Origin: a bacterium
Lineage (GTDB): Bacteria; Oederibacteriota; CAKKQC01
NCBI GenBank assembly: GCA_919901855.1
Contig: CAKKQC010000022.1
Span: 94,251 to 158,250, forward strand
Length of the DNA stretch: 64,000 nt
Direction of reading: 5' to 3'
Positions 1 through 64,000 of this stretch are shown in pieces (the first letter of the stretch is position 1; every line of letters starts with the position of its first letter). The notes below the pieces were generated by a model that was not told the origin of the DNA, did not search any database, and saw only the letters and a program-made list of their open reading frames with translations. Both the position numbers and the translations under genes were made by a program.

Positions 1-129
1 GGGGAGTTCGTGATCGAGGGCATCAAGACCAACATCCCGTTCATGCGCGAGGTCGTCAACAGCGAGACCTTCCGGCGCGGCGTATACTCGACCCGCTTCC
101 TCGAGCACTTCCGGTTGACCGAGGTCTGA
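1..129 (+). CDS. accC: Biotin carboxylase, C-terminal end (partial)
   Basis: This is the last 42 codons of a gene that enters from the left edge. The frame reads GEFVIEGIKTNIPFMREVV and ends GVYSTRFLEHFRLTEV. This matches the C-terminus of the ATP-grasp biotin carboxylase subunit of acetyl-CoA carboxylase, where the family has VIEGIKTxIPxH and GxYDTxFLE. The enzyme carboxylates biotin on AccB in the first step of fatty-acid synthesis. The catalytic core lies outside the window, so a pyruvate or propionyl-CoA carboxylase subunit cannot be excluded. Confidence 0.8.
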   Translation, partial: GEFVIEGIKTNIPFMREVVNSETFRRGVYSTRFLEHFRLTEV

Positions 130-146
130 CGCCGGAGCCCGACGGC

Positions 147-575
147 ATGCCGTCCACGCGCCGCCTCGACCAGGGTCTCCTGCGCATGCTCGACGCCAAC
201 CTCAACCGGGCCTCCGAGGGGCTTCGCGCCGCCGAAGACGTGCTCCGGTTCGTCCGGCTCGACGCGAAGCGGAGCGGGGAAGCGCGGGCCCTGCGACACC
301 TCGTCCGCCGCACGGTCCTCGGGGTCATCCCGGCCGGCCATCTGCTGGAGGCCCGCGACAGCGCGCACGATCCGGGGCGCGGCCGCTGGCAGGCGGCCCG
401 CCGGTCGACGCGGGAGCTCCTGGCCGCTAATCTGCGCCGGGCGCAGGAAAGCGCCCGGGTATTGGAGGAGGGTCTGCGCCTTGCGGGGCGTCCGGCGGCC
501 GTGCGCGCCATGCAGGCGGTCCGATACCGGCTCTACCGCCTCGAATCGGCGGCCGCGTCCGTCCCCCGGCGGTGA
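147..575 (+). CDS. ThiD2-type thiamin domain protein
   Basis: A 142-residue protein. The core LDANLNRASEGLRAAEDVLRF and the later ESARVLEEGLRLAGRP segment match the ThiD2 domain, usually found fused to the N-terminus of thiamine phosphate synthase. In the literature this domain is proposed to stand in for HMP-P kinase ThiD. Here it is a separate protein whose TGA stop overlaps the GTG start of thiE (GTGA), so the two are translationally coupled. It starts at ATG 147, only 17 bases after accC, so no TPP riboswitch fits between them. Identity rests on the characteristic NxNRAxEGLR motif; the biochemical role is from the family. Confidence 0.75.
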   Translation: MPSTRRLDQGLLRMLDANLNRASEGLRAAEDVLRFVRLDAKRSGEARALRHLVRRTVLGVIPAGHLLEARDSAHDPGRGRWQAARRSTRELLAANLRRAQESARVLEEGLRLAGRPAAVRAMQAVRYRLYRLESAAASVPRR

Positions 576-1240
576 CGCCTCGCCGGGCAGCCACTCGCCG
601 GCTGGCGGCGACGGGTGTCTACGCGATCCTCGGGGGTCTTCCCCCGCGCGGGCTGGTGTCGGTGGCGAGGCGGCTGCGCCGCGGGGGTATTCGCGTCTTC
701 CAGCTCCGGCTCAAACACGCTCGGGACCGCGACATCCTCCGGATTGCGGGGGACCTGCGGCGGGCTCTGGGCGGCTGCACCCTGGTGCTGAACGACCGGT
801 GCGACTTGGCGGGGGCCGCGGGCGTCGACGGAGTCCATCTCGGGCAGGACGACCTGCCGCTTTACGAGGCCCGTCGTCTGCTGGGCCCCGGGGTCTGGAT
901 CGGGCTCTCGGCGGGCACGCCCGCGGAGGTCGCCCAGGCGGTGGAGGAGCATCCGGACTACATCAGTCTAGGCCCGGCCTATGCGACGCGCACGAAACGG
1001 GACGCGGGGCCGGCGCTGGGCGGCAGGGGGTTCCGGCGGCTGGCGGGCCTGGCCGGCCGGGATCGACCGCTACTTGCAGTCGGGGGTGTCCGCCCCGATA
1101 ATGTGGGAGACCTGATTGGGAACGGCGCGACGGCGGTCGCCGCGGCCTCGTGGCTGACGAGGGCGGCGGACCCCGAAGGCGCGGCCCGGCGGTTGATGGA
1201 AGCGGTGTCGGCTGCTCGCAGGAGCCGGCGCGGCGTCTAA
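572..1240 (+). CDS. thiE: Thiamine phosphate synthase
   Basis: 222 residues, the normal size of the ThiE TIM barrel that joins HMP-PP and thiazole phosphate into thiamine phosphate. Visible family motifs are FQLRLK near residue 40, LNDRCDLAGAAGVDGVHLGQ near residues 70-90 (diphosphate and substrate loops), LGPAYATRTKRDAG near 130-145 and VGGVRPDN near 170. It starts at GTG 572, overlapping the thiD2 stop. Together the pair equals the fused ThiD2-ThiE protein of other bacteria. The N-terminus is slightly extended and Arg-rich. Confidence 0.9.
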   Translation: MTPRRAATRRLAATGVYAILGGLPPRGLVSVARRLRRGGIRVFQLRLKHARDRDILRIAGDLRRALGGCTLVLNDRCDLAGAAGVDGVHLGQDDLPLYEARRLLGPGVWIGLSAGTPAEVAQAVEEHPDYISLGPAYATRTKRDAGPALGGRGFRRLAGLAGRDRPLLAVGGVRPDNVGDLIGNGATAVAAASWLTRAADPEGAARRLMEAVSAARRSRRGV

Positions 1241-1261
1241 CAGGAGAAACGGAGGCAGCGA

Positions 1262-1462
1262 ATGGAAATCGTCAACTCGATTCTGATCTCCGCGATGGTC
1301 ATCCTGCTCGTGCTCGCGATCGGGCAGTTGCTCAAGGAGACGCAGAAGCTCAAGGAGAACGCGGGGACCCTGGCGGGCCTCGTGATCTGGCTCCTCGTGG
1401 TCGTGGCCATCGGATTTCAGGAACTGCCCTGGCTCAGGAAGCTCATCGAAAAGAAACCCTGA
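1262..1462 (+). CDS. Small two-helix membrane protein
   Basis: 66 residues beginning MEIVNSILISAMVILLVLAI, with one hydrophobic segment at residues 5-21 and a second at about 39-56 (LAGLVIWLLVVVAIGF) separated by a charged KETQKLKEN linker. A GGAGAAACGGAGG region precedes ATG 1262. It lies between thiE and the pilin gene, 11 bases before the latter, so it may be an accessory of the pilus operon. I do not recognise a named family. Confidence 0.6.
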   Translation: MEIVNSILISAMVILLVLAIGQLLKETQKLKENAGTLAGLVIWLLVVVAIGFQELPWLRKLIEKKP

Positions 1463-1473
1463 AGGAGGAGCCC

Positions 1474-1695
1474 GTGCGCACGAACCGGTCCGCCCTGCTT
1501 TCGCGTCGCGGTCAGCATGGTCAGCGAGCCCAATATGGGCAAAGCCTCACGGAGTACGCGCTCATCGTCGTCCTGGTGGCGATCGTCGCGCTCGCGGCCG
1601 TGAAGCTGTTCGGCAAGCAGATCAAGGGACTCTTCGAGGGTGCCTCAAAGGAGATCTCGCAGGGCACGAAGGACACGCCGGTCAAGGTGCCCTGA
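1474..1695 (+). CDS. Flp/Fap-type pilin (class III prepilin)
   Basis: 73 residues from GTG 1474, preceded by AAGGAGGAG at 1462-1470. The segment GQSLTEYALIVVLVAIVAL has the class III prepilin signature: a Gly cleavage site followed by Glu at +5 and Tyr at +6, then a hydrophobic helix. The remaining tail is short and charged (KQIKGLFEGASKEISQGTKD), as in Flp pilins. The prepilin peptidase and TadE-like genes follow directly. A longer open frame upstream is ignored because it overlaps thiE and lacks a ribosome site. Confidence 0.8.
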   Translation: MRTNRSALLSRRGQHGQRAQYGQSLTEYALIVVLVAIVALAAVKLFGKQIKGLFEGASKEISQGTKDTPVKVP

Positions 1696-1751
1696 CGCCG
1701 AGGTGGGACGAGCGTCCCGCCCGCGACGTCGAGCGCCCAGACCCCAGCCCC

Positions 1752-2285
1752 TTGCCGCACAGCCTCGAGGCTCTCCGCCACGCGCTCTTCCTCGCGCTGC
1801 TCCTTGCCAGCGCGATCACGGATATGTACGAGCGCCGCATCTACAACGCCTTCACCTACCCGGCCATCAGTGCCGGACTCCTGCTGGCCCTGCTTGCGGG
1901 GGGGCACGCCTTTCTGGAGTCGGCCGGGGGCGCGTGCCTCGCCGCGGCCCTGCTCTATCCGCTGTGCCGCGCGGGGGGCATGGGGCTCGGCGACCTCAAG
2001 CTCCTGGCCGCCGTCGGCGCGCTGGAGGGAGTGGAGACGGGGTCGGCGGCTCTCCTGGCGAGCGCCGTCGTGGGCGGCATGATCGCGATCGTGCTCGCGG
2101 TCCGGCGCGGGGTCTTCCTTGCCACGCTCGCCCGGTCCTTCCGGGTGCCCGCGGCGATCGCCCGCTCGTTCGCGGGGCGGCGGATCCGGACGCTCAACCC
2201 GGCGCATCCCGGGGACGCCATTCCGTACGGGGTCGCCGTCGCGGTGGGGTCGATCGTGGCCTGGCGGTGGCACTGGCCGTGGTGA
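1752..2285 (+). CDS. Type IV prepilin peptidase (TadV/CpaA-like)
   Basis: 177 residues, multi-pass membrane aspartyl protease of family A24. The two catalytic aspartates are visible: D24 in the ITDMYERRIYN segment and D81 in the GLGD motif. The length is that of the short TadV/CpaA enzymes that lack the methylase domain. The start is TTG 1752; no in-frame ATG or GTG precedes the first conserved helix. It should process the adjacent pilin and probably the TadE-like protein. Its stop overlaps the next start. Confidence 0.82.
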   Translation: MPHSLEALRHALFLALLLASAITDMYERRIYNAFTYPAISAGLLLALLAGGHAFLESAGGACLAAALLYPLCRAGGMGLGDLKLLAAVGALEGVETGSAALLASAVVGGMIAIVLAVRRGVFLATLARSFRVPAAIARSFAGRRIRTLNPAHPGDAIPYGVAVAVGSIVAWRWHWPW

Positions 2286-2683
2286 GGCGCCGCGAATCCG
2301 GGCAGGTCCTCGCGGAAGTCGCCGTCGTCCTGCCCGCCCTTACCCTCCTTATCCTCGGGAGCCTGCAGGCTGGTCTGTTGGGGTACGCGGCTATCGTCGC
2401 GCGCGAGGCGGCCTTCCGCGGCCTGCGCGCGGCGGCCGTTGCCGCGCCCGCCAAACGCGACCAGGTGGCCAAGTTCGAGGCCGCCGTGGCGGTCGCGACG
2501 GCGCCGGGATTGTCGCTGGCGGGCGTGGTCGTGCGCGAGTCCGTGGCCAGGTTCCCGCGCGCGGCGGCCAACGTCCGGCGGCTGGAGCTCGTGGTCCGGG
2601 TGGGTGCGCCGCGGCTGGTCCCCGCGCGCATCGCGTGGGTGGCCGAGGGACGCGCGATCCTTCCGATGGAGCCGTCCTGGTAG
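2282..2683 (+). CDS. TadE-like pilus assembly protein
   Basis: 133 residues. The N-terminus RRRESGQVLAEVAVVLPALTLL is typical of TadE minor pseudopilins: a positively charged start, then Gly-Gln and Glu ahead of one hydrophobic helix. The rest is a small periplasmic domain without other motifs. It starts at GTG 2282 in a GTGA overlap with the peptidase gene; GTG 2279 is an alternative one codon upstream. Family assignment rests on the N-terminal helix and the neighbours. Confidence 0.65.
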   Translation: MRRRESGQVLAEVAVVLPALTLLILGSLQAGLLGYAAIVAREAAFRGLRAAAVAAPAKRDQVAKFEAAVAVATAPGLSLAGVVVRESVARFPRAAANVRRLELVVRVGAPRLVPARIAWVAEGRAILPMEPSW

Positions 2684-3834
2684 TGGCGCGGCGTCGCGAT
2701 CCGGAGGCTGGTCAGGTTCTGCCCTGGGCAGCCGGCGGGCTCGTGGTCGCCGCCCTGGTCGCGCTCCTGGTCGTCCGGGTGGCGCACGACCGGTGGGAAC
2801 GCGTGCGGTGGCAGACGGCGGCCGACGCGACGGCGCTGTCGACCGCGACGTCGTACGCGCGGGGACTCAACCTCGCTGCCGCGTCGAACCAGGTCCTGCT
2901 AGCCGCCGCGATCACGGACCTGGCGCTCAAGGCCCTGGGGGTGGGGGCGGTCCAGAAGGCGGTGGGGAAGACGGCTGGGGCGATGGGCCTGAAGGGGCCC
3001 ACTAGCTTCACCGACGTGGTCACCCAGCTTCAGGATCTCTGGGCGGGCACGTGGCTCCGGGTGCCGCCCGGGGGCGTGCCGGCCGCGCCCGCCGGATTCG
3101 CGCCCCTGATGATGGAAGCCACGGCCGTCGCCGTCGGGCGCGCGAACGGACTGTTGGTCGTGCCGCTGTGGAACGGGCGCCGCGGGCCGGGGGCGGCCGT
3201 GCCCGACCTCAATCTGCGCCGGGCGACGGCGGCCGATGTGATGGCGGAGCTGGGCCGGACGACGACGACGGTCGAATCCGGCACCAGGAAGGAGACCCGG
3301 TACTCGTACCAACCGGAGTCAGGCGGGAGACGCGTGGAGGTGCCTCCCCAGGAAGTCGAGCGGATCAGGTACCGGGACGAGCGGGGGCGCTGGGTGGAGA
3401 GATCGAGGATCAGGGGGCGCGAGGGCAACCTGGCGGGCAAGTTCCTGCACGTCGAGAAGGTGGCGACGAAGGCGCTCAAGGCCCTCGACTTCCCGCTGCC
3501 CCTGGTCGAGCGGGAGCCGGCCCACCGGGTCGTGATCGTCGGCCGGCCCTGCGCCACGAACCAGCCGGGCGCGCGAAGGGTAGTAGTGGCGGCGGCGGAG
3601 GTCGGCGGCGGCGCGGTCTTCAACGCCGCCTTCGGGGACCCCTCCTACGACGTTCGGCTGGCGGAACCCCCGGGCGGACTCGCGGCCGACGCGGACGTCC
3701 TGCGCCTCCTCGCTTCGCCGGGCCTCCTCCGCGCGTGGATCGTCCGGTCCGCCGCGACGATGGTCTCGGACTACTTCCGGGCCGGAGTTTGCGACAAGTT
3801 GACTGCCGGGTTGCCGGGCCTGGGATCGCGGTAG
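2683..3834 (+). CDS. TadG-like (Tad domain) pilus-associated protein
   Basis: 383 residues from GTG 2683, which shares a base with the TAG stop of the TadE gene. The start RRRDPEAGQVLPWAAGGLVV resembles the Tad/TadG N-terminal helix (GQxLxW). A TAADATALSTATSYA stretch follows, also typical of TadG proteins (AADAAALAGA). Residues after about 70 form a large exported domain of unknown function. The operon lacks TadA ATPase, TadB/TadC platform and RcpA secretin genes in this window, so those must be elsewhere if the pilus is functional. Confidence 0.55.
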   Translation: MARRRDPEAGQVLPWAAGGLVVAALVALLVVRVAHDRWERVRWQTAADATALSTATSYARGLNLAAASNQVLLAAAITDLALKALGVGAVQKAVGKTAGAMGLKGPTSFTDVVTQLQDLWAGTWLRVPPGGVPAAPAGFAPLMMEATAVAVGRANGLLVVPLWNGRRGPGAAVPDLNLRRATAADVMAELGRTTTTVESGTRKETRYSYQPESGGRRVEVPPQEVERIRYRDERGRWVERSRIRGREGNLAGKFLHVEKVATKALKALDFPLPLVEREPAHRVVIVGRPCATNQPGARRVVVAAAEVGGGAVFNAAFGDPSYDVRLAEPPGGLAADADVLRLLASPGLLRAWIVRSAATMVSDYFRAGVCDKLTAGLPGLGSR

Positions 3835-3842
3835 AGGATCCG

Positions 3843-5930
3843 ATGGCGTCCTGCCTGCTCTTCCTCGTCACGTGGTGTGTGTGCGTGCTGACCTGCTGTC
3901 CCACGGTCTCGTACGACGACACGGGGGAGTTCTGCGTCGCCGCGCTCCAGCTCGGCGTGCCGCATCCGCCCGGCTATCCCTTGTACGTCCAGCTCATGGC
4001 GCTGGGGCGCCATCTCCCCGTGGGGTCCTTCGCTTTCCGCCTCAACCTGATGGGTGGGCTCTGGGCCGCGTTCGCCGCGGTCGCGCTACTCTCCTTATGG
4101 AAGCGATTGGGCCGGGGGCCCGCGATCGCGGGCGCGGCGGCGTCGCTCGCGGCGGTCTTCGCCGCCGGGCCGTGGAGCCAGGCCACCACCGCGAAGGGGG
4201 GCGTGTATCTGCTCAACGCCGCGCTCGCCGCCGGGGTGCTCATGCCGGCGCGCGCCGAGTTCGGCGCGGCGGGACGGGCGGCGGCGGCGGGACTGCTCGT
4301 GGGCGTGGCGTTTGCGAACCACTGGATGACCGCGGCCGCGCTGCTGCCCGCCCTCGCGATTCAGCTCTCGACGCCGGTCGCCGTCCCGGGGGGGCGCCGC
4401 GCCGGGCTCGCGGCGGTCGCCTTCGCGCTGGGCGTCTCGGTCTACGTCACCCTCCCCCTGCTCGCGAGCCGCCAGCCCTTCCTGAACTGGAGCTCGACCG
4501 AACGGGCGGGCGGGTTCGCGTTCTCCGTGGGGCGGCGCCAGTACCAGGGCGCGGCGGCGGGCGAGACGGCGGCCCCCATCGGGGACCGGATCGCGGCGAT
4601 CGGAGGGGCGCTGGCCGGCGCGGGGCCCGTCGCGCTCCTGCTGCCCCTCGCGGCGGCCGGCGTCGCCGCTCTGGCCGTGGCCGGGCCGCGGGAAGCGCTT
4701 TCTGTGGGGGGCGTGCTCCTGTCGTTGTATGCCGGCCTCCTTGCCTACGGTCCCCTGCGCGCCGGGGCGCCCTGGTACTTCGAGATCTTCTCCGTGACGG
4801 GCACCGCGCTCGTGACCTGGCTCGCCTTCGCCGGCCTCGCCGCCCTCGCCGGATGGACAGCCGGCCGGGCAGCACGGGGGCGAGCCGGGCCGGCAGCCGC
4901 GAGCGCGGTGGCGGCCGTCGCGGTCGCGTTCGCCCTGCTCGCGGTGAGGGCCGGCCCGGCGCGCTGGCGCGCGTGCGACCGGTCGCACGAGTACGCGACC
5001 TGGGATCTCGCCGTGAACCTCGACGCGCAGACCGCCGGGCGGGGGCTCCTCTTCGCGAACAGCGACGTGGTCGTCTTCGGCAACTGGTACCACTGGCTCG
5101 TCGAGGGGCGCCGGCGCGGGGCGGTCGTGGTGCCCGCTCCGCTTCTGCCCATGCCGTGGGTGCCGCGGGGGTTCACCTCCGCGATCGCCGGCCTCAGGGC
5201 CCCCTTGCCGCTTCCGACGGCCGGGGCCGAGGCGATCCCGGCGCTCATGCGCGCGTGGGAGCAGGGCAACCGGTCGCGGTTCTCTACCTACACGTTCACG
5301 ACCGACGTCTCGCGGGCCACCTGGCCCGAGGGGAAGGCGCGACCTGGGGAGGGGATCGTTCGCCTGGTAGAGCACGGGTGGGTGTACCGTGTCCTGCGCG
5401 GAGAGGCCGCCAGGAAGGAGGTGCCCGCGGTTAGCGCAGTACGTGCGCTCCGCCTGCGCGGCATGTACGACGGGGAGATCGCGCGCGAACCGCGGAAGTT
5501 CGCCACGTTCCAGCCCATCGGCTTCAGCGGTCTGCTCACGATGGGCTCAGTTGCGGACGCAGCTGTCGGGGTTTCGGGTCCGAAGGGCCCCTCAACCCCG
5601 CGGCGCGGGACGCGGTGGGCGTTGGAGCGGGCGCGGGGGATGGCCCGATCAGATGACGATTTGTCACGGGTGGAGTCCGGTTTGGCCGCGCTCGCGGCGC
5701 AGGAAGGGCGGTACGCGGACGCGGTCGTGCGGTTCGAGCGCGCGGAAAGCCTGTCGCCATCGCCATCGATTCTCATGAACCTCGTCATGCTCCGCCTTCG
5801 TCTGGGTCAGGACCGCGAAGCGGCGGCTGCGGCGAAAAGGCTGATGCACGAGGCGCCGAACAGCGAAGAGGGCCGGTCAGCCGCGCTCCTGCTCCAGCGG
5901 CTTGAGCGGCGGGGGCGCGCTGCGCGATAA
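3843..5930 (+). CDS. DUF2723 multi-pass membrane protein
   Basis: 695 residues with about ten hydrophobic helices up to residue 375, then a soluble C-terminal part. The first loop, SYDDTGEFCVAALQLGVPHP, followed by PGYPLYVQ is the hallmark of the DUF2723 family. That family is related to protein O-mannosyltransferase-like enzymes and eukaryotic TMEM260; the acidic DDTGE loop would be the catalytic region by analogy with GT-C transferases. The last 90 residues (RYADAVVRFERAESLSPS) look like TPR repeats. ATG 3843 begins just after the TadG-like gene. The acceptor and sugar donor are unknown. Confidence 0.75.
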   Translation: MASCLLFLVTWCVCVLTCCPTVSYDDTGEFCVAALQLGVPHPPGYPLYVQLMALGRHLPVGSFAFRLNLMGGLWAAFAAVALLSLWKRLGRGPAIAGAAASLAAVFAAGPWSQATTAKGGVYLLNAALAAGVLMPARAEFGAAGRAAAAGLLVGVAFANHWMTAAALLPALAIQLSTPVAVPGGRRAGLAAVAFALGVSVYVTLPLLASRQPFLNWSSTERAGGFAFSVGRRQYQGAAAGETAAPIGDRIAAIGGALAGAGPVALLLPLAAAGVAALAVAGPREALSVGGVLLSLYAGLLAYGPLRAGAPWYFEIFSVTGTALVTWLAFAGLAALAGWTAGRAARGRAGPAAASAVAAVAVAFALLAVRAGPARWRACDRSHEYATWDLAVNLDAQTAGRGLLFANSDVVVFGNWYHWLVEGRRRGAVVVPAPLLPMPWVPRGFTSAIAGLRAPLPLPTAGAEAIPALMRAWEQGNRSRFSTYTFTTDVSRATWPEGKARPGEGIVRLVEHGWVYRVLRGEAARKEVPAVSAVRALRLRGMYDGEIAREPRKFATFQPIGFSGLLTMGSVADAAVGVSGPKGPSTPRRGTRWALERARGMARSDDDLSRVESGLAALAAQEGRYADAVVRFERAESLSPSPSILMNLVMLRLRLGQDREAAAAAKRLMHEAPNSEEGRSAALLLQRLERRGRAAR

Positions 5931-5931
5931 T
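5902..5931 (+). promoter_or_regulatory. Sigma-70-type promoter of the glycolysis operon
   Basis: TTGAGC at 5902-5907 and GATAAT at 5926-5931 are separated by 18 bases and overlap the end of the DUF2723 gene. The predicted leader to the gap start is about 70 bases. It contains a short CGCGAG/CTCGCG inverted repeat near 5963-5976 and ends in the ribosome site GGAGGGG. Confidence 0.5.
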
Positions 5932-6005
5932 ATCGCGGTCCGTATGCGGTCGAGAAGCCTATCGCGAGGTCTCGCGGGACCCGCGCAACAAGTGGAGGGG
6001 AAATC

Positions 6006-7028
<1,023 letters not shown>

Positions 7029-7040
7029 GGCCGGACTCCG

Positions 7041-8243
7041 ATGCCCGGCTCGCTGGACAAGCTCAGCGTCGAGGATCTCAAGGTCGAAGGCAGGCGCGTG
7101 TTGCTGCGGGTGGACTTCAACGTCCCGCTCGATGAGAAGGGGGCCGTCACCGACGACACCCGGATCAGGGAGTCCCTGCCGACGATCAAGTTCCTGGTGG
7201 AGCACAAGGCGCGGTTGATCGTGGTGGCCCACATGGGCCGGCCCAAGGGGAAACCCTCGGAGAAGCTCCGGCTCGACCCCGCGGCGAAGAAGCTCGGGGA
7301 CCTGCTGGGGATGCCGGTCAGGAAGATCAACGTGGTCGTCGGCCCCGAGGCGACGGCGGCGGCGCAGGCCCTCAAGGACGGCGAGATCCTGATGCTCGAG
7401 AATGTCCGGTTCGAGCCGGGCGAGGAGAAGAACGACGAGGCGCTGTCGAAGTCGCTGGCGGCGCTCGCGGAGTTGTACGTGAACGACGCGTTCGGGACCG
7501 CGCACCGCGCGCATTCGTCCACGGTGGGGGTGGCGAAGTTCCTGCCGCAGGCCGCCGCGGGATACCTCATGCAGAAGGAGCTCAAGTACCTGGGAGCGGC
7601 CCTCGAGAATCCCGAGCGGCCGTTCACGGCGGTGCTGGGCGGCGCCAAGGTGTCTTCCAAGCTCTCGGTCATCTCCAAGCTGGCCGAGAAGGTGGACAAC
7701 CTCCTGATCGGCGGCGGGATGGCGTACACGTTCCTCCGGGCCATGCACATGAACGTGGGGAAGTCCCTGGTGGAAGAGGATCGCATCAAGGACGCGAAGG
7801 AGATCCTCAAGCTCCTGATCGACCGGGACGTCAAGTGGCTGCTCCCGTTCGACCACGTGATCACGGACAAGCTCGCGGCGGACGGGATCCCGCAGATCGT
7901 CACGCGCGAGGGCATTCCGCCGGACATGATGGCCGTGGACATCGGGCCGAGCACGATCGAGATGTTCGAGAACGTGCTCCGGCAGTCGAAGACGATCCTG
8001 TGGAACGGCCCCATGGGCGTCTTCGAGATCATGCAGTTTTCGACGGGCACCTACCGGATGGCGCTGGCGATATCCGGATGCAAGGGGACGTCGATCGTGG
8101 GCGGCGGCGATTCCGTCGCGGCCATCAACAATCTCGGGATCGCGGGCAAGTTCTCGCACGTCAGCACCGGCGGGGGCGCTTCGCTCGAGTTCCTGGAAGG
8201 CATCGAGCTGCCGGGCCTCGCGGCGCTCACGAACCGGAGGTAA
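7041..8243 (+). CDS. pgk: Phosphoglycerate kinase
   Basis: 400 residues, the normal bacterial size. Substrate-binding motifs [11 protein letters not shown] and TRIRESLPT are at the N-terminus, [12 protein letters not shown] near residue 150, and the nucleotide-binding C-terminal motif [13 protein letters not shown] followed by STGGGASLE near 355-380. It transfers phosphate from 1,3-bisphosphoglycerate to ADP. It lies 12 bases after gap and 9 bases before tpiA. There is no fusion to TPI. Confidence 0.98.
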
Positions 8244-8252
8244 CGACCACAA

Positions 8253-9020
8253 ATGAGCCGTCAACGCATCGCGGCCGCGAACTGGAAAATGTACAAGACC
8301 CGCTCGCAGGCGAAGACCTTCATGGACGCATTCGCGAAGACGGGGCCCTGGACGGGCGCGGCGAAAGTCGTCGTCTGCCCGCCGTTCACGTCGCTCGATG
8401 TGGTGGGGGCGGGGCTGGGCGCTTCCGGCGTCGCGCTGGGGGCCCAGGACTGCCACTGGGAAACCGAAGGCGCGTTCACCGGCGAGGTGGCGACGGCCAT
8501 GCTCAAGGACGCGGGGTGCACGTATGTGATCGTCGGGCACTCGGAGCGCCGCAAGCTCTTCGGGGAGACCGATGAGACGGTCAACAAGAAGCTGCAGGCC
8601 GCGGTCAAGGCGGGGTTGATCCCCATCCTGTGCGTCGGCGAAACGCTCCAGGAGCGCGACGCGGGGAAGACGGAGTCCGTGGTCCGCACGCAGGTCACGG
8701 GGGGACTCGCGGGGTTCGATGCGGCTACGGTCAAGGGATTCGTGATCGCGTACGAGCCCGTCTGGGCCATCGGCACCGGCAAGGTGGCGACGCCCCAGCA
8801 GGCGCAGGAGGTGCACGCCGTCATCCGGAAACTGCTTGCGGACAGAGGCCCCGAAGTCGCGGCCGCGGTGCCCGTACTCTATGGCGGCTCCGTGAAGGCG
8901 GACAACATCGCGGCGTTGATGGCGGGGCCCGATCTTGACGGTGGTCTCGTCGGCGGGGCGGCCCTCGACCCCGTCAGCTTCGCGGCAATCGCCAAGGGCA
9001 TTCAGGAGGCGCAACGATAA
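8253..9020 (+). CDS. tpiA: Triose-phosphate isomerase
   Basis: 255 residues, TIM barrel. Catalytic residues are visible: Lys in AANWKMYK near residue 10, His96 in IVGHSERR and Glu168 in [12 protein letters not shown]. The phosphate-binding YGGSVKADN segment is near residue 210. Third gene of the operon; its TAA stop overlaps the ATG of secG. Confidence 0.98.
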
Positions 9021-9328
9021 TGATGACCCTCATGACCATCCTCTACGTGTTCGTCTGCCTGTTGCTCATCGTGGCCGTGCTCATCCAGCAGGGCAAGGGC
9101 TCAGGGATGGGTGCGCTTACGGGAGCGGGACAGACGTGGTTCGGCCCGGCCGGGAGCAAGACCCTCTTGATGAAGATCACGCTCGGACTGGCGGGAGTCT
9201 TCCTCGTGATGGCCGTGATCATGACGCTGGCGGCCACGCGCCGCCCGATGGCGCCTCCGCCTCAGGAAGCGCCTGCGGCCCAGGCGCCGGCCCCGGCATC
9301 AACGCCGGCGCCCGCTCCGGCCAAATAG
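9020..9328 (+). CDS. secG: Preprotein translocase subunit SecG
   Basis: 102 residues with two membrane helices (about residues 1-20 and 53-73) and the conserved loop IQQGKGSGMGALTGAGQTWF. The Ala/Pro-rich tail after residue 80 (PPQEAPAAQAPAPAST) is a common low-complexity extension. SecG assists SecYE in protein export at the inner membrane. Linkage to tpiA is widespread in bacteria. Confidence 0.93.
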   Translation: MMTLMTILYVFVCLLLIVAVLIQQGKGSGMGALTGAGQTWFGPAGSKTLLMKITLGLAGVFLVMAVIMTLAATRRPMAPPPQEAPAAQAPAPASTPAPAPAK

Positions 9329-9341
9329 CCAAGGGATCCCC

Positions 9342-9752
9342 ATGCCGACCTACGACTACGTGTGCGCGTCCTGCGGCACATTCGAAATGTACCAGGGCAT
9401 CAAGGAGACGCCGGTGGCCGCCTGCCCGACCTGCGGCGGCCCGGTCCGCCGCAAGATCGGGACGGGCGGCGGTCTGCTCTTCAAGGGGAGCGGGTTCTAC
9501 GTGACCGACTACCGGTCGAATGCCTACCAGCAGAAGGCGAAGGACGATCATCCGGCCGCGTCGGCTTCGAGTGACGCCAAGGCCGCCCCGCCCGCCTCGG
9601 GGTCCCCGGCCGCACCGGGGGCCGCTCCTGCGACGGGCGGCACGGGCGGGGCCCCTGCGTCCCCGGCCACGGGATCGTCCGCATCGTCAGGCCCCGCCGC
9701 GACTCCGCCGTCGCCGACCGGGTCCTCCCCGGGGGGAGAGAAGACTTCCTGA
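9342..9752 (+). CDS. FmdB-family zinc-ribbon protein
   Basis: 136 residues. The N-terminal 40 residues are an FmdB-type zinc ribbon with Cys8/Cys11 (YVCASC) and Cys28/Cys31 (CPTC), followed by GFYVTDYRS. The last 85 residues are a low-complexity Ala/Ser/Pro/Gly tail. The family is named after a putative regulator of formamidase genes, but its real function is unknown. It lies 13 bases after secG and its TGA stop overlaps the likely start of the next gene. Confidence 0.85.
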   Translation: MPTYDYVCASCGTFEMYQGIKETPVAACPTCGGPVRRKIGTGGGLLFKGSGFYVTDYRSNAYQQKAKDDHPAASASSDAKAAPPASGSPAAPGAAPATGGTGGAPASPATGSSASSGPAATPPSPTGSSPGGEKTS

Positions 9753-11032
9753 GCGCCTCCCGGCTTCGCGCGGCGTTCCTGTTCCTCGTGATCGCCGCTC
9801 CCGTGCGTGCCGACCTCTGGTCCAGTGGGAATCTTCTGACTCCCGCCGAGCGCCGGGAGGAAATCCGGCTGAAGGAGGCCCGGCTCGAGGCGCTCATGGT
9901 CGCGCGCGGGCTTGACGGTATCCTGCTCACGAAGGCGCGCAACCACGCATGGCTGCTTGCGGGGTCGCGCACCTGGATCGTGGGCGCGCAGGCCGAGAGT
10001 CCCGTCTGGCTCCTCCTTGCGCGCGGCTCAACGGGAACCGTTGCGGTCCCCTCCGGGTCCGCCCAGGCCGGGAAGCGCTACCTCGTCGCCAGCAACATGG
10101 AGGGGCCGCGCCTCATGGCCGAGGAAGGGTTGCGGGGGCTGGGATGGACGGAGCGCCGGTATCCGTGGTTCGGGGGCGCGGGCGGCACCCAGGACCCGCG
10201 CCGCCGGATCGTGGACGACGTCATGCCGCGCGCGAAGCTCGGGTGCGACGGTCCGGTCGCGGGCACCGAGGACATTGGCGCCGACCTGTCGCGGATCCGG
10301 TTCCCCCTTACAGCCACGGAGATGCGGCGCATGCGGTGGCTGGGAGGCCGTTCGGGGGCCGCGGTGGCCGCCGTCTGCCGCGAGATCGCGCCCGGGATGC
10401 GCGAGACCGAGATCGGGAACCTGCTCGCGGCGAAGCTCGCGCGGGAGGGCCTCTCGCCGACCGTGATCCTGGTCGGAGTCGACGGGCGACTTGAGTCTTT
10501 CCGGCATCTCGTGCCGACGGACGAGAAACTCAAACGGCTGGCGCTCGTGAACCTGTGCGCGGAGAAGTGGGGGCTCGTGGTGGCGGTCAGCCGGCTGGTC
10601 CATTTCGGCCCCCTGCCCGCCGACCTGGCGGCCCGGATGCAGGCCTGCGCGACCGTCGACGCGACGTACCTCCGGGGCGCCCGCCCGGGCTCGACCTTCG
10701 GCGGGATCCTGGCCGAGGGCGCGGAGGCCTACGCGGCGATGGGATGGGCGGAGGAGTGGCGGAATCACCACCAGGGCGGGTCCATCGGGTACCTCGAGCG
10801 CGAGTCCCTGCTGGTCCCCGATAGCGCCGAGACGGTGGTGGAGGGGATGGCGCTCGCCTTCAATCCGACGCTCCCGGGCGTAAAGATCGAGGACACGATT
10901 CTCGTAGGCCCTCATGGGCCGGAGATCATGACCCGCGTCGAGGGATGGCCGGTTCGCCGGGTGGTCCTGGACGGGGCGATCTGGGAGCTTCCGGACATCC
11001 TGGTGCGGCCGGCCGGGGCGGGCTCCCGATGA
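9749..11032 (+). CDS. Secreted M24-fold protein with degraded metal site
   Basis: About 427 residues, resembling creatinase/Xaa-Pro aminopeptidase: an N-terminal lobe to about residue 180 and a pita-bread domain after it. The first M24 metal-ligand region reads LVNLCAEKWGLVVAVSRLV, without the usual pair of aspartates. NHHQGGSIGY keeps histidine, the expected EP glutamate is Asn (AFNPTLPG) and the last glutamate survives in KIEDTI. It is therefore probably not a two-metal peptidase. The first canonical start is GTG 9788. Reading back to CTG 9749 restores a full signal peptide (RLRAAFLFLVIAAPVRA), has GGGGAGAG at 9733-9740 and gives a CTGA overlap with the FmdB gene, so I prefer that start. 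Confidence 0.6.
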   Translation: MSASRLRAAFLFLVIAAPVRADLWSSGNLLTPAERREEIRLKEARLEALMVARGLDGILLTKARNHAWLLAGSRTWIVGAQAESPVWLLLARGSTGTVAVPSGSAQAGKRYLVASNMEGPRLMAEEGLRGLGWTERRYPWFGGAGGTQDPRRRIVDDVMPRAKLGCDGPVAGTEDIGADLSRIRFPLTATEMRRMRWLGGRSGAAVAAVCREIAPGMRETEIGNLLAAKLAREGLSPTVILVGVDGRLESFRHLVPTDEKLKRLALVNLCAEKWGLVVAVSRLVHFGPLPADLAARMQACATVDATYLRGARPGSTFGGILAEGAEAYAAMGWAEEWRNHHQGGSIGYLERESLLVPDSAETVVEGMALAFNPTLPGVKIEDTILVGPHGPEIMTRVEGWPVRRVVLDGAIWELPDILVRPAGAGSR

Positions 11033-11073
11033 CCGCGCGCGGTCCGGCAGCCCGGTATTTCGGCCTTCCCGGG

Positions 11074-11095
11074 GGTTCCCGGGCCTCCGGGAACC
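11074..11095 (+). terminator. Strong hairpin after the M24-like gene
   Basis: Perfect 9-bp stem, GGTTCCCGG pairing with CCGGGAACC, around a 4-base loop. No T-run follows, so it is either a weak or Rho-assisted terminator or an mRNA end-protecting structure. Confidence 0.45.
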
Positions 11096-11118
11096 ACCTG
11101 ACCCGGGGCGGCCGTGCA

Positions 11119-11127
11119 TGCTATGGT
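11119..11127 (+). promoter_or_regulatory. Extended -10 directly before a GTG start (leaderless)
   Basis: TGC followed by TATGGT (11122-11127), then six bases, then GTG 11134. Transcription would begin at or next to the start codon. It lies downstream of the hairpin at 11074-11095, which supports a new transcription unit starting here. Confidence 0.45.
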
Positions 11128-11133
11128 AAAAGG

Positions 11134-13011
11134 GTGATCCAGCCTTGCCGCAGGGCCGCAATTCCTGACCCACGCCCCCGACTGTCGGGTCTGCGGGCGC
11201 TGCCGGCCTGCCTCCTCGTTCTTGCCCTGGCGATCACGGGATGTGACCGGGTGGCGGGGCTGATCGGCTTCGGTGGGACGGATCTGTCCGCGACCGCGAA
11301 GGCGGCCTCCGAGATTTCATACCGGTCCCTCGTGGAGTCCCTGGCTCCCGTCTCGACCGGAGGGGGAGCGTCCGCCTCAACCATGCGCATCGACCTCACG
11401 CTCAAGATACGGACCGCGGCGGCGGGGACGGATGGATCGAGCCTGGTGGAAGCCGAGGTCGCCGACGGGAGCCAGGAAGTGGACGGCCGGCCGCGGCCCG
11501 GATCGCTCGCCGGCCAGAAGGCCACGTTCCGGATCAATGCGTTGCGCAAGTTCGACGCCTGGCAGGGGATCTCGTTTCCGTGCGGCGCGGAGTTGTTCGA
11601 ACTCGCGCTGCCCTCGGGCCGGCTCCGCAAAGGCGTGCACTGGAAGGCGGAAGGCCGGCGCGCCCTGCTTCGCCTTCAGGACGAGGTTTCCGTCGAGCGC
11701 GCGTTCGTGTTCGAGGGAGACGGCAAGCTCGGTGGCGAAGACGCCTGGCGGATCACGTTCACGATCGCGTCCGTGAAACGGGACCTCTCCGCGGGCGGAC
11801 AGCTCGAGATGGGAGGAACCGGCGAGGTCTGGCTCGCAAAGAAGGATCTCCGTCTGCTCAGGGGGACGGAGGTGCTGACCGGCCAGCTCACGAACAAGAC
11901 CATCTCGAATGAGCCTGGCAAGTTCGCCCAGGCGATGACGCTCATGGACGCGACGCTCGCGCCGCCGCGGATCGCGTCCGCGATCGAGACGCCGTCCCCG
12001 GATTCCGGAACGGCGGCGAAGGCGGGAGGGCCGGCGCCCGTCTCCGCACCGGCCAACCCGGTGCCGGCCGGGTCGTCCAAGGGGGCGGGCGCGGCGGTGG
12101 CGGCTCCATCCGCCACGGGCGCGCCGGCGGAGCGGCTGGTTTTCGTGAGCCATGCGACCGGCAAGCGCGAGGTCTGGTCGGTCGCGCCCGACGGAACGGG
12201 CAAGCACTGCCTGTCCGGGTTCACGAACGAGCATTGGTCGCCGTCGCTGGACGCCGAGGGGCGGACCCTTGCGTGCGCCTCCTCGAACGCGAAGGGGGTC
12301 AATGTCTGGATGATCGGACTGCTGGCGGGAGAACGGACGGCGCTCACCGAATTCGGGGAGACCGACGACATCGAGGTGGCCTGGTGCCACAACGGCCAGC
12401 GCCTGGTCTTCCTGCGTGACGGCAAGCTGTGGTCGGTGCATCGCGACGGGTACAACATGCAGAGTTTCGGCGTGGGGGGGCGCGCCGTGTCGATGGCGGC
12501 GACGAACGCGACTTCCCAGGTCGCCGTCGTCACGAACGAGCTGAACCAGAACAAGATCGTCGTCGTGGACGTCCTCAGCGGGGCCGTGCGGGAGCTGTTC
12601 GAGGGCGAGGATCCCGCGTGGTCCCCGGACGGCACCCAGATCGCGTACCACGGAACGGATTCGATCACGCTGGCCAACGCGGACGGGTCCAGCCCCCGCC
12701 AGCTCCTCAAGGGCGCTTTCGCGGACGGGGCGGTCATCTGGGAGCCGACGGGCAAGCGGGTCGCGGTGAGCCGGATCGAGGGCACCCAGCCCGACGTCTA
12801 CCTCGTGGAAGCCGCGGCGGGCGGGAAGGTGACGCGCGTGACGTTCCGGGGCGGCGTGGCGTGCGCGATCTCTCCCGCGGCGGACCGGGTCGCATACCTC
12901 CTGGACAACGATCTCTGGGTGGCGTCATCGGACGGCAACACGCAGGTCAGGATCACGGCGGACGGGGCGACCGAGCTGCCGGTCTGGTGGGGTAAGCACT
13001 ATGTGCCGTAA
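11134..13011 (+). CDS. Lipoprotein with C-terminal WD40-like (PD40) propeller
   Basis: 625 residues. The signal sequence ends in the lipobox ITGC, so it is a predicted lipoprotein. Residues about 30-280 form an uncharacterised beta-rich domain, then an Ala/Pro/Gly linker near 285-335. After that come repeated blades such as RLVFVSHATGKREVWSVAPDG, characteristic of TolB/PD40 propellers (DPAWSPDGTQIAY, ISPAADRVAYL). I use GTG 11134 rather than the upstream ATG 11029, because the longer reading would place an Arg-rich 35-residue stretch and the 11074 hairpin ahead of the signal peptide. Its end overlaps the next lipoprotein gene. Confidence 0.65.
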   Translation: MIQPCRRAAIPDPRPRLSGLRALPACLLVLALAITGCDRVAGLIGFGGTDLSATAKAASEISYRSLVESLAPVSTGGGASASTMRIDLTLKIRTAAAGTDGSSLVEAEVADGSQEVDGRPRPGSLAGQKATFRINALRKFDAWQGISFPCGAELFELALPSGRLRKGVHWKAEGRRALLRLQDEVSVERAFVFEGDGKLGGEDAWRITFTIASVKRDLSAGGQLEMGGTGEVWLAKKDLRLLRGTEVLTGQLTNKTISNEPGKFAQAMTLMDATLAPPRIASAIETPSPDSGTAAKAGGPAPVSAPANPVPAGSSKGAGAAVAAPSATGAPAERLVFVSHATGKREVWSVAPDGTGKHCLSGFTNEHWSPSLDAEGRTLACASSNAKGVNVWMIGLLAGERTALTEFGETDDIEVAWCHNGQRLVFLRDGKLWSVHRDGYNMQSFGVGGRAVSMAATNATSQVAVVTNELNQNKIVVVDVLSGAVRELFEGEDPAWSPDGTQIAYHGTDSITLANADGSSPRQLLKGAFADGAVIWEPTGKRVAVSRIEGTQPDVYLVEAAAGGKVTRVTFRGGVACAISPAADRVAYLLDNDLWVASSDGNTQVRITADGATELPVWWGKHYVP

Positions 13012-13948
13012 TCGTGCATGGTTCCTGTGCCTGGTCGCGGCGTGCCTCGCCGGGCCCGTCCTCGGGCTGCAAGGTTGCGGGAAGAAGGCGCCCCCCCCGG
13101 TGGCGCAGAAGGTCGAGAAGAAGGGGCCGCCCTTGCCTCCCGGGCTCCTGGTCTACTCCTGCGGCGGCTCGATCTGGAAGCTGCCGAAAGGCCAGCCCGC
13201 GGAGAAGATCGTGGGTGGAAGCGTTTGGTTCCCCGCGCTCAAGGGGGACGAGACGCTGGTCGCCTACTGGGAGGATCTCGGGGACCGGATGGCCATGAAC
13301 ATCCTGAACCTCTCCTCGAAGGCCGTGACCCGGGTGGGGGCGTGGCACACGTTGGGGGCCCTGGGCCGGAATCTGAACCTGCGCAACGCCCCGGTCTGGT
13401 CGGACGCGAAGAACGTGCTCCTGTTCGCGGACGGCCGGCAGATCTGGCAGGTCGAGGCGGACGGCACCAACCTCCAGACGATCTACGAACACGCCGAGGG
13501 AGGGTGCTACAGCGTTTCGCCGTCTCCCGACGGCACGCGGATCGCGTTCGTGGGCGTGGGCGAGAAGGACCAGAACCTCTGGACCTACTCGACGCTCACG
13601 CACAAGGCCCAGCCCGTGACGGAGTACACGAACAAGGACGGAGCCGTGGGCTCGCCGTCCTGGTCCCCGAAGGGCGATCCGATCGTGTTCGTGCTCTACA
13701 AGTCCGAGGACGCGAACATCTGGCGCGTGCTTTCGGAGGGGGGCGTCTCCATGCAGATCACGCGGGAGGGGCGGACCAACTCCCCGGTATGGGATCCCAC
13801 GGGCGCGAAGATCGCGGCCGCTTCGGGCACCCAGAACCCGCTGCTCTGGCAGATTCACCTCATCAGCGCCACGGACGGCAAGTTCCTCGAGCAGCTCACG
13901 ACCACGTCCCCCGGAGGCTTCTCGCCCTCGATTGCCGGCGCCTGGTAG
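13001..13948 (+). CDS. Lipoprotein, PD40/TolB-like propeller
   Basis: 315 residues. The N-terminal MCRNRAWFLCLVAACLAGPV and lipobox LQGC predict a lipoprotein, followed by a KKAPPPVAQKVEKKGPPLPP linker. The rest shows five to six PD40-like blades, for example SVSPSPDGTRIAFVG, SPSWSPKGDPIVFVL and SPVWDPTGAKIAAAS. It is paired and overlapping with the preceding lipoprotein, and the two may act together as envelope scaffold or sensor. No catalytic motif is seen. Confidence 0.65.
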   Translation: MCRNRAWFLCLVAACLAGPVLGLQGCGKKAPPPVAQKVEKKGPPLPPGLLVYSCGGSIWKLPKGQPAEKIVGGSVWFPALKGDETLVAYWEDLGDRMAMNILNLSSKAVTRVGAWHTLGALGRNLNLRNAPVWSDAKNVLLFADGRQIWQVEADGTNLQTIYEHAEGGCYSVSPSPDGTRIAFVGVGEKDQNLWTYSTLTHKAQPVTEYTNKDGAVGSPSWSPKGDPIVFVLYKSEDANIWRVLSEGGVSMQITREGRTNSPVWDPTGAKIAAASGTQNPLLWQIHLISATDGKFLEQLTTTSPGGFSPSIAGAW

Positions 13949-13997
13949 GTTCCTCCGCAGGGGGAATCCCGCCAGCCGCGGCCCTATTTCTCCGCGA

Positions 13998-14006
13998 TGT
14001 TACAAT
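13998..14006 (+). promoter_or_regulatory. Extended -10 directly before ATG 14014 (leaderless)
   Basis: TGT plus TACAAT (14001-14006), then seven bases, then ATG 14014. No ribosome site is present. The spacing puts the transcription start on the start codon. Confidence 0.45.
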
Positions 14007-14013
14007 ACGTCCA

Positions 14014-14352
14014 ATGCACCTGCTGATTCTTCTGGCCGTGATGTGGCTGGACGCGTCTCCGCGTGCCGCTACCGTCCCCGTGCTGACTCACCGTTACACC
14101 TACCATGCCGCCTCGAGTTCTGACCAGGGCGTAGGCATCGCGATGGGGAGTGACGGGGATATCTTCGTCACGGGTCGCGTCGGGAATGGCTGTGGAGGGA
14201 CCGGGGACATCTACGTGGCCCGCCTTGATGCCTCTCTGAACAAGAAGTGGGAGGTCGTGCTCGATGTGGGGGGCTGCAAGGACAACTATCCAACCGGGAT
14301 CGCCGTGTACGACACCCGGTCTGAGAAAGGCATTCGGAATAGCGCGTCTTAA
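14014..14352 (+). pseudogene. Truncated SBBP beta-propeller secreted protein
   Basis: 112 codons. The signal peptide MHLLILLAVMWLDASPRAA is followed by one and a half SBBP-like repeats (GIAMGSDGDIFVTGRVGN, GDIYVARLDASLNKKWEVVL). The repeats stop abruptly at GIAVYDT, followed by an unrelated tail and TAA. Full SBBP proteins have many repeats, so this is an N-terminal remnant. At about 14,320 base composition changes and a different reading frame takes over. Confidence 0.6.
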
Positions 14353-14641
14353 GTCCAAGGACAATTTCCGGGGGACGCGCAAGGGGCTGGTCTACGTGCC
14401 CAAGGGTAAGACCAAAATGTTCGCGCGCAAGGAGGAGACCGTCGACGTTGCCACCGGCCAACCGGTGGAAATCGATCTCTTTGACGACAAGGGCAAGCGA
14501 ACGTATCACTTGGCGGTCAAGAAGCTGGGCGTCCACAATGGCGTCGCGGTTGCGGAAGACACCGAGACGGAAACGGAGGGCCCGGTGGGTACGGTAAGGC
14601 AGCGTACCGTTGCGACAAAGGTGGAGGTGGAGACGGAATGA
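14264..14641 (+). pseudogene. Orphan 3' fragment of an unknown protein
   Basis: In a frame different from the truncated SBBP gene, about 100 residues from roughly 14,335 to the TGA at 14639-14641 look protein-like: hydrophilic, with GLVYVPKGKTKMFARKEE and PVEIDLFDDKGKRTYHLAVK. The only upstream ATG in frame (14264) lies inside the SBBP remnant, so this is most likely the end of a gene whose 5' part was lost at a recombination junction. I recognise no family. Confidence 0.4.
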
Positions 14642-14657
14642 GTAAGGTGAGGTTAAC

Positions 14658-15851
14658 GTGAGGACCATGATCGTAGCGGGCGCGTTTGCGGCAGTGCTGG
14701 CCGTGGGGCTAGGGCGGGCGCAAGCCTCGAAGCTGAAGGCGCCAGAGCCTTCGATGTCCCAAGCTGCGGCGAGCGCGACGCAGTCCGTGCAGGCCGGTCT
14801 CGCACCGACGCGCACGGCAACTGGCCGTCCTGCCGATCTCGATCCGCGCATTCCATGGCTCGAGGATCTGGGCATTCCCCAGAGCGGAGGTCCGGAGCCA
14901 CTGGTGAAGGTGGCAAGCTGCGCTCAGCCGCTGCCCGGCGCTGTCGTGGACCTCTTCGATCTAGATGGTGACTTGGTTATGCAGGTGAATGGGGTGGATC
15001 GAGTGGTGTTGAAGGCCAGCTGTGAAGGGAAGGTTCTCTGGTCACATCTTCTGCGTGAGGGCGTGGGCTGGAGAGTTGTTACCGATGGGAGAAGAATCTA
15101 CTGCGTGCCCTTGACCATTCCCGAAGACACGAATGTTAGGGAGCCGATTCTTGCGTACGACGGGGATGGCAAGCTGGCGGGAAGGATCGAGTGGCCCATT
15201 CCGCGAGGAGAAGGCGCGGGCGCCATCGTGCTGAAGGATGGCTGCATCATTGGCGAGGCGATGAGCGGTCGCCGAATCCATGTACGCACAGACCCGACGA
15301 GCACGGTTGACCCCGAGGTCATAGTGACGGTGAGGGATGTGATGGCGGGCGGTGAGGGCGTATCGAAGGAGGAGCATCATCGGCTTTGGAGAGAAGGCAA
15401 GGTGGCCTTGGGGATTCGGAAGAAGGAGGTGCCTGGTGATCCGGTGAAAGCTCGGGGCATTTCCAACCGTCGGCTACGTGCCGCGAAGCCTTGGGTGGGT
15501 AGGATTCTGCGTGTTCGCGATCTCCCCGGATTCGACTCGAAAGACCGTAGTGCGGGGGACTGGTGGAAACCGGGATTCGCGATCGGGTCCGTCGTGCGCT
15601 TGGAGAAGGACGGCAATGTGTGGATTATGGCATCTCTGCTGAACCCGCACCATCTGTCGGCTTCGGAGATGCTTAGGAAAGATCGACCAGTTGAAAAGGA
15701 TAGAAACGTGCTGGCTTGCTTCGATGTGCAAGGAAAGCTACGCGGTTACGTGATCGAACCGCGGGAGAATATGGGCTTCTTCTCTGTGGATGAGGCTCTT
15801 TATCTTTGGTTGGGGGATCGGCTTGAGCGATGGGAATGCCGGGGGCGTTAA
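14658..15851 (+). CDS. Secreted protein of unknown function
   Basis: 397 residues from GTG 14658, with GGTGAGG six bases upstream and a signal peptide MIVAGAFAAVLAVGLGRAQA. Later segments (DLFDLDGDLVMQVNGVDR, ILAYDGDGKLAGRIEWPI, LACFDVQGKLRGYVIEPR) suggest a six-bladed NHL/6-phosphogluconolactonase-like propeller, but I cannot name a family. Codon use is less GC-biased than the flanks: the line starting 15721 is 32/60 G+C by hand count. This suggests recent transfer. Confidence 0.55.
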   Translation: MRTMIVAGAFAAVLAVGLGRAQASKLKAPEPSMSQAAASATQSVQAGLAPTRTATGRPADLDPRIPWLEDLGIPQSGGPEPLVKVASCAQPLPGAVVDLFDLDGDLVMQVNGVDRVVLKASCEGKVLWSHLLREGVGWRVVTDGRRIYCVPLTIPEDTNVREPILAYDGDGKLAGRIEWPIPRGEGAGAIVLKDGCIIGEAMSGRRIHVRTDPTSTVDPEVIVTVRDVMAGGEGVSKEEHHRLWREGKVALGIRKKEVPGDPVKARGISNRRLRAAKPWVGRILRVRDLPGFDSKDRSAGDWWKPGFAIGSVVRLEKDGNVWIMASLLNPHHLSASEMLRKDRPVEKDRNVLACFDVQGKLRGYVIEPRENMGFFSVDEALYLWLGDRLERWECRGR

Positions 15852-15861
15852 CTCCTTGAGG

Positions 15862-16515
15862 ATGACCCAAAGCCGCCGAACGCGTGTGCTATTGGCGTTG
15901 GCGGTTCTGTTTGTTCCAGCTGTCCTGATGGGCATGGAAGCGCCGGATTTCGCAACGAGCTCTTCCGGTGGACAGTTGCGGACCATTTCGGGCGCGCAAC
16001 TCCCTCTGCCGTCCGAGGTTGTGCTCAAGCCATTTCGAGCCTACGATGCGTCACTGGGAGAATTCCGCGAGGTAGGCGAGAAGGTGCTCTTTCAGGGCCA
16101 AGTCCGGGTACCTATTCGGGTCTACCTTGCAGCCGTGGTGTTGGGCGAGATTGACCGTGCCCGCGAGCTTGACCTGGATGATGCAGGGAAGTCCGTGTGG
16201 ACATCGGACAGGGCGCTGTCCGGCGGTCCGGGACAATCAGCAGGCTGGCATGAGCTGACGTGGGATGGCCGTGCTGCGGGCGGCCTCTGCGTGGCCTCCG
16301 GGAAGTACACGGCGGTCTTTGTCGCGGGGGATCAGGCGGAGCGGGAACGCAAAGTCGTGCACCTCAACGTCCTCGAGTCCGATGGGGGGCTCGGGGGCGG
16401 GGCGTACAGTATCGCGGGTCGAGCCGGGGGTTCTCCTGGTGGCAACTCGGGCAAGGGTGGTGGTGCACCGGGTGCCGGCGGGAGCGGAGGGAGTTTAGCA
16501 GCTTCAGGCGCTTGA
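15862..16515 (+). CDS. Secreted protein with FlgD-Ig-like domain, possibly cut short by TGA
   Basis: 218 residues from ATG 15862 (TTGAGG just upstream). The signal peptide is RVLLALAVLFVPAVLMGMEA. Residues about 60-165 contain WHELTWDGRAAGGLCVASG and YTAVFVAGD, the pattern of FlgD-Ig/FN3-like folds. A Gly/Ser-rich tail leads to the TGA at 16513-16515. The same frame stays open after that TGA for another 51 codons to 16671, continuing the same low-complexity style. The stop may be a recent nonsense mutation. It is in the same lower-GC patch as the preceding gene. Confidence 0.5.
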   Translation: MTQSRRTRVLLALAVLFVPAVLMGMEAPDFATSSSGGQLRTISGAQLPLPSEVVLKPFRAYDASLGEFREVGEKVLFQGQVRVPIRVYLAAVVLGEIDRARELDLDDAGKSVWTSDRALSGGPGQSAGWHELTWDGRAAGGLCVASGKYTAVFVAGDQAERERKVVHLNVLESDGGLGGGAYSIAGRAGGSPGGNSGKGGGAPGAGGSGGSLAASGA

Positions 16516-16816
16516 TCGGCTGTCTCGACAGGGAATCCATCTGCCCCAATTGCCGGTCCTACGAGCACGGAGGCACCTCACGACAACGGATGGCACGATG
16601 GCAACAACCCGAACGGGTTCACCATCGACCACCCCGACACGAGCAACGGGCAGGGCAACAACCATCATTGACCTATCCGGGGAATCGCGAGGAAACGCAC
16701 TGTCTGGCTTGAGGAAACGGGGATAGCCGCACCGCACTCCTTCTTGCGAGGCCGAGGATGACTTGGGATAGAATGAATGCTCTCTCATAGACAGAAGCAG
16801 ACCCAAGGAGGCATGC
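16516..16816 (+). other. Gene-free stretch before transketolase
   Basis: The first 156 bases are the in-frame continuation of the preceding gene beyond its TGA, ending at TGA 16669-16671. It encodes an Asn/His/Gly-rich tail (HDNGWHDGNNPNG). From 16672 to 16743 I see nothing recognisable. The remainder carries the transketolase promoter and ribosome site. Confidence 0.5.
16744..16774 (+). promoter_or_regulatory. Transketolase promoter
   Basis: TTGCGA at 16744-16749 and TAGAAT at 16769-16774 with a 19-base spacer. The leader is about 35 bases and contains AAGGAGG (16805-16811), five bases before ATG 16817. This is a conventional leadered start, unlike the leaderless ones elsewhere. Confidence 0.45.
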
Positions 16817-18637
16817 ATGGCGCCGACGATTGACCAGCTCGCGAAGATGGGCCAGAAGCTCCGCAGGCACAGTATCCTGATGACGACCGAGGCGGGAAGC
16901 GGCCATCCCACGACGTGCATGTCCGCCGCCGACATCATGTCCGTCCTCTTCTTCTCCGAGATGAAGTTCAACCCCGCGAATCCCGCTCAGCGCGACGCCG
17001 ATCTCTTCGTCCTCTCCAAGGGCCATGCGGCCCCGATCTGGTATGCGGCACTGCGCGAGACGGGCGCGATCGACGACGACCTCCTGACCCTGCGCAAGTT
17101 CACGAGCCGCCTCGAAGGCCACCCGATGCCCCGGCTGCCGTGGACGAAGGTCGCGACAGGGTCGCTCGGCCAGGGCCTCTCGGCCGCGGCCGGTATGGCG
17201 GTGGCCAAGCGCATGGACGGGTACCCCTCGCGCGTGTACTGCCTGCTCGGCGACGGCGAGACGGCCGAGGGGTCGGTGTGGGAGGCCGCGCAGTTCGCGT
17301 CCTTCAACAAGCTCGACAACCTCTGCGCGATCGTGGACATGAACGCGCTGGGGCAGAGCGGTCCGACCATGCACCGGCACGACGCGGCGGCGCTGGCCGC
17401 CAAGTGGACGGCGTTCGGCTGGCAGGCGGTCGTGGCCGACGGCCACAACGTCCAGGCGCTGCTTGACGCGTTCGCGAAAGCCCGGGCCGGCTCGGGGAAG
17501 CCGACGGCGATCGTGGCCGTGACCGAGAAGGGCAAGGGCGTGTCGTTCACCGAGGGCAAGGAAGCCTGGCACGGCAAGGCGATGAAGAAGGACGAGGCCG
17601 CCAAGGCCGTGGCCGAGCTGGGCGACACGGAGATCACGCTAAAGCCACAGGCCGTGAGCTGGGCGGCGAACGCGGCCCCCGCGGACGCCCCCCAGCCCTG
17701 GGTTCCGCCGTACAAGATCGGGGACGAGGCCGCGACGCGCGAAGCGTACGGCACCGCGCTCGTGAAGCTGGGGGAGACCGGCAAGGACGTCGTCGTCACG
17801 GACGGCGAGGTCAAGAACTCGACGTACGCGGATAAATTCAAGAAGGCCTATCCCGACAGGTTCGTCGAGGGATTCATTGCCGAACAGAACATGGTCGGCG
17901 TCGCGCTGGGGATGGCCACCGAGGGCAAGATCGCGTTCGCGTCCTCGTTCGCCTGCTTCCTCTCGCGCGCCTACGACTTCATCCGGATGGCCGGCTTCTC
18001 GCACCCCAAACACCTGATCCTGTGCGGAAGCCACGCGGGCGTCTCGATCGGCGAGGACGGACCCTCGCAGATGGCGCTCGAGGACCTGGCCATGATGCGA
18101 CCGCTGTTCAACACGACCGTCCTCTATCCGAGCGACGCCGTCTGTGCCGAGCGGCTGGTCTACGAAGCCGCGAAGACCGACGGGATCGTGTATATCCGGA
18201 CGAGCCGGCCGAAAACCAAGGTCCTGTATGACGCCAATGAGACCTTCCCGGTCGGGGGTTCCAAGGTCCTGCGCGCCTCGGGGTCGGACCAGGCCACGGT
18301 CGTGGCCGCGGGCGTGACCGTCTACGAGGCGCTCATCGCGTGGGAAAAGCTCAAGACCGAGGGGATCGCGATCCGGGTCGTCGACGCCTACTCGATCAAG
18401 CCGATCGACACGGCGACACTCCAGCGGGCGGCCCTCGAGACGAAGAAGATGGTCACGGTCGAGGACCACTCGCCCAACGGCGGGCTGGGCGAGGCCGTCT
18501 GCCAGGCGGTCGCGGGGAAGGCCCCGGTGACCCTCCTGGGAGTGCGCAAGGTCCCGCAGTCCGGGACGCCTACGGAACTGCTGGCGGCCTACGGCATCGA
18601 CGCGGCAGCGATCGTCGCGGCAGTGAAGTCGGCCTGA
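16817..18637 (+). CDS. tkt: Transketolase
   Basis: 606 residues, slightly shorter than the usual 650-670. Thiamine-diphosphate domain: residues 1-280 with GSGHPTTCMSAADI, SKGHAAPIWY, GSLGQGLSAAAG and the TPP/metal motif GDGETAEGSVWEA. The pyrimidine and C-terminal domains follow (FIAEQNMVGVALGMA, EDGPSQMALEDLAMMR, VTVEDHSPNGGLGEA). It moves two-carbon units in the pentose-phosphate and Calvin cycles. The compact form resembles archaeal-type or fused N/C transketolases. Confidence 0.93.
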   Translation: MAPTIDQLAKMGQKLRRHSILMTTEAGSGHPTTCMSAADIMSVLFFSEMKFNPANPAQRDADLFVLSKGHAAPIWYAALRETGAIDDDLLTLRKFTSRLEGHPMPRLPWTKVATGSLGQGLSAAAGMAVAKRMDGYPSRVYCLLGDGETAEGSVWEAAQFASFNKLDNLCAIVDMNALGQSGPTMHRHDAAALAAKWTAFGWQAVVADGHNVQALLDAFAKARAGSGKPTAIVAVTEKGKGVSFTEGKEAWHGKAMKKDEAAKAVAELGDTEITLKPQAVSWAANAAPADAPQPWVPPYKIGDEAATREAYGTALVKLGETGKDVVVTDGEVKNSTYADKFKKAYPDRFVEGFIAEQNMVGVALGMATEGKIAFASSFACFLSRAYDFIRMAGFSHPKHLILCGSHAGVSIGEDGPSQMALEDLAMMRPLFNTTVLYPSDAVCAERLVYEAAKTDGIVYIRTSRPKTKVLYDANETFPVGGSKVLRASGSDQATVVAAGVTVYEALIAWEKLKTEGIAIRVVDAYSIKPIDTATLQRAALETKKMVTVEDHSPNGGLGEAVCQAVAGKAPVTLLGVRKVPQSGTPTELLAAYGIDAAAIVAAVKSA

Positions 18638-18648
18638 GCCCCCACGTC

Positions 18649-20817
18649 ATGGCCGACCGCATCCTGAACCAGGCAGTCGACGTCAGCGAGGAGTTCCGGA
18701 ACGCGGCCAACGACTTCTTCCTGCCCATGCGGCTGGAAGGATGGGATGCCCGGAAGGGACAGGGCCGGCTCCGGTGGGAGCGGCAGCGGCTCGAGCCGGG
18801 TGTGGAATTCGCCAACGCCGGCCGCGCGTTCGCGCGCAACGATGCCCACTCTTTCCGGGGCGGCCTCTACGGTGACGAGCTCTGCCCGTTCTCGGTCTCG
18901 TTCGTCACGCCGAGGACCATCCGCATCCGGATGGCGACCGCGCGCGCCTTCCGCAAGACCGAGTCCTCGCTCATGCTGGCACGACGGGTCCCCACGGACC
19001 GCTCCTGGCGCGCTTCGGGGACGTCCGGAACGACCGTCTATCGCAGTGCCTGCGCGACGGTCATCGTCCAGTCCGATCCCTGGCGCGTCTCGATCGCGGA
19101 CGCCGCGGGAGGTGAGCTGACGCACACCCTCCACGTCGCGGACACCGCCTGCTTCCTGAACTACGACCCCATGCCCTTCTCGTTCGTCCGCCGGCCGGGA
19201 GACATGCGCCGCCAGCTCGTGTCGTCCTTCTCGCTCGCGCACGACGAGAAGATATTCGGATGCGGGGAGTCGTTCACGCGGCTCGACAAGCGCGGCCAGC
19301 GGGTCGTGCTCTGGACCTCGGACGCGCAGGGCGTCCAGAACGACCGGATGTACAAGCCGATCCCGTTCTTCATGAGCTCCGCCGGGTACGGGATGTTCGT
19401 CCACGGGACCACCCCCATGGCATTCGACTTCGGGAAGACCTACGACGCCACGACCGCGCTCTTCACCGGCGACGACGAGCTGGACCTGTTCATCTTCACG
19501 GGGACGCCCAAGGAGATCCTGTCGGAATACACGGCGCTCACGGGCCGGTCGCCGGTGCCGCCGACCTGGTCGTTCGGGCTCTGGATGAGCCGGATCTCGT
19601 ACTTCAGCCAGAAGGAGGCCATGGACGCGGCGCGGGGACTCCGGAAGCGCCGGATCCCGTGCGACGTCCTCCACCTCGACACCGGGTGGTTCGAGAGGGA
19701 CTGGGAATGCGACTACGAGTTCGCGCCGAAACGATTCCCGAACCCGAAGGGGATGATCCGCGACCTGGGGAAGAAGGGCCTCCGCGTCTGCCTCTGGCAG
19801 TTGCCATATTTCATCAGGGGCAACAAGCTCTACGACGAAATCGTCCGCAAGGGCCTCGCGATCCGTGACGCCGAGGGAGGGCCGGAGGTCCAGGAGGCCG
19901 TCCTCGACTTCAGCAACGCGAGGACCGTCCGGTGGTATCAGGACAAGCTGGGGCGGCTCCTCCGCATGGGCGTCGCCGCGATCAAGGTGGACTTCGGTGA
20001 GGGCGGGCCGCTCGAAGGGCGCTACGCGTCCGGCCGGAGCGGCTGGTACGAGCACAACCACCTCCCGCTCCGGTACAACCGGGCCGCCGCCGGGATCACG
20101 AAGCGGGTACGCGGCAACGGGTTCATCTGGGCGCGGTCGGCCTGGGCCGGGAGCCAGCGGTACCCCTTGCACTGGGGCGGCGACGCCGAGAACACGGATT
20201 CGGCCATGGCCGCGACCCTGCGGGCCGGGCTCTCGTTCGGGCTCTCGGGGTTCTCGTTCTGGAGTCACGACATCGGGGGATTCGTGAAGCGTTCTCCCGA
20301 GGACCTCTACGCCCGGTGGATGCCCTTCGGGATGCTGACCTCGCACAGCCGGTGCCACGGCGCCCCGCCGAAGGAGCCTTGGGCCTACGGCCCCGCGTTC
20401 ACGGACCTCTTCCGCCGGTGCGTGGAACTCAGGTACCGGCTCATGCCCTACATCCTCGAGCAGGCGCGTGAGTCGTCGAAGAACGGCTGGCCGATGCTCC
20501 GCGCCCTGTTCTTCGAGTACCCGGAGGACCCCGGGTCATGGCTGGTCGACGACGAGTACCTGTTCGGCCGGGATCTCCTCGTGGGGCCGCTCTTCGATGC
20601 GTCCCGTCAGCGGCGCATGTACCTGCCGCCGGGCCGCTGGATCGACTACCAGACCCGGCGCGCCTACGAAGGCCCGGGCTGGCACACGATTCCGGTGGGG
20701 CCGATCCCGGCCGTGATCCTGGCGCGTCGCGGTGCCGCGATCCCGCACATCGCGCTGGCCCAGTCCACGGACGCCATGGACTGGCGCACGGTCCGGCCCG
20801 TCACCTTCGGGGGCTGA
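18649..20817 (+). CDS. GH31 family alpha-glycosidase (alpha-xylosidase-like)
   Basis: 722 residues: N-terminal beta-sandwich to about residue 260, then a (beta/alpha)8 barrel. The catalytic nucleophile Asp448 is in IKVDFGEG and the proposed acid/base Asp512 in HWGGDAENT; FWSHDIGGF and WMPFGMLTSHSR are further GH31 signatures. YicI-type alpha-xylosidases have the same KVDFGE motif, so xylosidase activity is the likeliest, with alpha-glucosidase an alternative. There is no signal peptide, so it is cytoplasmic. It follows tkt by 11 bases, and xylose released could feed the pentose-phosphate pathway. Confidence 0.88.
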   Translation: MADRILNQAVDVSEEFRNAANDFFLPMRLEGWDARKGQGRLRWERQRLEPGVEFANAGRAFARNDAHSFRGGLYGDELCPFSVSFVTPRTIRIRMATARAFRKTESSLMLARRVPTDRSWRASGTSGTTVYRSACATVIVQSDPWRVSIADAAGGELTHTLHVADTACFLNYDPMPFSFVRRPGDMRRQLVSSFSLAHDEKIFGCGESFTRLDKRGQRVVLWTSDAQGVQNDRMYKPIPFFMSSAGYGMFVHGTTPMAFDFGKTYDATTALFTGDDELDLFIFTGTPKEILSEYTALTGRSPVPPTWSFGLWMSRISYFSQKEAMDAARGLRKRRIPCDVLHLDTGWFERDWECDYEFAPKRFPNPKGMIRDLGKKGLRVCLWQLPYFIRGNKLYDEIVRKGLAIRDAEGGPEVQEAVLDFSNARTVRWYQDKLGRLLRMGVAAIKVDFGEGGPLEGRYASGRSGWYEHNHLPLRYNRAAAGITKRVRGNGFIWARSAWAGSQRYPLHWGGDAENTDSAMAATLRAGLSFGLSGFSFWSHDIGGFVKRSPEDLYARWMPFGMLTSHSRCHGAPPKEPWAYGPAFTDLFRRCVELRYRLMPYILEQARESSKNGWPMLRALFFEYPEDPGSWLVDDEYLFGRDLLVGPLFDASRQRRMYLPPGRWIDYQTRRAYEGPGWHTIPVGPIPAVILARRGAAIPHIALAQSTDAMDWRTVRPVTFGG

Positions 20818-20825
20818 CGGGGGGA

Positions 20826-20831
20826 TATAAT
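20826..20831 (+). promoter_or_regulatory. Consensus TATAAT 7 bases before ATG 20839 (leaderless)
   Basis: A perfect TATAAT is followed by CCTCCCC and then the start codon. No good -35 box is visible. The placement predicts transcription starting at the A of ATG. Confidence 0.5.
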
Positions 20832-20838
20832 CCTCCCC

Positions 20839-22428
20839 ATGAACAACATCGGGTCCACGATTGCCAGGGTCGTCGGTGGATTCCTCGCCTTCGGGCTGCT
20901 CTTCGCGATGTCGTGCTCCGCCAGCACGCTGGTCTGGGGCGTGCCGCCCGCGTGGGGCCTGGTCGCGCTCTTCGTGCTCTCGCTGGGTCTTCTGGCCGGG
21001 TTCGGCCGGTTGGCGGGATGGCTCCCGAATGCGGAAGCGACGCCCCGCCACGTCGTCCCGCTCCTCTGGCTCTGGCTGGCGACGGTCATCGTGCTGGTCG
21101 CAGTCGCCCAGTTCTGGAACGCGAGGATTGGCCGCCTCGAGGCCGCGCTCAAAGCCGAGGGGCTCCCCGCGTCCCTCGCCGAGTACGCCGAGGACGTGCC
21201 TGCCGCCAGGAACGGCGCGGCCGCGCTCGAGGCGTGGACGGCGACCTTCACCCGGACCCGGGCGGGGGATCCCCGGGACTTCAATCCCGTCACCGACCTC
21301 TCGAAGGTGCTGGACGACGTCGACGGCGACTGGCAGGCGGAGGCGCCGGGCGACACCACGGGAGCGTGGGGCCCCGCGGCGGCCGCCGCGTTCACCGCGA
21401 TCGAGCGGCGGTACGCGCGGTACATGGGCGGCGTGGACCGGGATCTCACCGCGATACTGGCCCGGTATCCCCGGCGGGTCGCCGTCGATTACCACGTGGT
21501 CGCGAAGGATCCGATGGGGCAGGATGCGCTCAGGGGACTCGGCGCGTTCGTGAGCGCGGAGCGCGGGTACCGCGTGCTGGCGGAGCATAGGGCGATGCAG
21601 GGGGACATGGCCGGCGCCTGGAAGGCGGTCCGCTCCCAGCTCCAGCTCAACCGTCTGATCCTCCAGGATCACACCCTGATCGGGAGGATGATCGTGGTGG
21701 CGAACTCCGGGATCATCGCGAGAACCGCGACCACGATCATGCAGAACCGCCGCGACACCGTCCTGCCGCCCGATCTGGCAAAGGGCCTGGCCGCGATCAT
21801 CGCGGAGCCGTGGGTGGCCGGCGGATTTGCGGGCGAGATCGCGTGGGGTCTCGACGTCCGGCGGCATTCGCGCTCGAAGTGGCTCGGCGGCAGCCTCCTG
21901 GGCAACCGCCGCCTCGGGTATCTCGTCGAGCGCAAGATGACGTTTCTCGGGTTCGCCGACGCCGCCCAGTACCACCAGATCACGCAGGTGCTGGAGCCGG
22001 CGGCGCGGGTGCGCGGCTGGACGCCCGACCTCCGGGGCGGCGAACTGGACCGGTACGCGGTCAGTCGCGGGTGGGCGGCCGCGTGGGTGCCCTGGATCGA
22101 CCTGCCGCGCTACCTCCAGCTCCTCCAGAAGGAGTACGAGGCGAAGACCCGGGTGCAGTTCGCACTCGTGGTTTCGGCGCTTCACCAGTACCGCGCGAAG
22201 ACCGGGAAGTACCCGCCGGGACTCGCGCTGCTGGCGCCGCGGTATCTCGACGCCGCGACCCTCGCGGACGTCTTCTCCGGGCGGGAGCTCGGCTATCAGC
22301 CCGGCGCCAAGGGCGCCGGGTATGAGCTATCGAGTGTCGGGCCGCTGGGCAACCGGAGCGACTCGCGGGCACGCATCCTGGCTGTGAAGGAACCGCTCGG
22401 CGTCAAGACGCCCGTCACAAAACCCTAG
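20839..22428 (+). CDS. Membrane-anchored protein of unknown function
   Basis: 529 residues. Two N-terminal membrane helices at about residues 10-60 and 73-93, then a 430-residue mostly helical exported domain. Near the end, VVSALHQYRAKTGKYPPGL followed by LAPRYLD resembles the conserved segment of type II secretion pseudopilins and related secreted proteins. No enzyme motif was found. Its TAG stop overlaps the TAG of the convergent gene on the other strand (the four bases CTAG). Confidence 0.6.
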   Translation: MNNIGSTIARVVGGFLAFGLLFAMSCSASTLVWGVPPAWGLVALFVLSLGLLAGFGRLAGWLPNAEATPRHVVPLLWLWLATVIVLVAVAQFWNARIGRLEAALKAEGLPASLAEYAEDVPAARNGAAALEAWTATFTRTRAGDPRDFNPVTDLSKVLDDVDGDWQAEAPGDTTGAWGPAAAAAFTAIERRYARYMGGVDRDLTAILARYPRRVAVDYHVVAKDPMGQDALRGLGAFVSAERGYRVLAEHRAMQGDMAGAWKAVRSQLQLNRLILQDHTLIGRMIVVANSGIIARTATTIMQNRRDTVLPPDLAKGLAAIIAEPWVAGGFAGEIAWGLDVRRHSRSKWLGGSLLGNRRLGYLVERKMTFLGFADAAQYHQITQVLEPAARVRGWTPDLRGGELDRYAVSRGWAAAWVPWIDLPRYLQLLQKEYEAKTRVQFALVVSALHQYRAKTGKYPPGLALLAPRYLDAATLADVFSGRELGYQPGAKGAGYELSSVGPLGNRSDSRARILAVKEPLGVKTPVTKP

Positions 22429-25400
22429 TTAATCCGGACGCGGAAGCAGGCGCACCCCGTGGTCTGGACGCCAGCCATCGGCATCGTCCACTTCAGCCAC
22501 CGGGTGCCCGCCACGGGGTTGGCCGTCGTCCACGCGGTGGGCGGCGCCGCCTGGGCGAGGGTGGAGTAGGAGACGTTCATGGCCACGCCGTCCGTGCTCC
22601 CGCAGGCGAGCCCGGCCGAGGTCGCCTCGGGGATGAACGTGGTCCCCATGGGGATTGCATCGGTGACCACGAAGGTGAACGCGCTCGCCGAGGAGTAGTT
22701 GCTCCAGCAGACCTTGAACGTTACGGTATCCCCCGACGCCGCGATGGTGAAGCGGGGTTCCTTGAAGAGTTTGACGTCCGCCCCGACCACGTTCACCGTC
22801 GTCAGTCCGACGATCGAGCCGTCGAAGGCGTCCGAGGCCACGATGGTCTGGTTGCCCAGTTTCGTGAGGCTGACGTTGATGAAGAGGTGGACGCCGTTGT
22901 CCCAGGGGCTGGTGCCGCAGCTCGGCGGCCCGCTGGATTCCCAGACGTAGTTCCACCCGTCCATGGGGTTGCTCTCGATCTTGGCGGTCGCGTCCGTCGA
23001 GGTGAACGACGTGGTCCCGCAGTAGTCCGTCTTCGTGCCGCCGCCGTTGTCGATGACCGCGATCGTGATCCAGAAGGACTGCCCAGTGAAGACGGTCGGG
23101 GGCGCCATGATGACGTAGTGGACCCCGGTTCGGACGAACGGAGCGGTGAAGAACTTTTCCGTGACCTTGCCCTGGAGGTACTGGACCACGAGGTCGCCCT
23201 GGGCGCCGGCCGCCGCGAGCGTCATGCGGTAGTTGGTGCGGGTGCCGCCGGCCGGAACCGACAGAGCCGTGACGACGATGACCTGGTCCACGCCGTCCGT
23301 CGTGTACCGGGCCGACATCGTGCCGCCGCCCTGGGTGGCGCCGTTGATCTGCACCGCCATCCCGGTCTTGGGGGCGAAGACGTTGATATACAGCGTGTCG
23401 TCGTTCTTCCCGCCGGTCGCGTGGTGGAACCAGAAGTCGTCGCCCGCCTGCTGGCCGTCGGCCGAGTGGAGATTGGAAGCCCCGGCCCACTGGCTGTAGA
23501 GCTGGCCGCCGCTGTTCACCTGGATCGGCCCGCCAACGAACAGCTCGATCTTCCACGCGGTAGCGTAGGTCGAGGAGTTCATCGTCGCGTCGTATCCGCC
23601 GCCGTACACGTGCGCGTTTCCGTCAAAGAGCGGGAGGCCGGGGGCCAGTCCGGCGTTCACGCGGTCGACGGCCTTCGGCAACCAGATGCCCCTCGAGCCG
23701 GCCATCGTCGTCGGCCATGCATTGCTCGGCACCTTCGTGCTGATCGGCTGGTACTTGTAGATCCGGTAGGTGGCCGGAGACGCCACGGTCGTGTTGCCTA
23801 CTATGCAGTTGGGGCTGAGCGTCGGGGCACAGATCGGGTAGAAGGTGCCGACGTTGACCGGGGAGACCAGGTTCCCGTTGTCCCGGTTCGGAACCATGCC
23901 GCCGTGGTTGTCGAACGCCCCGCCGATGCCGGGCGCCCCAAAGGTGTGGTAGCCCTGGTAGATAATCATCTGGGTGTCCGAGGAGATGATCCGGAAGTGG
24001 AAAAGGTCGTCGATGGTGGCCGCGTAGGTGCCCTCGAGCGGCATCCAGATGCTCTCCCCGGCGATGTTGCCGGTCTTCACGTAGTCCCAGCCGAGCATCG
24101 CGGGGTTCCACCTGAACAGGTGGACGGTCGTGTCCTGCGCGGCGTCGAAGACGCCCATCGACGTGATGCTCGTGTTGACGATTGCGAGCCGGTCGCCGTG
24201 GCCGATGGTATTCAGCGCGATCTGGTCGGGCCGCATGCTCGTGTAGTGCATGAACCCGCAGTAGTTCAGGCTGGTCGAGGGCAGATACGTGAACGAATCG
24301 TCGTTGGAGTCCGATCCTTCGGCCATGGTCAGCCAAAGGATGGGGGAGTTGGAAGTGACCTTGTAGAGGAAGTCGAACGGATAGGTTTCGCAGACCCCGA
24401 ATCCGTCGTCCCAGATGCCGGGCCAGTAGACGGCCGGGGTCCGCTCGATCTTGCATCCCGCGTTCGAAAGCCCGCCGTCCGCGGCGAATCCGCCCACGCA
24501 CGATCCCGCCAGGACGTTGATGGACGCGCTCTTGCCGCCCGTGAGCGCGACGCCCGTGCCGTTGTACTCGAGCTTCCGGAACTCGAAGTTGGTGCTCATG
24601 TTCAGGGGGAAGAAGCTGATGAAGAACCCGGGACATGCCTTGTCGTCCGAGTTGCCGGCGTAGCTCGTGTACGAGAAGTACATGGTCCGGAGCACGATCA
24701 TGGCCAGGTGCGTGAAGTTCGCGGGCTTGATCGACGGCCCCGTCCCGTCGGCTATCCCCGTCCGCCCCTGCTCGAGGAGGGAAATGCGGTTGATGCAGGT
24801 AGATCCCGCGGGGATCGTCGAGATGACCTTGGTCCGGTACCGGAGGGACAACGTGAACCCGGGCGCCATGTCGAGCTTCCACGTCAGGATCGTCTTCCCC
24901 CCTCCGGTGATCACCTTGCCCGCCGCCGCGGCCGCGCACCCCGAGGGCGTCATCGTCCAGCCCGTGCAGGGGTCGTCGAGACCGTACCCCTGGCTCCAGA
25001 TGTCGAGCTGGTCGGGAACCGTGTCCCAGATGCTCACGGCCCACCATGTCTTCTTGGTCGAGACGTTCTTGAGGAAGATCTCGTAGGTCATCTCGTCGTC
25101 GGGGACGCCGTATCCGCTGGCGAAAAGGATGTCGTTGCTCCCGACCTTCCAGAACAGGAACCGGGCGACGACGGTGTCGGTCGGCTCGCTGATCATGTTC
25201 GGGTTGCACGACGCATTGATGAAGACGGCCTGCGCGACGTTGTTGAGCCGCGAGTTCTCGATCGCGGCCGTGTCGCCGGACCCCGGCTCGAAGCTCTCGC
25301 CGTTGCCCCAGTCCACGGTGAGCTGGAACGTGACGGAACCGGTGGGGCCGCCCGTGGGCAGACCGCCCGGGACGGACCACCGCAGGTGCATGGGCGGGCC

Positions 25401-26183
25401 GGGATCGGGGTCCCAGCCCGGGTCCAGTGGCGGCGCCGCGCTGCCGAACACATAGTGCGTGAAAGGCGGCATCGAGTCGAAGACCTGGATGCCCGTGATG
25501 TTGGTCGTGCCCGGCCGCCCGTAATAGACCGTGTACGTGAGCGTATCCCCGGGCGCGGCCCGGTCGAGGTTTCCCTCCTTGATCACGTACCGGATCATCT
25601 TCGAGGTCGAGTCGGTCGTTACGCCCCATGGCAGCGTGCCCCAGCAGTTGTCGGTCAGCCCGCCCTCGCCCAGGTCGCTGTAGGAGGGGCCGAGCTCGAC
25701 CGTCGCGCCGTCCGTGGGACATGACGAGATGTCCGTGTAGAGGAACAGGGACGGCCCACACAGGCACGCGGTGCAGGGATCCTGCGTGTAGGCGTAGCTG
25801 CCTGCCCAGGTCCAGGCGGGGAAGTTGTCCACGCCCACGGTCCATATGCCGGCGAACGTCATGGTGATGAGACCCGAGTTCGAGGAGCCGCACACCATCT
25901 GCCAGTAGAGGGCCTTGACGTCCCCCAGCGGGCCCCCGCTGGCCGTCCCGTAGTTGAAGATCGTGAGGCCGGTCATCGAGGCGGACGGGCACCACGAGCA
26001 CGAGGTGTCGTCGCACTCGACGATCATGAACGAGGACTGGGGGACCTTGGTCCAGTTGGGGAAGATGTAGCTGTAGCTGCTGAAGGGCGCGACCGGGTTC
26101 GCGAGGATGTCATACTTGTAGTCGGCGACGGCGGGACCCGTAGCCCCCGCCAGGACCACGGCCGTGGCAAGAAGAAAGTTCAT
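22425..26183 (-). CDS. Large secreted DUF11/conserved-repeat protein
   Basis: 1252 residues, minus strand. Signal peptide MNFLLATAVVLAGATGPAVA. At least three DUF11-like modules are visible: GDTLTYTVYYGRPGTTNITG near residue 210, an EIFLKNVSTKKTWWAVSIWDT module near 380 and GDTVTFKVCWSNYSSASAF near the C-terminus. Several Cys-rich loops (CDDTSCSWCP, CTACLCG) suggest disulphides outside the cell. No LPxTG or PEP-CTERM anchor is seen. The frame extends further upstream, but the signal peptide favours ATG 26183. It is probably a surface or matrix protein, with no ligand evident. Confidence 0.65.
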   Translation of the reverse strand: MNFLLATAVVLAGATGPAVADYKYDILANPVAPFSSYSYIFPNWTKVPQSSFMIVECDDTSCSWCPSASMTGLTIFNYGTASGGPLGDVKALYWQMVCGSSNSGLITMTFAGIWTVGVDNFPAWTWAGSYAYTQDPCTACLCGPSLFLYTDISSCPTDGATVELGPSYSDLGEGGLTDNCWGTLPWGVTTDSTSKMIRYVIKEGNLDRAAPGDTLTYTVYYGRPGTTNITGIQVFDSMPPFTHYVFGSAAPPLDPGWDPDPGPPMHLRWSVPGGLPTGGPTGSVTFQLTVDWGNGESFEPGSGDTAAIENSRLNNVAQAVFINASCNPNMISEPTDTVVARFLFWKVGSNDILFASGYGVPDDEMTYEIFLKNVSTKKTWWAVSIWDTVPDQLDIWSQGYGLDDPCTGWTMTPSGCAAAAAGKVITGGGKTILTWKLDMAPGFTLSLRYRTKVISTIPAGSTCINRISLLEQGRTGIADGTGPSIKPANFTHLAMIVLRTMYFSYTSYAGNSDDKACPGFFISFFPLNMSTNFEFRKLEYNGTGVALTGGKSASINVLAGSCVGGFAADGGLSNAGCKIERTPAVYWPGIWDDGFGVCETYPFDFLYKVTSNSPILWLTMAEGSDSNDDSFTYLPSTSLNYCGFMHYTSMRPDQIALNTIGHGDRLAIVNTSITSMGVFDAAQDTTVHLFRWNPAMLGWDYVKTGNIAGESIWMPLEGTYAATIDDLFHFRIISSDTQMIIYQGYHTFGAPGIGGAFDNHGGMVPNRDNGNLVSPVNVGTFYPICAPTLSPNCIVGNTTVASPATYRIYKYQPISTKVPSNAWPTTMAGSRGIWLPKAVDRVNAGLAPGLPLFDGNAHVYGGGYDATMNSSTYATAWKIELFVGGPIQVNSGGQLYSQWAGASNLHSADGQQAGDDFWFHHATGGKNDDTLYINVFAPKTGMAVQINGATQGGGTMSARYTTDGVDQVIVVTALSVPAGGTRTNYRMTLAAAGAQGDLVVQYLQGKVTEKFFTAPFVRTGVHYVIMAPPTVFTGQSFWITIAVIDNGGGTKTDYCGTTSFTSTDATAKIESNPMDGWNYVWESSGPPSCGTSPWDNGVHLFINVSLTKLGNQTIVASDAFDGSIVGLTTVNVVGADVKLFKEPRFTIAASGDTVTFKVCWSNYSSASAFTFVVTDAIPMGTTFIPEATSAGLACGSTDGVAMNVSYSTLAQAAPPTAWTTANPVAGTRWLKWTMPMAGVQTTGCACFRVRIN

Positions 26184-26266
26184 CCTTGCCGCAGGCGCGG
26201 TGCGACCTTCGGTTCTCACGACATCACCCAAGACTGGTCCGCCTTCTCCCCCCTCAGCTTGAGTCA

Positions 26267-26275
26267 ATCATACCA
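26267..26275 (-). promoter_or_regulatory. Extended -10 for the DUF11 gene
   Basis: On the minus strand TGG plus TATGAT lies about 85 bases upstream of ATG 26183. It is divergent from, and within 25 bases of, the pyr operon promoter, so the two units may influence each other. Confidence 0.4.
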
Positions 26276-26290
26276 GCGACCACCCGGGGG

Positions 26291-26319
26291 TTGACAGTGG
26301 GGTCGCCATGGTGTTGAAT
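26291..26319 (+). promoter_or_regulatory. pyr operon promoter
   Basis: A perfect -35 TTGACA (26291-26296), exactly 17 bases of spacer, then TTGAAT (26314-26319). Predicted start near 26326, giving a leader of about 130 bases before pyrR that contains a hairpin at 26350-26369, a leader ORF and a terminator. Confidence 0.7.
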
Positions 26320-26349
26320 TCATCAGGCATCGAATCATGGGTCCTTTAA

Positions 26350-26369
26350 GCCGGACCGGCGAGTCCGGC
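26350..26369 (+). promoter_or_regulatory. Leader hairpin upstream of the pyr leader ORF
   Basis: A 7-bp stem, GCCGGAC with GTCCGGC, around a 6-base loop. It sits immediately before the AAGGAG ribosome site of the leader ORF. Its position would suit a pause or an RNA-binding-protein site. The 3' arm and following bases (GAGTCCGGCAAGGAG) only loosely recall PyrR sites, so PyrR binding is speculative. Confidence 0.4.
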
Positions 26370-26382
26370 AAGGAGCAACGCG

Positions 26383-26454
26383 ATGAAGGCAGGACAACCC
26401 GAAATGCAGGCGGACCGCGGGCCGGGATGGCTCCGCGGTTTTTTTGCGGGCTGA
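26383..26454 (+). CDS. pyr operon leader peptide (23 residues)
   Basis: ATG 26383 is preceded by AAGGAG (26370-26375) with ideal 7-base spacing. The ORF runs 23 codons, ending GWLRGFFAG, and its TGA (26452-26454) overlaps the ATG of pyrR in a TGATG arrangement. The intrinsic terminator at 26414-26445 lies entirely inside it, with the T-run read as Phe codons. This is the layout of a coupled transcription-translation attenuator such as the enterobacterial pyrBI leader. Translation of this ORF is inferred, not shown. Confidence 0.65.
   Translation: MKAGQPEMQADRGPGWLRGFFAG
26414..26445 (+). terminator. Intrinsic terminator/attenuator of the pyr operon
   Basis: Stem A-CCGCGG (26414-26420) with CCGCGG-T (26433-26439), an inner GCC/GGC extension and a GGGAT loop, followed by seven consecutive T at 26439-26445. 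A run of T this long is rare in this GC-rich window. It precedes pyrR by only eight bases, so unregulated termination would silence the whole operon. Confidence 0.75.
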
Positions 26455-26999
26455 TGGGCCCCCAAGGAGCCACCCAGAGCCTGGACGCCGCCGGAATCGA
26501 CCGGGCGATGGTCCGGATCGCGCACGAGATCCACGAGAAGAACCCCGGCCGGCTGGCGGATCTGGTCCTCATCGGGATCCCGAAGCGGGGCGACACCCTC
26601 GCCCGCCGGATCGCGGCCGTCCTCGCCCGCGACCACGCGGTCGTCGCCCCCGTCGGCGTCCTGGACATCACCATGTACCGGGACGACATCGGGTCGCGCG
26701 CCAGCCTCCCCAAACCCTCGGACCTGCCCGGGAGCATCGACGGGAAGACGATCGTGCTCGTGGATGACGTCCTCTACACGGGCCGCAGCGTCCGCGCCGC
26801 CATGGATGCCCTGATCGACTTCGGCCGGCCCAAGGCCATCCAGCTTGCCGTTCTCGTGGACCGCGGCCACCGGGAGCTCCCGATCCGCGCGGATTACGTC
26901 GGAAAGAACATCCCGACGGCCCCCGGCGCGAACGTGAAGGTCGAGTTGAAAGAGGACGACGGAGCCGAGCAGGTTCTCGTCGAGGAGGGGAACGGATGA
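26454..26999 (+). CDS. pyrR: Bifunctional pyr operon regulator / uracil phosphoribosyltransferase
   Basis: 181 residues, the standard PyrR size. The PRPP loop is [20 protein letters not shown] near residues 98-117; [14 protein letters not shown] and DITMYRDD are also typical. PyrR proteins bind UMP and control pyr transcripts, and many also convert uracil plus PRPP to UMP. ATG 26454 is chosen because homology begins shortly after it and it overlaps the leader ORF stop. First gene of the pyrimidine operon, overlapping pyrB by ATGA. Confidence 0.93.
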
Positions 27000-27958
27000 C
27001 GACCGTGGATTCGCTCTCCGCCAAGGACCTCCTCGGAATCGAGCCGCTGTCGCGGGACGAGATCCAGCTCATCCTCGACACCGCCCGGACGCTCTCGGAC
27101 GTCGCGAAGCATCCGATCAAGAAGGTGCCGGCCCTCCGGGGCCGCACGATGGTCAACCTCTTCTACGAGGCGAGTACGCGCACGCGGACCTCGTTCGAGC
27201 TGGCCGCCGTCCGCCTTTCCGCCGACGTCGTCAACATCAACGTGCAGGCGAGCAGTGTCGTCAAGGGGGAGACCCTGCTCGATACCGCCCGGACGCTCGA
27301 GGCCATGACCGTGGACTTCATCGTCATGCGGCACGGCAGTTCGGGGGCGCCGCACATGCTCGCCAGGAACCTGAAGGCCTCGGTCATCAACGCCGGCGAC
27401 GGCCAGCACGAGCATCCCACGCAGGCGCTCCTGGACCTCTACACGGTCCGGGAGAAGCTCGGGAGCATCGAGGGCAAGACGATCACGCTGATCGGGGACA
27501 TCCAGCACAGCCGCGTGGCGCGGTCGGACCTGATCGCGTTCACGAAGATGGGGGCGAAGGTCAGGTTCTGCGGCCCGCCGACGCTCCTCTCCGCCGACTT
27601 CGGCGCGCTTGGCGCGGAGGTCCATCACGACCTCAAGAGCGCGCTGACCGGCGCGGACGTGGTCTACGTCCTGCGGCTCCAGTTCGAACGGCACCGGATG
27701 GGGCTGATGCCGTCGGTCAAGGCCTACACCCAGCAGTACGCGATCACGTCCGAGCGGGTGAAATGGGCGAAACCCGGCGCGCTGGTCATGCACCCGGGGC
27801 CCATGAACCGGGGGGTCGAGATCGCGCCCGAGGTGGCGGACGGCCCGACGTCCGTGATCGTGGACCAGGTCGCCAACGGAATCGCGGTGCGGATGGCGGT
27901 CCTGTACCTGCTTGAGGCCGGACGAACGAAGCGGGCCGCCGCCGGAGGTGTGTCGTGA
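26996..27958 (+). CDS. pyrB: Aspartate carbamoyltransferase, catalytic subunit
   Basis: 320 residues. The carbamoyl-phosphate site [13 protein letters not shown] is near residue 55, the [17 protein letters not shown] motif near 140, and [11 protein letters not shown] near 275. It makes N-carbamoyl-aspartate in the cytoplasm. No pyrI regulatory-subunit gene is adjacent. ATGA overlap with pyrR and a four-base overlap with pyrC point to coupled translation, typical of the PyrB-PyrC association in class A enzymes. Confidence 0.97.
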
Positions 27959-29274
27959 CGAGTCGCGACGGCCGCACAACTGCACCGGGCAGCCTCCTGA
28001 TTCGGGGCGGCCGCGTGATCGACCCGGCCACGGGGACCGACGGCGTCATGGACGTCCTGCTGTCGGACGGCAAGGTCGCGAAGACCGGGCCCGGACTCGA
28101 CGCGGGCGGCGGGACGATCATCGAAGCCAAGGGTTTGGTCGTGGCCCCGGGATTCGTCGACGTACACGTCCACCTGCGCGAACCGGGGGAGGAGGGCAAG
28201 GAGACGATCGCGACTGGCACGCGCGCGGCCGCGATGGGCGGTGTGACGACCGTGGTCGCGATGCCCAACACCGTCCCACCCATCGACACGCCCGCGATGA
28301 TCGCGTACGTGCTCAGCCGGGCGGCGCAGGACGGCGTCGTGCGCGTCCGTCCGGCCGGATGCATCAGCCACGAGCGCAAGGGCGAAGTCATGGCGGACCT
28401 CGCGGGGCTCAAGGAGGCCGGGGCCGTCGCCTTCTCCGACGACGGGAACAGCGTCATGAACGCTCTCCTGGCCCGGCGGGCCATGATCAACACGCGGATC
28501 CTGAACGTGCCATACGTCGAGCACGCGGAGGACGCCTCGCTCGTCGACGCCGGCGTCATGCACGAGGGGCGGGTCTCGCTCCGGCTGGGCCTGGCGGGCC
28601 GCTCTCCGCTCGCGGAGGATCTCATCGTCGCCCGGGACCTCCTGCTGGCCGAAGCGACGGGGGCGCACCTGCACGTGGCGCACGTCAGTTCCCGGCGGAG
28701 CCTGGAGATGATCCGGGAGGCGAAGGCCAGGGGGGTCCCGGTGACCTGCGAAGCCACCCCGCATCACCTGGTCCTTACGGACGAGGCGGTGGGCGAGTTC
28801 GACACGTCGGCCAAGGTCCTGCCGCCCCTGCGCAGCGAGGAACACCGGCTGGCCCTGATCGCGGCGGTCAAGGACGGGACCGTGGACGTGATCGCCTCCG
28901 ACCATGCGCCGCACGGGCCGCTCGAGAAGGAGGTCGAGTTCGCGCAGGCCGCCTCCGGGATGGTCGGGCTCGAAACCATGCTCCCGCTCGCCCTCGAGGT
29001 CCTCGTCCGGTCGGGCGCGATGGACCTTCCAGGGCTCGTCCGCCTGCTCTCATCGGCGCCGGCCCGGCTGTTCCATCTCGCCGGCGGCACGCTGGCGGCG
29101 GGATCGCCGGCGGACGTCACGGTATTCGATCCCGAGCTCGCGTGGACCGTGGACCCCCGGGCATTCTCGTCCAAGGGCAGGAACACGCCGTTCGCGGGCC
29201 GGAAGGTGCGGGGCCGGGCCGTGGACGTCATCGTGGGCGGACGCATCGTCGTCCGCGACGGCGGGCTGGTGTGA
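27955..29274 (+). CDS. pyrC: Dihydroorotase
   Basis: 439 residues, type I dihydroorotase of the amidohydrolase superfamily. Metal ligands are visible in [10 protein letters not shown] (residues about 66-75), further His in [10 protein letters not shown] and [11 protein letters not shown], and the catalytic Asp in IASDHAPH near 320. It cyclises carbamoyl-aspartate. The full metal site indicates an active enzyme rather than an ATCase-supporting pseudo-dihydroorotase. Start GTG 27955 overlaps the pyrB stop. Confidence 0.96.
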
Positions 29275-30469
29275 AGCCGGCCGCGCGCCGTCCCGCCACC
29301 CTGGCGCTCGAGGACGGATCGGTCTTCGGCGGGTTCGCGTTCGGCGCCGCGCGCGACACGTTCGGGGAGGTCGTATTCAACACGAGCCTCTCGGGCTACC
29401 AGGAGATCCTGACCGACCCCTCCTACAAGGGGCAGATGGTGGCCATGACCGTCTCCCACGTCGGCAACTACGGGATCAACCCCGAGGACGGCGAGTCGGC
29501 CGGGATCCACGTCGACGGGTTCATCGTGCGGGAGGCGTGCGCGGACCCCAGCAACTGGCGGAGCCGCGAGAGCCTGCACGCGTACCTCGCGCGGCACGGG
29601 GTCACGGGCATCGAGGGGGTCGATACCCGCGCGCTCGTCATCCTGCTCCGGACGAAGGGCGCCCTGCGCGGCGTGATCGGCACGGGGAAGACCTCGCCGA
29701 CGGCTCTCGTCAAGCGGGCGAAGGCCTCGCCCCGGATCGAGGACCGGGACCTCGTGCAGGAAGTGTCGTGCGGCAAGCCGTACGAATGGACGGAACCCTT
29801 TGCCGATCCGGTCGCCCCCGATCCGTGGACCCCGCCCGGTCATGACGCCCTCCACGCCGTCGTCGTGGACTGCGGCGTGAAGCGCAACATCCTCCGCTCC
29901 CTCGTGAGCCGGGGCTGTCGCGTCACCGTCGTGCCCGCGTTCACGCCCGCGGCCGGGATCCTCGCGCTCCAGCCCGACGGCGTCGTCTTCTCGAACGGCC
30001 CCGGCGACCCCGACCGCCTGCCGCAGATGGTTCAGGTCGTGCGTGACTGCATCGGCAAGGTGCCGGTATTCGGAATCTGTCTCGGCCACCAGCTCGTCGG
30101 CAAGGCGCTCGGGGGAAGGATCTTCAAGTTGAGGTTCGGTCACCACGGAGGCAATCACCCGGTCCGGCACGAGCGGACGGGGAAGGTGGCGATCACGGCC
30201 CAGAACCACAACTTCGCGGTGGATCCCAAGAACCTGGTCCCCGAGGCCGAGGTCACCCATCTCAACCTCAACGACAGGACGGTCGAGGGTCTGCGTCATC
30301 GCACCTTGCCGGTCTTCTCCGTCCAGTACCACCCCGAAGCGGCGCCCGGGCCGCACGATTCCCGGTCGCTCTTCAAGGACTTCGTGACGATGATGCAGGG
30401 CCTCCGGAGGTCCCGGAGTTCCGGCTTCCGCCGTAACTCCGACGGCCTCCCGCAGCGGGAGGCTCCCTG

Positions 30470-30470
<1 letters not shown>
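29271..30470 (+). CDS. carA: Carbamoyl-phosphate synthase, small (glutaminase) subunit
   Basis: 399 residues. N-terminal CPSase domain ([19 protein letters not shown]) and C-terminal class I glutaminase with the nucleophile Cys in [16 protein letters not shown] and the His-Glu of [10 protein letters not shown]. It supplies ammonia to CarB. GTG 29271 overlaps the pyrC stop (GTGA), and its own TGA shares a base with the carB ATG. The C-terminal 25 residues are an Arg/Ser-rich extension beyond the usual end. Confidence 0.97.
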
Positions 30471-33810
<3,340 letters not shown>

Positions 33811-33814
<4 letters not shown>

Positions 33815-34641
33815 CGCCGCCGCCGAGCCGGATCGTCAAGATCGTCTCGAACGAACCCCTGACGGATCCGGAGTTCCGCGAGCTGCAGATCGACGCCGGC
33901 GCCGCGGCGGCGGACGCGAAGCCCGGCCAGTTTGTCCACGTGCGGCTGCCCGGGACCCTGGATCCGCTCCTGCGCCGGCCGTTCAGCGTGGCCGGGGCCG
34001 GGGACGGCCGTCTCACGATCGTCTACAAGCGCGTGGGCGCGCTGACATCCCGGCTCGCGTCGCTCCGCCCCGGGGCCGAACTCGACATGTTCGGACCGCG
34101 CGGTCACGGCTACCGGCTCGAGGGACCGAAGGCCGCGCACGCGATCCTGGCCGGGGGCGGGTACGGCGCCGCCCCGCTCCTGTTCCTCGCCCGGACGCTG
34201 CGCGAGCGCGCGCTGGCCTCCCGGATCACGCTGCTCGTCGGCGCCCGCACGGCGGCGCAGCTCCTCTGGCGGGAACGGGTCGAGGCGGAATCGTCGTGGC
34301 TTGACGCCGGGTTCGCGACCGACGACGGCTCGTACGGCGAGAAGGGGACGGTGCTCGATCTGCTCATGGCCCGCCTGTCCGACCCGGCGGCGGGAGTCCG
34401 CGTCTGCGCGTGCGGTCCGAGCGCGATGCTGGCCGGGCTCGCGCGCATCCGCCCCGGCCTTCCCGCCGAGGTCGCGGCGGAGGGGCACATGGGCTGCGGC
34501 ATGGGCGTGTGCCAGGGGTGCGTCCTGCCGATGGTCCCGGCGGCCGGGGGCCCGGCGCGATACGCGCGGGTCTGCCACGAGGGGCCGGTCTTCGACGTCC
34601 ACGCGATCGACTGGGCGGCGGTGAAGGCGGCGCGGCTGTGA
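33811..34641 (+). CDS. pyrK: Dihydroorotate dehydrogenase electron-transfer subunit
   Basis: 276 residues. FAD-binding segment [13 protein letters not shown], nucleotide-binding [16 protein letters not shown] and a C-terminal [2Fe-2S] site with Cys229, Cys234, Cys237 and Cys255 ([11 protein letters not shown] and ARVCHEG). PyrK passes electrons from PyrD to NAD. Its presence defines a class 1B dihydroorotate dehydrogenase. It overlaps both neighbours by four bases. Confidence 0.94.
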
Positions 34642-35552
34642 CGCCGGACCTGTCGGTCCGGATCGGATCTCTGGACCTGGCGACCCCCGTCCTGGTCTCG
34701 TCGGGCACCTTTGGATACGCCTCCGAGTTCTCGGAGCTCGTCGATCTCGGGGGGCTCGGCGCGATCGTGGTCAAGAGCATCACGCTTGCTCCGCGCGAGG
34801 GGAACAAGCCGCCGCGCATCGCCGAGACGCCGGCCGGGATGCTCAACTCAATCGGCCTCCAGAACGTGGGCGTGGACGCGTTCATCGCGGAGAAGCTCCC
34901 GTTCCTGAGGACGCTGCCGGTCCCCGTCATCGCGAACGTCGCGGGGACCACGATGGAGGAGTACGAGGCCGTGTGCGGGAAGCTGGCCGGCCGCGAGGGG
35001 ATCGCGGGCGTCGAGCTCAACATCTCGTGCCCGAACGTCCGGCACGGGGGAATGGAGTTCGGCACGAACCCGGCGGCCGCGGAGGAGATCACGCGGCGGT
35101 GCCGCCCGCTCGTGCCGGGGCCCCTGATCGTCAAGCTTTCGCCGAACGTGACCGACATCGCCGCGATCGCGCGGGCCGCGGAATCCGGCGGCGCGGACGC
35201 GGTGTCGCTCGTGAACACGTTCCTGGGGGCGGCTATCAACGTCGAGACGCGCACCCCCAGGCTCTCGACCGTGTTCGGCGGGCTCTCGGGGCCCGCCATC
35301 CGGCCCTTGGCGGTCCGGTGCGTCTGGCAGGTGGCGGGCGCGGTGAAGATTCCCATAATCGGCATGGGCGGCATCGTGACGGGGGAGGATGCGGCGGAGT
35401 TCATCCTCGCGGGCGCGACCGCGGTGTCGGTCGGCACCGCCAGCTTCCTCGATCCCGCGGCGGCCCTCGCGGTAACGGCGGGTCTGCGACAATATCTTGT
35501 GCGCCAGAACTGTCCCTCCCTCCGGGATCTCATCGGTGCCGCGCGTGCGTAG
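34638..35552 (+). CDS. pyrD: Dihydroorotate dehydrogenase, class 1B catalytic subunit
   Basis: 304 residues, FMN TIM barrel. The catalytic base is Cys131 in LNISCPNVRHGG, which is the class 1 signature (class 2 uses Ser). NSIGLQNVG, KLSPNVTD and GMGGIVTGEDAAEF are also present. It oxidises dihydroorotate to orotate in the cytoplasm together with PyrK. It overlaps the start of rlpA by 17 bases. Confidence 0.96.
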   Translation: MTPDLSVRIGSLDLATPVLVSSGTFGYASEFSELVDLGGLGAIVVKSITLAPREGNKPPRIAETPAGMLNSIGLQNVGVDAFIAEKLPFLRTLPVPVIANVAGTTMEEYEAVCGKLAGREGIAGVELNISCPNVRHGGMEFGTNPAAAEEITRRCRPLVPGPLIVKLSPNVTDIAAIARAAESGGADAVSLVNTFLGAAINVETRTPRLSTVFGGLSGPAIRPLAVRCVWQVAGAVKIPIIGMGGIVTGEDAAEFILAGATAVSVGTASFLDPAAALAVTAGLRQYLVRQNCPSLRDLIGAARA

Positions 35553-35949
35553 GTTCGTATTCCTTGCCGCGGCCGCCGGCTTCCTGCTGGCCGGGTGCGT
35601 GGCCCCCGGAGGCCGCCACGGCGTGGTCGCCGGGCCGCGCGGGTACGTGGAGGTCGGTCTGGCGTCGTGGTACGGCATGGACCGCGGCCGGGTGAAGGAA
35701 CACGGCGGCGCGACCGCCTCCGGGCGGCCGTTCGACCAGAACGCGCTCACGGCGGCGCACAAGACCCTGCCGCTGGGTTCCCGGGTGAAGGTGACGAACC
35801 TCGAGAACGGGCGCACCCTCGTGGTCGTGATCAACGACCGCGGACCCTATATCAGCGGCCGAATTATCGACATGACGCTCCGGGGGGCCCGGATCCTCGG
35901 GTTCAAGGAAGCGGGGACCGCAAAGGTGCGCATCGAGGCGTTACCATGA
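35536..35949 (+). CDS. rlpA: RlpA-like septal lipoprotein
   Basis: 137 residues: lipoprotein signal ending in LLAGC, then a double-psi beta-barrel with ASWYG near residue 45, the TAAHKTLPLGSRVKVTNL core, and NDRGP carrying the catalytic Asp of RlpA lytic transglycosylases. It lacks the SPOR domain of long RlpA proteins. GTG 35536 gives the cleanest signal peptide; a longer GTG 35497 form is possible. It is inserted between pyrD and pyrF and overlaps both, so it is co-translated with pyrimidine genes. Confidence 0.85.
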   Translation: MPRVRRFVFLAAAAGFLLAGCVAPGGRHGVVAGPRGYVEVGLASWYGMDRGRVKEHGGATASGRPFDQNALTAAHKTLPLGSRVKVTNLENGRTLVVVINDRGPYISGRIIDMTLRGARILGFKEAGTAKVRIEALP

Positions 35950-36653
35950 AGCGGATGGCCGGAGAACGCCTGATCCTAGCCCTCGACGTGGAACCGCCCG
36001 AGAAGGCCCTCGGTCTCGCGCGGCGGCTCGCGCCGTACGTGGGGACGTTCAAGATCGGCCCCGCGCTCGTGCTGGCGGGCGGCCCCGCGTTCCTCGACAC
36101 CATCAAGGCGCTGGGCAAGGCGCTCTTCCTCGACCTCAAGCTCTACGACATCCCCGAGACCGTCGCCCGCACGACGCGGCAGGCCGCGGCCTCGGGCGCG
36201 GACTTCCTCACGATCCACGTCGCCGGCGGCGCGCGCATGATCGGCGCGGCGCGCGAAGCCGCCGGAGACCGCGTCAAGCTGCTGGGCGTGACCGTGCTCA
36301 CCTCGTTCAACCAGGACGAGCTCGAACGCGAGTGGCGGATGGAGGAGCCGATCGCCGACCGCGTCGTCTTCTGGGCGAAGCTCGCGACCGAGAGCGGCGC
36401 CCACGGGGTCGTGTGCTCGCCGCTCGAGCTCCCCTGGATCCGGGAGATGCTCGGACCCAAGATCCTGACCGTCGTGCCGGGCATCCGGCCGGGCGGCGGC
36501 GCCGGGGACGACCAGCGCCGGACACTGCCGGCGAAGGACGCGATCCGGCTCGGGGCGGACTTCCTCGTGGTCGGGCGTCCGATCGTCGCGGCGGACAGCC
36601 CGGAAGCGGCGGCCGAGGCGTTCGGGCGCGAGATCGCGGAGGGCGGGGGATGA
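35946..36653 (+). CDS. pyrF: Orotidine 5'-phosphate decarboxylase
   Basis: 235 residues. LILALDVEPPEKAL at the N-terminus, the catalytic Lys/Asp motif DLKLYDIPETV near residue 60 and the phosphate-binding VVPGIRPGGG and LVVGRPI near the C-terminus place it in the standard OMP decarboxylase family. It makes UMP. ATG 35946 overlaps the rlpA stop. Confidence 0.96.
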   Translation: MKRMAGERLILALDVEPPEKALGLARRLAPYVGTFKIGPALVLAGGPAFLDTIKALGKALFLDLKLYDIPETVARTTRQAAASGADFLTIHVAGGARMIGAAREAAGDRVKLLGVTVLTSFNQDELEREWRMEEPIADRVVFWAKLATESGAHGVVCSPLELPWIREMLGPKILTVVPGIRPGGGAGDDQRRTLPAKDAIRLGADFLVVGRPIVAADSPEAAAEAFGREIAEGGG

Positions 36654-37240
36654 CCCCGGAGGAAGTCACCGCGATCTACGAAGGGTCGGGGGCCCTGCTG
36701 TCCGGCCACTTCCAGCTCACGAGCGGGCTGCACGCGGAGCGGTACCTCCAGTCCGCGCTGGCGCTCCGGGACCCGCAGAGCGCCGAGCGTCTCGGCGCCG
36801 CGGTGGCGGAGAAGTTCGCCGGCCAGGGGGCGACCCTCGTCGTCGGCCCCGCGCTGGGCGCCATGATCCTGGCCCACGAGGTGGCGCGCGCCCTGCGCGT
36901 GCCCATGGTGTTCACCGAGCGCGACCCCGACACGAGGAAGATGACCCTGCGCCGGGGCTTCGTCGTGTCGCCCGCGGACCGCGTCGTCGTGGTCGAGGAC
37001 GTCGTGACGACGGGCGGCTCCGTCGCCGAGGCGGGCTCGATCGCGGCGGCGGCCGGGGCGAGGATTCTCGGGTACGGGTGCATCGCGGATCGGACGAGCG
37101 GACGCAAGGTTCCGTGGTCCGAGCCGTTCGTGTCGCTGATGACCATGGAACTGCGGACGTGGAAGCCCGCGGAGTGTCCCCTCTGCGCGGCGGGGGGAAC
37201 CGCGGTGAAGCCGGGCAGCCGGCCGAAGGGGGGAGCCTAG
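36650..37240 (+). CDS. pyrE: Orotate phosphoribosyltransferase
   Basis: 196 residues. LSGHFQLTSGLHAERYLQ near residue 17 and the PRPP-binding VVVVEDVVTTGGSVAEA near 114 are the OPRTase signatures. FTERDPDTRKMTLRRGF is the catalytic lysine loop. It joins orotate and PRPP. The C-terminus adds a Cys pair (ECPLC), a feature of many longer PyrE proteins. It is the last gene of the UMP operon; the next ORF begins immediately after its TAG. Confidence 0.95.
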   Translation: MTPEEVTAIYEGSGALLSGHFQLTSGLHAERYLQSALALRDPQSAERLGAAVAEKFAGQGATLVVGPALGAMILAHEVARALRVPMVFTERDPDTRKMTLRRGFVVSPADRVVVVEDVVTTGGSVAEAGSIAAAAGARILGYGCIADRTSGRKVPWSEPFVSLMTMELRTWKPAECPLCAAGGTAVKPGSRPKGGA

Positions 37241-38272
37241 ATGGCGCTCGGAGACGGACGGATCAGGATCGCGATCGCGGGGTGCGGGCGGTGGGGTGTC
37301 AACTACGTCCGCGCGTACCTGGCCATGGACGGCGTCGAGCTGGTCGGGGTCTCCGACCCCGACGCGAACGCGGTGAAGAGGATCTCGCGCCTGCTGGGGA
37401 ACATGCCCGCCTACGCGGACTGGCGCGTGATGCTCAAGGAGCTGAATCCCGAGGCCATGGTGGTCGCGACCCCGGCTTCGCTGCACTACGGCGTCGTGTC
37501 GGGCGCGCTGGAGCGCGGCCTCCACGTCCTCGTCGAGAAGCCGCTCACGAACGACTCCCGGAAGGCGGCCGCCCTCGTCAAGCTCGCGGAGAAGCGGCAG
37601 CGCATCCTGATGGTGGGCCACATCTTCCACTACCACCGGGCGGTCGAGCGGCTCGAGGCGATGATCGCGGGCGGCGAGCTCGGGGCCATCCGGTACATGT
37701 ACTCGGTGCGGACGAACCTCGGCCCCATCCGCAAGGACGTGAACGTCCTCTGGGACCTCGCCGCGCACGACGTCGCGATCCTCCTGCTTCTCGCCAAGGA
37801 CGCGCCGGCGGAGGTGACCGCCTCCGGCCAGAGCTACCTGCGGGGCGGCATCGCGGACGTCGCCTTCGGGACCCTGTACTTCCAGAAGCGCCGCACGATC
37901 GGCCATTTCCAGGTCTCGTGGCTCGACCCCCACAAGGTGCGCCAGCTCACGATCATCGGCTCCCGACGGATGGCCGAGTTCGACGACATCAACACGCAGG
38001 AGCCGCTCCGCATCTACGACCGGGGCGTGGACCGGGAGAAGCACTTCAGCGACTTCGGCGAGTTCCAGCTCCAGCTCCGGGACGGCGACATCCACATCCC
38101 GCGGGTCGCGGTCGAGGAGCCGCTTCGGGTCGAGTGCGCGCACTTCGTCGAGTGCGTCAGGTCCGGCAAGACGCCGCGCACCGACGGCCGGTTCGGCCTC
38201 GCGGTGGTCAAGGTGCTCGAGGCGCTCGACGAGTCCCTGCGGCACCGCGGCCGCCCGGTGAAGGTCCGCTGA
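37241..38272 (+). CDS. Gfo/Idh/MocA sugar oxidoreductase
   Basis: 343 residues. The N-terminal Rossmann motif IAGCGRWGVNYVRAY is near residue 9, and the family Lys-Pro motif LVEKPLTND near 92. The C-terminal half has the substrate-domain HIFHYHRAVERL and DLAAHDVAILLLL. With the acyltransferase and aminotransferase that follow, it matches the order of genes making UDP-2,3-diacetamido or 3-amino sugars (WlbA/WbpB, WbpD, WbpE). A role as UDP-sugar 3-dehydrogenase is plausible, but substrate is not shown. Confidence 0.85.
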   Translation: MALGDGRIRIAIAGCGRWGVNYVRAYLAMDGVELVGVSDPDANAVKRISRLLGNMPAYADWRVMLKELNPEAMVVATPASLHYGVVSGALERGLHVLVEKPLTNDSRKAAALVKLAEKRQRILMVGHIFHYHRAVERLEAMIAGGELGAIRYMYSVRTNLGPIRKDVNVLWDLAAHDVAILLLLAKDAPAEVTASGQSYLRGGIADVAFGTLYFQKRRTIGHFQVSWLDPHKVRQLTIIGSRRMAEFDDINTQEPLRIYDRGVDREKHFSDFGEFQLQLRDGDIHIPRVAVEEPLRVECAHFVECVRSGKTPRTDGRFGLAVVKVLEALDESLRHRGRPVKVR

Positions 38273-38937
38273 GCCGGCTCCGCCTGCCGAAGGGCGTCCG
38301 GGTCGGTCCCGGATCCGTCATTGCGCCCGGTGCCGTCATGGGGGAGGCGACCGGCCGGGATATCCCCGACCGCACGCTCACGATCGGGTCTGGCGCGAGA
38401 ATCCGTTCCGGCACGATCCTGTACCTCGGGTCGCGAATCGGCAAGGGGTTCGAGACCGGGCACTACACGATCGTGCGGGAGGAGAACGAGATCGGGGACG
38501 ACGTCCAGATCTGGAGCCACACGGTCGTCGACTACGGGTGCACGCTGGGGGCGAAGGTCCACCTGCACAGCAACATCTACGTGGCGCAGTACACGATCCT
38601 CGAGGAAGGCGTGTTCATGGCCCCCGGGTGCGTCCTGCTCAACGACCCCCATCCCGGGTGCGGGTTCTCGCGCCAGTGCATGCGGGGACCCCATATCGGG
38701 AAGAACGCCGTGATCGGCGGGGGATGCACGATCCTGCCCATGCTCACGATCGGGGCCGGAGCGATCATCGGCGGCGGGTCGGTCGTGACCAGGGACATCC
38801 CGGCGGGGGCCGTGGCGTACGGCGTCCCCGCGCGCGTGAAGGCCAAGCGGGAGGATCTCGAGTGCTGGACCGGGCATACGGTGATGGCCTACCCGGACCT
38901 TGAGGCCGTCCTCCGGAAGAAGCGTCGCAAGCGATGA
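38269..38937 (+). CDS. Left-handed beta-helix acyltransferase (WbpD-like)
   Basis: About 222 residues of hexapeptide repeats (IGSGARIRSGTILYLGSRIG, IGKNAVIGGGCTILPMLTIG). The ending VTRDIPAGAVAYGVPARVKA is typical of sugar N-acetyltransferases. The first canonical start is ATG 38338, but the repeats already begin at KGVRVGPGSVIAPGAV upstream. In that frame the only plausible initiator is CTG 38269, forming CTGA with the preceding stop, with GGTGAAGG just upstream. It probably acetylates an amino-sugar nucleotide made by its neighbours. Confidence 0.8.
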   Translation: MSRLRLPKGVRVGPGSVIAPGAVMGEATGRDIPDRTLTIGSGARIRSGTILYLGSRIGKGFETGHYTIVREENEIGDDVQIWSHTVVDYGCTLGAKVHLHSNIYVAQYTILEEGVFMAPGCVLLNDPHPGCGFSRQCMRGPHIGKNAVIGGGCTILPMLTIGAGAIIGGGSVVTRDIPAGAVAYGVPARVKAKREDLECWTGHTVMAYPDLEAVLRKKRRKR

Positions 38938-40064
38938 GCGAGACGCTGATCAGACTCGTGGATATGGGCCGCATCAACGGCCCCATCCGGGCCGGGATCG
39001 ATGCCGCCATGAAGGCGGTCATCGACCGGGGGTCGTTCATCCTCGGCCCCGAAGTCCGGGAGTTCGAGGCGGATTTCGCCGCCTATTGCGGTGCGAGGCG
39101 CTCGGTCGGGCTCGACAACGGGACGTCGGCGCTGGAGCTTGCGCTCAGGGCGTTCGGGGTCGGGCCGGGCGACGAGGTGATCGTGCCCGCCATGACCTTC
39201 GTGGCCACGGCCTCCTCGGTCCTCATGGTCGGCGCACGGCCGGTGCTGGTCGACGCCGATCCCGCCACCTACTGCCTGGACATTCCGAAGGCGCTGGCAA
39301 AGCTGACGCCGAAGACGAAGGCCGTGATCCCGGTGCATCTCTACGGATACCCGGCGCCCATCGGGCCCCTGGTCGAAGCGGGGCGGGGGAAGTTCCGCGT
39401 CCTCGAGGACTGCTGCCAGGGTCACGGGGCGAAGCTGGGGGGGAAGCGCGTGGGGTCGATCGGCGACGCCGCCGCGTTCAGCTTTTACCCGGCGAAGAAC
39501 ATCGGGTGCTTCGGGGACGGCGGGATGACGGTGACCAGCGACGACGCCATCGCGGACAAGGTCGCGATGCTGCGCAACTACGGGCAGGCGAAGCTCTACG
39601 AGCACCTGTACCTCGCTTACAACCGCCGGCTGGATACGGTCCAGGCCGCCGTCCTCAAGGTCAAACTCCCGCACCTCAATGCGTGGAACGACGCGCGCCG
39701 CGCGACGGCGCGGCTCTACCGGCAGGCGCTCGCGGGCACGTCGCTCGTCCTGCCGCCCGACTGCCCCGGCGCCGGAGCGGCGGGCGCGGATGAGCACGTG
39801 TACTACATGTTCGTGGTCCGGTCGAAGCGCCGCGACGAACTTGCGGCCGCCCTGAAGGCGAAGAACATCGAGTCCGGAATCCACTACCCGTTCCCCCTGC
39901 ACCTCCTCCCGGTCTTCCAGGACCTCGGTCACCGGGCCGGGGACTTTCCGGTGGCCGAGGGGTTGGCGCGCGAGGCGCTGTCGCTCCCGATCTTCCCCGG
40001 CATCACGGAGGGCGAGATCGCGCGGGTCGCGGACGCGGTGAAGGCGTTCGAGCGGGGAGCCTGA
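38934..40064 (+). CDS. DegT/DnrJ/EryC1 sugar aminotransferase
   Basis: 376 residues, PLP-dependent. The Schiff-base Lys188 is in FSFYPAKNIGCFGDGG. ALRAFGVGPGDEVIVPAMTF and EDCCQGHGA are standard family motifs, and the C-terminus has SGIHYPFPLHL. It transfers an amino group to a keto sugar nucleotide. ATGA overlap with the acyltransferase. With the oxidoreductase and acyltransferase it forms a nucleotide amino-sugar module for surface polysaccharide. Confidence 0.92.
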   Translation: MSETLIRLVDMGRINGPIRAGIDAAMKAVIDRGSFILGPEVREFEADFAAYCGARRSVGLDNGTSALELALRAFGVGPGDEVIVPAMTFVATASSVLMVGARPVLVDADPATYCLDIPKALAKLTPKTKAVIPVHLYGYPAPIGPLVEAGRGKFRVLEDCCQGHGAKLGGKRVGSIGDAAAFSFYPAKNIGCFGDGGMTVTSDDAIADKVAMLRNYGQAKLYEHLYLAYNRRLDTVQAAVLKVKLPHLNAWNDARRATARLYRQALAGTSLVLPPDCPGAGAAGADEHVYYMFVVRSKRRDELAAALKAKNIESGIHYPFPLHLLPVFQDLGHRAGDFPVAEGLAREALSLPIFPGITEGEIARVADAVKAFERGA

Positions 40065-40071
40065 GTCCCAA

Positions 40072-40770
40072 GTGAGAACCGCCGTCGTCCTGCCCGCCCT
40101 CAACGAGGCTCATGTCATCGCGCGGGTCGTCGGCGCCGCAAAGCGGCGCGCCGAAGTCGACGCCGTGTACCTCGTCGACGACGGCTCCACCGACGGGACC
40201 GCGCGCGTCGCCCGCCGCGCGGGCGCCCGCGTCATCGTCCATCCGCACAACCGCGGTGTCGGGGCCGCGCTGCGCACGGGATTCCGCGCGGCGGCGGGGG
40301 CCGGATTCGACACGATCGTGGTCATGGGGGCGGACGACCAAGACAACGCGGGCGAGATCCCGCGGCTGCTCGCCAAGCTCGATGCCGGCTACGACTTCGT
40401 CCAGGGGTCCCGGTGGCTCGCGCAGGGGCGGGTCGTAAACATCCCCCTGTTCCGTCGCGTGACGACGATCGTCTACTCGATCATCTTTACCGTCCTGACC
40501 GGCCACCGGATTACGGACGGCACCAACGGCTTCCGCGCGTTCCGGACGCGCGTCCTGCGCGGTATTGCCCTCGACCAGGGCTGGCTCGACACCTACGAGC
40601 TCGAGCCATATCTCTACTGGCACGTGATCCGGCGCGGCTACCGGGTGGGCGAGGCCCCGGTCACCAAGCGCTACCCGCGTTCCGGGCGTTACACGAAGAT
40701 GAAGCCGTTCCGGGACTGGTGGCGCATTCTGCGTCCGCTCATTCTGCTGACCCTGCGCCTGCGCCGGTAG
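40072..40770 (+). CDS. Family 2 glycosyltransferase
   Basis: 232 residues from GTG 40072. GT2 fold signatures: AVVLPALNEAHVIARVVGAA at the start, YLVDDGSTDGT near residue 35, GADDQDN (the metal-binding DxD equivalent) near 84 and TDGTNGFRAFRT near 145. Most similar in layout to dolichol/undecaprenyl-phosphate mannosyltransferase types. It is cytoplasmic or membrane-associated. Confidence 0.85.
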   Translation: MRTAVVLPALNEAHVIARVVGAAKRRAEVDAVYLVDDGSTDGTARVARRAGARVIVHPHNRGVGAALRTGFRAAAGAGFDTIVVMGADDQDNAGEIPRLLAKLDAGYDFVQGSRWLAQGRVVNIPLFRRVTTIVYSIIFTVLTGHRITDGTNGFRAFRTRVLRGIALDQGWLDTYELEPYLYWHVIRRGYRVGEAPVTKRYPRSGRYTKMKPFRDWWRILRPLILLTLRLRR

Positions 40771-40776
40771 GCGGGC

Positions 40777-42297
40777 ATGGATCGCGTGCGCTCCCTCCTG
40801 GCCGCGCTCGACCGCTCGGATTTCTCCGTTCTTGGCCGGCTCTACCTGGGGCCGGGCCGGTGGCTCGACGTCCGCCCCTCGACCTATCTCCTCATCCTCG
40901 CCATCGGCGCGGTCTGGGTCGCGGCCGTCGCCTGGGTCGCGTGGCGGATCACGCGGCGCGGGAAGCCGGGGACGGGCGGCAGCGCCGCCGCAGGCGGCGC
41001 CGCGGACCGCCAGGCCTCCCGGTCGCTCTTCGCGGGGGCGCTAGTCCTGTATCTCGGCGTGGGCGCGTACGTGACGTTCGTCTATCCGCCGACGACGGAC
41101 GAGCCGCATTATCTTCTCCTGGCCGAGAGCCTCGTGCGCGACGGCGACATCGCCCTGGCCGGGAACTACGCGAATGGGGACTACCGGCGCTTCTACCCCG
41201 TGACCGGGCTGGATCCCCATACCGTGATCGTCCCCGGCGGCGAGATGTACTCCCAGCACACGATCGGGCTGCCGCTGGCCGTGCTGCCCGGGTACGCGGT
41301 CGCGGGGCGCTGGGGCGTGCTCGCGATCCTGTGCGCCATGGGCGCATCACTCGTCGCCGCCCTCTACCGGCTCGCCCGTAACGCGGGAGTGAACGCACGC
41401 TCCGCCTGGCTTACCGCGATTCTGACGGCGGCCACCGCCCCGCTCGCCTTCGCGTCGACGCTCGTGTTCACCGACGTGCCGGCGGCGCTCCTCACCGCGG
41501 TCGCCCTCGGGGCCACGGGCTCGGCCTGGGTTCCGGCCGTCTGCGCGGCGGGGCTTCCGTGGCTCCATCCGCGCTTCGCCGTGATCGCGGCGGGGCTGCT
41601 GGCGTTGAACCTGCTGCGGACCCGGTCACGCGGCCGGACTATCGGCGCCTGGGCCCTGGCGGCGGTGGTCTCGGGGTCGGCGTTCTTCGCCGTCTACCAC
41701 GGTCCGGCGCTCGTGTCGGCGCTCAACGTCCTGACCGAGCGCTACCCCGCGAAACTCGAGGAACTGTCCGGCGCGACCGTCTCCGGCAACATCGCGCCAC
41801 GGTACGCGCTGCTCGGGCTCCTCGCCAAGGCCTTCGACCGGAGCTTCGGCGTCGTGCCGTATGCCCCGTGGTTCATCCTGTTGATCCCGGGCATCTTCCT
41901 GGCCGCCCGTCGCCGGCGGTTTCCCCACGTGGATCTGCTCGTGGCGGGCGGCGCGTACGCGGCCCTGACTTGCCTCTACCGGAACTGGGCGGGCTCGGCG
42001 TATCCGGGCCGCACGGTCGTCGCCCTGCTGCCGTTCCTCTTCCCGTATCTGGCGGCGGGCGTCGAGTGGGCGGGCGTGACGTCGGGCCGGCGGCGGGCGC
42101 TCACGCTGCTGGTCGGGGTGGCTCTCGCCACCGCGTGGCTCCTGACCGCGGTCCCCGTGCTCCGGTACACGTCGGGTCGCGACTGGATGGGCGCGAAGGC
42201 GGGAGTGGCGTGGCGCGCGATGCCGTTCACGTGGTTCCCCGCGTTCGAGTTGCAGACGGCGCCTCCCGCCCCCTGTTGCGAGGAGCCGGAGGAGTGA
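40777..42297 (+). CDS. Multi-pass membrane protein, GT-C-like
   Basis: 506 residues with about ten hydrophobic helices (for example YLILAIGAVWVAAVAWVAW and LFAGALVLYLGVGAYVTFVY). The loop YPPTTDEPHYLLLAESLVRDGD after the second helix has the acidic DEPHY pattern expected for the first periplasmic loop of GT-C transferases such as ArnT/PMT types. It may transfer a lipid-linked sugar supplied by the adjacent GT2. The C-terminal Cys-Cys pair (PAPCCEEPEE) is unusual. Confidence 0.65.
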   Translation: MDRVRSLLAALDRSDFSVLGRLYLGPGRWLDVRPSTYLLILAIGAVWVAAVAWVAWRITRRGKPGTGGSAAAGGAADRQASRSLFAGALVLYLGVGAYVTFVYPPTTDEPHYLLLAESLVRDGDIALAGNYANGDYRRFYPVTGLDPHTVIVPGGEMYSQHTIGLPLAVLPGYAVAGRWGVLAILCAMGASLVAALYRLARNAGVNARSAWLTAILTAATAPLAFASTLVFTDVPAALLTAVALGATGSAWVPAVCAAGLPWLHPRFAVIAAGLLALNLLRTRSRGRTIGAWALAAVVSGSAFFAVYHGPALVSALNVLTERYPAKLEELSGATVSGNIAPRYALLGLLAKAFDRSFGVVPYAPWFILLIPGIFLAARRRRFPHVDLLVAGGAYAALTCLYRNWAGSAYPGRTVVALLPFLFPYLAAGVEWAGVTSGRRRALTLLVGVALATAWLLTAVPVLRYTSGRDWMGAKAGVAWRAMPFTWFPAFELQTAPPAPCCEEPEE

Positions 42298-43487
42298 ATC
42301 TTCTTTACCTCGCCGCCTTCGTGCCGCACCCGGTGACGGACGGCGACAAGGTGCGGGCCTTCTGGACCCTCCGGGCGCTCGCGCGCCGCCACCGCGTCCA
42401 CGCCTTCTTCCTGGACCCCGAGGGGCAGGGCCGTATTCCGGGCCCCGTAGGGGCCTTGTGTGCCGACGTGCGGGTATTCACCTTCCCTCGCTCGATGAGG
42501 GCCTCTGGAGCCCTCCTGGGGGCCCTACAGGGCCTTCCCGTGCACTCCTACGCCTTCTGGAACCGTTCGGCCCAGGCCGAACTCGACCGGGTGGTCGCCC
42601 GGTGGCGCCCCTCGGCCTGCCACGTCCACCGGATCAGGATGATGCCCTACGCCGAACGGCTGGGCCTGCCGTACGTCCTCGACGCCACGGACTCGATTGC
42701 CGCGTACTATCGTCGCTCCGCGTCCCTGCGCGGCTGGCGCCGGGCGTACGCGCGGTTCGACGCGAGACGCGTCGAGGTGGCCGAACGCCGCTGGGGGAAC
42801 GCGGCGAAGGCCGTCCTCGCGATCACGCGCGAGGAGCGCGCGAATCTGGTGCGTCTCGGGATCCGCTCGCCCGTCTGCGTCGCGCCGAACGGCATCGACC
42901 TCGTCCATTGGCGGATGTCGCGCTCTCGCCGCGTTCCCGGACTTCTCGCGTTCGTCGGCAACCTCGGCTATCCGCCGAACGTCAAGGGCCTCGAGTGGTT
43001 CGCGCTCCGGATCGCACCCATGATCGCGGCCCGGGTCCCTGGTGCGCGGCTGGTCGTGGCCGGTGGCGGCCTGACTCCCGCCCTGCGCGCCTCCGTCTCG
43101 CGGAGTCCGATGCCGATCCGGTTCGCCGGTTTCGTGCAGGATCTCCGTCCGTTCCTCGGCTCCGCCTCCGCCGTCGTGTGCCCGCTGCCGCTCGCGGCCG
43201 GACTCCAGAACAAGGCGGTCCTCGCGATGGCCTGCGGCGCGCCGGTCGTCGCGACTTCGAATGTCGCCCGCGCGATCGGGGCCCGAAGCGGGCACGAGGC
43301 CGCCGTGGCGGATTCGCCGGCGGGATTCGCCTCCGCCACGGTCGGACTCCTCGCGAGCCGCGGCCAGGGCCGCCGGCTCGCCCTCGGGGCCCGCCGGCTC
43401 ATCGAGCGACGGTTCGGCGATGATGCCGCCCGCGTGGGGATCGATCGCGCCTTCGCCCTCCTCGCCCGGGCCGTGGAGGGGCGTTGA
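42294..43487 (+). CDS. Family 4 glycosyltransferase
   Basis: 397 residues from GTG 42294. The N-terminal NLLYLAAFVPHPVTDGDKVRA is typical of the exosortase-associated and related GT4 enzymes. The C-terminal nucleotide-sugar domain has FVGNLGYPPNVKGLEWFA, AGFVQDLRPFLGSA and ACGAPVVATSN near 325. It overlaps neighbours by four bases or less. Donor and acceptor are unknown. Confidence 0.85.
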   Translation: MNLLYLAAFVPHPVTDGDKVRAFWTLRALARRHRVHAFFLDPEGQGRIPGPVGALCADVRVFTFPRSMRASGALLGALQGLPVHSYAFWNRSAQAELDRVVARWRPSACHVHRIRMMPYAERLGLPYVLDATDSIAAYYRRSASLRGWRRAYARFDARRVEVAERRWGNAAKAVLAITREERANLVRLGIRSPVCVAPNGIDLVHWRMSRSRRVPGLLAFVGNLGYPPNVKGLEWFALRIAPMIAARVPGARLVVAGGGLTPALRASVSRSPMPIRFAGFVQDLRPFLGSASAVVCPLPLAAGLQNKAVLAMACGAPVVATSNVARAIGARSGHEAAVADSPAGFASATVGLLASRGQGRRLALGARRLIERRFGDDAARVGIDRAFALLARAVEGR

Positions 43488-44500
43488 TGGCGACGGAGAT
43501 GCGGAGCGCCGTGCTGGTCCGAACCGACCGGATCGGGGATCTTCTCCTCGCCCTTCCGGCGTTCGCCGCGTTCGCGCGGGCCTTCCCGGCCTGCAAGGTC
43601 TCGGCCGTCGTCGCGCCGCGCACCCGTGAGCTGGTCGAGGGCCAGCCGTTCATCAAGGACGTCTACTCCTGGGACCCCAACACGTCCTCGGGTCCGCTCA
43701 CGAAGTGGCTTCGCGACCGGGTATTCGACGCCGCGATCCTCTTCTACCCCCGGCCGCGGCTGGCCTGGGCGCTCGTGCGCGCGGGCATTCCGGTGCGAGT
43801 GGGATCCGGGTACCGCTGGTACTCGTGGCTGTTCAACCGGCGGGTCCGGTCCCACCGCAAGGGCAATGACCGCCACGAACTGGAGTGCAACTTCGATCTC
43901 CTTTCGCCGTTCGGCGTGAAGGCCGGTGAGCCGTCGCTGGTCCCGCCCGTCCTTTCCGACGAGGCGCACGAGGACGCGGACGCGCTCCTGGCGCGTGCGA
44001 ACCTTCCCGGCCCGTTCGCGGTCGTCCACCCGCGGGGCGGGGGATCGGCGGTGAACGCGACCGCCGGGCACTGGGGGAGAATCGCGGCGGCGATCGAGCG
44101 CGCGGGCGTCCCCGTCGTCATCACCGGCACACTGGATGACGCGGCGACCGCCGCCGAAGTCGTCCGCGCGGCCGGCATCAGCCCCCACCGGTTCGTGTCT
44201 CCGGCCCGGCTCGCGACGCTCGCCGCGATCCTCGAGGGCGCCCAGGTCGTTATCGGTCCATCCACTGGACCGATCCACCTCGCGGCCGCCATGGGGCGTC
44301 CCACGGTCGGACTTTACTCGGTGGTCAAGTCGCAGTCACCCGTCCGGTGGCGTCCGTGGGGCCGCCGTGGTGTAGTCCTCCAGCCCGAGGGCGTGACCTG
44401 CCGCGCGTGCGTGCGGGGATCGTGCCGGAGGCACCAGCCGATGGATACCATCACGCCCGAGCGCGTCCTCGAAGCGGTCCGCCAGGCCACCAACTCATGA
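43487..44500 (+). CDS. Family 9 glycosyltransferase (heptosyltransferase-like)
   Basis: 337 residues. RTDRIGDLLLALPAFAAF at the N-terminus and GPSTGPIHLAAAMGRPTVGLY near residue 255 are the ADP-heptose:LPS heptosyltransferase signatures; the C-terminal RACVRGSCRRH has the conserved Cys pair. This suggests a lipopolysaccharide core or related glycan. TTG 43484, one codon upstream, is an alternative start. Its TGA overlaps ATG 44497. Confidence 0.87.
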   Translation: MATEMRSAVLVRTDRIGDLLLALPAFAAFARAFPACKVSAVVAPRTRELVEGQPFIKDVYSWDPNTSSGPLTKWLRDRVFDAAILFYPRPRLAWALVRAGIPVRVGSGYRWYSWLFNRRVRSHRKGNDRHELECNFDLLSPFGVKAGEPSLVPPVLSDEAHEDADALLARANLPGPFAVVHPRGGGSAVNATAGHWGRIAAAIERAGVPVVITGTLDDAATAAEVVRAAGISPHRFVSPARLATLAAILEGAQVVIGPSTGPIHLAAAMGRPTVGLYSVVKSQSPVRWRPWGRRGVVLQPEGVTCRACVRGSCRRHQPMDTITPERVLEAVRQATNS

Positions 44501-45660
44501 CCCCCCCCTTCAGGGCCATACTTAACAAATTAACATTCTCGGCGAATGTTAATTTGTTAAGTATGGCCCTCATGGTCATCCTCTGCTCTTGCGGGCGCAA
44601 CTACGTCGTCAAGAACTCCCAGGTGGAGGAGCCGGGGGCCCGGGCGGTGGGCGACGAGTCGGCCGAGGTCGCGGCCAGTCCCGCGGCTCCGGGACCGGCG
44701 GCGGAGACGGCGCCCGCGCCCGACCCGGACCTAATGGAATACACGAGCGTCAAGGGGGATACGCTCGCGAAGGTCGCCGCCGAGCATCTGGGCTGGGACC
44801 ACCTGTGGCGCCACCTCAAGGAGTGGAACAAGCGCCCCGAAGGCGCCAGGGACCCGCTGCCCGCGGGAGCGAAGCTCGTGATCCCGCTCCGGTTCCGCGT
44901 GCTTGCGGGCACGCGCGCGTCCGCGACCGTCGCGGCGGAGCTTCAGCCGGTGCGGAAGCCGCCCGCCCCCAAGCCGAAACCCGACGTCCGTCCTCCTGCC
45001 GAGGTCCTGAAGGTGGGCGAGAAACTGACTTACGACGTCAAGTGGTACGCTCTCACGGCGGGCCAGGGCACCCTCACCCTCGGGCCGATGGAAACCGTGG
45101 GCGCCGACCGGTGCTGGCACATCATCGCGCGCGCGACGAGCAAGCTCATCTTCTTCTTCAAGGTGGACGACCGCATCGAGAGCTTCTGCACCGCCGACGA
45201 TCTCCTTCCCGCCCGGTTCGAGAAGCATCTGCACGAGGGCGGGTACCGGAAGGACCTCGTGGCGACGTTCGACCGGAAGACCCACGGTGCTACGTGGGGC
45301 CAGCTCCAGGTTCCCCTGGGCGAGGACTGCCGCGACCTCCTGGGCGCGTTCTACTACTTCCGCACTATGAACCTGCCCCAACCCGGGAACGAGGTCAACG
45401 TCTGCGTCCACACCGACAAGACCAACTTCCCGATGGGGGTCACGATCCTGCGTCGCGAGACCGTCAAGGTGCCGGCGGGGGAGTTCCACACGATCCTGAT
45501 CAAGCCGCGGCTCAAGTTCGAGGGCCTCTGGCGCCAGCGCGGCGACGTCCTGATCTGGGTGACCGACGACGCCGCCCGCATCCCCGTCCTCGTCCAGAGC
45601 AAGGTTCATCTGCTAGGATCAGTCAACGTCGTGCTGACGAAGATAGAGCGACCTCAATGA
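44497..45660 (+). CDS. LysM-like + DUF3108 lipoprotein
   Basis: 387 residues if started at ATG 44497. MVILCSCG supplies a lipobox-like Cys at about residue 31. A LysM-like segment follows at about residues 85-130 (YTSVKGDTLAKVAAEHLGWD, then LPAGAKLVIPL). After that comes a DUF3108 domain (EKLTYDVKWYALTAGQGTLT to ERPQ). ATG 44563 or 44572 would give a shorter, more conventional signal peptide. In that case the 26-bp palindrome would be the 5' untranslated region and could mask the start. The function of DUF3108 is unknown; periplasmic location is likely. Confidence 0.72.
   Translation: MTPPFRAILNKLTFSANVNLLSMALMVILCSCGRNYVVKNSQVEEPGARAVGDESAEVAASPAAPGPAAETAPAPDPDLMEYTSVKGDTLAKVAAEHLGWDHLWRHLKEWNKRPEGARDPLPAGAKLVIPLRFRVLAGTRASATVAAELQPVRKPPAPKPKPDVRPPAEVLKVGEKLTYDVKWYALTAGQGTLTLGPMETVGADRCWHIIARATSKLIFFFKVDDRIESFCTADDLLPARFEKHLHEGGYRKDLVATFDRKTHGATWGQLQVPLGEDCRDLLGAFYYFRTMNLPQPGNEVNVCVHTDKTNFPMGVTILRRETVKVPAGEFHTILIKPRLKFEGLWRQRGDVLIWVTDDAARIPVLVQSKVHLLGSVNVVLTKIERPQ
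44512..44570. repeat. Perfect 26-bp inverted repeat, 7-base loop
   Basis: Positions 44512-44537 and 44545-44570 are exact reverse complements, each beginning or ending in AGGGCCATAC / GTATGGCCCT with an AT-rich core (TTAACAAATTAAC). The loop is CTCGGCG. An outer ATGACC (44497-44502) / GGTCAT (44574-44579) pair could extend it. It lies inside the predicted N-terminal coding region of the DUF3108 lipoprotein. No T-run follows. The composition contrasts sharply with its GC-rich flanks, suggesting an inserted palindromic element. Confidence 0.85.
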
Positions 45661-46601
45661 CCGCTCGGCGCAAGCTGCCGCGCATAGACCTGGCCCGGGT
45701 CCGGACGATCCCGCTCAAGTCCCGGCCCAGCAAGGTCTCGCTCGCGCTGCTGGGGAGCGCCCCGCGCAAGGGCGCGAGCTGGAAGTCCTTCGAACGGGGG
45801 CTGCCCCGGATCCTGGCGGCAGGGGAGTTCACGGCGCTCGCGGACGCCATCGCGGCCGCCGCCCGCCGCCGTAAGACGGTCCTCTGGATGATCGGCGCGC
45901 ACGTGATCAAGACCGGTCTCTCCCCGGTCCTGCTCGAGCTCATGCGCCGCCGCGCGCTGACCGCCCTGGCCATGAACGGGGCGGGGTCGATCCACGACTT
46001 CGAGATGGCGCGGAACGGCGCGACCTCCGAGGACGTGGCCGCGGGCCTGAAGGATGGCACCTTCGGGATGGCGCGGGAGACGGGCGAGTTCTTCGCCCGC
46101 GCCCTCGGCCGCCGGCTCCTCTCCGGCTACGGCGAAGCTGTGGGCGCGGCCATCGCCGACGAGCGCCTTCCGAACCGGCGGATCAGCCTGCTCCACGAGA
46201 TGTACCAGGCGGGCCTCCCGGCCACCGTCCACGTCGCGATCGGCACCGACATCACCCACGCCCAGCCCTCGGCCCGGGGCGAGGACATCGGCCGGGCTAC
46301 TCACGAGGACTTCCGTACGCTCTGCGCGGTCGCCGCGACCCTCGAGGGAGGCGTGGTCATCAACGTCGGCTCGGCCGTCGTGCTCCCGGAGGTCTTCCTC
46401 AAGGCCCTGACCGTCGCGCGCAACCTCGGCCACCCGGTCCGGAAGTTCACGGCCGCGAACCTGGACATGATCCAGCACTACCGGCCCAACCTCAACGTCG
46501 TCCAGCGCCCAACCCAGCTCGGCGGCCGCCGCATCGTGCTTACGGGGCACCATGAGCTCATGGTCCCCATGCTCGCCCAAGCGATCATCGAGAGGCTGTA
46601 G
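45657..46601 (+). CDS. Deoxyhypusine-synthase-like enzyme
   Basis: 314 residues, NAD-dependent DHS fold: GAHVIKTGLSPVLLELM near residue 82, NGAGSIHDFE near 107 and the ATVHVAIGTDITHAQPSARG segment near 190. Authentic deoxyhypusine synthases carry an active-site Lys in an EAVSWGK motif near the C-terminus. Here the equivalent stretch reads QLGGRRIVLTGHHELMVPML and has no such Lys. With no eIF5A in bacteria, it is more likely a homospermidine-synthase-type or otherwise diverged enzyme. It overlaps the DUF3108 gene (ATGA) within a glycan cluster. Confidence 0.8.
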   Translation: MTARRKLPRIDLARVRTIPLKSRPSKVSLALLGSAPRKGASWKSFERGLPRILAAGEFTALADAIAAAARRRKTVLWMIGAHVIKTGLSPVLLELMRRRALTALAMNGAGSIHDFEMARNGATSEDVAAGLKDGTFGMARETGEFFARALGRRLLSGYGEAVGAAIADERLPNRRISLLHEMYQAGLPATVHVAIGTDITHAQPSARGEDIGRATHEDFRTLCAVAATLEGGVVINVGSAVVLPEVFLKALTVARNLGHPVRKFTAANLDMIQHYRPNLNVVQRPTQLGGRRIVLTGHHELMVPMLAQAIIERL

Positions 46602-46604
46602 GCC

Positions 46605-47330
46605 ATGCCGCGACCCGCGAAGGTCGCCGTGATCCCGATCTACAACGAGGCACCCACGGTGGTTGGCGTCCTCAACGAGGTCGCGCGCCGCGTGGACCGG
46701 GTCATCGCCGTCGACGACGGATCCACGGACGATACGCCCGAGCTCCTGCGCGAGTGGAAGAAGGGCCGGCGCAACGTCTCGGTCATCCGCCTGCCCAGAA
46801 ACGTGGGGATGGCCGGGGCGCTCAAGCGCGGGTTCCAGGAGGCCGAGCGCCTGCTCAAACGCCGCGTGCTCCACCCCCAGGACATCCTCATCAATATCGA
46901 CGCCGACGGCCAGCACCGGTCGGAGTACATCCCCGACATCGTCGCGTTCATGGAGAAGGGCCGGTGGGACATCGTCCTGACCCGCCGCGACTTCTCCAAG
47001 TACCCGCTGTACAAGAAGTGGGGCAACCGCCTCCTCTCCCGCGTCGCCCGGCTCCTCAGCGGTCACCGCTACCACGACGTGGAGAGCGGGTTCCGGTTCA
47101 TGCGCGCCCGCGTGGTCTCCGGCCTCCTCGACTACTTCACCGGCTGGCGGTACTCGTGCGCCCAGGAAATCGCCCTGATCACGGCGCTGGCGGGGTTCCG
47201 CGTAGACAACACCTACGTGGTCAAGATCGCCTACTACCGCCCCGGAACCACGATCTGGGACGGGGTGATTGTCCTATTGATGAGCCTCTACACGTTCGTT
47301 CGTGTCAAACTGGGGTGGAAGGTCCGCTGA
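46605..47330 (+). CDS. Family 2 glycosyltransferase (polyprenyl-phosphate type)
   Basis: 241 residues. AVIPIYNEAPTVVGVL, AVDDGSTDDTPEL and NIDADGQH are the GT2 core; YHDVESGFRFMRARV near 155 is typical of dolichol-phosphate mannosyltransferase-like enzymes. A hydrophobic end (TTIWDGVIVLLMSLYTFV) may anchor it to the membrane. It shares TGATG with the radical SAM gene downstream. Confidence 0.85.
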   Translation: MPRPAKVAVIPIYNEAPTVVGVLNEVARRVDRVIAVDDGSTDDTPELLREWKKGRRNVSVIRLPRNVGMAGALKRGFQEAERLLKRRVLHPQDILINIDADGQHRSEYIPDIVAFMEKGRWDIVLTRRDFSKYPLYKKWGNRLLSRVARLLSGHRYHDVESGFRFMRARVVSGLLDYFTGWRYSCAQEIALITALAGFRVDNTYVVKIAYYRPGTTIWDGVIVLLMSLYTFVRVKLGWKVR

Positions 47331-48781
47331 TGGCCAAACGCGCGCTCCTGATCAACCCCCCGACGGGGCTGTACATCCGGGAAGACCGGTGCCAGGCCCC
47401 GCTCAAGGGCATGGCCGCGACCACGGCCCGGCCCCCGCTCGACCTCGCGTACATGGCCGCGACGATGGAGTCCGCGGGCGTCGAGTGCCGGATCAAGGAC
47501 TACCCCGTGCAGGGCGGCGGCTGGGCCGAGTTCGGACAGGAACTCCGGGAGTTCAAGCCCGACCTCCTCTTCATCTCCGTGACCAGCTTCACGATTCAGG
47601 ACGACCTCGTCGCGTGCCGGGCGGCCAAGGACGCGCTGGGCGACGCGGTCACGACCGTGGCCAAGGGCGCGCACATCTCGGTAATGGCCCGCGAGACGCT
47701 GGAGAAGAACCCGGCGCTCGACATCGCGATCATGGGGGAGTACGAGCTGGCGGCGAAGGAGATCGCGCTCGCGACCGACCTCCGCAAGGTCTACGGCCTC
47801 TCGTTCCGCGATCGCGCTACGGGGAGCATCGTCACCACCGAGGCCCGGCGGTTCCTCGAGACCCTGGACATCCTTCCGTTCCCGGCCCGCCACCTCCTCG
47901 ACAACAAGATGTACCTGCGCCCCGACACCGGCCAGATGCAGACGACGGTCCAGACCTGCCGGGGCTGCGGCGCGAACTGCATCTTTTGCCTCTCCGGCAC
48001 CGTCTACGGCAAAAAGGTCCGGGTCCGGAGCCCCCGGAACGTCGTGGACGAGCTGGAGCAGTGCGTGCGCGTCCACAAGATCAAGGACTTCTTCTTCCGG
48101 GCCGACACCTTCACGTGGAACCGCCCATGGGTCATGGAGGTCTGCCAGGGCATCCTGGACCGCAAGCTCGACATCCGCTGGGTCTGCAACAGCCGGGTGG
48201 ACACGATCGACGCCGAGCGCCTCGCGATCATGAAGAAGGCCGGCTGCCACGGCGTCGCGTTCGGGATCGAGAGCGGGGTGCAGGAGATCCTGAACAAGAT
48301 CAAGAAGGGCACAACCCTCGAGAAGGCCCGCGAAGCCGTCGCCCTCTCGAAGGCCAGCGGAATGAAGACCCTCCTGTACTTCGTCATGGGGCTCCCGTGG
48401 GAGACCGAGGCCGACGTGCGCAAGTCCATCGACTTCGCCCTCGAGCTCGGCGGTGACTTCGTCGAGTTCCACCTCGCCATCCCGTTCCCGGGCACCGAAC
48501 TCCACGACATCGCCCAGCGCGACAAGCTGTACGCCGAGGAGTCCCTCGCGGGCTACGACTACAGCCGCACGCCGCTCAAGACCTACTACCTCTCGGGCGA
48601 ACAGCTCCTGAAGCTGCGCCGCGAGGCCTTCCGCCGCATCTACTTCCACCCGGCCTCGATCCTGCGGATCATGAAGACGATCATCCTGGGCCTTCGTTCC
48701 CCCTCCCAGCTCTGGTACACCTTGAAGTTTGGCGCCTCCAAGATGGCCAGTCTCGTCCTGTCGCGGGAGGAGAATCGGTGA
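47330..48781 (+). CDS. B12-binding radical SAM enzyme
   Basis: 483 residues. N-terminal cobalamin-binding domain (ALLINPPTG, LAYMAATMESAGVE, LLFISVTSFT) to about residue 180, then a radical SAM barrel with the CxxxCxxC cluster motif in GCGANCIFC near residue 208. GIESGVQEILNKIKKGTT follows near 320. The family includes methyltransferases and cyclases acting on lipids, sugars and hopanoids. It closes the glycan cluster, so modification of a glycolipid or undecaprenyl-linked sugar is a reasonable guess. Substrate unknown. Confidence 0.85.
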   Translation: MAKRALLINPPTGLYIREDRCQAPLKGMAATTARPPLDLAYMAATMESAGVECRIKDYPVQGGGWAEFGQELREFKPDLLFISVTSFTIQDDLVACRAAKDALGDAVTTVAKGAHISVMARETLEKNPALDIAIMGEYELAAKEIALATDLRKVYGLSFRDRATGSIVTTEARRFLETLDILPFPARHLLDNKMYLRPDTGQMQTTVQTCRGCGANCIFCLSGTVYGKKVRVRSPRNVVDELEQCVRVHKIKDFFFRADTFTWNRPWVMEVCQGILDRKLDIRWVCNSRVDTIDAERLAIMKKAGCHGVAFGIESGVQEILNKIKKGTTLEKAREAVALSKASGMKTLLYFVMGLPWETEADVRKSIDFALELGGDFVEFHLAIPFPGTELHDIAQRDKLYAEESLAGYDYSRTPLKTYYLSGEQLLKLRREAFRRIYFHPASILRIMKTIILGLRSPSQLWYTLKFGASKMASLVLSREENR

Positions 48782-48785
48782 ATGC

Positions 48786-49259
48786 GTGCGGCCCAGTATT
48801 GTGAAGGTGGGACCGCGGTCTCGGTACGAGTTTGAGGATCTTCAGCGGATCGTCTCGAGCCACACCAATGCCGTGCTTGCGTGGATCGGGTTCTTTCTCA
48901 CAGTAAACATAGCGGGGCTTGCAGGTTGGTCCGTTCTCTTGAAGACACCCTTCTCTCCGGTTCAGGCGTGTTTCTGGGAGTTCTATCACGGAGTGCTTCT
49001 TGTCATTGTGAACTTCGCGCTCTTGGTCATGCACTATCGTGAACGGACCACTCGTGATCAGGCGATGCTTCGGATGAGGAGGTATGTCAGGAGCGCGGAG
49101 GATCGTACTGGATGGAGAGGGAAGACGTGGCTGGTATGGAATCTTCTCAATGGGATCGCAATTCTATTCTGGGGTTTCGTAGTCTACTCGATGCTCACCG
49201 GGGACAATACCCCGTGCAAGGGCAATTTCCGCATGCTTCTCAGTTTTGGCCTGATGTAG
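48786..49259 (+). CDS. Three-helix membrane protein of unknown function
   Basis: 157 residues from GTG 48786. A short charged N-terminus (RYEFEDLQRIVSSHTN) is followed by helices at about residues 28-50 (AVLAWIGFFLTVNIAGLAGW), 65-80 and 118-136 (LVWNLLNGIAILFWGFVVYS), with a basic cytoplasmic loop between the last two. Codon use is less GC-rich than the upstream cluster. It faces the ATPase/PIN pair tail to tail across a 197-base gap. I do not recognise the family; it could be an effector or immunity partner, or unrelated. Confidence 0.5.
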   Translation: MRPSIVKVGPRSRYEFEDLQRIVSSHTNAVLAWIGFFLTVNIAGLAGWSVLLKTPFSPVQACFWEFYHGVLLVIVNFALLVMHYRERTTRDQAMLRMRRYVRSAEDRTGWRGKTWLVWNLLNGIAILFWGFVVYSMLTGDNTPCKGNFRMLLSFGLM

Positions 49260-49335
49260 GCGAGGTGTTGCGGGGCGGGCCTCGGGGCTAACTACTACTC
49301 ACTGGCAAAGAGCACCTCGATGCAGGGAAGAGGGA

Positions 49336-49349
49336 CGCCCTTCAGGGCG
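49336..49349. repeat. Small CTTCAG-centred palindrome
   Basis: CGCCCTTCAGGGCG is a 6-bp inverted repeat around TC, in the intergenic gap between two accessory genes. It has the same CTTCAG centre as the palindrome at 63967-63986. It may be a REP-like element or a bidirectional transcription end. Confidence 0.35.
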
Positions 49350-49456
49350 CGCATGATTGAACGGCTGTCCCGGACTCTCCCCTTTCCGGCTCGAATACGA
49401 ATGTCCGATTGATTTATCCGTATCTCACACATCAGGTGGCAGTTGCGTGGTGGCGA

Positions 49457-50011
49457 TTAGCAGCTACCCAGATTGCACCAGTTCTGTTCCGGGGCGCCAG
49501 CACGAATCCATCTGATCACGCGGTCATCTCCGTCCTGGGGTCGCACCCACATTGTGCCCCGAACCTTCTTCAGCTGGTCAGCGTAGCGTGCGTACAGCTT
49601 GCGTGCGCGCTGGTCGACCGAGACAATCCGCCTGTCTGTTACGATTGCGGCGGCGACGATACACACATCCTTGAGCATCGCTCCTCGCCCCTTGCATTCC
49701 GGAACGAGAGCGACGATCGCATTTCGTAGGTGCATGCGACGGCGTTCCAGCCCTAGACTTTCAAGGGACTCTTGCCCAACAACACGTTCATTGTTGATCA
49801 TCAGCTGATACCATGTCGTGGCGTAACCGCCCGCATGCCTGTCCCATTCAGCCTTGATCTCCGCAGAGAAGACAACCGTGTGGCGTCTCTCAAACACGAC
49901 GTCAAGAACACTCCTGCAGGCTCTGCCATCGACTGACAGCGTATCCAGTGCGCCCGCCATTGCTGCGACGCACGCGTCGATGACGAGCCGCTTGGAAGAT
50001 GGCCGAGACAT
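49457..50011 (-). CDS. PIN-like nuclease partner of the ATPase
   Basis: 184 residues, minus strand. PIN-domain pattern: Asp12 in LVIDACVAAM, Glu51 and Glu55 in SAEIKAEWDRH, Asp115 in MLKDVCIVAAAI and Asp126/Asp133 in VTDRRIVSVDQRARKL. Together these could form the acidic metal site of an RNase/DNase. It starts three bases after the stop of the upstream ATPase gene, so both come from one mRNA. It is longer than VapC toxins and has no antitoxin-like neighbour, so it is not a standard VapBC toxin. Probably the effector nuclease of a two-gene system. Confidence 0.6.
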   Translation of the reverse strand: MSRPSSKRLVIDACVAAMAGALDTLSVDGRACRSVLDVVFERRHTVVFSAEIKAEWDRHAGGYATTWYQLMINNERVVGQESLESLGLERRRMHLRNAIVALVPECKGRGAMLKDVCIVAAAIVTDRRIVSVDQRARKLYARYADQLKKVRGTMWVRPQDGDDRVIRWIRAGAPEQNWCNLGSC

Positions 50012-50014
50012 TCC

Positions 50015-51391
50015 TTACCGTCGGCGGCGCGATTGCGTCGCGTCAAGGAACCGCCGCTGCAACGACATCAGCCCTGGGCCGAAATCATCCGGCCAGCCGG
50101 GCGTTCGTCCGTGCTTCGTAATCCGAGCTGACGTGACTTTCGTCATGCCTTGCTTGTCCTGTTCGAACCAATGCATGGCCACCTTATCGGGAGAAAGCTT
50201 CCGCCTCGCGACTAGCGTCTGGATCGCCAACACGAGGAGATGGCTGTGCGTTTCCACAACGACATCGACGCCTCTTTCAACTGCTCGAGCGAGCACTCCA
50301 GCCATCTCCTCTTGGGCTTTAGGATGTAGGTGGATCTCCGGTTGCTCCACGTATACGAGCTGACCTTCCTCTGCGGCGTGGAGCGCGACTATGACGGGGA
50401 CCGCCTGCGATGTGCCGAACCCGACGTGTGCGATGTTGACAAGATCTCGGGCGCCGCCTTGGCTTGGCTGCAACGTTCTGCCCACATGGATTGCAGTCTG
50501 CACATCGTTGCCCCTGATTGGAACGGGCTCAATCTTCCATGTAAGCCCAAGAGATCGAAGGTCGCTACGAAGATCCCGAAGCTCGCTCGATGATTTGGTT
50601 GCCACCCAATCGTTAAGGATGCTGGCAACGTACTTCTCGAATGTTCCCGGGAACGTGTATCCGACTGCCGAAACTGGATAGGTGAGCTCCGGGTTCCCCC
50701 GGAGCCCGGGGACGTGGATGATGCCGCGGACTAGGGATGCGGCCATCTCTGCAGGGAAGGGGTAGATCCAGCGGTATTGTCTCGTCTTGCGGCCTCGCAT
50801 CCAATAAAGGGACCATTCGAAAAAGCAGCGATCCCGAAGGATTGCCCAGTGGTGATCGCCGCGTCTAAGCACGTGCTGAGGGGCGGCTCTTCGAATCTCG
50901 GGAGGGACGGACATTCTTACATCATCTCGACCCATGCCTAGCCTTAGGGTCACAGACCTTGGTCCCTCCTTCGCCGTCATAGAGCGCAAATCTACCCCTC
51001 GAGGGCGGCGTCTCCTGAATGTCGTCGAGATGCTCCGATTAGCGTCGATGCCTATTTCCACCGTCATCTTGGAAGCCGTGCCCTTTGCAGGAGAGTGCGA
51101 GAACAGCTGGTCCGCGAGTATGAAATGCACGTTGGGCCCATCGAGTCGCAACGCTCCTGGATCGACCTCGGACTCGAGCGTCTGCTTCATCAAGAGAAGT
51201 GGTTGCATCATGCTTGACTTGCCCGAGCTGTTTCGGCCGGCGAGTATCGTCAGAGGGCGAATATCGATCCGCTGACGATTCATGATCGATTTGTACCCCG
51301 TTACAGCTAACGACGATATTCTGTCTCCGCGATGGAACGGGGCTTCAGCGAATCGCCGCCCTTTCCTGGGTCGTTTCGCGATCTTAACCAT
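50015..51391 (-). CDS. AAA/OLD-like ATPase with DUF3696-type C-terminus
   Basis: 458 residues, minus strand. Walker A GRNSSGKSS at residues 52-60, the Walker B and signature region EQPEIHLHP at 349-357, and the switch His in ETHSHLL near 382. The C-terminal WPDDFGPG near 433 matches DUF3696. These are SMC/OLD-type ATPases frequent in phage-defence loci. Residues 100-300 form an insert with no recognised motif. The gene begins with a TATCAT box seven bases upstream of its ATG (leaderless). It is co-directional and nearly contiguous with the PIN-like gene. Confidence 0.75.
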   Translation of the reverse strand: MVKIAKRPRKGRRFAEAPFHRGDRISSLAVTGYKSIMNRQRIDIRPLTILAGRNSSGKSSMMQPLLLMKQTLESEVDPGALRLDGPNVHFILADQLFSHSPAKGTASKMTVEIGIDANRSISTTFRRRRPRGVDLRSMTAKEGPRSVTLRLGMGRDDVRMSVPPEIRRAAPQHVLRRGDHHWAILRDRCFFEWSLYWMRGRKTRQYRWIYPFPAEMAASLVRGIIHVPGLRGNPELTYPVSAVGYTFPGTFEKYVASILNDWVATKSSSELRDLRSDLRSLGLTWKIEPVPIRGNDVQTAIHVGRTLQPSQGGARDLVNIAHVGFGTSQAVPVIVALHAAEEGQLVYVEQPEIHLHPKAQEEMAGVLARAVERGVDVVVETHSHLLVLAIQTLVARRKLSPDKVAMHWFEQDKQGMTKVTSARITKHGRTPGWPDDFGPGLMSLQRRFLDATQSRRRR

Positions 51392-51398
51392 ATTGCTG

Positions 51399-51404
51399 AT
51401 GATA
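51399..51404 (-). promoter_or_regulatory. -10 box directly before the ATPase gene (leaderless)
   Basis: On the minus strand TATCAT is followed by seven bases and then ATG (51391-51389). A weak TTTCCA -35 sits about 17 bases upstream. No ribosome site is visible. Confidence 0.4.
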
Positions 51405-51549
51405 CCGAAGGGCGCATGCCATGGAAAGGGGAGGCCCGGGAGCGGGCAATGAATGCTTGCAGGAGATCCGAGGGAGAGCCCTTCCCGTAGGTGAGGGACC
51501 TTCCTCCGATCATGCGAATCTCACGGTGGACGTGTGTTAAGGTCATGGC

Positions 51550-51615
51550 GTGAAGATCGGGCACACGGAGATCCGCCCCATCGAGGCCATCGAGAAGTGG
51601 CAGATCGCTCCCTGA
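51550..51615 (+). CDS. Possible 21-residue leaderless leader ORF
   Basis: An extended -10 (TGT plus TAAGGT, about 51535-51543) lies six bases before GTG 51550. The ORF encodes about 21 residues, beginning KIGHTEIRPIEAIEKWQ, and stops at TGA 51613-51615, past the GTG 51597 of the next gene. The spacing matches the other leaderless starts, and the overlap would couple its translation to the downstream gene. It could also be a chance open frame. Confidence 0.3.
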   Translation: MKIGHTEIRPIEAIEKWQIAP

Positions 51616-52859
51616 CCGCCGTTGCGATCGCGATCATGATGCTGGGGGCGGGGGGTGTGGCGGCAGGACCCGCGGGTGATCCCTTGGAAGCCTTCGCGGA
51701 GATGGCGCGGCAGGCGAGGGCGGAACGGGCGGCGCTCCGGTTCCCGGACCACAAGAAGCTCATCGCCTTCTCCCAGGATGCCCTGCTCCCGGAGGACTTG
51801 GCGAAGCGCTCGGACGAGATCGCGGGATGGGGCCTCGACGGCGTGGTGCTCGAGATGAAAGCGCTGAAGCGCGGATTCTCCCCCGATCCCGTGGATGAGG
51901 CGGCCCTCGCGGTGGATTACGGGGCGCTCGCGGGGCTGAAGGAGACCAAGCTGACGGACAACTTCGTCCTCTGCTGGGCCACCTCCACCCTGGACTGGTT
52001 CGACGAGAAGGAGTGGGCGGCCGCCCTCCGGAACACGAGACTGATCGCCCGCGGCGCGCTCCTCGGCCAGTGCGCCGGGATCCTCTTCGACCCCGAATGC
52101 TACGGTCCGAACGTGTGGCGATGGCACGGGGCGAAGCGCTTCGGCAAGAAGACGTTTGCCGAGTACCGGGCGAGAGTCGAGCGGTGCGGGGAGGAGTGGA
52201 TGCGGGCGGTCGAGGAGGAGCTCCCCGCCCCGCGTATCCTCGCCCTCTTCCTCACCGGATGCGAGGGGCTGGCGTACCAGTCGCGGAAGGGCGCGGACGA
52301 GGTCCGGAAACAGCAGGAGACGGCCGAGAAGGGCATGGTCTTCAACTACGCGCTCCTGTCGGCCTTCATGGAGGGGATGATCCGGGCGGCCTCCCCGCGG
52401 GCCATGATCATCGACGGGAACGAGCCGGCCTACTACTTCCCGTACGAGGGGTCGCATCCGACGTACGCGTCGTACTTCAGGGACCGCGCGGCTGGCGCCT
52501 TCTTCCCACCCGAGGTCGCACGCAGGTACACGGGAATCGTCCGGCTGGGCTCCACGTTCTACCCGAACTTCTGCCTCGGTCTGTACGAGCCCAAGTGGAG
52601 CGGCGCGGACCGGCTGGCACCCGCGGACCAACGGCGCTGGCTCGAGCACAACGTCTACTGGGCGTTCAGGACGTCGCAGGAGTACGTGTGGGAGTACCTG
52701 GACCCGCCCCTGACGCGATGGGGCGGCAAACTGCCGGACGGGTACGCGGAGGCGGTGAAACGCGGCCGGGCGAAGGCGGAGACGGGAGCCCCGCTCGGGT
52801 TCGAGCTACCGGGCCACCTGGCCCCGCTGTGGACGGAATGGGACAAGGGTGGTCCGTAG
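51597..52859 (+). CDS. Secreted TIM-barrel-like protein of unknown function
   Basis: 420 residues from GTG 51597, with signal peptide VAIAIMMLGAGGVAAG. IAGWGLDGVVLEMKAL, GILFDPECYGPN and MIIDGNEPAYYFPYEG suggest a glycoside-hydrolase-like barrel, with an acidic DPE and DGNE that could be catalytic, but I cannot assign a family. The frame is open back to 51534, but the signal peptide supports the later start. Its end overlaps the Asl1-like fragment. Confidence 0.55.
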   Translation: MADRSLTAVAIAIMMLGAGGVAAGPAGDPLEAFAEMARQARAERAALRFPDHKKLIAFSQDALLPEDLAKRSDEIAGWGLDGVVLEMKALKRGFSPDPVDEAALAVDYGALAGLKETKLTDNFVLCWATSTLDWFDEKEWAAALRNTRLIARGALLGQCAGILFDPECYGPNVWRWHGAKRFGKKTFAEYRARVERCGEEWMRAVEEELPAPRILALFLTGCEGLAYQSRKGADEVRKQQETAEKGMVFNYALLSAFMEGMIRAASPRAMIIDGNEPAYYFPYEGSHPTYASYFRDRAAGAFFPPEVARRYTGIVRLGSTFYPNFCLGLYEPKWSGADRLAPADQRRWLEHNVYWAFRTSQEYVWEYLDPPLTRWGGKLPDGYAEAVKRGRAKAETGAPLGFELPGHLAPLWTEWDKGGP

Positions 52860-53128
52860 CGTGGCCCTCCTCGCGATGGCGCTGGCGATGGCGGGCATGA
52901 CCCCCGTGGTGACGCCCAAGAAGGGCGTCGGGCACTGGGGAGACCGCCTGCCGAACGCCCCCGACGTACTCGGGTGCAGTTGGTACTACAACTGGGGTCC
53001 GCGGCCGGAGACGGAGCCGGGCGGGGTCAAGGCCGAGTTCGTGCCCATGATTTGGAGCGGCGCATTCGCCACGGCGGAGAACCTCGCGCACGTGACGTCG
53101 GCCGGGTACACGGCCCTCCTCGGGTTCA
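52847..53128 (+). repeat. Direct repeat copy 1 (282 bp)
   Basis: Aligns without gaps to 53858-54139. By eye about nine of ten bases match, beginning at GGGTGGTCCGTAGCG and ending at CGGGTTCA. Each copy encodes the N-terminus of an Asl1-like glycosidase. The pair flanks the phd/PIN toxin-antitoxin module. Confidence 0.75.
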
Positions 53129-53163
53129 CCGAAGATGGGGCCGAAGATGGGGTCAGAGCTTGA
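52849..53163 (+). pseudogene. Truncated Asl1-like glycosidase (copy 1)
   Basis: 104 codons. Signal peptide VALLAMALAMAGMTPVVT, then the start of a Glyco_hydro_cc (Asl1-like) domain: KKGVGHWGDRL, LGCSWYYNWGP and EFVPMIWSGAF. The catalytic FNEPD motif present in the second copy is lost: after LLGFTE the frame runs into a GAAGATGGGG tandem repeat and stops. It is an N-terminal remnant. Confidence 0.65.
53131..53154 (+). repeat. 12-bp tandem repeat at a break point
   Basis: GAAGATGGGGCC is followed by GAAGATGGGGTC. It lies exactly where homology between the two 282-bp copies ends, and is followed by the AT-richer GAGCTTGACATTTGACATT. It may be the scar of the event that truncated copy 1. Confidence 0.4.
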
Positions 53164-53179
53164 CATTTGACATTCCGGA

Positions 53180-53208
53180 TTGACATGAGGGGCGGAGTGG
53201 ACTAGACT
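53180..53208 (+). promoter_or_regulatory. Promoter of the phd/PIN module
   Basis: A perfect TTGACA (53180-53185), 17-base spacer and TAGACT (53203-53208). Predicted start about 53215, three bases before ATG 53218, so the mRNA is nearly leaderless. Confidence 0.65.
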
Positions 53209-53216
53209 TAGTCCAC
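53197..53216. promoter_or_regulatory. Operator palindrome of the phd/PIN module
   Basis: GTGGACTA and TAGTCCAC form a perfect 8-bp inverted repeat with a 4-base centre. It covers the -10 box and transcription start, the expected site for autorepression by the antitoxin or the toxin-antitoxin complex. Confidence 0.65.
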
Positions 53217-53217
53217 A

Positions 53218-53454
53218 ATGGCTGTCAACGTGCACGAAGCAAAGACCCACCTTTCGAAACTGCTGAACCGGGTGGCGGCGGGCGAGGAGATCGTGATCGC
53301 CCGGTACGGGCGGCCGGCGGCCCGGATGGTGCCGATCCGGAAGGTGACGGGCCCGCGGCAGCTCGGGGGGCTCAAGGGGAAGATTCATATCGCCGGGGAC
53401 TTCGACGCTCCGCTTCCGGCGAAGCTCCTGCGCCGCTTTCACGGGGCGGTGTGA
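53218..53454 (+). CDS. Phd/YefM-family antitoxin
   Basis: 78 residues: VNVHEAKTHLSKLLNRVAAGEEIVIARYGRPAARMVPI is the Phd/YefM DNA-binding core, followed by a short toxin-binding tail (PAKLLRRFHGAV). It should repress its own promoter through the adjacent palindrome and neutralise the PIN toxin encoded next, which overlaps by four bases. Confidence 0.88.
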   Translation: MAVNVHEAKTHLSKLLNRVAAGEEIVIARYGRPAARMVPIRKVTGPRQLGGLKGKIHIAGDFDAPLPAKLLRRFHGAV

Positions 53455-53840
53455 AACTCCTCCTCGACACCCATATTCTGCTGTGGGCCATGGCGGGGGA
53501 TGAGCGAATGCGCCCGGCGGCTCGCCGGGCGATCACGGACTCGGCTAACACGGTCTACGTGAGCGCCGCAAGTGCATGGGAGATCGCGATCAAGGCAGGC
53601 CTGGGGCGAGTTCGTATCCCTCCGAACACGTCCAAGTGGTTGCCTGCCGAAATCGAGCGGAGCCAGTTCCTCGCGCTTCCCGTCACGATCGATCATGCGC
53701 TGGCCGTCGAGCGACTCCCGCGGCACCACAATGACCCCTTTGACCGCCTCCTCGTGGCCCAGGCAAAGGCCGACGGCCTGACGTTGGTGACCCACGATCG
53801 GAACCTGTGTCGATACGACATCGCCGTGCTCGAAGCTTGA
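53451..53840 (+). CDS. VapC-like PIN-domain toxin
   Basis: 129 residues. The PIN acidic residues appear in order: Asp in LLLDTHILLW (residue 6), Glu in SAASAWEIAIK (about 43), and Asp in HHNDPFDRLLVAQA and VTHDRNL. This is the HHxDPFDR subfamily that pairs with Phd-type antitoxins. A ribonuclease acting on tRNA or rRNA is the known family activity. It starts at GTG 53451, overlapping the antitoxin stop. Confidence 0.88.
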   Translation: MKLLLDTHILLWAMAGDERMRPAARRAITDSANTVYVSAASAWEIAIKAGLGRVRIPPNTSKWLPAEIERSQFLALPVTIDHALAVERLPRHHNDPFDRLLVAQAKADGLTLVTHDRNLCRYDIAVLEA

Positions 53841-53857
53841 GTTCCCGGGGGTATGGC

Positions 53858-54139
53858 GGGTGGTCCGTAGCGTCGTCCTTCTCGCGGCGGCGCTGGCGAT
53901 GGCGGGCATGACTCCCGTCGTGACACCCAAGAAGGGCGTCGGACACTGGGGGCACCGCCTGGCGAACGCCCCCGACGTGCTCGGGTGCAGTTGGTACTAC
54001 AACTGGGGGCCGCGGCCGGATTCGAAGGCGGACGCGGTCAAGGCCGAATTCGTGCCCATGATCTGGAGCGGCGCGTTTGCCACGGCGGAGAACCTCGCCC
54101 ACGTGACTTCGGCCGGGTACCCGGCCCTCCTCGGGTTCA
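53858..54139 (+). repeat. Direct repeat copy 2 (282 bp)
   Basis: Second copy of the 52847-53128 repeat, same length and no gaps. Here homologous coding sequence continues past the repeat end into the FNEPDGHGQADMT region, so this copy preserves more of the ancestral gene. Confidence 0.75.
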
Positions 54140-54282
54140 ACGAGCCGGACGGTCACGGGCAGGCGGACATGACCGTCGCGGAGGCCATCGCGATCTGGCC
54201 GAAGCTGGAGGCCACCGGACTCCGGTTGGGGAGCCCGGGGACGCTGACGCCGGTCGGCTTGGCCTGGATCTCGGCCCCATGA
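53860..54282 (+). pseudogene. Truncated Asl1-like glycosidase (copy 2)
   Basis: 140 codons. Same signal peptide and domain start as copy 1, continuing through LLGFNEPDGHGQADMTVAEA, which carries the family's catalytic Glu of the NEPD motif, to ATGLRLGSPGTLTPVGLAWI. A complete domain needs about 100 further residues, including the second catalytic Glu. The stop overlaps the start of the M23 peptidase gene (ATGA), so the 3' half has been replaced. Confidence 0.6.
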
Positions 54283-55121
54283 CCCGGGCGGCCGTCGGCG
54301 CCGTCCTCGCCCTGCTCGTCCCGTGCGCTGGCGCCCTTGCGGCGCGTGTGGCGCCCGCGTCCCTGCCATGCGACCTGCCGGGCATCCGGATCTTCGACCT
54401 GCCGCGGCCGGGAGGGGGCGTGATCCTGGTGGCGCGGAAGCTGACGCATCATCCGGTGACGATACGGATGCCCGTGTCGTCGACGGGCATGATCGCGGAC
54501 CGGCCCATCCCCGTCCTCGTCACGCTGCCCTCGGCGAGGGAGTACGTGCTCGCGGAGTTTCGGTTCGCGGTCCCCGGCGCGCCATGGCACATGGACTGGA
54601 GCCACGTGGACATCTCGGGAAACCTGGGGGCGAGGCATGACCCCAATGCCGTCTACGAGCTTCCATGGGCCAGGGGGGAGACGCATGCCGTCACCCAGGG
54701 CCCACATGGCTCGGCCTCCTGGTACGAGGGGGGATGCGCCATGGATTTCGACCTCAAGGAGGGCACGGAGGTGCGCGCGGCCCGGGCGGGGGTCGTGGCC
54801 GAGTTCCAGGACGAGTGCACGAAGGCGGGGCCGATGGGCACGGCCTCGAACTACGTCGTCGTCCTCCACGCGGACGGCACGCTCGGCGACTACGAGCACT
54901 TGCGGCGGGGCGGCGTGGTCGTCCGTGTCGGCGACCGGATCAAGGCCGGGGACCTCCTCGGCTATTCGGGGAACACCGGCGCGTCATCCGGCCCGCACTT
55001 GCACTTCGGCGTGCTCTCCGTGAACCCGGACTTGTCGTGGGCGCCCCAGCGCCTGCGGTTCCGGGTGGCGGGCCGGCGCGACCTGGTAGAACTGGCGAAC
55101 GGCTCCAGCTACACGCGTTAG
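54279..55121 (+). CDS. Secreted M23-family peptidase
   Basis: 280 residues. Signal peptide AVGAVLALLVPCAGALAA, an N-terminal beta domain to about residue 135, then a LytM-type domain. Zn ligands: His in QGPHG, Asp in GCAMDFD and the GPHLHFGVLS pair near 245; EHL near 207 is also typical. These enzymes cut peptidoglycan cross-links in the periplasm. It sits in an ATGA overlap with the glycosidase remnant and ends four bases into the convergent vapC gene. Confidence 0.82.
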   Translation: MTRAAVGAVLALLVPCAGALAARVAPASLPCDLPGIRIFDLPRPGGGVILVARKLTHHPVTIRMPVSSTGMIADRPIPVLVTLPSAREYVLAEFRFAVPGAPWHMDWSHVDISGNLGARHDPNAVYELPWARGETHAVTQGPHGSASWYEGGCAMDFDLKEGTEVRAARAGVVAEFQDECTKAGPMGTASNYVVVLHADGTLGDYEHLRRGGVVVRVGDRIKAGDLLGYSGNTGASSGPHLHFGVLSVNPDLSWAPQRLRFRVAGRRDLVELANGSSYTR

Positions 55122-55525
55122 CGGCGGGACCAGTTCTCCAGCTTCAAACCCGGAATGCGGCGGAACTCGCGCTCGTTGTTGGTGACGAGAACCGCAGGAA
55201 GGGAGAGCGCGTGGGCCGCGATCAGCGTGTCCAGGGGGCCGACTGGCGTGCCGCGGCCCTCGAGGGCGGCTCGAATCCGACCGTAGGTCGCTGATGCTGC
55301 CGTGTCGAAGGGCATGACCTGGAGGGGAGCACAGAACTGCACAAGGGACGCGTGGTTCGCCTCGGATTCGCCACTCCGGGAGACCCCGAACCAGAGCTCT
55401 GCCAGGCTGATCGATGAGATGCCAAGCGATCCCGGGGGGCACCTCTTGAGCCGATCGAGAACAGGCTCCGAACGACCCCGGATCAGCGCGATGCAGATAT
55501 CGGTGTCGAGGAGATGCCGAATCAC
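55118..55525 (-). CDS. vapC: VapC-family PIN toxin
   Basis: 135 residues, minus strand. RHLLDTDICIALIRG holds the first Asp, SISLAELWFGVSRSG the Glu, and GPLDTLIAAHALSL and VTNNEREF the remaining PIN motifs. This is the classic MvpT/FitB-like VapC type that cleaves initiator tRNA in characterised members. It overlaps the vapB stop by four bases. Confidence 0.9.
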   Translation of the reverse strand: MIRHLLDTDICIALIRGRSEPVLDRLKRCPPGSLGISSISLAELWFGVSRSGESEANHASLVQFCAPLQVMPFDTAASATYGRIRAALEGRGTPVGPLDTLIAAHALSLPAVLVTNNEREFRRIPGLKLENWSRR

Positions 55526-55752
55526 AGCGTGGCGCGACGATCCTTGCCGCGTGGCTGGTCACGCCGGACCATGAAGTCCTTGGAGAACCCCGCCAGGGAT
55601 CTTTCAAGGACCTCCCAGCCTCGATGCTTGGGGTAGAGGACCACGAGGTCGCCGATCTTGTTGACCGACACCTCCGTCTCGTTGAACCGGTACTCCTTGG
55701 GGAGACGGACCGCCTGGCTCCTGCCTGTCGTGAACACCTTTGCCGTCGTCAT
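55522..55752 (-). CDS. vapB: VapB antitoxin (AbrB/SpoVT fold)
   Basis: 76 residues, minus strand. KVFTTGRSQAVRLPKEYRF is the swapped-hairpin AbrB DNA-binding motif of VapB proteins. The C-terminal FSKDFMVRRDQPRGKDRR would wrap the toxin. GGAGGTGACC immediately precedes the ATG, so this unit has a normal ribosome site. Confidence 0.9.
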   Translation of the reverse strand: MTTAKVFTTGRSQAVRLPKEYRFNETEVSVNKIGDLVVLYPKHRGWEVLERSLAGFSKDFMVRRDQPRGKDRRATL

Positions 55753-55768
55753 CGGTCACCTCCATTGC

Positions 55769-55805
55769 TACCTACCATGATAGGTACCACAACAACCGAA
55801 GGCAA
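55769..55805 (-). promoter_or_regulatory. vapBC promoter and operator
   Basis: On the minus strand TTGCCT (55805-55800), 17 bases, then TATCAT (55782-55777). A perfect inverted repeat TACCTA/TAGGTA with a 6-base centre (55769-55786) overlaps the -10 box and is the probable VapB binding site. Confidence 0.55.
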
Positions 55806-55848
55806 GTCTGGTTGGGCGTGGCATGGCACGGTAGTGCCGCCAGGGCGG

Positions 55849-56310
55849 TCAGCTCCCTCCGGACATGAGCTTCACGTGGGCGGCCGTCTCGTCCATGATC
55901 GTGGCGATCATGGCCTGGCAACCGCCGTCATCGGTATTCACGATGTGCGCGTAGCGGGACTCGAGGAAGCGCCTTTCCATTCCGGCGGCGGCCGCGAACG
56001 CGGAGCCGTGGGACAGCTTCCCTTCAACGACAGCCTGGGTCTGGCCCTTGATATACGTCGTGAACGCCTCGATGTTCTCGGGGGCCATGGGCTGGCCGTC
56101 GGAGAACCCGGCGCCTTTCCGCTCCTTGAGGACGTCGGCGATGGCCTCGAAGCAGTTCGAGTGGCCCAGCTCGTCGTTCGCGATGCGGGTGGTGACGTCG
56201 GGGCTGTACCCGCGGGAGGCGCAGGCCGCGTAGAAGTCGGCGAGGGCCACCTCGAGGACGGCCATCCGCTTCAGCAGCCCGATCGCGTAGGGGGTCTCGC
56301 TTTCGTTCAT
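55849..56310 (-). CDS. Ferritin-like (rubrerythrin-type) protein
   Basis: 153 residues, minus strand, all-helical. VLEVALADFYAACASR and NDELGHSNCFEAIADVL contain the spaced Glu and ExxH pattern of ferritin-like di-iron proteins; a later METAAH-like segment (IMDETAAHVKLM) is less canonical. It lies five bases downstream of the amidohydrolase gene in the same operon. Oxidative-stress protection is a common role for the fold, but no specific function can be claimed. Confidence 0.6.
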   Translation of the reverse strand: MNESETPYAIGLLKRMAVLEVALADFYAACASRGYSPDVTTRIANDELGHSNCFEAIADVLKERKGAGFSDGQPMAPENIEAFTTYIKGQTQAVVEGKLSHGSAFAAAAGMERRFLESRYAHIVNTDDGGCQAMIATIMDETAAHVKLMSGGS

Positions 56311-56315
56311 CCGGA

Positions 56316-57122
56316 CTAAACGCCGACGAACCGCCGAAGATTGTCGGCGAAGTACGCGGCCTGGACCTTCGGGGGGATGCGCAGGGCCTTGAGGATGCGG
56401 CGGTCGTCCTTCACCTGCTTCCCGCACCACTTCATGCTGTAGTCGTCCACGTGGCCGTCGGTGCCGAAGAAGACGTTCCGCTCGACCCGGTACCCGGTCT
56501 TGAAGACCTTGAACAACGCGTCGCGGCGGTAGATGTCCGGCGTGCCCCGAGTCGTGTCGATGAACATCTCGCAGACGGGCTTGCCGGGCCGCCAGTTGGC
56601 GGACTCGATCTTGCCGTAGACCGCGACGTTCTCGTCGACCCAGGGCCACGAGATGTGGGCCGTGGCGAACCGGATGCCCCTGATGTCGAGCATGCACTCC
56701 CAGTTCGCGGGACGGTTGTTGATCGAGCTGGCGGTCCCGTCCCAGAGGATGCCCGTATGGAACAGGATCGGCTTGCCGCGAGACGCGATTCGGCGGAAGA
56801 CCTTCATGGCTTGTGGGTGGTACGGGGGGTAGTTCGTCACGATCACCTTGAACCCCTTCGCCCCCATGGCGATGGCGGTGTCGACCTGGCGTTCCGCGTC
56901 CTTCTCCAGGGGCTCGATCCAGAAGAAGGGGAAGAGGTTCCGGTCGCCCTTGGTGTATTCCAGCGCCCGGCCCAGCCTCTTCTGAATGGAGCCGGGCCGC
57001 CCGTGGGACGGCTCCGAGATCACGATGCCGCCGTCGATACCGGTCGCCTTGAGCTTGCGGCGGAAGTCCGCCGGCGAGTCCTTACCCCGGTCGCCCAGAT
57101 GGATGTGGCCGTCGAGAATCAT
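56316..57122 (-). CDS. Amidohydrolase-2 family metal-dependent hydrolase
   Basis: 268 residues, minus strand. It starts MILDGHIHLGD, with the HxH metal motif at residues 6-8. Later ligands are in FKVIVTNYPPYHP, ILFHTGILWD, RFATAHISWPW and FFGTDGHVDDYS. This is the PF04909 TIM-barrel pattern of decarboxylases and lactonases. ATG 57122 has AGGAGG eight bases upstream, so it is preferred to a start nine codons earlier. Substrate unknown. Confidence 0.78.
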   Translation of the reverse strand: MILDGHIHLGDRGKDSPADFRRKLKATGIDGGIVISEPSHGRPGSIQKRLGRALEYTKGDRNLFPFFWIEPLEKDAERQVDTAIAMGAKGFKVIVTNYPPYHPQAMKVFRRIASRGKPILFHTGILWDGTASSINNRPANWECMLDIRGIRFATAHISWPWVDENVAVYGKIESANWRPGKPVCEMFIDTTRGTPDIYRRDALFKVFKTGYRVERNVFFGTDGHVDDYSMKWCGKQVKDDRRILKALRIPPKVQAAYFADNLRRFVGV

Positions 57123-57354
57123 GTTGCTGCCCTCCTGTTCCCGGGCCACATTCTACATCCGACGGATTGATCGCCTGCGGCTGACTGGCGCGTCCAATCC
57201 GGCCTCCGGCGGGCGAGCGGTTCCCATACGGGTTCCCGGTTCACAAGAAATATACATGCCGTTATCGCGTTGGTAGCACAGGGTTATGTGGCTCCAGCGA
57301 CCACCATCAGGGACGGGAGCAGGAGGTCCGGGCGCGACCCGTTGTTGGACAGGC

Positions 57355-58809
57355 ATGGAAGACAGGGGAGCCTGGTCCGGCCGGCGCGCGCTCCGGGCGC
57401 TGTATTGGCTTGCCCTGCTGATCCCGGGAGTCGCCCGGGGGGTGGAGAGCCCGTATGTCGCCGACGAGCCCGTATCCGCCGGTGAATCCTACGGCGGATT
57501 CCAGCGCAAGCTGCTTCGGATCGGCACCTTGGGGGGGGGATTGGCCGCGATTCACGTCTCGGAAACGGATCAGTTGGAGGTCTCGATCTCGAACGATGCG
57601 GGCCTCACCTGGACCGCGACCACCATCAGCGACGGGCCGTACGCGAGCGTGACCGCGTACGCCTGGAGCGCGGTCGTGGACCCCGGCACGAACGACCTCC
57701 ATCTGGCGTTCTCGAGGGACGCCTCGGGCGCCATCGGCGATATCGGGTACGCTATGGGGACGTATGCTTCATCCCCTGCGGGCCCGGCCTACACTTGGAC
57801 GATCACGGGGGACGTGATCGGCCCGGTGGCGGATCTCCACCTCGATGTCATGGCGCTCGGTTTCGCCTCGGTAGGCGGCATTCCGTACCTGGACCTCGTG
57901 AGCGGCCGGAGCGCGAGCCTCGACGGCTCCCAGGGGCGCATGAAGTGGAGCTTCCGGCGGGCGGCCGGGGGCCTGGGAGAGTGGTGGACCGTGCCGGGCG
58001 GCCTTGGCCGGAAGCCGGACGGAGTCCCCGAGCCCTCCGGCGCGACCGGCCCTCGCCCCGCCCCCCTCCCGTCCCTCATCGATGACGAGGCGGACTGGTG
58101 GTGGCCGGAGGAGTGGGATACCGGCGGCCATTTCTACGTCCTGGCGATCGACGGGGCCTCCACGTCGACGGCAATCGAGGAGGTGTCCGCACCCGCGGGC
58201 GCGCACGACCTGATCGTGCCCGCCGGAACGGCGCTGACGTTCGCGAAGCGGTACCGGGTGAGCCGGTTCGCCGCGGCCGCGATGGAGAGGCGCGAGGCGG
58301 AAGTGAAGTCCGCCGAGACCGCGAGCGCCCTCGCGGCCGCCCAGGCGCTCGAGTCCGCGCGCGCGGGGCTGGAACAGCTCGCGTCGTCCGGCGGCGACCG
58401 CCAGATGCCCTCGGAGGCGGCCGCCATGGCCGCCGAGATGAGAACGGCGGAGGAGCACCTGCAGGGCGCACGGTTCCGGAGCTCGAGTGAGCACTCGAAG
58501 CTGGTTCTCGACCGGCTGGCCGTGGCCTCGCGCAAGATCGAGGCCACGCGGCGCGACGCGCTCCTGGCATATGTGAAGGTGTTGACCGCCGGATTCGACA
58601 TGATGCAGGGACCGGGCCGGGATGCCGGCTCGGAAGCCGGACGGATCATCACGGACGGACGCCGGGTGCTCTCGGATGCCCAGGCGGCGATTCGCACCGG
58701 GGATCTCGAGGCCGCGGACAAGCTCATCAAGACGGGCGCGGAGCTCCTGCGCAAGGCGCACGCCAGCGCGGGGGACTCGTCCGCCTCCGAGGAGCCCTCG
58801 GGCCGGTGA
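57355..58809 (+). CDS. Secreted sialidase-like and coiled-coil protein
   Basis: 484 residues from ATG 57355. Signal peptide RALRALYWLALLIPGVARG. The N-terminal half has Asp-box-like repeats as in sialidase/BNR propellers (SISNDAGLTWTATTISDGP), but no complete catalytic set is visible. Residues from about 290 on form a long Ala/Glu-rich coiled coil (AAAMERREAEVKSAETASAL) with a second helical hairpin. An earlier ATG at 57286 would add 23 residues ahead of the signal. GTGA overlap with the diguanylate cyclase suggests it is the sensor or partner of that protein. Confidence 0.6.
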   Translation: MEDRGAWSGRRALRALYWLALLIPGVARGVESPYVADEPVSAGESYGGFQRKLLRIGTLGGGLAAIHVSETDQLEVSISNDAGLTWTATTISDGPYASVTAYAWSAVVDPGTNDLHLAFSRDASGAIGDIGYAMGTYASSPAGPAYTWTITGDVIGPVADLHLDVMALGFASVGGIPYLDLVSGRSASLDGSQGRMKWSFRRAAGGLGEWWTVPGGLGRKPDGVPEPSGATGPRPAPLPSLIDDEADWWWPEEWDTGGHFYVLAIDGASTSTAIEEVSAPAGAHDLIVPAGTALTFAKRYRVSRFAAAAMERREAEVKSAETASALAAAQALESARAGLEQLASSGGDRQMPSEAAAMAAEMRTAEEHLQGARFRSSSEHSKLVLDRLAVASRKIEATRRDALLAYVKVLTAGFDMMQGPGRDAGSEAGRIITDGRRVLSDAQAAIRTGDLEAADKLIKTGAELLRKAHASAGDSSASEEPSGR

Positions 58810-60527
58810 TGAAGCCGGCCTTTCCGGATGAACCTTCCTGGCCCGAACGGGTAGTGCCGCGGTTCTCGCACGCCTGGGTCCTGTGGCTCATGGCTGGCGT
58901 TCTGGTCGGAGGCATGGGCCTGGCGGCCGGAGCGGGGTTGAGCGGGCAGCAGATCAGGCGCGGAAACGAGGACCTGCGGGCCCGCGCGCTGTCGGCGGGC
59001 GCCGACCTCGCCCAGCAGGAGCTTCTGGCGGAACGGAACTCCCAGCGATACGTCCTGACGGGCGACACCAGCGCGCTCGACCAGCTTCAGCAGGACGAAC
59101 AGGGGATAAAGCGCGCGCTCGAGGCGGCGGCGGCGCTCGTGGACGAACTTGCTCCATGGGCTCCCAACCTCGGGACGAGCCTCGAGGCGACCCGCGCCCG
59201 GTTGTGGGAGTGGCGGTCATCCTACTCGATGCGCGCGATCGAGTACCGGATGGCGGGCCGGTGGGAGGACCTCGAGAAGCTCAACCGCGGTGACAGCCAG
59301 GCGCACTGGAACGTGGAGGTCGACGCCGCGATCCGCAACTTCCGCGCCCGGCTCGAAGCGGCCCTGATCGCCCGGGAGACGGCGCGCCGGCCGGAATCCA
59401 CCGCGGTGGGACTGCTGTTCCTCCTGGGCCTCGGGTTGGATGCGCTGGTCCTGCTGGCGGCGGTCCCGTTCGCCCTGCGTCCCATCTCCGAGTTGCGCTA
59501 CCGCAACCGGCTGTCGAGCGCGCTCAAGACGTTCACCCGCAGCCTTCGGAGCGCGGATAACGAGACCGAAATCACGGCCACCGTCGCCCGCGCCGCGATG
59601 GCGGGGGGCGGGGTCGAGCGGGTCCATGTGCTGCTTCCGCGCACCGAGCCGGCGGGCCTCCGGGTCGCGGTGGCGGTGGGCCTCGACCTCCCGGACCGGC
59701 GCGGGTCGGCGATCCTCGACCAGCCCGGCCTGTGCCCCGTGATCCGCGCCAACCGTCCCCACCTGGTCGCCGACGTGCGCGCGCAGGCTCCGTGCGACTG
59801 TCCGCTCGGCGTCCCGCCCCGGGGCGCGTACGCCTGCATTCCGGTGATCACCGAGGGGCGCGCCTCCGGCCTGCTGAACGTCCAGGCCGCGAACGCGCGC
59901 TCGATCGAGCCGGAGCACGTGCGGGACTACCTCGAGGCGGTGGGGTTCGTCGGATCGCTCGCCCTCGGAGGGCATTACGACCTCACCAAGGTGCAGCGCG
60001 AGGCCATGCTCGACGGGTTGACCGGCGTCTACAACCGCCGGTTCCTGGATGCGAGCCTCAAGCACCAATTCGCGGCGGCGGGGCGCACGTCGAACCCGCT
60101 GTCGATCCTGATGATGGACATCGACCACTTCAAGAAGCTCAACGACACCTACGGCCACTGGGCCGGGGACGCCGTGCTCCAGGCGCTCGGGAGGCACATC
60201 CAGCCGTTGCTGCGCGAGACCGATATCCTGGCGCGATACGGCGGCGAGGAGTTCATGGTCCTGTTGCCCAACACGACGGCGGAGCAGGCGATGGCGATCG
60301 CCGAGAAGATCAGGCTGCACGTCCGCTCGCTCGCCATCCCGGGGCTCGAGAGCATCCCGCCTCCCATCGCGACGATCTCCGTGGGCGTCGCGTCGTTCCC
60401 GCACGATGGGAAAACCCGCGAGGGCCTCCTCCTTGCAGTGGACATGGCCCTGTACCTGGCCAAGGGAGGCGGCCGCGATCAGGTCCGCCGGCTGGACCGC
60501 CCCAACATCATGCTGAAGGGGGAATGA
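58806..60527 (+). CDS. CHASE3-GAF-GGDEF diguanylate cyclase
   Basis: 573 residues. Membrane helix at about 24-44, a periplasmic CHASE3-like four-helix region (NSQRYVLTGDTSALDQLQQ), a second helix near 200-222, then a GAF domain (about 240-395). Last is a GGDEF domain with the active-site GGEEF at residues 479-483 and substrate residues in MMDIDHFKKLNDTYGH. It makes cyclic di-GMP. I see no RxxD inhibition site in the residues just before GGEEF. GTG 58806 or ATG 58809 is the start. Confidence 0.88.
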   Translation: MMKPAFPDEPSWPERVVPRFSHAWVLWLMAGVLVGGMGLAAGAGLSGQQIRRGNEDLRARALSAGADLAQQELLAERNSQRYVLTGDTSALDQLQQDEQGIKRALEAAAALVDELAPWAPNLGTSLEATRARLWEWRSSYSMRAIEYRMAGRWEDLEKLNRGDSQAHWNVEVDAAIRNFRARLEAALIARETARRPESTAVGLLFLLGLGLDALVLLAAVPFALRPISELRYRNRLSSALKTFTRSLRSADNETEITATVARAAMAGGGVERVHVLLPRTEPAGLRVAVAVGLDLPDRRGSAILDQPGLCPVIRANRPHLVADVRAQAPCDCPLGVPPRGAYACIPVITEGRASGLLNVQAANARSIEPEHVRDYLEAVGFVGSLALGGHYDLTKVQREAMLDGLTGVYNRRFLDASLKHQFAAAGRTSNPLSILMMDIDHFKKLNDTYGHWAGDAVLQALGRHIQPLLRETDILARYGGEEFMVLLPNTTAEQAMAIAEKIRLHVRSLAIPGLESIPPPIATISVGVASFPHDGKTREGLLLAVDMALYLAKGGGRDQVRRLDRPNIMLKGE

Positions 60528-60547
60528 AGCGGACCATCCGGGCGGGG

Positions 60548-60556
60548 TGGTATCCT
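60548..60556 (+). promoter_or_regulatory. Extended -10 directly before ATG 60563 (leaderless)
   Basis: TGG plus TATCCT (60551-60556), six bases, then ATG 60563. No ribosome site. It lies in the 35-base gap after the cyclase gene. Confidence 0.45.
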
Positions 60557-60562
60557 CGACCC

Positions 60563-61630
60563 ATGAAACCAATCCGGTTCGGCGTCGTGGGGTCGGGGTG
60601 GCGGTGTCTCTTCTACCTCCGGGTGGCCAGGGCGCGCCCGGACCTCTTCGAAGTGGCGGGCGTGGTCTCGCGCACGGCGGAGCGCGCGGCGGCGGTCAGC
60701 AAGGAGTGGGGGGTGCCCGGGTTCACGAAGCTATCGGAACTACTCGCCGCAGGGCCTGAGTACGTGGTCACCAGCGTGCCCTGGGGCGTGAATCCCGACC
60801 TGCTCCGGGAGCTCGCGGGGAAGAAGATGCCCGCGCTATCCGAGACCCCGCCCGCGCCCGACCTGCCTAGCCTGATCGCCCTGCACGCCGACCTCGCGAG
60901 GCTGGGCGCGAACGTCCACGTGGCGGAGGAGTACCACCTTCGCCCGATGCACGCGGCCCAGATCGCGGTCGCGGCGTCAGGCCGCATCGGCACCGTCACC
61001 CACGCCCAGGTCTCGATCGGCCACGGCTACCACGGCATCAGCCTGATACGCCGCCTGCTGGGCCTCAAGGGCGAGGCGTGCACGCTCGTCGGCCGGTCGT
61101 TCAAGGGCACGGTCGTGGCCGCGCCGGGCCGCGAGGGGCAACCGAAGGAGGAGAAGCTCAAGGAATCGGTGCAGGACGTCGTGCTCATGGACTTCGGCGG
61201 CAGGAGCGCGGTGTTCGACTTCACGGGCGACCAGTACTTCGGCCACATCCGCGCCGGGCGCGTGCTCGCGCGGGGCGAGCGCGGCGAGATCTCGGGCCGG
61301 CGCGTGACGTGGCTCCAGGACGCGTGGACGCCGATGACGGTCCAGCTCACGCGCCACCACCAGGACCTCCTCACGGGGGTCTCCCTGCGCGGCATCCAGG
61401 CGGGGGAGGATTGGATCTACCGCAACCCGCTCGAGGGCGCGGCGATCACGGACGACGAGATCGCGGTCGGCGACTGTCTGATACGGATGGCGGGATCGGT
61501 GCGGGAGGGGAAGCCGTTCTACCCGGTGGCGGAAGGCATGCAGGACCACTACCTCTACCTCAAGATGCAGGAGGCGCTGAAGACCGGCGCCACCGTGGAG
61601 GCGCCTCCCCAACCGTTCAGCCGCTGGTGA
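60563..61630 (+). CDS. Gfo/Idh/MocA-family oxidoreductase
   Basis: 355 residues. The Rossmann motif FGVVGSGWRCLFYLRVA is at residues 6-22. The family EKP motif is altered: the equivalent position reads LSETPPAPDLP, so the usual catalytic Lys is missing. VAEEYHLRPMH replaces the typical substrate loop. It may have a different proton relay or no dehydrogenase activity. Its end overlaps the next gene by GTGA. Confidence 0.78.
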   Translation: MKPIRFGVVGSGWRCLFYLRVARARPDLFEVAGVVSRTAERAAAVSKEWGVPGFTKLSELLAAGPEYVVTSVPWGVNPDLLRELAGKKMPALSETPPAPDLPSLIALHADLARLGANVHVAEEYHLRPMHAAQIAVAASGRIGTVTHAQVSIGHGYHGISLIRRLLGLKGEACTLVGRSFKGTVVAAPGREGQPKEEKLKESVQDVVLMDFGGRSAVFDFTGDQYFGHIRAGRVLARGERGEISGRRVTWLQDAWTPMTVQLTRHHQDLLTGVSLRGIQAGEDWIYRNPLEGAAITDDEIAVGDCLIRMAGSVREGKPFYPVAEGMQDHYLYLKMQEALKTGATVEAPPQPFSRW

Positions 61631-62775
61631 AGTCCGCGAAGGTCGGAGCCGTCGGGCTGGCGCTCCTCCTGGGAGCCGCCGGGGCGGCCGCCGGCGCCCG
61701 GACCCGGTACCGGGTGGTCAAGCATGTACCGCTCGACCTCCGCACGGAGGAGCCGAGCTTCGTCTGTCTCGATCACCTCGCGCTCCTCGATCGCGGACGG
61801 CTCGCGTTCATCGGCCGTCCGATCAAGGACCGGAGCATGTTCACCGTCCTCGACCTCAAGACCCTGGAGGTCCGGAACCTCACGGTGCCGGACACGCCGC
61901 GGGTCCAGGTCGCGGCCAAGGGCGTCCTCGTGGTCGACAAGCCCCTGTACTACGACACCGGGAACGGGACGGCCGGAATCCTGCTGCGCGCCGGGGGCAT
62001 GGTCAGCGGCGACGCCGTCCTGCTCGAGTGGAATCTCAGGGCCAACCGCGCGCTGACCCTGATCCCGCTCGCGCAGGTGGCGCCCTCGCCGTACGTGGGT
62101 GTCGACATGATCGGGTACGATCCCGCCCGCCGGGAATGCTTCATCGAGATCCAGCGGCCGTTGCAGGGAGCCAAGAGCCCGACAGGGCAGGGCGGACGGT
62201 ACGAACTGGTCGTGCTCGGCGTCAGGGACGGGACCGCCCGCCCGATCGCGACGATCACGACCACCAACCGGTACACGAGCAAGAGCCCGTACTACGATCC
62301 CGTGCACCGGCGGTCCGCGCATGTCGAGTACGTCGAGATCGGGGGCGAGCAGGCGGAGACGGGCGTCCACCTGGTCGAACTCGATTCCGGCCGCGTCCAC
62401 GAGATCAAGCTGCCCCGGGTCATCTACGGCTGGGCGTTCGACCCCGACGGGATGACGGGCTATGCCTACTCCAACACGACCGGCGAAGTGCTCAAGGTCG
62501 ACCTCGAGACCGGGACGGTATTGCGGCAAGCGACGCTCGGCCGGTACGGCCATGGCCTCGACTTCGTGGCCCCGAACACGCTCCTGCTGATGCGCAACGC
62601 GCGCCTTCACTTCCTCGACGCCCGGACGCTGCGCGAGACGGGCGGAGTGGCGCCGTCCGAGTTCCACCGGGGCTCCACGCATACGGAGGGGTCCATCGTC
62701 ATGCCCGGCCGGGCGCTTGTCCGGATCTTCTACCAGCTCTACGTCGTCGATTTCCCGAATCTGCCGCCCCGGTGA
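61627..62775 (+). CDS. Secreted beta-propeller-like protein
   Basis: 382 residues from GTG 61627. Signal peptide VGAVGLALLLGAAGAAAG. The body alternates strands with motifs like HLALLDRGRLAFIGRPIKD, VIYGWAFDPDGMTGYAYSN and GEVLKVDLETGTVLRQATL, consistent with a six- to seven-bladed propeller. No catalytic residues can be assigned. Translationally coupled to the oxidoreductase. Confidence 0.6.
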   Translation: MKSAKVGAVGLALLLGAAGAAAGARTRYRVVKHVPLDLRTEEPSFVCLDHLALLDRGRLAFIGRPIKDRSMFTVLDLKTLEVRNLTVPDTPRVQVAAKGVLVVDKPLYYDTGNGTAGILLRAGGMVSGDAVLLEWNLRANRALTLIPLAQVAPSPYVGVDMIGYDPARRECFIEIQRPLQGAKSPTGQGGRYELVVLGVRDGTARPIATITTTNRYTSKSPYYDPVHRRSAHVEYVEIGGEQAETGVHLVELDSGRVHEIKLPRVIYGWAFDPDGMTGYAYSNTTGEVLKVDLETGTVLRQATLGRYGHGLDFVAPNTLLLMRNARLHFLDARTLRETGGVAPSEFHRGSTHTEGSIVMPGRALVRIFYQLYVVDFPNLPPR

Positions 62776-62894
62776 GGGTCGCCGCCTGGATGGGCTGACA
62801 GGGCCGCACGGCGGACGGCAATGCCGCGGGGGCGTGATCCGATTGTATTAGCGGGGGAAGGCGACAGGCCCCCGATGCATAGGAGGAACTTTCA

Positions 62895-63314
62895 ATGGGC
62901 GGATGGCGGGAGAAGGGGAAGGACCTGGGACTGCTGGTCCTGCGGGTGATGGCGGGATTGGGGATCGCGGGACTGCACGGGTACGGCAAGATGTTCGGCG
63001 GCAACCTCGAGGGATTCGCGAAGATGGCCGTGGAGCCTATGGGGTTCCCGTTTCCGCTGTTCTTCGCGTACCTATCCGCCATGACCGAGTTCTTCGCCGG
63101 TCTGTTCATCGCGGCGGGGCTGCTCACGCGGCTCACGTGCCTGCCGCTCATCTTCAACATGGGCGTCGCGCTCATCGGCATCCACTACCATCACGGCGAT
63201 CCGATCTCGAAGATGGAGCCCGCGCTGTCGTATCTGACCGCCTGGCTCACGATCCTGCTCGCGGGCCCCGGCGCCTACTCGTTCGACCACCTGTTCCTCG
63301 GCAAGAAGCGCTGA
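62895..63314 (+). CDS. DoxX-family membrane protein
   Basis: 139 residues with four hydrophobic helices. GLLVLRVMAGLGIAGLHGYGKM, YLSAMTEFFAGLFIAAGLLTR and MGVALIGIHYHHGDPI are DoxX signatures. AGGAGG lies 9 bases before ATG 62895. The 119-base gap upstream contains a CGGGGG/CCCCCG inverted repeat (about 62852-62874) that could act in termination or leader structure. The family is linked to redox and sulphur metabolism, but function is unsettled. Confidence 0.85.
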   Translation: MGGWREKGKDLGLLVLRVMAGLGIAGLHGYGKMFGGNLEGFAKMAVEPMGFPFPLFFAYLSAMTEFFAGLFIAAGLLTRLTCLPLIFNMGVALIGIHYHHGDPISKMEPALSYLTAWLTILLAGPGAYSFDHLFLGKKR

Positions 63315-63337
63315 CGTCCGGCCCGCTCCCGCGCGGA

Positions 63338-63346
63338 TGATACGAT
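63338..63346 (+). promoter_or_regulatory. Extended -10 directly before ATG 63354 (leaderless)
   Basis: TGA plus TACGAT (63341-63346), seven bases, then ATG 63354. Same geometry as the sites at 13998 and 20826. Confidence 0.45.
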
Positions 63347-63353
63347 GTTGCCC

Positions 63354-64000
63354 ATGAACACCGCATTCCTCCAGCGGGGGATCAACCACGACCACGCGTT
63401 CCTGCCGTATCGCCGGTCGCACGAACCCCTCAGCGCCGCCGAATGGACGGGCATCGAATCCGCCCTCAGGGCGGAGGAGTACGCCGCCGCCGCGAAGTGC
63501 GGATTTACCCATGTCCGGCTCTGCCTGGGCCGCGACTTCCTACAGAGCCGGCAGGCGCCGTACGCGTTCCACGACCGGGGCTTCGATCTCATGTTCCGCG
63601 CCGTCGACCTCGCGCGGGGGGCGGGCCTGGCCGCCATCCTCGACCTGCACGAGCTGACGGCGCCCGAGTTCAAGAAGGAACCAGGGCTCCGCGCGCCGTT
63701 CGTGGCGTTCTGGCGCGAGATGGGAAAGCGTTGCCGCCACCTTCCCGCGAATGTCGTGTACGGTCTGCTGAACGAACCCGTGACGGCGGACGGCGCCTTC
63801 TGGAACGCCCTCGCGAAGGAGGCGATCGGGGCGCTCAGGGAGAACGACGGCTCGCGGCCCGTGATCGTCGCTGGAGACGGCTGGGGTGGCCTCGACAGCC
63901 TGGTCGCCATGGGCGATCTCGGGCTGCCGAACATCGTCTACGATTTCCATAAGCCGTACCAGGGAACCCCGGGCTTCAGCCCGGGGCGGAATGGTACCCC
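63354..64000 (+). CDS. GH5-family glycoside hydrolase, 5' part (runs off the window)
   Basis: 215 codons visible, open to the edge. RAEEYAAAAKCGFTHVRLCL, AILDLHEL and YGLLNEPVT with Glu141 as acid/base are the cellulase-type GH5 core; VIVAGDGWGG and VYDFHKPYQ come next. No signal peptide is seen, so it may be cytoplasmic or the start may lie differently. Just after FHKPYQ the reading passes through a perfect 20-base palindrome (63967-63986), which may interrupt the gene. Confidence 0.75.
   Translation, partial: MNTAFLQRGINHDHAFLPYRRSHEPLSAAEWTGIESALRAEEYAAAAKCGFTHVRLCLGRDFLQSRQAPYAFHDRGFDLMFRAVDLARGAGLAAILDLHELTAPEFKKEPGLRAPFVAFWREMGKRCRHLPANVVYGLLNEPVTADGAFWNALAKEAIGALRENDGSRPVIVAGDGWGGLDSLVAMGDLGLPNIVYDFHKPYQGTPGFSPGRNGT
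63967..63986. repeat. Perfect 20-base CTTCAG-centred palindrome
   Basis: CCCCGGGCT, TC, AGCCCGGGG: a 9-bp stem around two bases, close to the window end and inside the GH5 frame. It resembles dispersed GGGCTGAAGCCC palindromes of other GC-rich genomes and shares its centre with 49336-49349. Confidence 0.6.

Follow-up and report, generated by a model that had tools for sequence, protein, structure and literature searches.

A DUF3696-type ATPase and its PIN-fold partner form a mobile two-gene cassette, probably an undescribed branch of the ATPase–nuclease anti-virus systems

A known class of anti-virus systems, represented by WonAB, PD-T4-4, PARIS, Septu and the candidate system HEC-03, combines ABC-ATPase sensors with nuclease effectors. 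WonAB, a validated system from a Vibrio prophage, pairs an OLD-type ABC ATPase with a nuclease; both proteins are required, and infection is aborted through an arrest of translation. It has been proposed to be one member of a wider, uncharacterised family in which ABC-ATPase sensors are combined with nucleases (PMC12137116). In WonAB and PD-T4-4 the nuclease has a PD-(D/E)xK fold. PARIS, which is carried as prophage and satellite cargo (PMC9122126), couples the ABC-ATPase sensor AriA to a separate TOPRIM nuclease, AriB, which cuts tRNA (PMC12409363); like WonAB, PARIS acts by halting translation. Septu joins the SMC-like ATPase PtuA to the HNH nuclease PtuB, and Menshen (NsnABC) has the DUF262 protein NsnA and the nuclease NsnC in its operon in addition to NsnB. 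HEC-03, a PADLOC Hma-embedded candidate (HEC-03A and HEC-03B), consists of a DUF3696-type ATPase followed by a small PIN-like protein. PIN RNases have also been validated as anti-phage effectors in the DefensePredictor systems DS-3 and DS-5 (PMC13092281), which consist of one gene or pair the PIN protein with a DUF5830/AcrIF4-like protein, and which have no ATPase partner.

We analysed a gene pair within a 64,000-nucleotide stretch of DNA from a bacterium of the phylum Oederibacteriota, referred to here as the window. A preliminary description, made from the sequence, had reported a 458-residue ATPase and a 184-residue protein on the same strand, three bases apart, and the open reading frames agree: both genes lie on the minus strand with a 3-nt gap. 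Like WonAB and PD-T4-4 the pair has two genes, and like PARIS and Septu it joins an ABC or SMC-like ATPase to a separate nuclease-like protein; in contrast to all of these, the partner has a PIN fold. The coordinates of the genes and their motifs are given in Table 1.

Table 1. Features of the ATPase–PIN gene pair, in window coordinates
Feature	Coordinates	Strand	Details
DUF3696-type ABC/OLD-like ATPase gene	50015..51391	(-)	458 aa; ORF, Pfam, AlphaFold and tree
Walker A GRNSSGKSS, ATPase residues 52-60	51212..51238	(-)	GxNSxGK[ST]S in 20/20 relatives
Walker B region QLVYVEQPEIHLHP, ATPase residues 344-357	50321..50362	(-)	Gln350 at the canonical catalytic Glu site
DUF3696 C-terminal segment with WPDDF, residues 399-437	50081..50197	(-)	PF12476, 1e-6
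PIN-fold protein gene	49457..50011	(-)	184 aa; ORF, AlphaFold and Foldseek
PIN acidic residue D12	49976..49978	(-)	Invariant in 20/20 relatives
PIN acidic residue E55	49847..49849	(-)	Invariant in 20/20 relatives
PIN acidic residue D115	49667..49669	(-)	Invariant in 20/20 relatives
PIN acidic residue D133	49613..49615	(-)	Invariant in 20/20 relatives

The lower GC content noted in the preliminary description is borne out by the two genes, at 57.9% and 58.6% compared with 68.4% for the whole window. This low-GC stretch begins at about 48.7 kb, before the PIN gene, and takes in one further open reading frame (48729-49259, plus strand; GC 54.8%), which adjoins the pair on the opposite strand, contains hydrophobic stretches and matches no family above the cut-off. 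This frame may have arrived together with the pair; the relatives showed no recurring third gene beside it. A sigma-70-like match lies ahead of the ATPase gene (51427-51399), a single match being the chance expectation of the promoter scan, and both promoter and terminator scans around the pair stayed at chance level. No convincing direct repeats, which would be a sign of insertion, flank the two genes. The ATPase is present as a single copy in its own genome.

The ATPase matches AAA_15 (1.5e-19), AAA_21 (2.7e-19) and DUF3696 (1e-6) above the Pfam cut-offs, and all of the motifs read by eye in the preliminary description (Walker A GRNSSGKSS at residues 52–60, EQPEIHLHP, THSH within ETHSH, and WPDDF) are present. 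Its AlphaFold model (pLDDT 80, pTM 0.83) retrieves SMC/Rad50 heads with Foldseek, as well as PtuA of Septu and retron complexes. The hallmark of the Class 1-3 OLD nucleases, a fused C-terminal TOPRIM domain, is absent, with Pfam showing ATPase and DUF3696 matches only above the cut-off in this 458-aa protein. At the Walker B position of the catalytic glutamate, 20 of 21 proteins of the window's ATPase clade (clade A, defined below) read EQ, and one (L011) reads EE. Loss of this glutamate is a family-wide natural feature of DUF3696 ATPases, the position being Q (in one case H) in HEC-03-type and N in Menshen-type proteins. Laboratory E-to-Q mutants of the Walker B motif provide a precedent among ABC ATPases for a slow or nucleotide-locked state, and by analogy with them the Glu-to-Gln replacement in clade A suggests a slow or nucleotide-locked switch. 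We propose that the ATPase acts as the sensor and switch of the pair.

The small protein had been called PIN-like by eye, and structure comparison bears this out. Pfam gives it no match above the cut-off, and it is likewise unmatched in PADLOC, NCBIfam and PHROGs. An AlphaFold model built from an eight-row alignment reached a pLDDT of 90.1 and a pTM of 0.87. Foldseek ranked VapC4 first with a probability of 1.00 but an E-value of 0.011, and VIA-align superimposed the model on a VapC (7vwo_A) over 130 residues at 2.9 Å with a Z-score of 10.4. VapC and FitB toxin chains occupy most of the top VIA-align ranks, and PIN domains of the Nob1, SMG6 and RNase P types follow at lower scores. The four invariant acidic residues D12, E55, D115 and D133 correspond to the usual acidic PIN positions, and W155 is likewise invariant in 20/20 relatives. 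By its modeled fold and acidic residues, the protein is a member of the PIN-domain nuclease superfamily with predicted catalysis, and we propose that it serves as an RNase effector.

Since VapC toxins are the nearest PIN folds and share the four acidic residues, and since the pair is a small bicistronic operon found on mobile elements, it could be viewed as an addiction module resembling toxin–antitoxin systems, in which a VapC-like PIN toxin is controlled by the ATPase as antitoxin or chaperone, stabilising the mobile element rather than defending the host. The Pfam family of ordinary PIN domains (PF01850) nevertheless misses the protein, which is not among the 31 ordinary PIN matches in the same genome. 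The partner is a conserved ABC ATPase of 430–500 aa instead of VapB or another small DNA-binding antitoxin, the PIN gene has no Phd-, MazE- or AbrB-type gene as its immediate neighbour, and the order, ATPase then PIN, also argues against such a module. In the analogous WonAB system, simple sequestration was ruled out experimentally (PMC12137116). We therefore regard an addiction module as unlikely, noting that addiction and defence can coexist and are not exclusive.

The window copy lies outside any obvious defence island; the neighbours that were tested encode glycosyltransferases, a peptidase M23 and two toxin–antitoxin pairs of the VapC type. One of these pairs, about 1.8 kb from the ATPase–PIN pair, encodes a Phd-type antitoxin and, after it, a VapC-like PIN toxin (53218-53840, plus strand; Pfam 8.8e-11 and 1.2e-17). 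The other comprises a MazE/VapB-like antitoxin (1.4e-5) and a VapC-like PIN toxin (8.7e-17) at 55118-55752 on the minus strand. Two near-alike partial open reading frames (52849-53163 and 53860-54282, plus strand; MVRSV..LLA.ALAMAGMTPVVTPKKGVGHWG...) are situated on either side of the Phd–VapC pair, as if one gene had been duplicated or broken around a toxin–antitoxin insert.

To place the ATPase among its relatives, we built a tree of 47 ATPases, in which the position of the root is not fixed and the long-branch rows are unsure. Three groups were recovered: clade A, which contains the window's ATPase (support 100/100), an HEC-03 group (99/96) and a Menshen group (100/99). The tree requires three partner changes in all, the minimum possible, and partner type thus follows ATPase phylogeny. 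Most of the more distant DUF3696 ATPases are paired with a protein of about 160–180 aa that is recognised by the HEC-03A model and carries PIN-like acidic residues of its own. The Menshen-like loci (L022, L030 and L034) belong to another clade, and the single partner tested there matches NsnC. Two further small proteins encoded after divergent DUF3696 ATPases have no HEC-03A match: one (L026, 1050-1490, minus strand) matches PIN_3 weakly (2.6e-4), and the other (L024, 947-1465, minus strand) is PIN-like by eye. These two proteins suggest further PIN partner lineages.

Among PADLOC models, the window's ATPase matches NsnB best (5.6e-52) and also matches HEC-03B (6.6e-33), AriA (3.5e-22) and PD-T4-4_A (1.1e-14). 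Although the top match shows homology to the Menshen ATPase, we rejected an identification as Menshen, as neither NsnA nor NsnC adjoins the pair and the ATPase clade differs. HEC-03 requires closer consideration, because its ATPase model also matches the window's protein and both systems place a PIN-like partner after the ATPase. Furthermore, when the PIN profiles were compared with hhalign, the N-terminal and central parts of the clade-A and HEC-03A families aligned at 40% probability, compared with 1.4% for a VapC control represented by a two-sequence profile. This points to only a weak similarity between the two PIN lineages, which may or may not share a common origin. In contrast, the HEC-03A model matches neither the window's PIN protein nor the seven other clade-A PIN proteins scanned, the two ATPase clades are distinct and each well supported, and the ATPase scores better with NsnB than with HEC-03B. 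The partner motifs also differ, with DPSDRKFVAVA and a C-terminal FLC in HEC-03 and EWxxH, KDxHLxEAA and W[VI]NP in clade A. We did not accept the identification as HEC-03, given that HEC-03A misses the PIN partner, and we consider it rather doubtful that the pair is a divergent HEC-03 system instead of a separate kind. The preliminary statement that the pairing matches no nameable system holds to the extent that neither PADLOC nor the tree gives an exact match; the design nevertheless has precedents in HEC-03 and in the WonAB family.

The preliminary description had made recurrent adjacency of the two genes a check on its proposal, and no exception was found among the sampled testable loci. 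The PIN gene lies directly downstream of the ATPase gene in every testable clade-A locus: in the window, in 11 further genomes representing four sampled phyla, and in 11/11 testable viral contigs. The two genes are always on the same strand, with an overlap or a gap of no more than 6 nt. In the window's phylum, a clade-A ATPase occurs in 2/45 genomes; a relative from another family (L003, which lies within L004 and is the same locus) carries the two genes overlapping by 4 nt. A profile search of a second phylum identified the ATPase in 6/291 genomes (the full-length gene at five loci and, in the sixth genome, a gene divided between two contigs), with clade-A proteins scoring 227–455 bits and distant DUF3696 ATPases at most 118 bits. 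The PIN gene follows in 6/6, and a PIN profile, derived in part from those six genomes, retrieved exactly the same six from the 291 and no lone PIN gene. Two further phyla contribute L048, L049, L050 and L051. In L051, the PIN gene (2859-3385) is divided into two overlapping frames behind an intact ATPase gene, possibly through a frameshift or an assembly error.

A search of viral contigs with a seven-row alignment gave 12 distinct contigs with the ATPase, and the PIN gene follows in 11, the twelfth (L037) stopping at the contig edge. A first scan of the viral contigs had returned nothing and a scan of genome contigs with a two-row alignment only the known locus, the patterns being too narrow in the latter case and probably in the former. 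Plasmid and phage records gave no match to the PIN queries, plasmids none to an ATPase query at 1e-30, and E. coli genomes none at the DNA level to the one prophage pair that was searched for. No pair was found in the phyla around G047, G050 and G052, a result that shows little. Distances between ATPases correlate with those between their PIN partners (r = 0.75, n = 20, 0/9999 permutations as high), a correlation to which host relatedness contributes. Among close prophage copies, dN/dS lies between 0.09 and 0.38 for the pairs with estimable dS (NG86, dS being partly saturated). In the window copy and in nearly all relatives, the pair is poorer in GC than the locus around it.

Several copies occupy recognisable prophage positions, as judged by PHROGs matches of their neighbours. 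The pair lies between a tail protein gene and the tape measure gene in L039, next to an integrase in L040 and L041, upstream of a terminase in L036, and upstream of a terminase and a portal gene in L060. Hotspots of anti-phage genes have been described by Rousset and colleagues in P2-like phages, in a Bacillus prophage and in Vibrio prophages, where they fall between the cI repressor and the integrase (PMC9122126). From our reading of the open reading frames, L040 has the gene order of the Vibrio-type hotspot, with a putative repressor. By analogy with these hotspots, the prophage positions are consistent with anti-phage cargo. Taken across its occurrences, the pair is a small, horizontally mobile two-gene cassette present in several bacterial phyla and in prophages.

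PIN domains also process rRNA and tRNA, and the lower-scoring resemblance to Nob1, SMG6 and RNase P-type domains would suit a housekeeping or repair pair that processes RNA and is unconnected with phages. The patchy presence in the window's phylum and in the second phylum, the prophage cargo positions and the low GC of the genes do not fit this explanation, which we consider highly improbable.

The reading we favour, with moderate confidence, treats the two genes as a single anti-phage cassette that moves horizontally and causes abortive infection, the ATPase acting as the infection sensor and as the licensing factor for the PIN RNase. The ABC/OLD-type ATPase, probably a nucleotide-locked dimer, would hold or stabilise the PIN protein in a complex and would respond to a phage trigger. 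Once triggered, it would allow the PIN domain to cleave a structured RNA, for example tRNA or rRNA; translation would then stop and the infection would be aborted. We infer this sensing and licensing role of the ATPase, and with it complex formation, the trigger, the RNA target, the abortive outcome and the defence activity itself. The simplest reading, which by analogy seems reasonably likely, is that clade A has a design similar to WonAB and PARIS with a PIN effector.

Because the pair recurs in several phyla and as prophage cargo, it is probably an undescribed branch of the known class of ABC-ATPase sensors with nuclease effectors. The pairing of a DUF3696 ATPase with a PIN-like protein is not new in kind, since the HEC-03 candidate already has it. 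The novelty, to the extent that it could be checked, lies in the separate clade and in its PIN lineage, which escaped every library searched. We found neither a published description nor a defence assay of clade A in a search that took in neither bioRxiv nor most subscription journals, and an earlier listing is possible. The stronger claim of a new system type, namely a deep DUF3696 clade of nucleotide-locked (Glu-to-Gln) ATPases that activate their own PIN RNases, cross phyla, sit at phage hotspots and are invisible to existing models, is tentative, and we would put it somewhat short of an even chance.

With this pair, the emerging class in which ABC-ATPase sensors are combined with swappable nuclease effectors gains a branch that has its own effector lineage and is missed by PADLOC models. 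Since the ATPases group by partner in the tree, a single scaffold seems to have acquired different effectors, so that phage sensing and nuclease licensing could be tested by comparing sister systems. The prophage copies, as short two-gene cassettes, may be readily tested in laboratory hosts.
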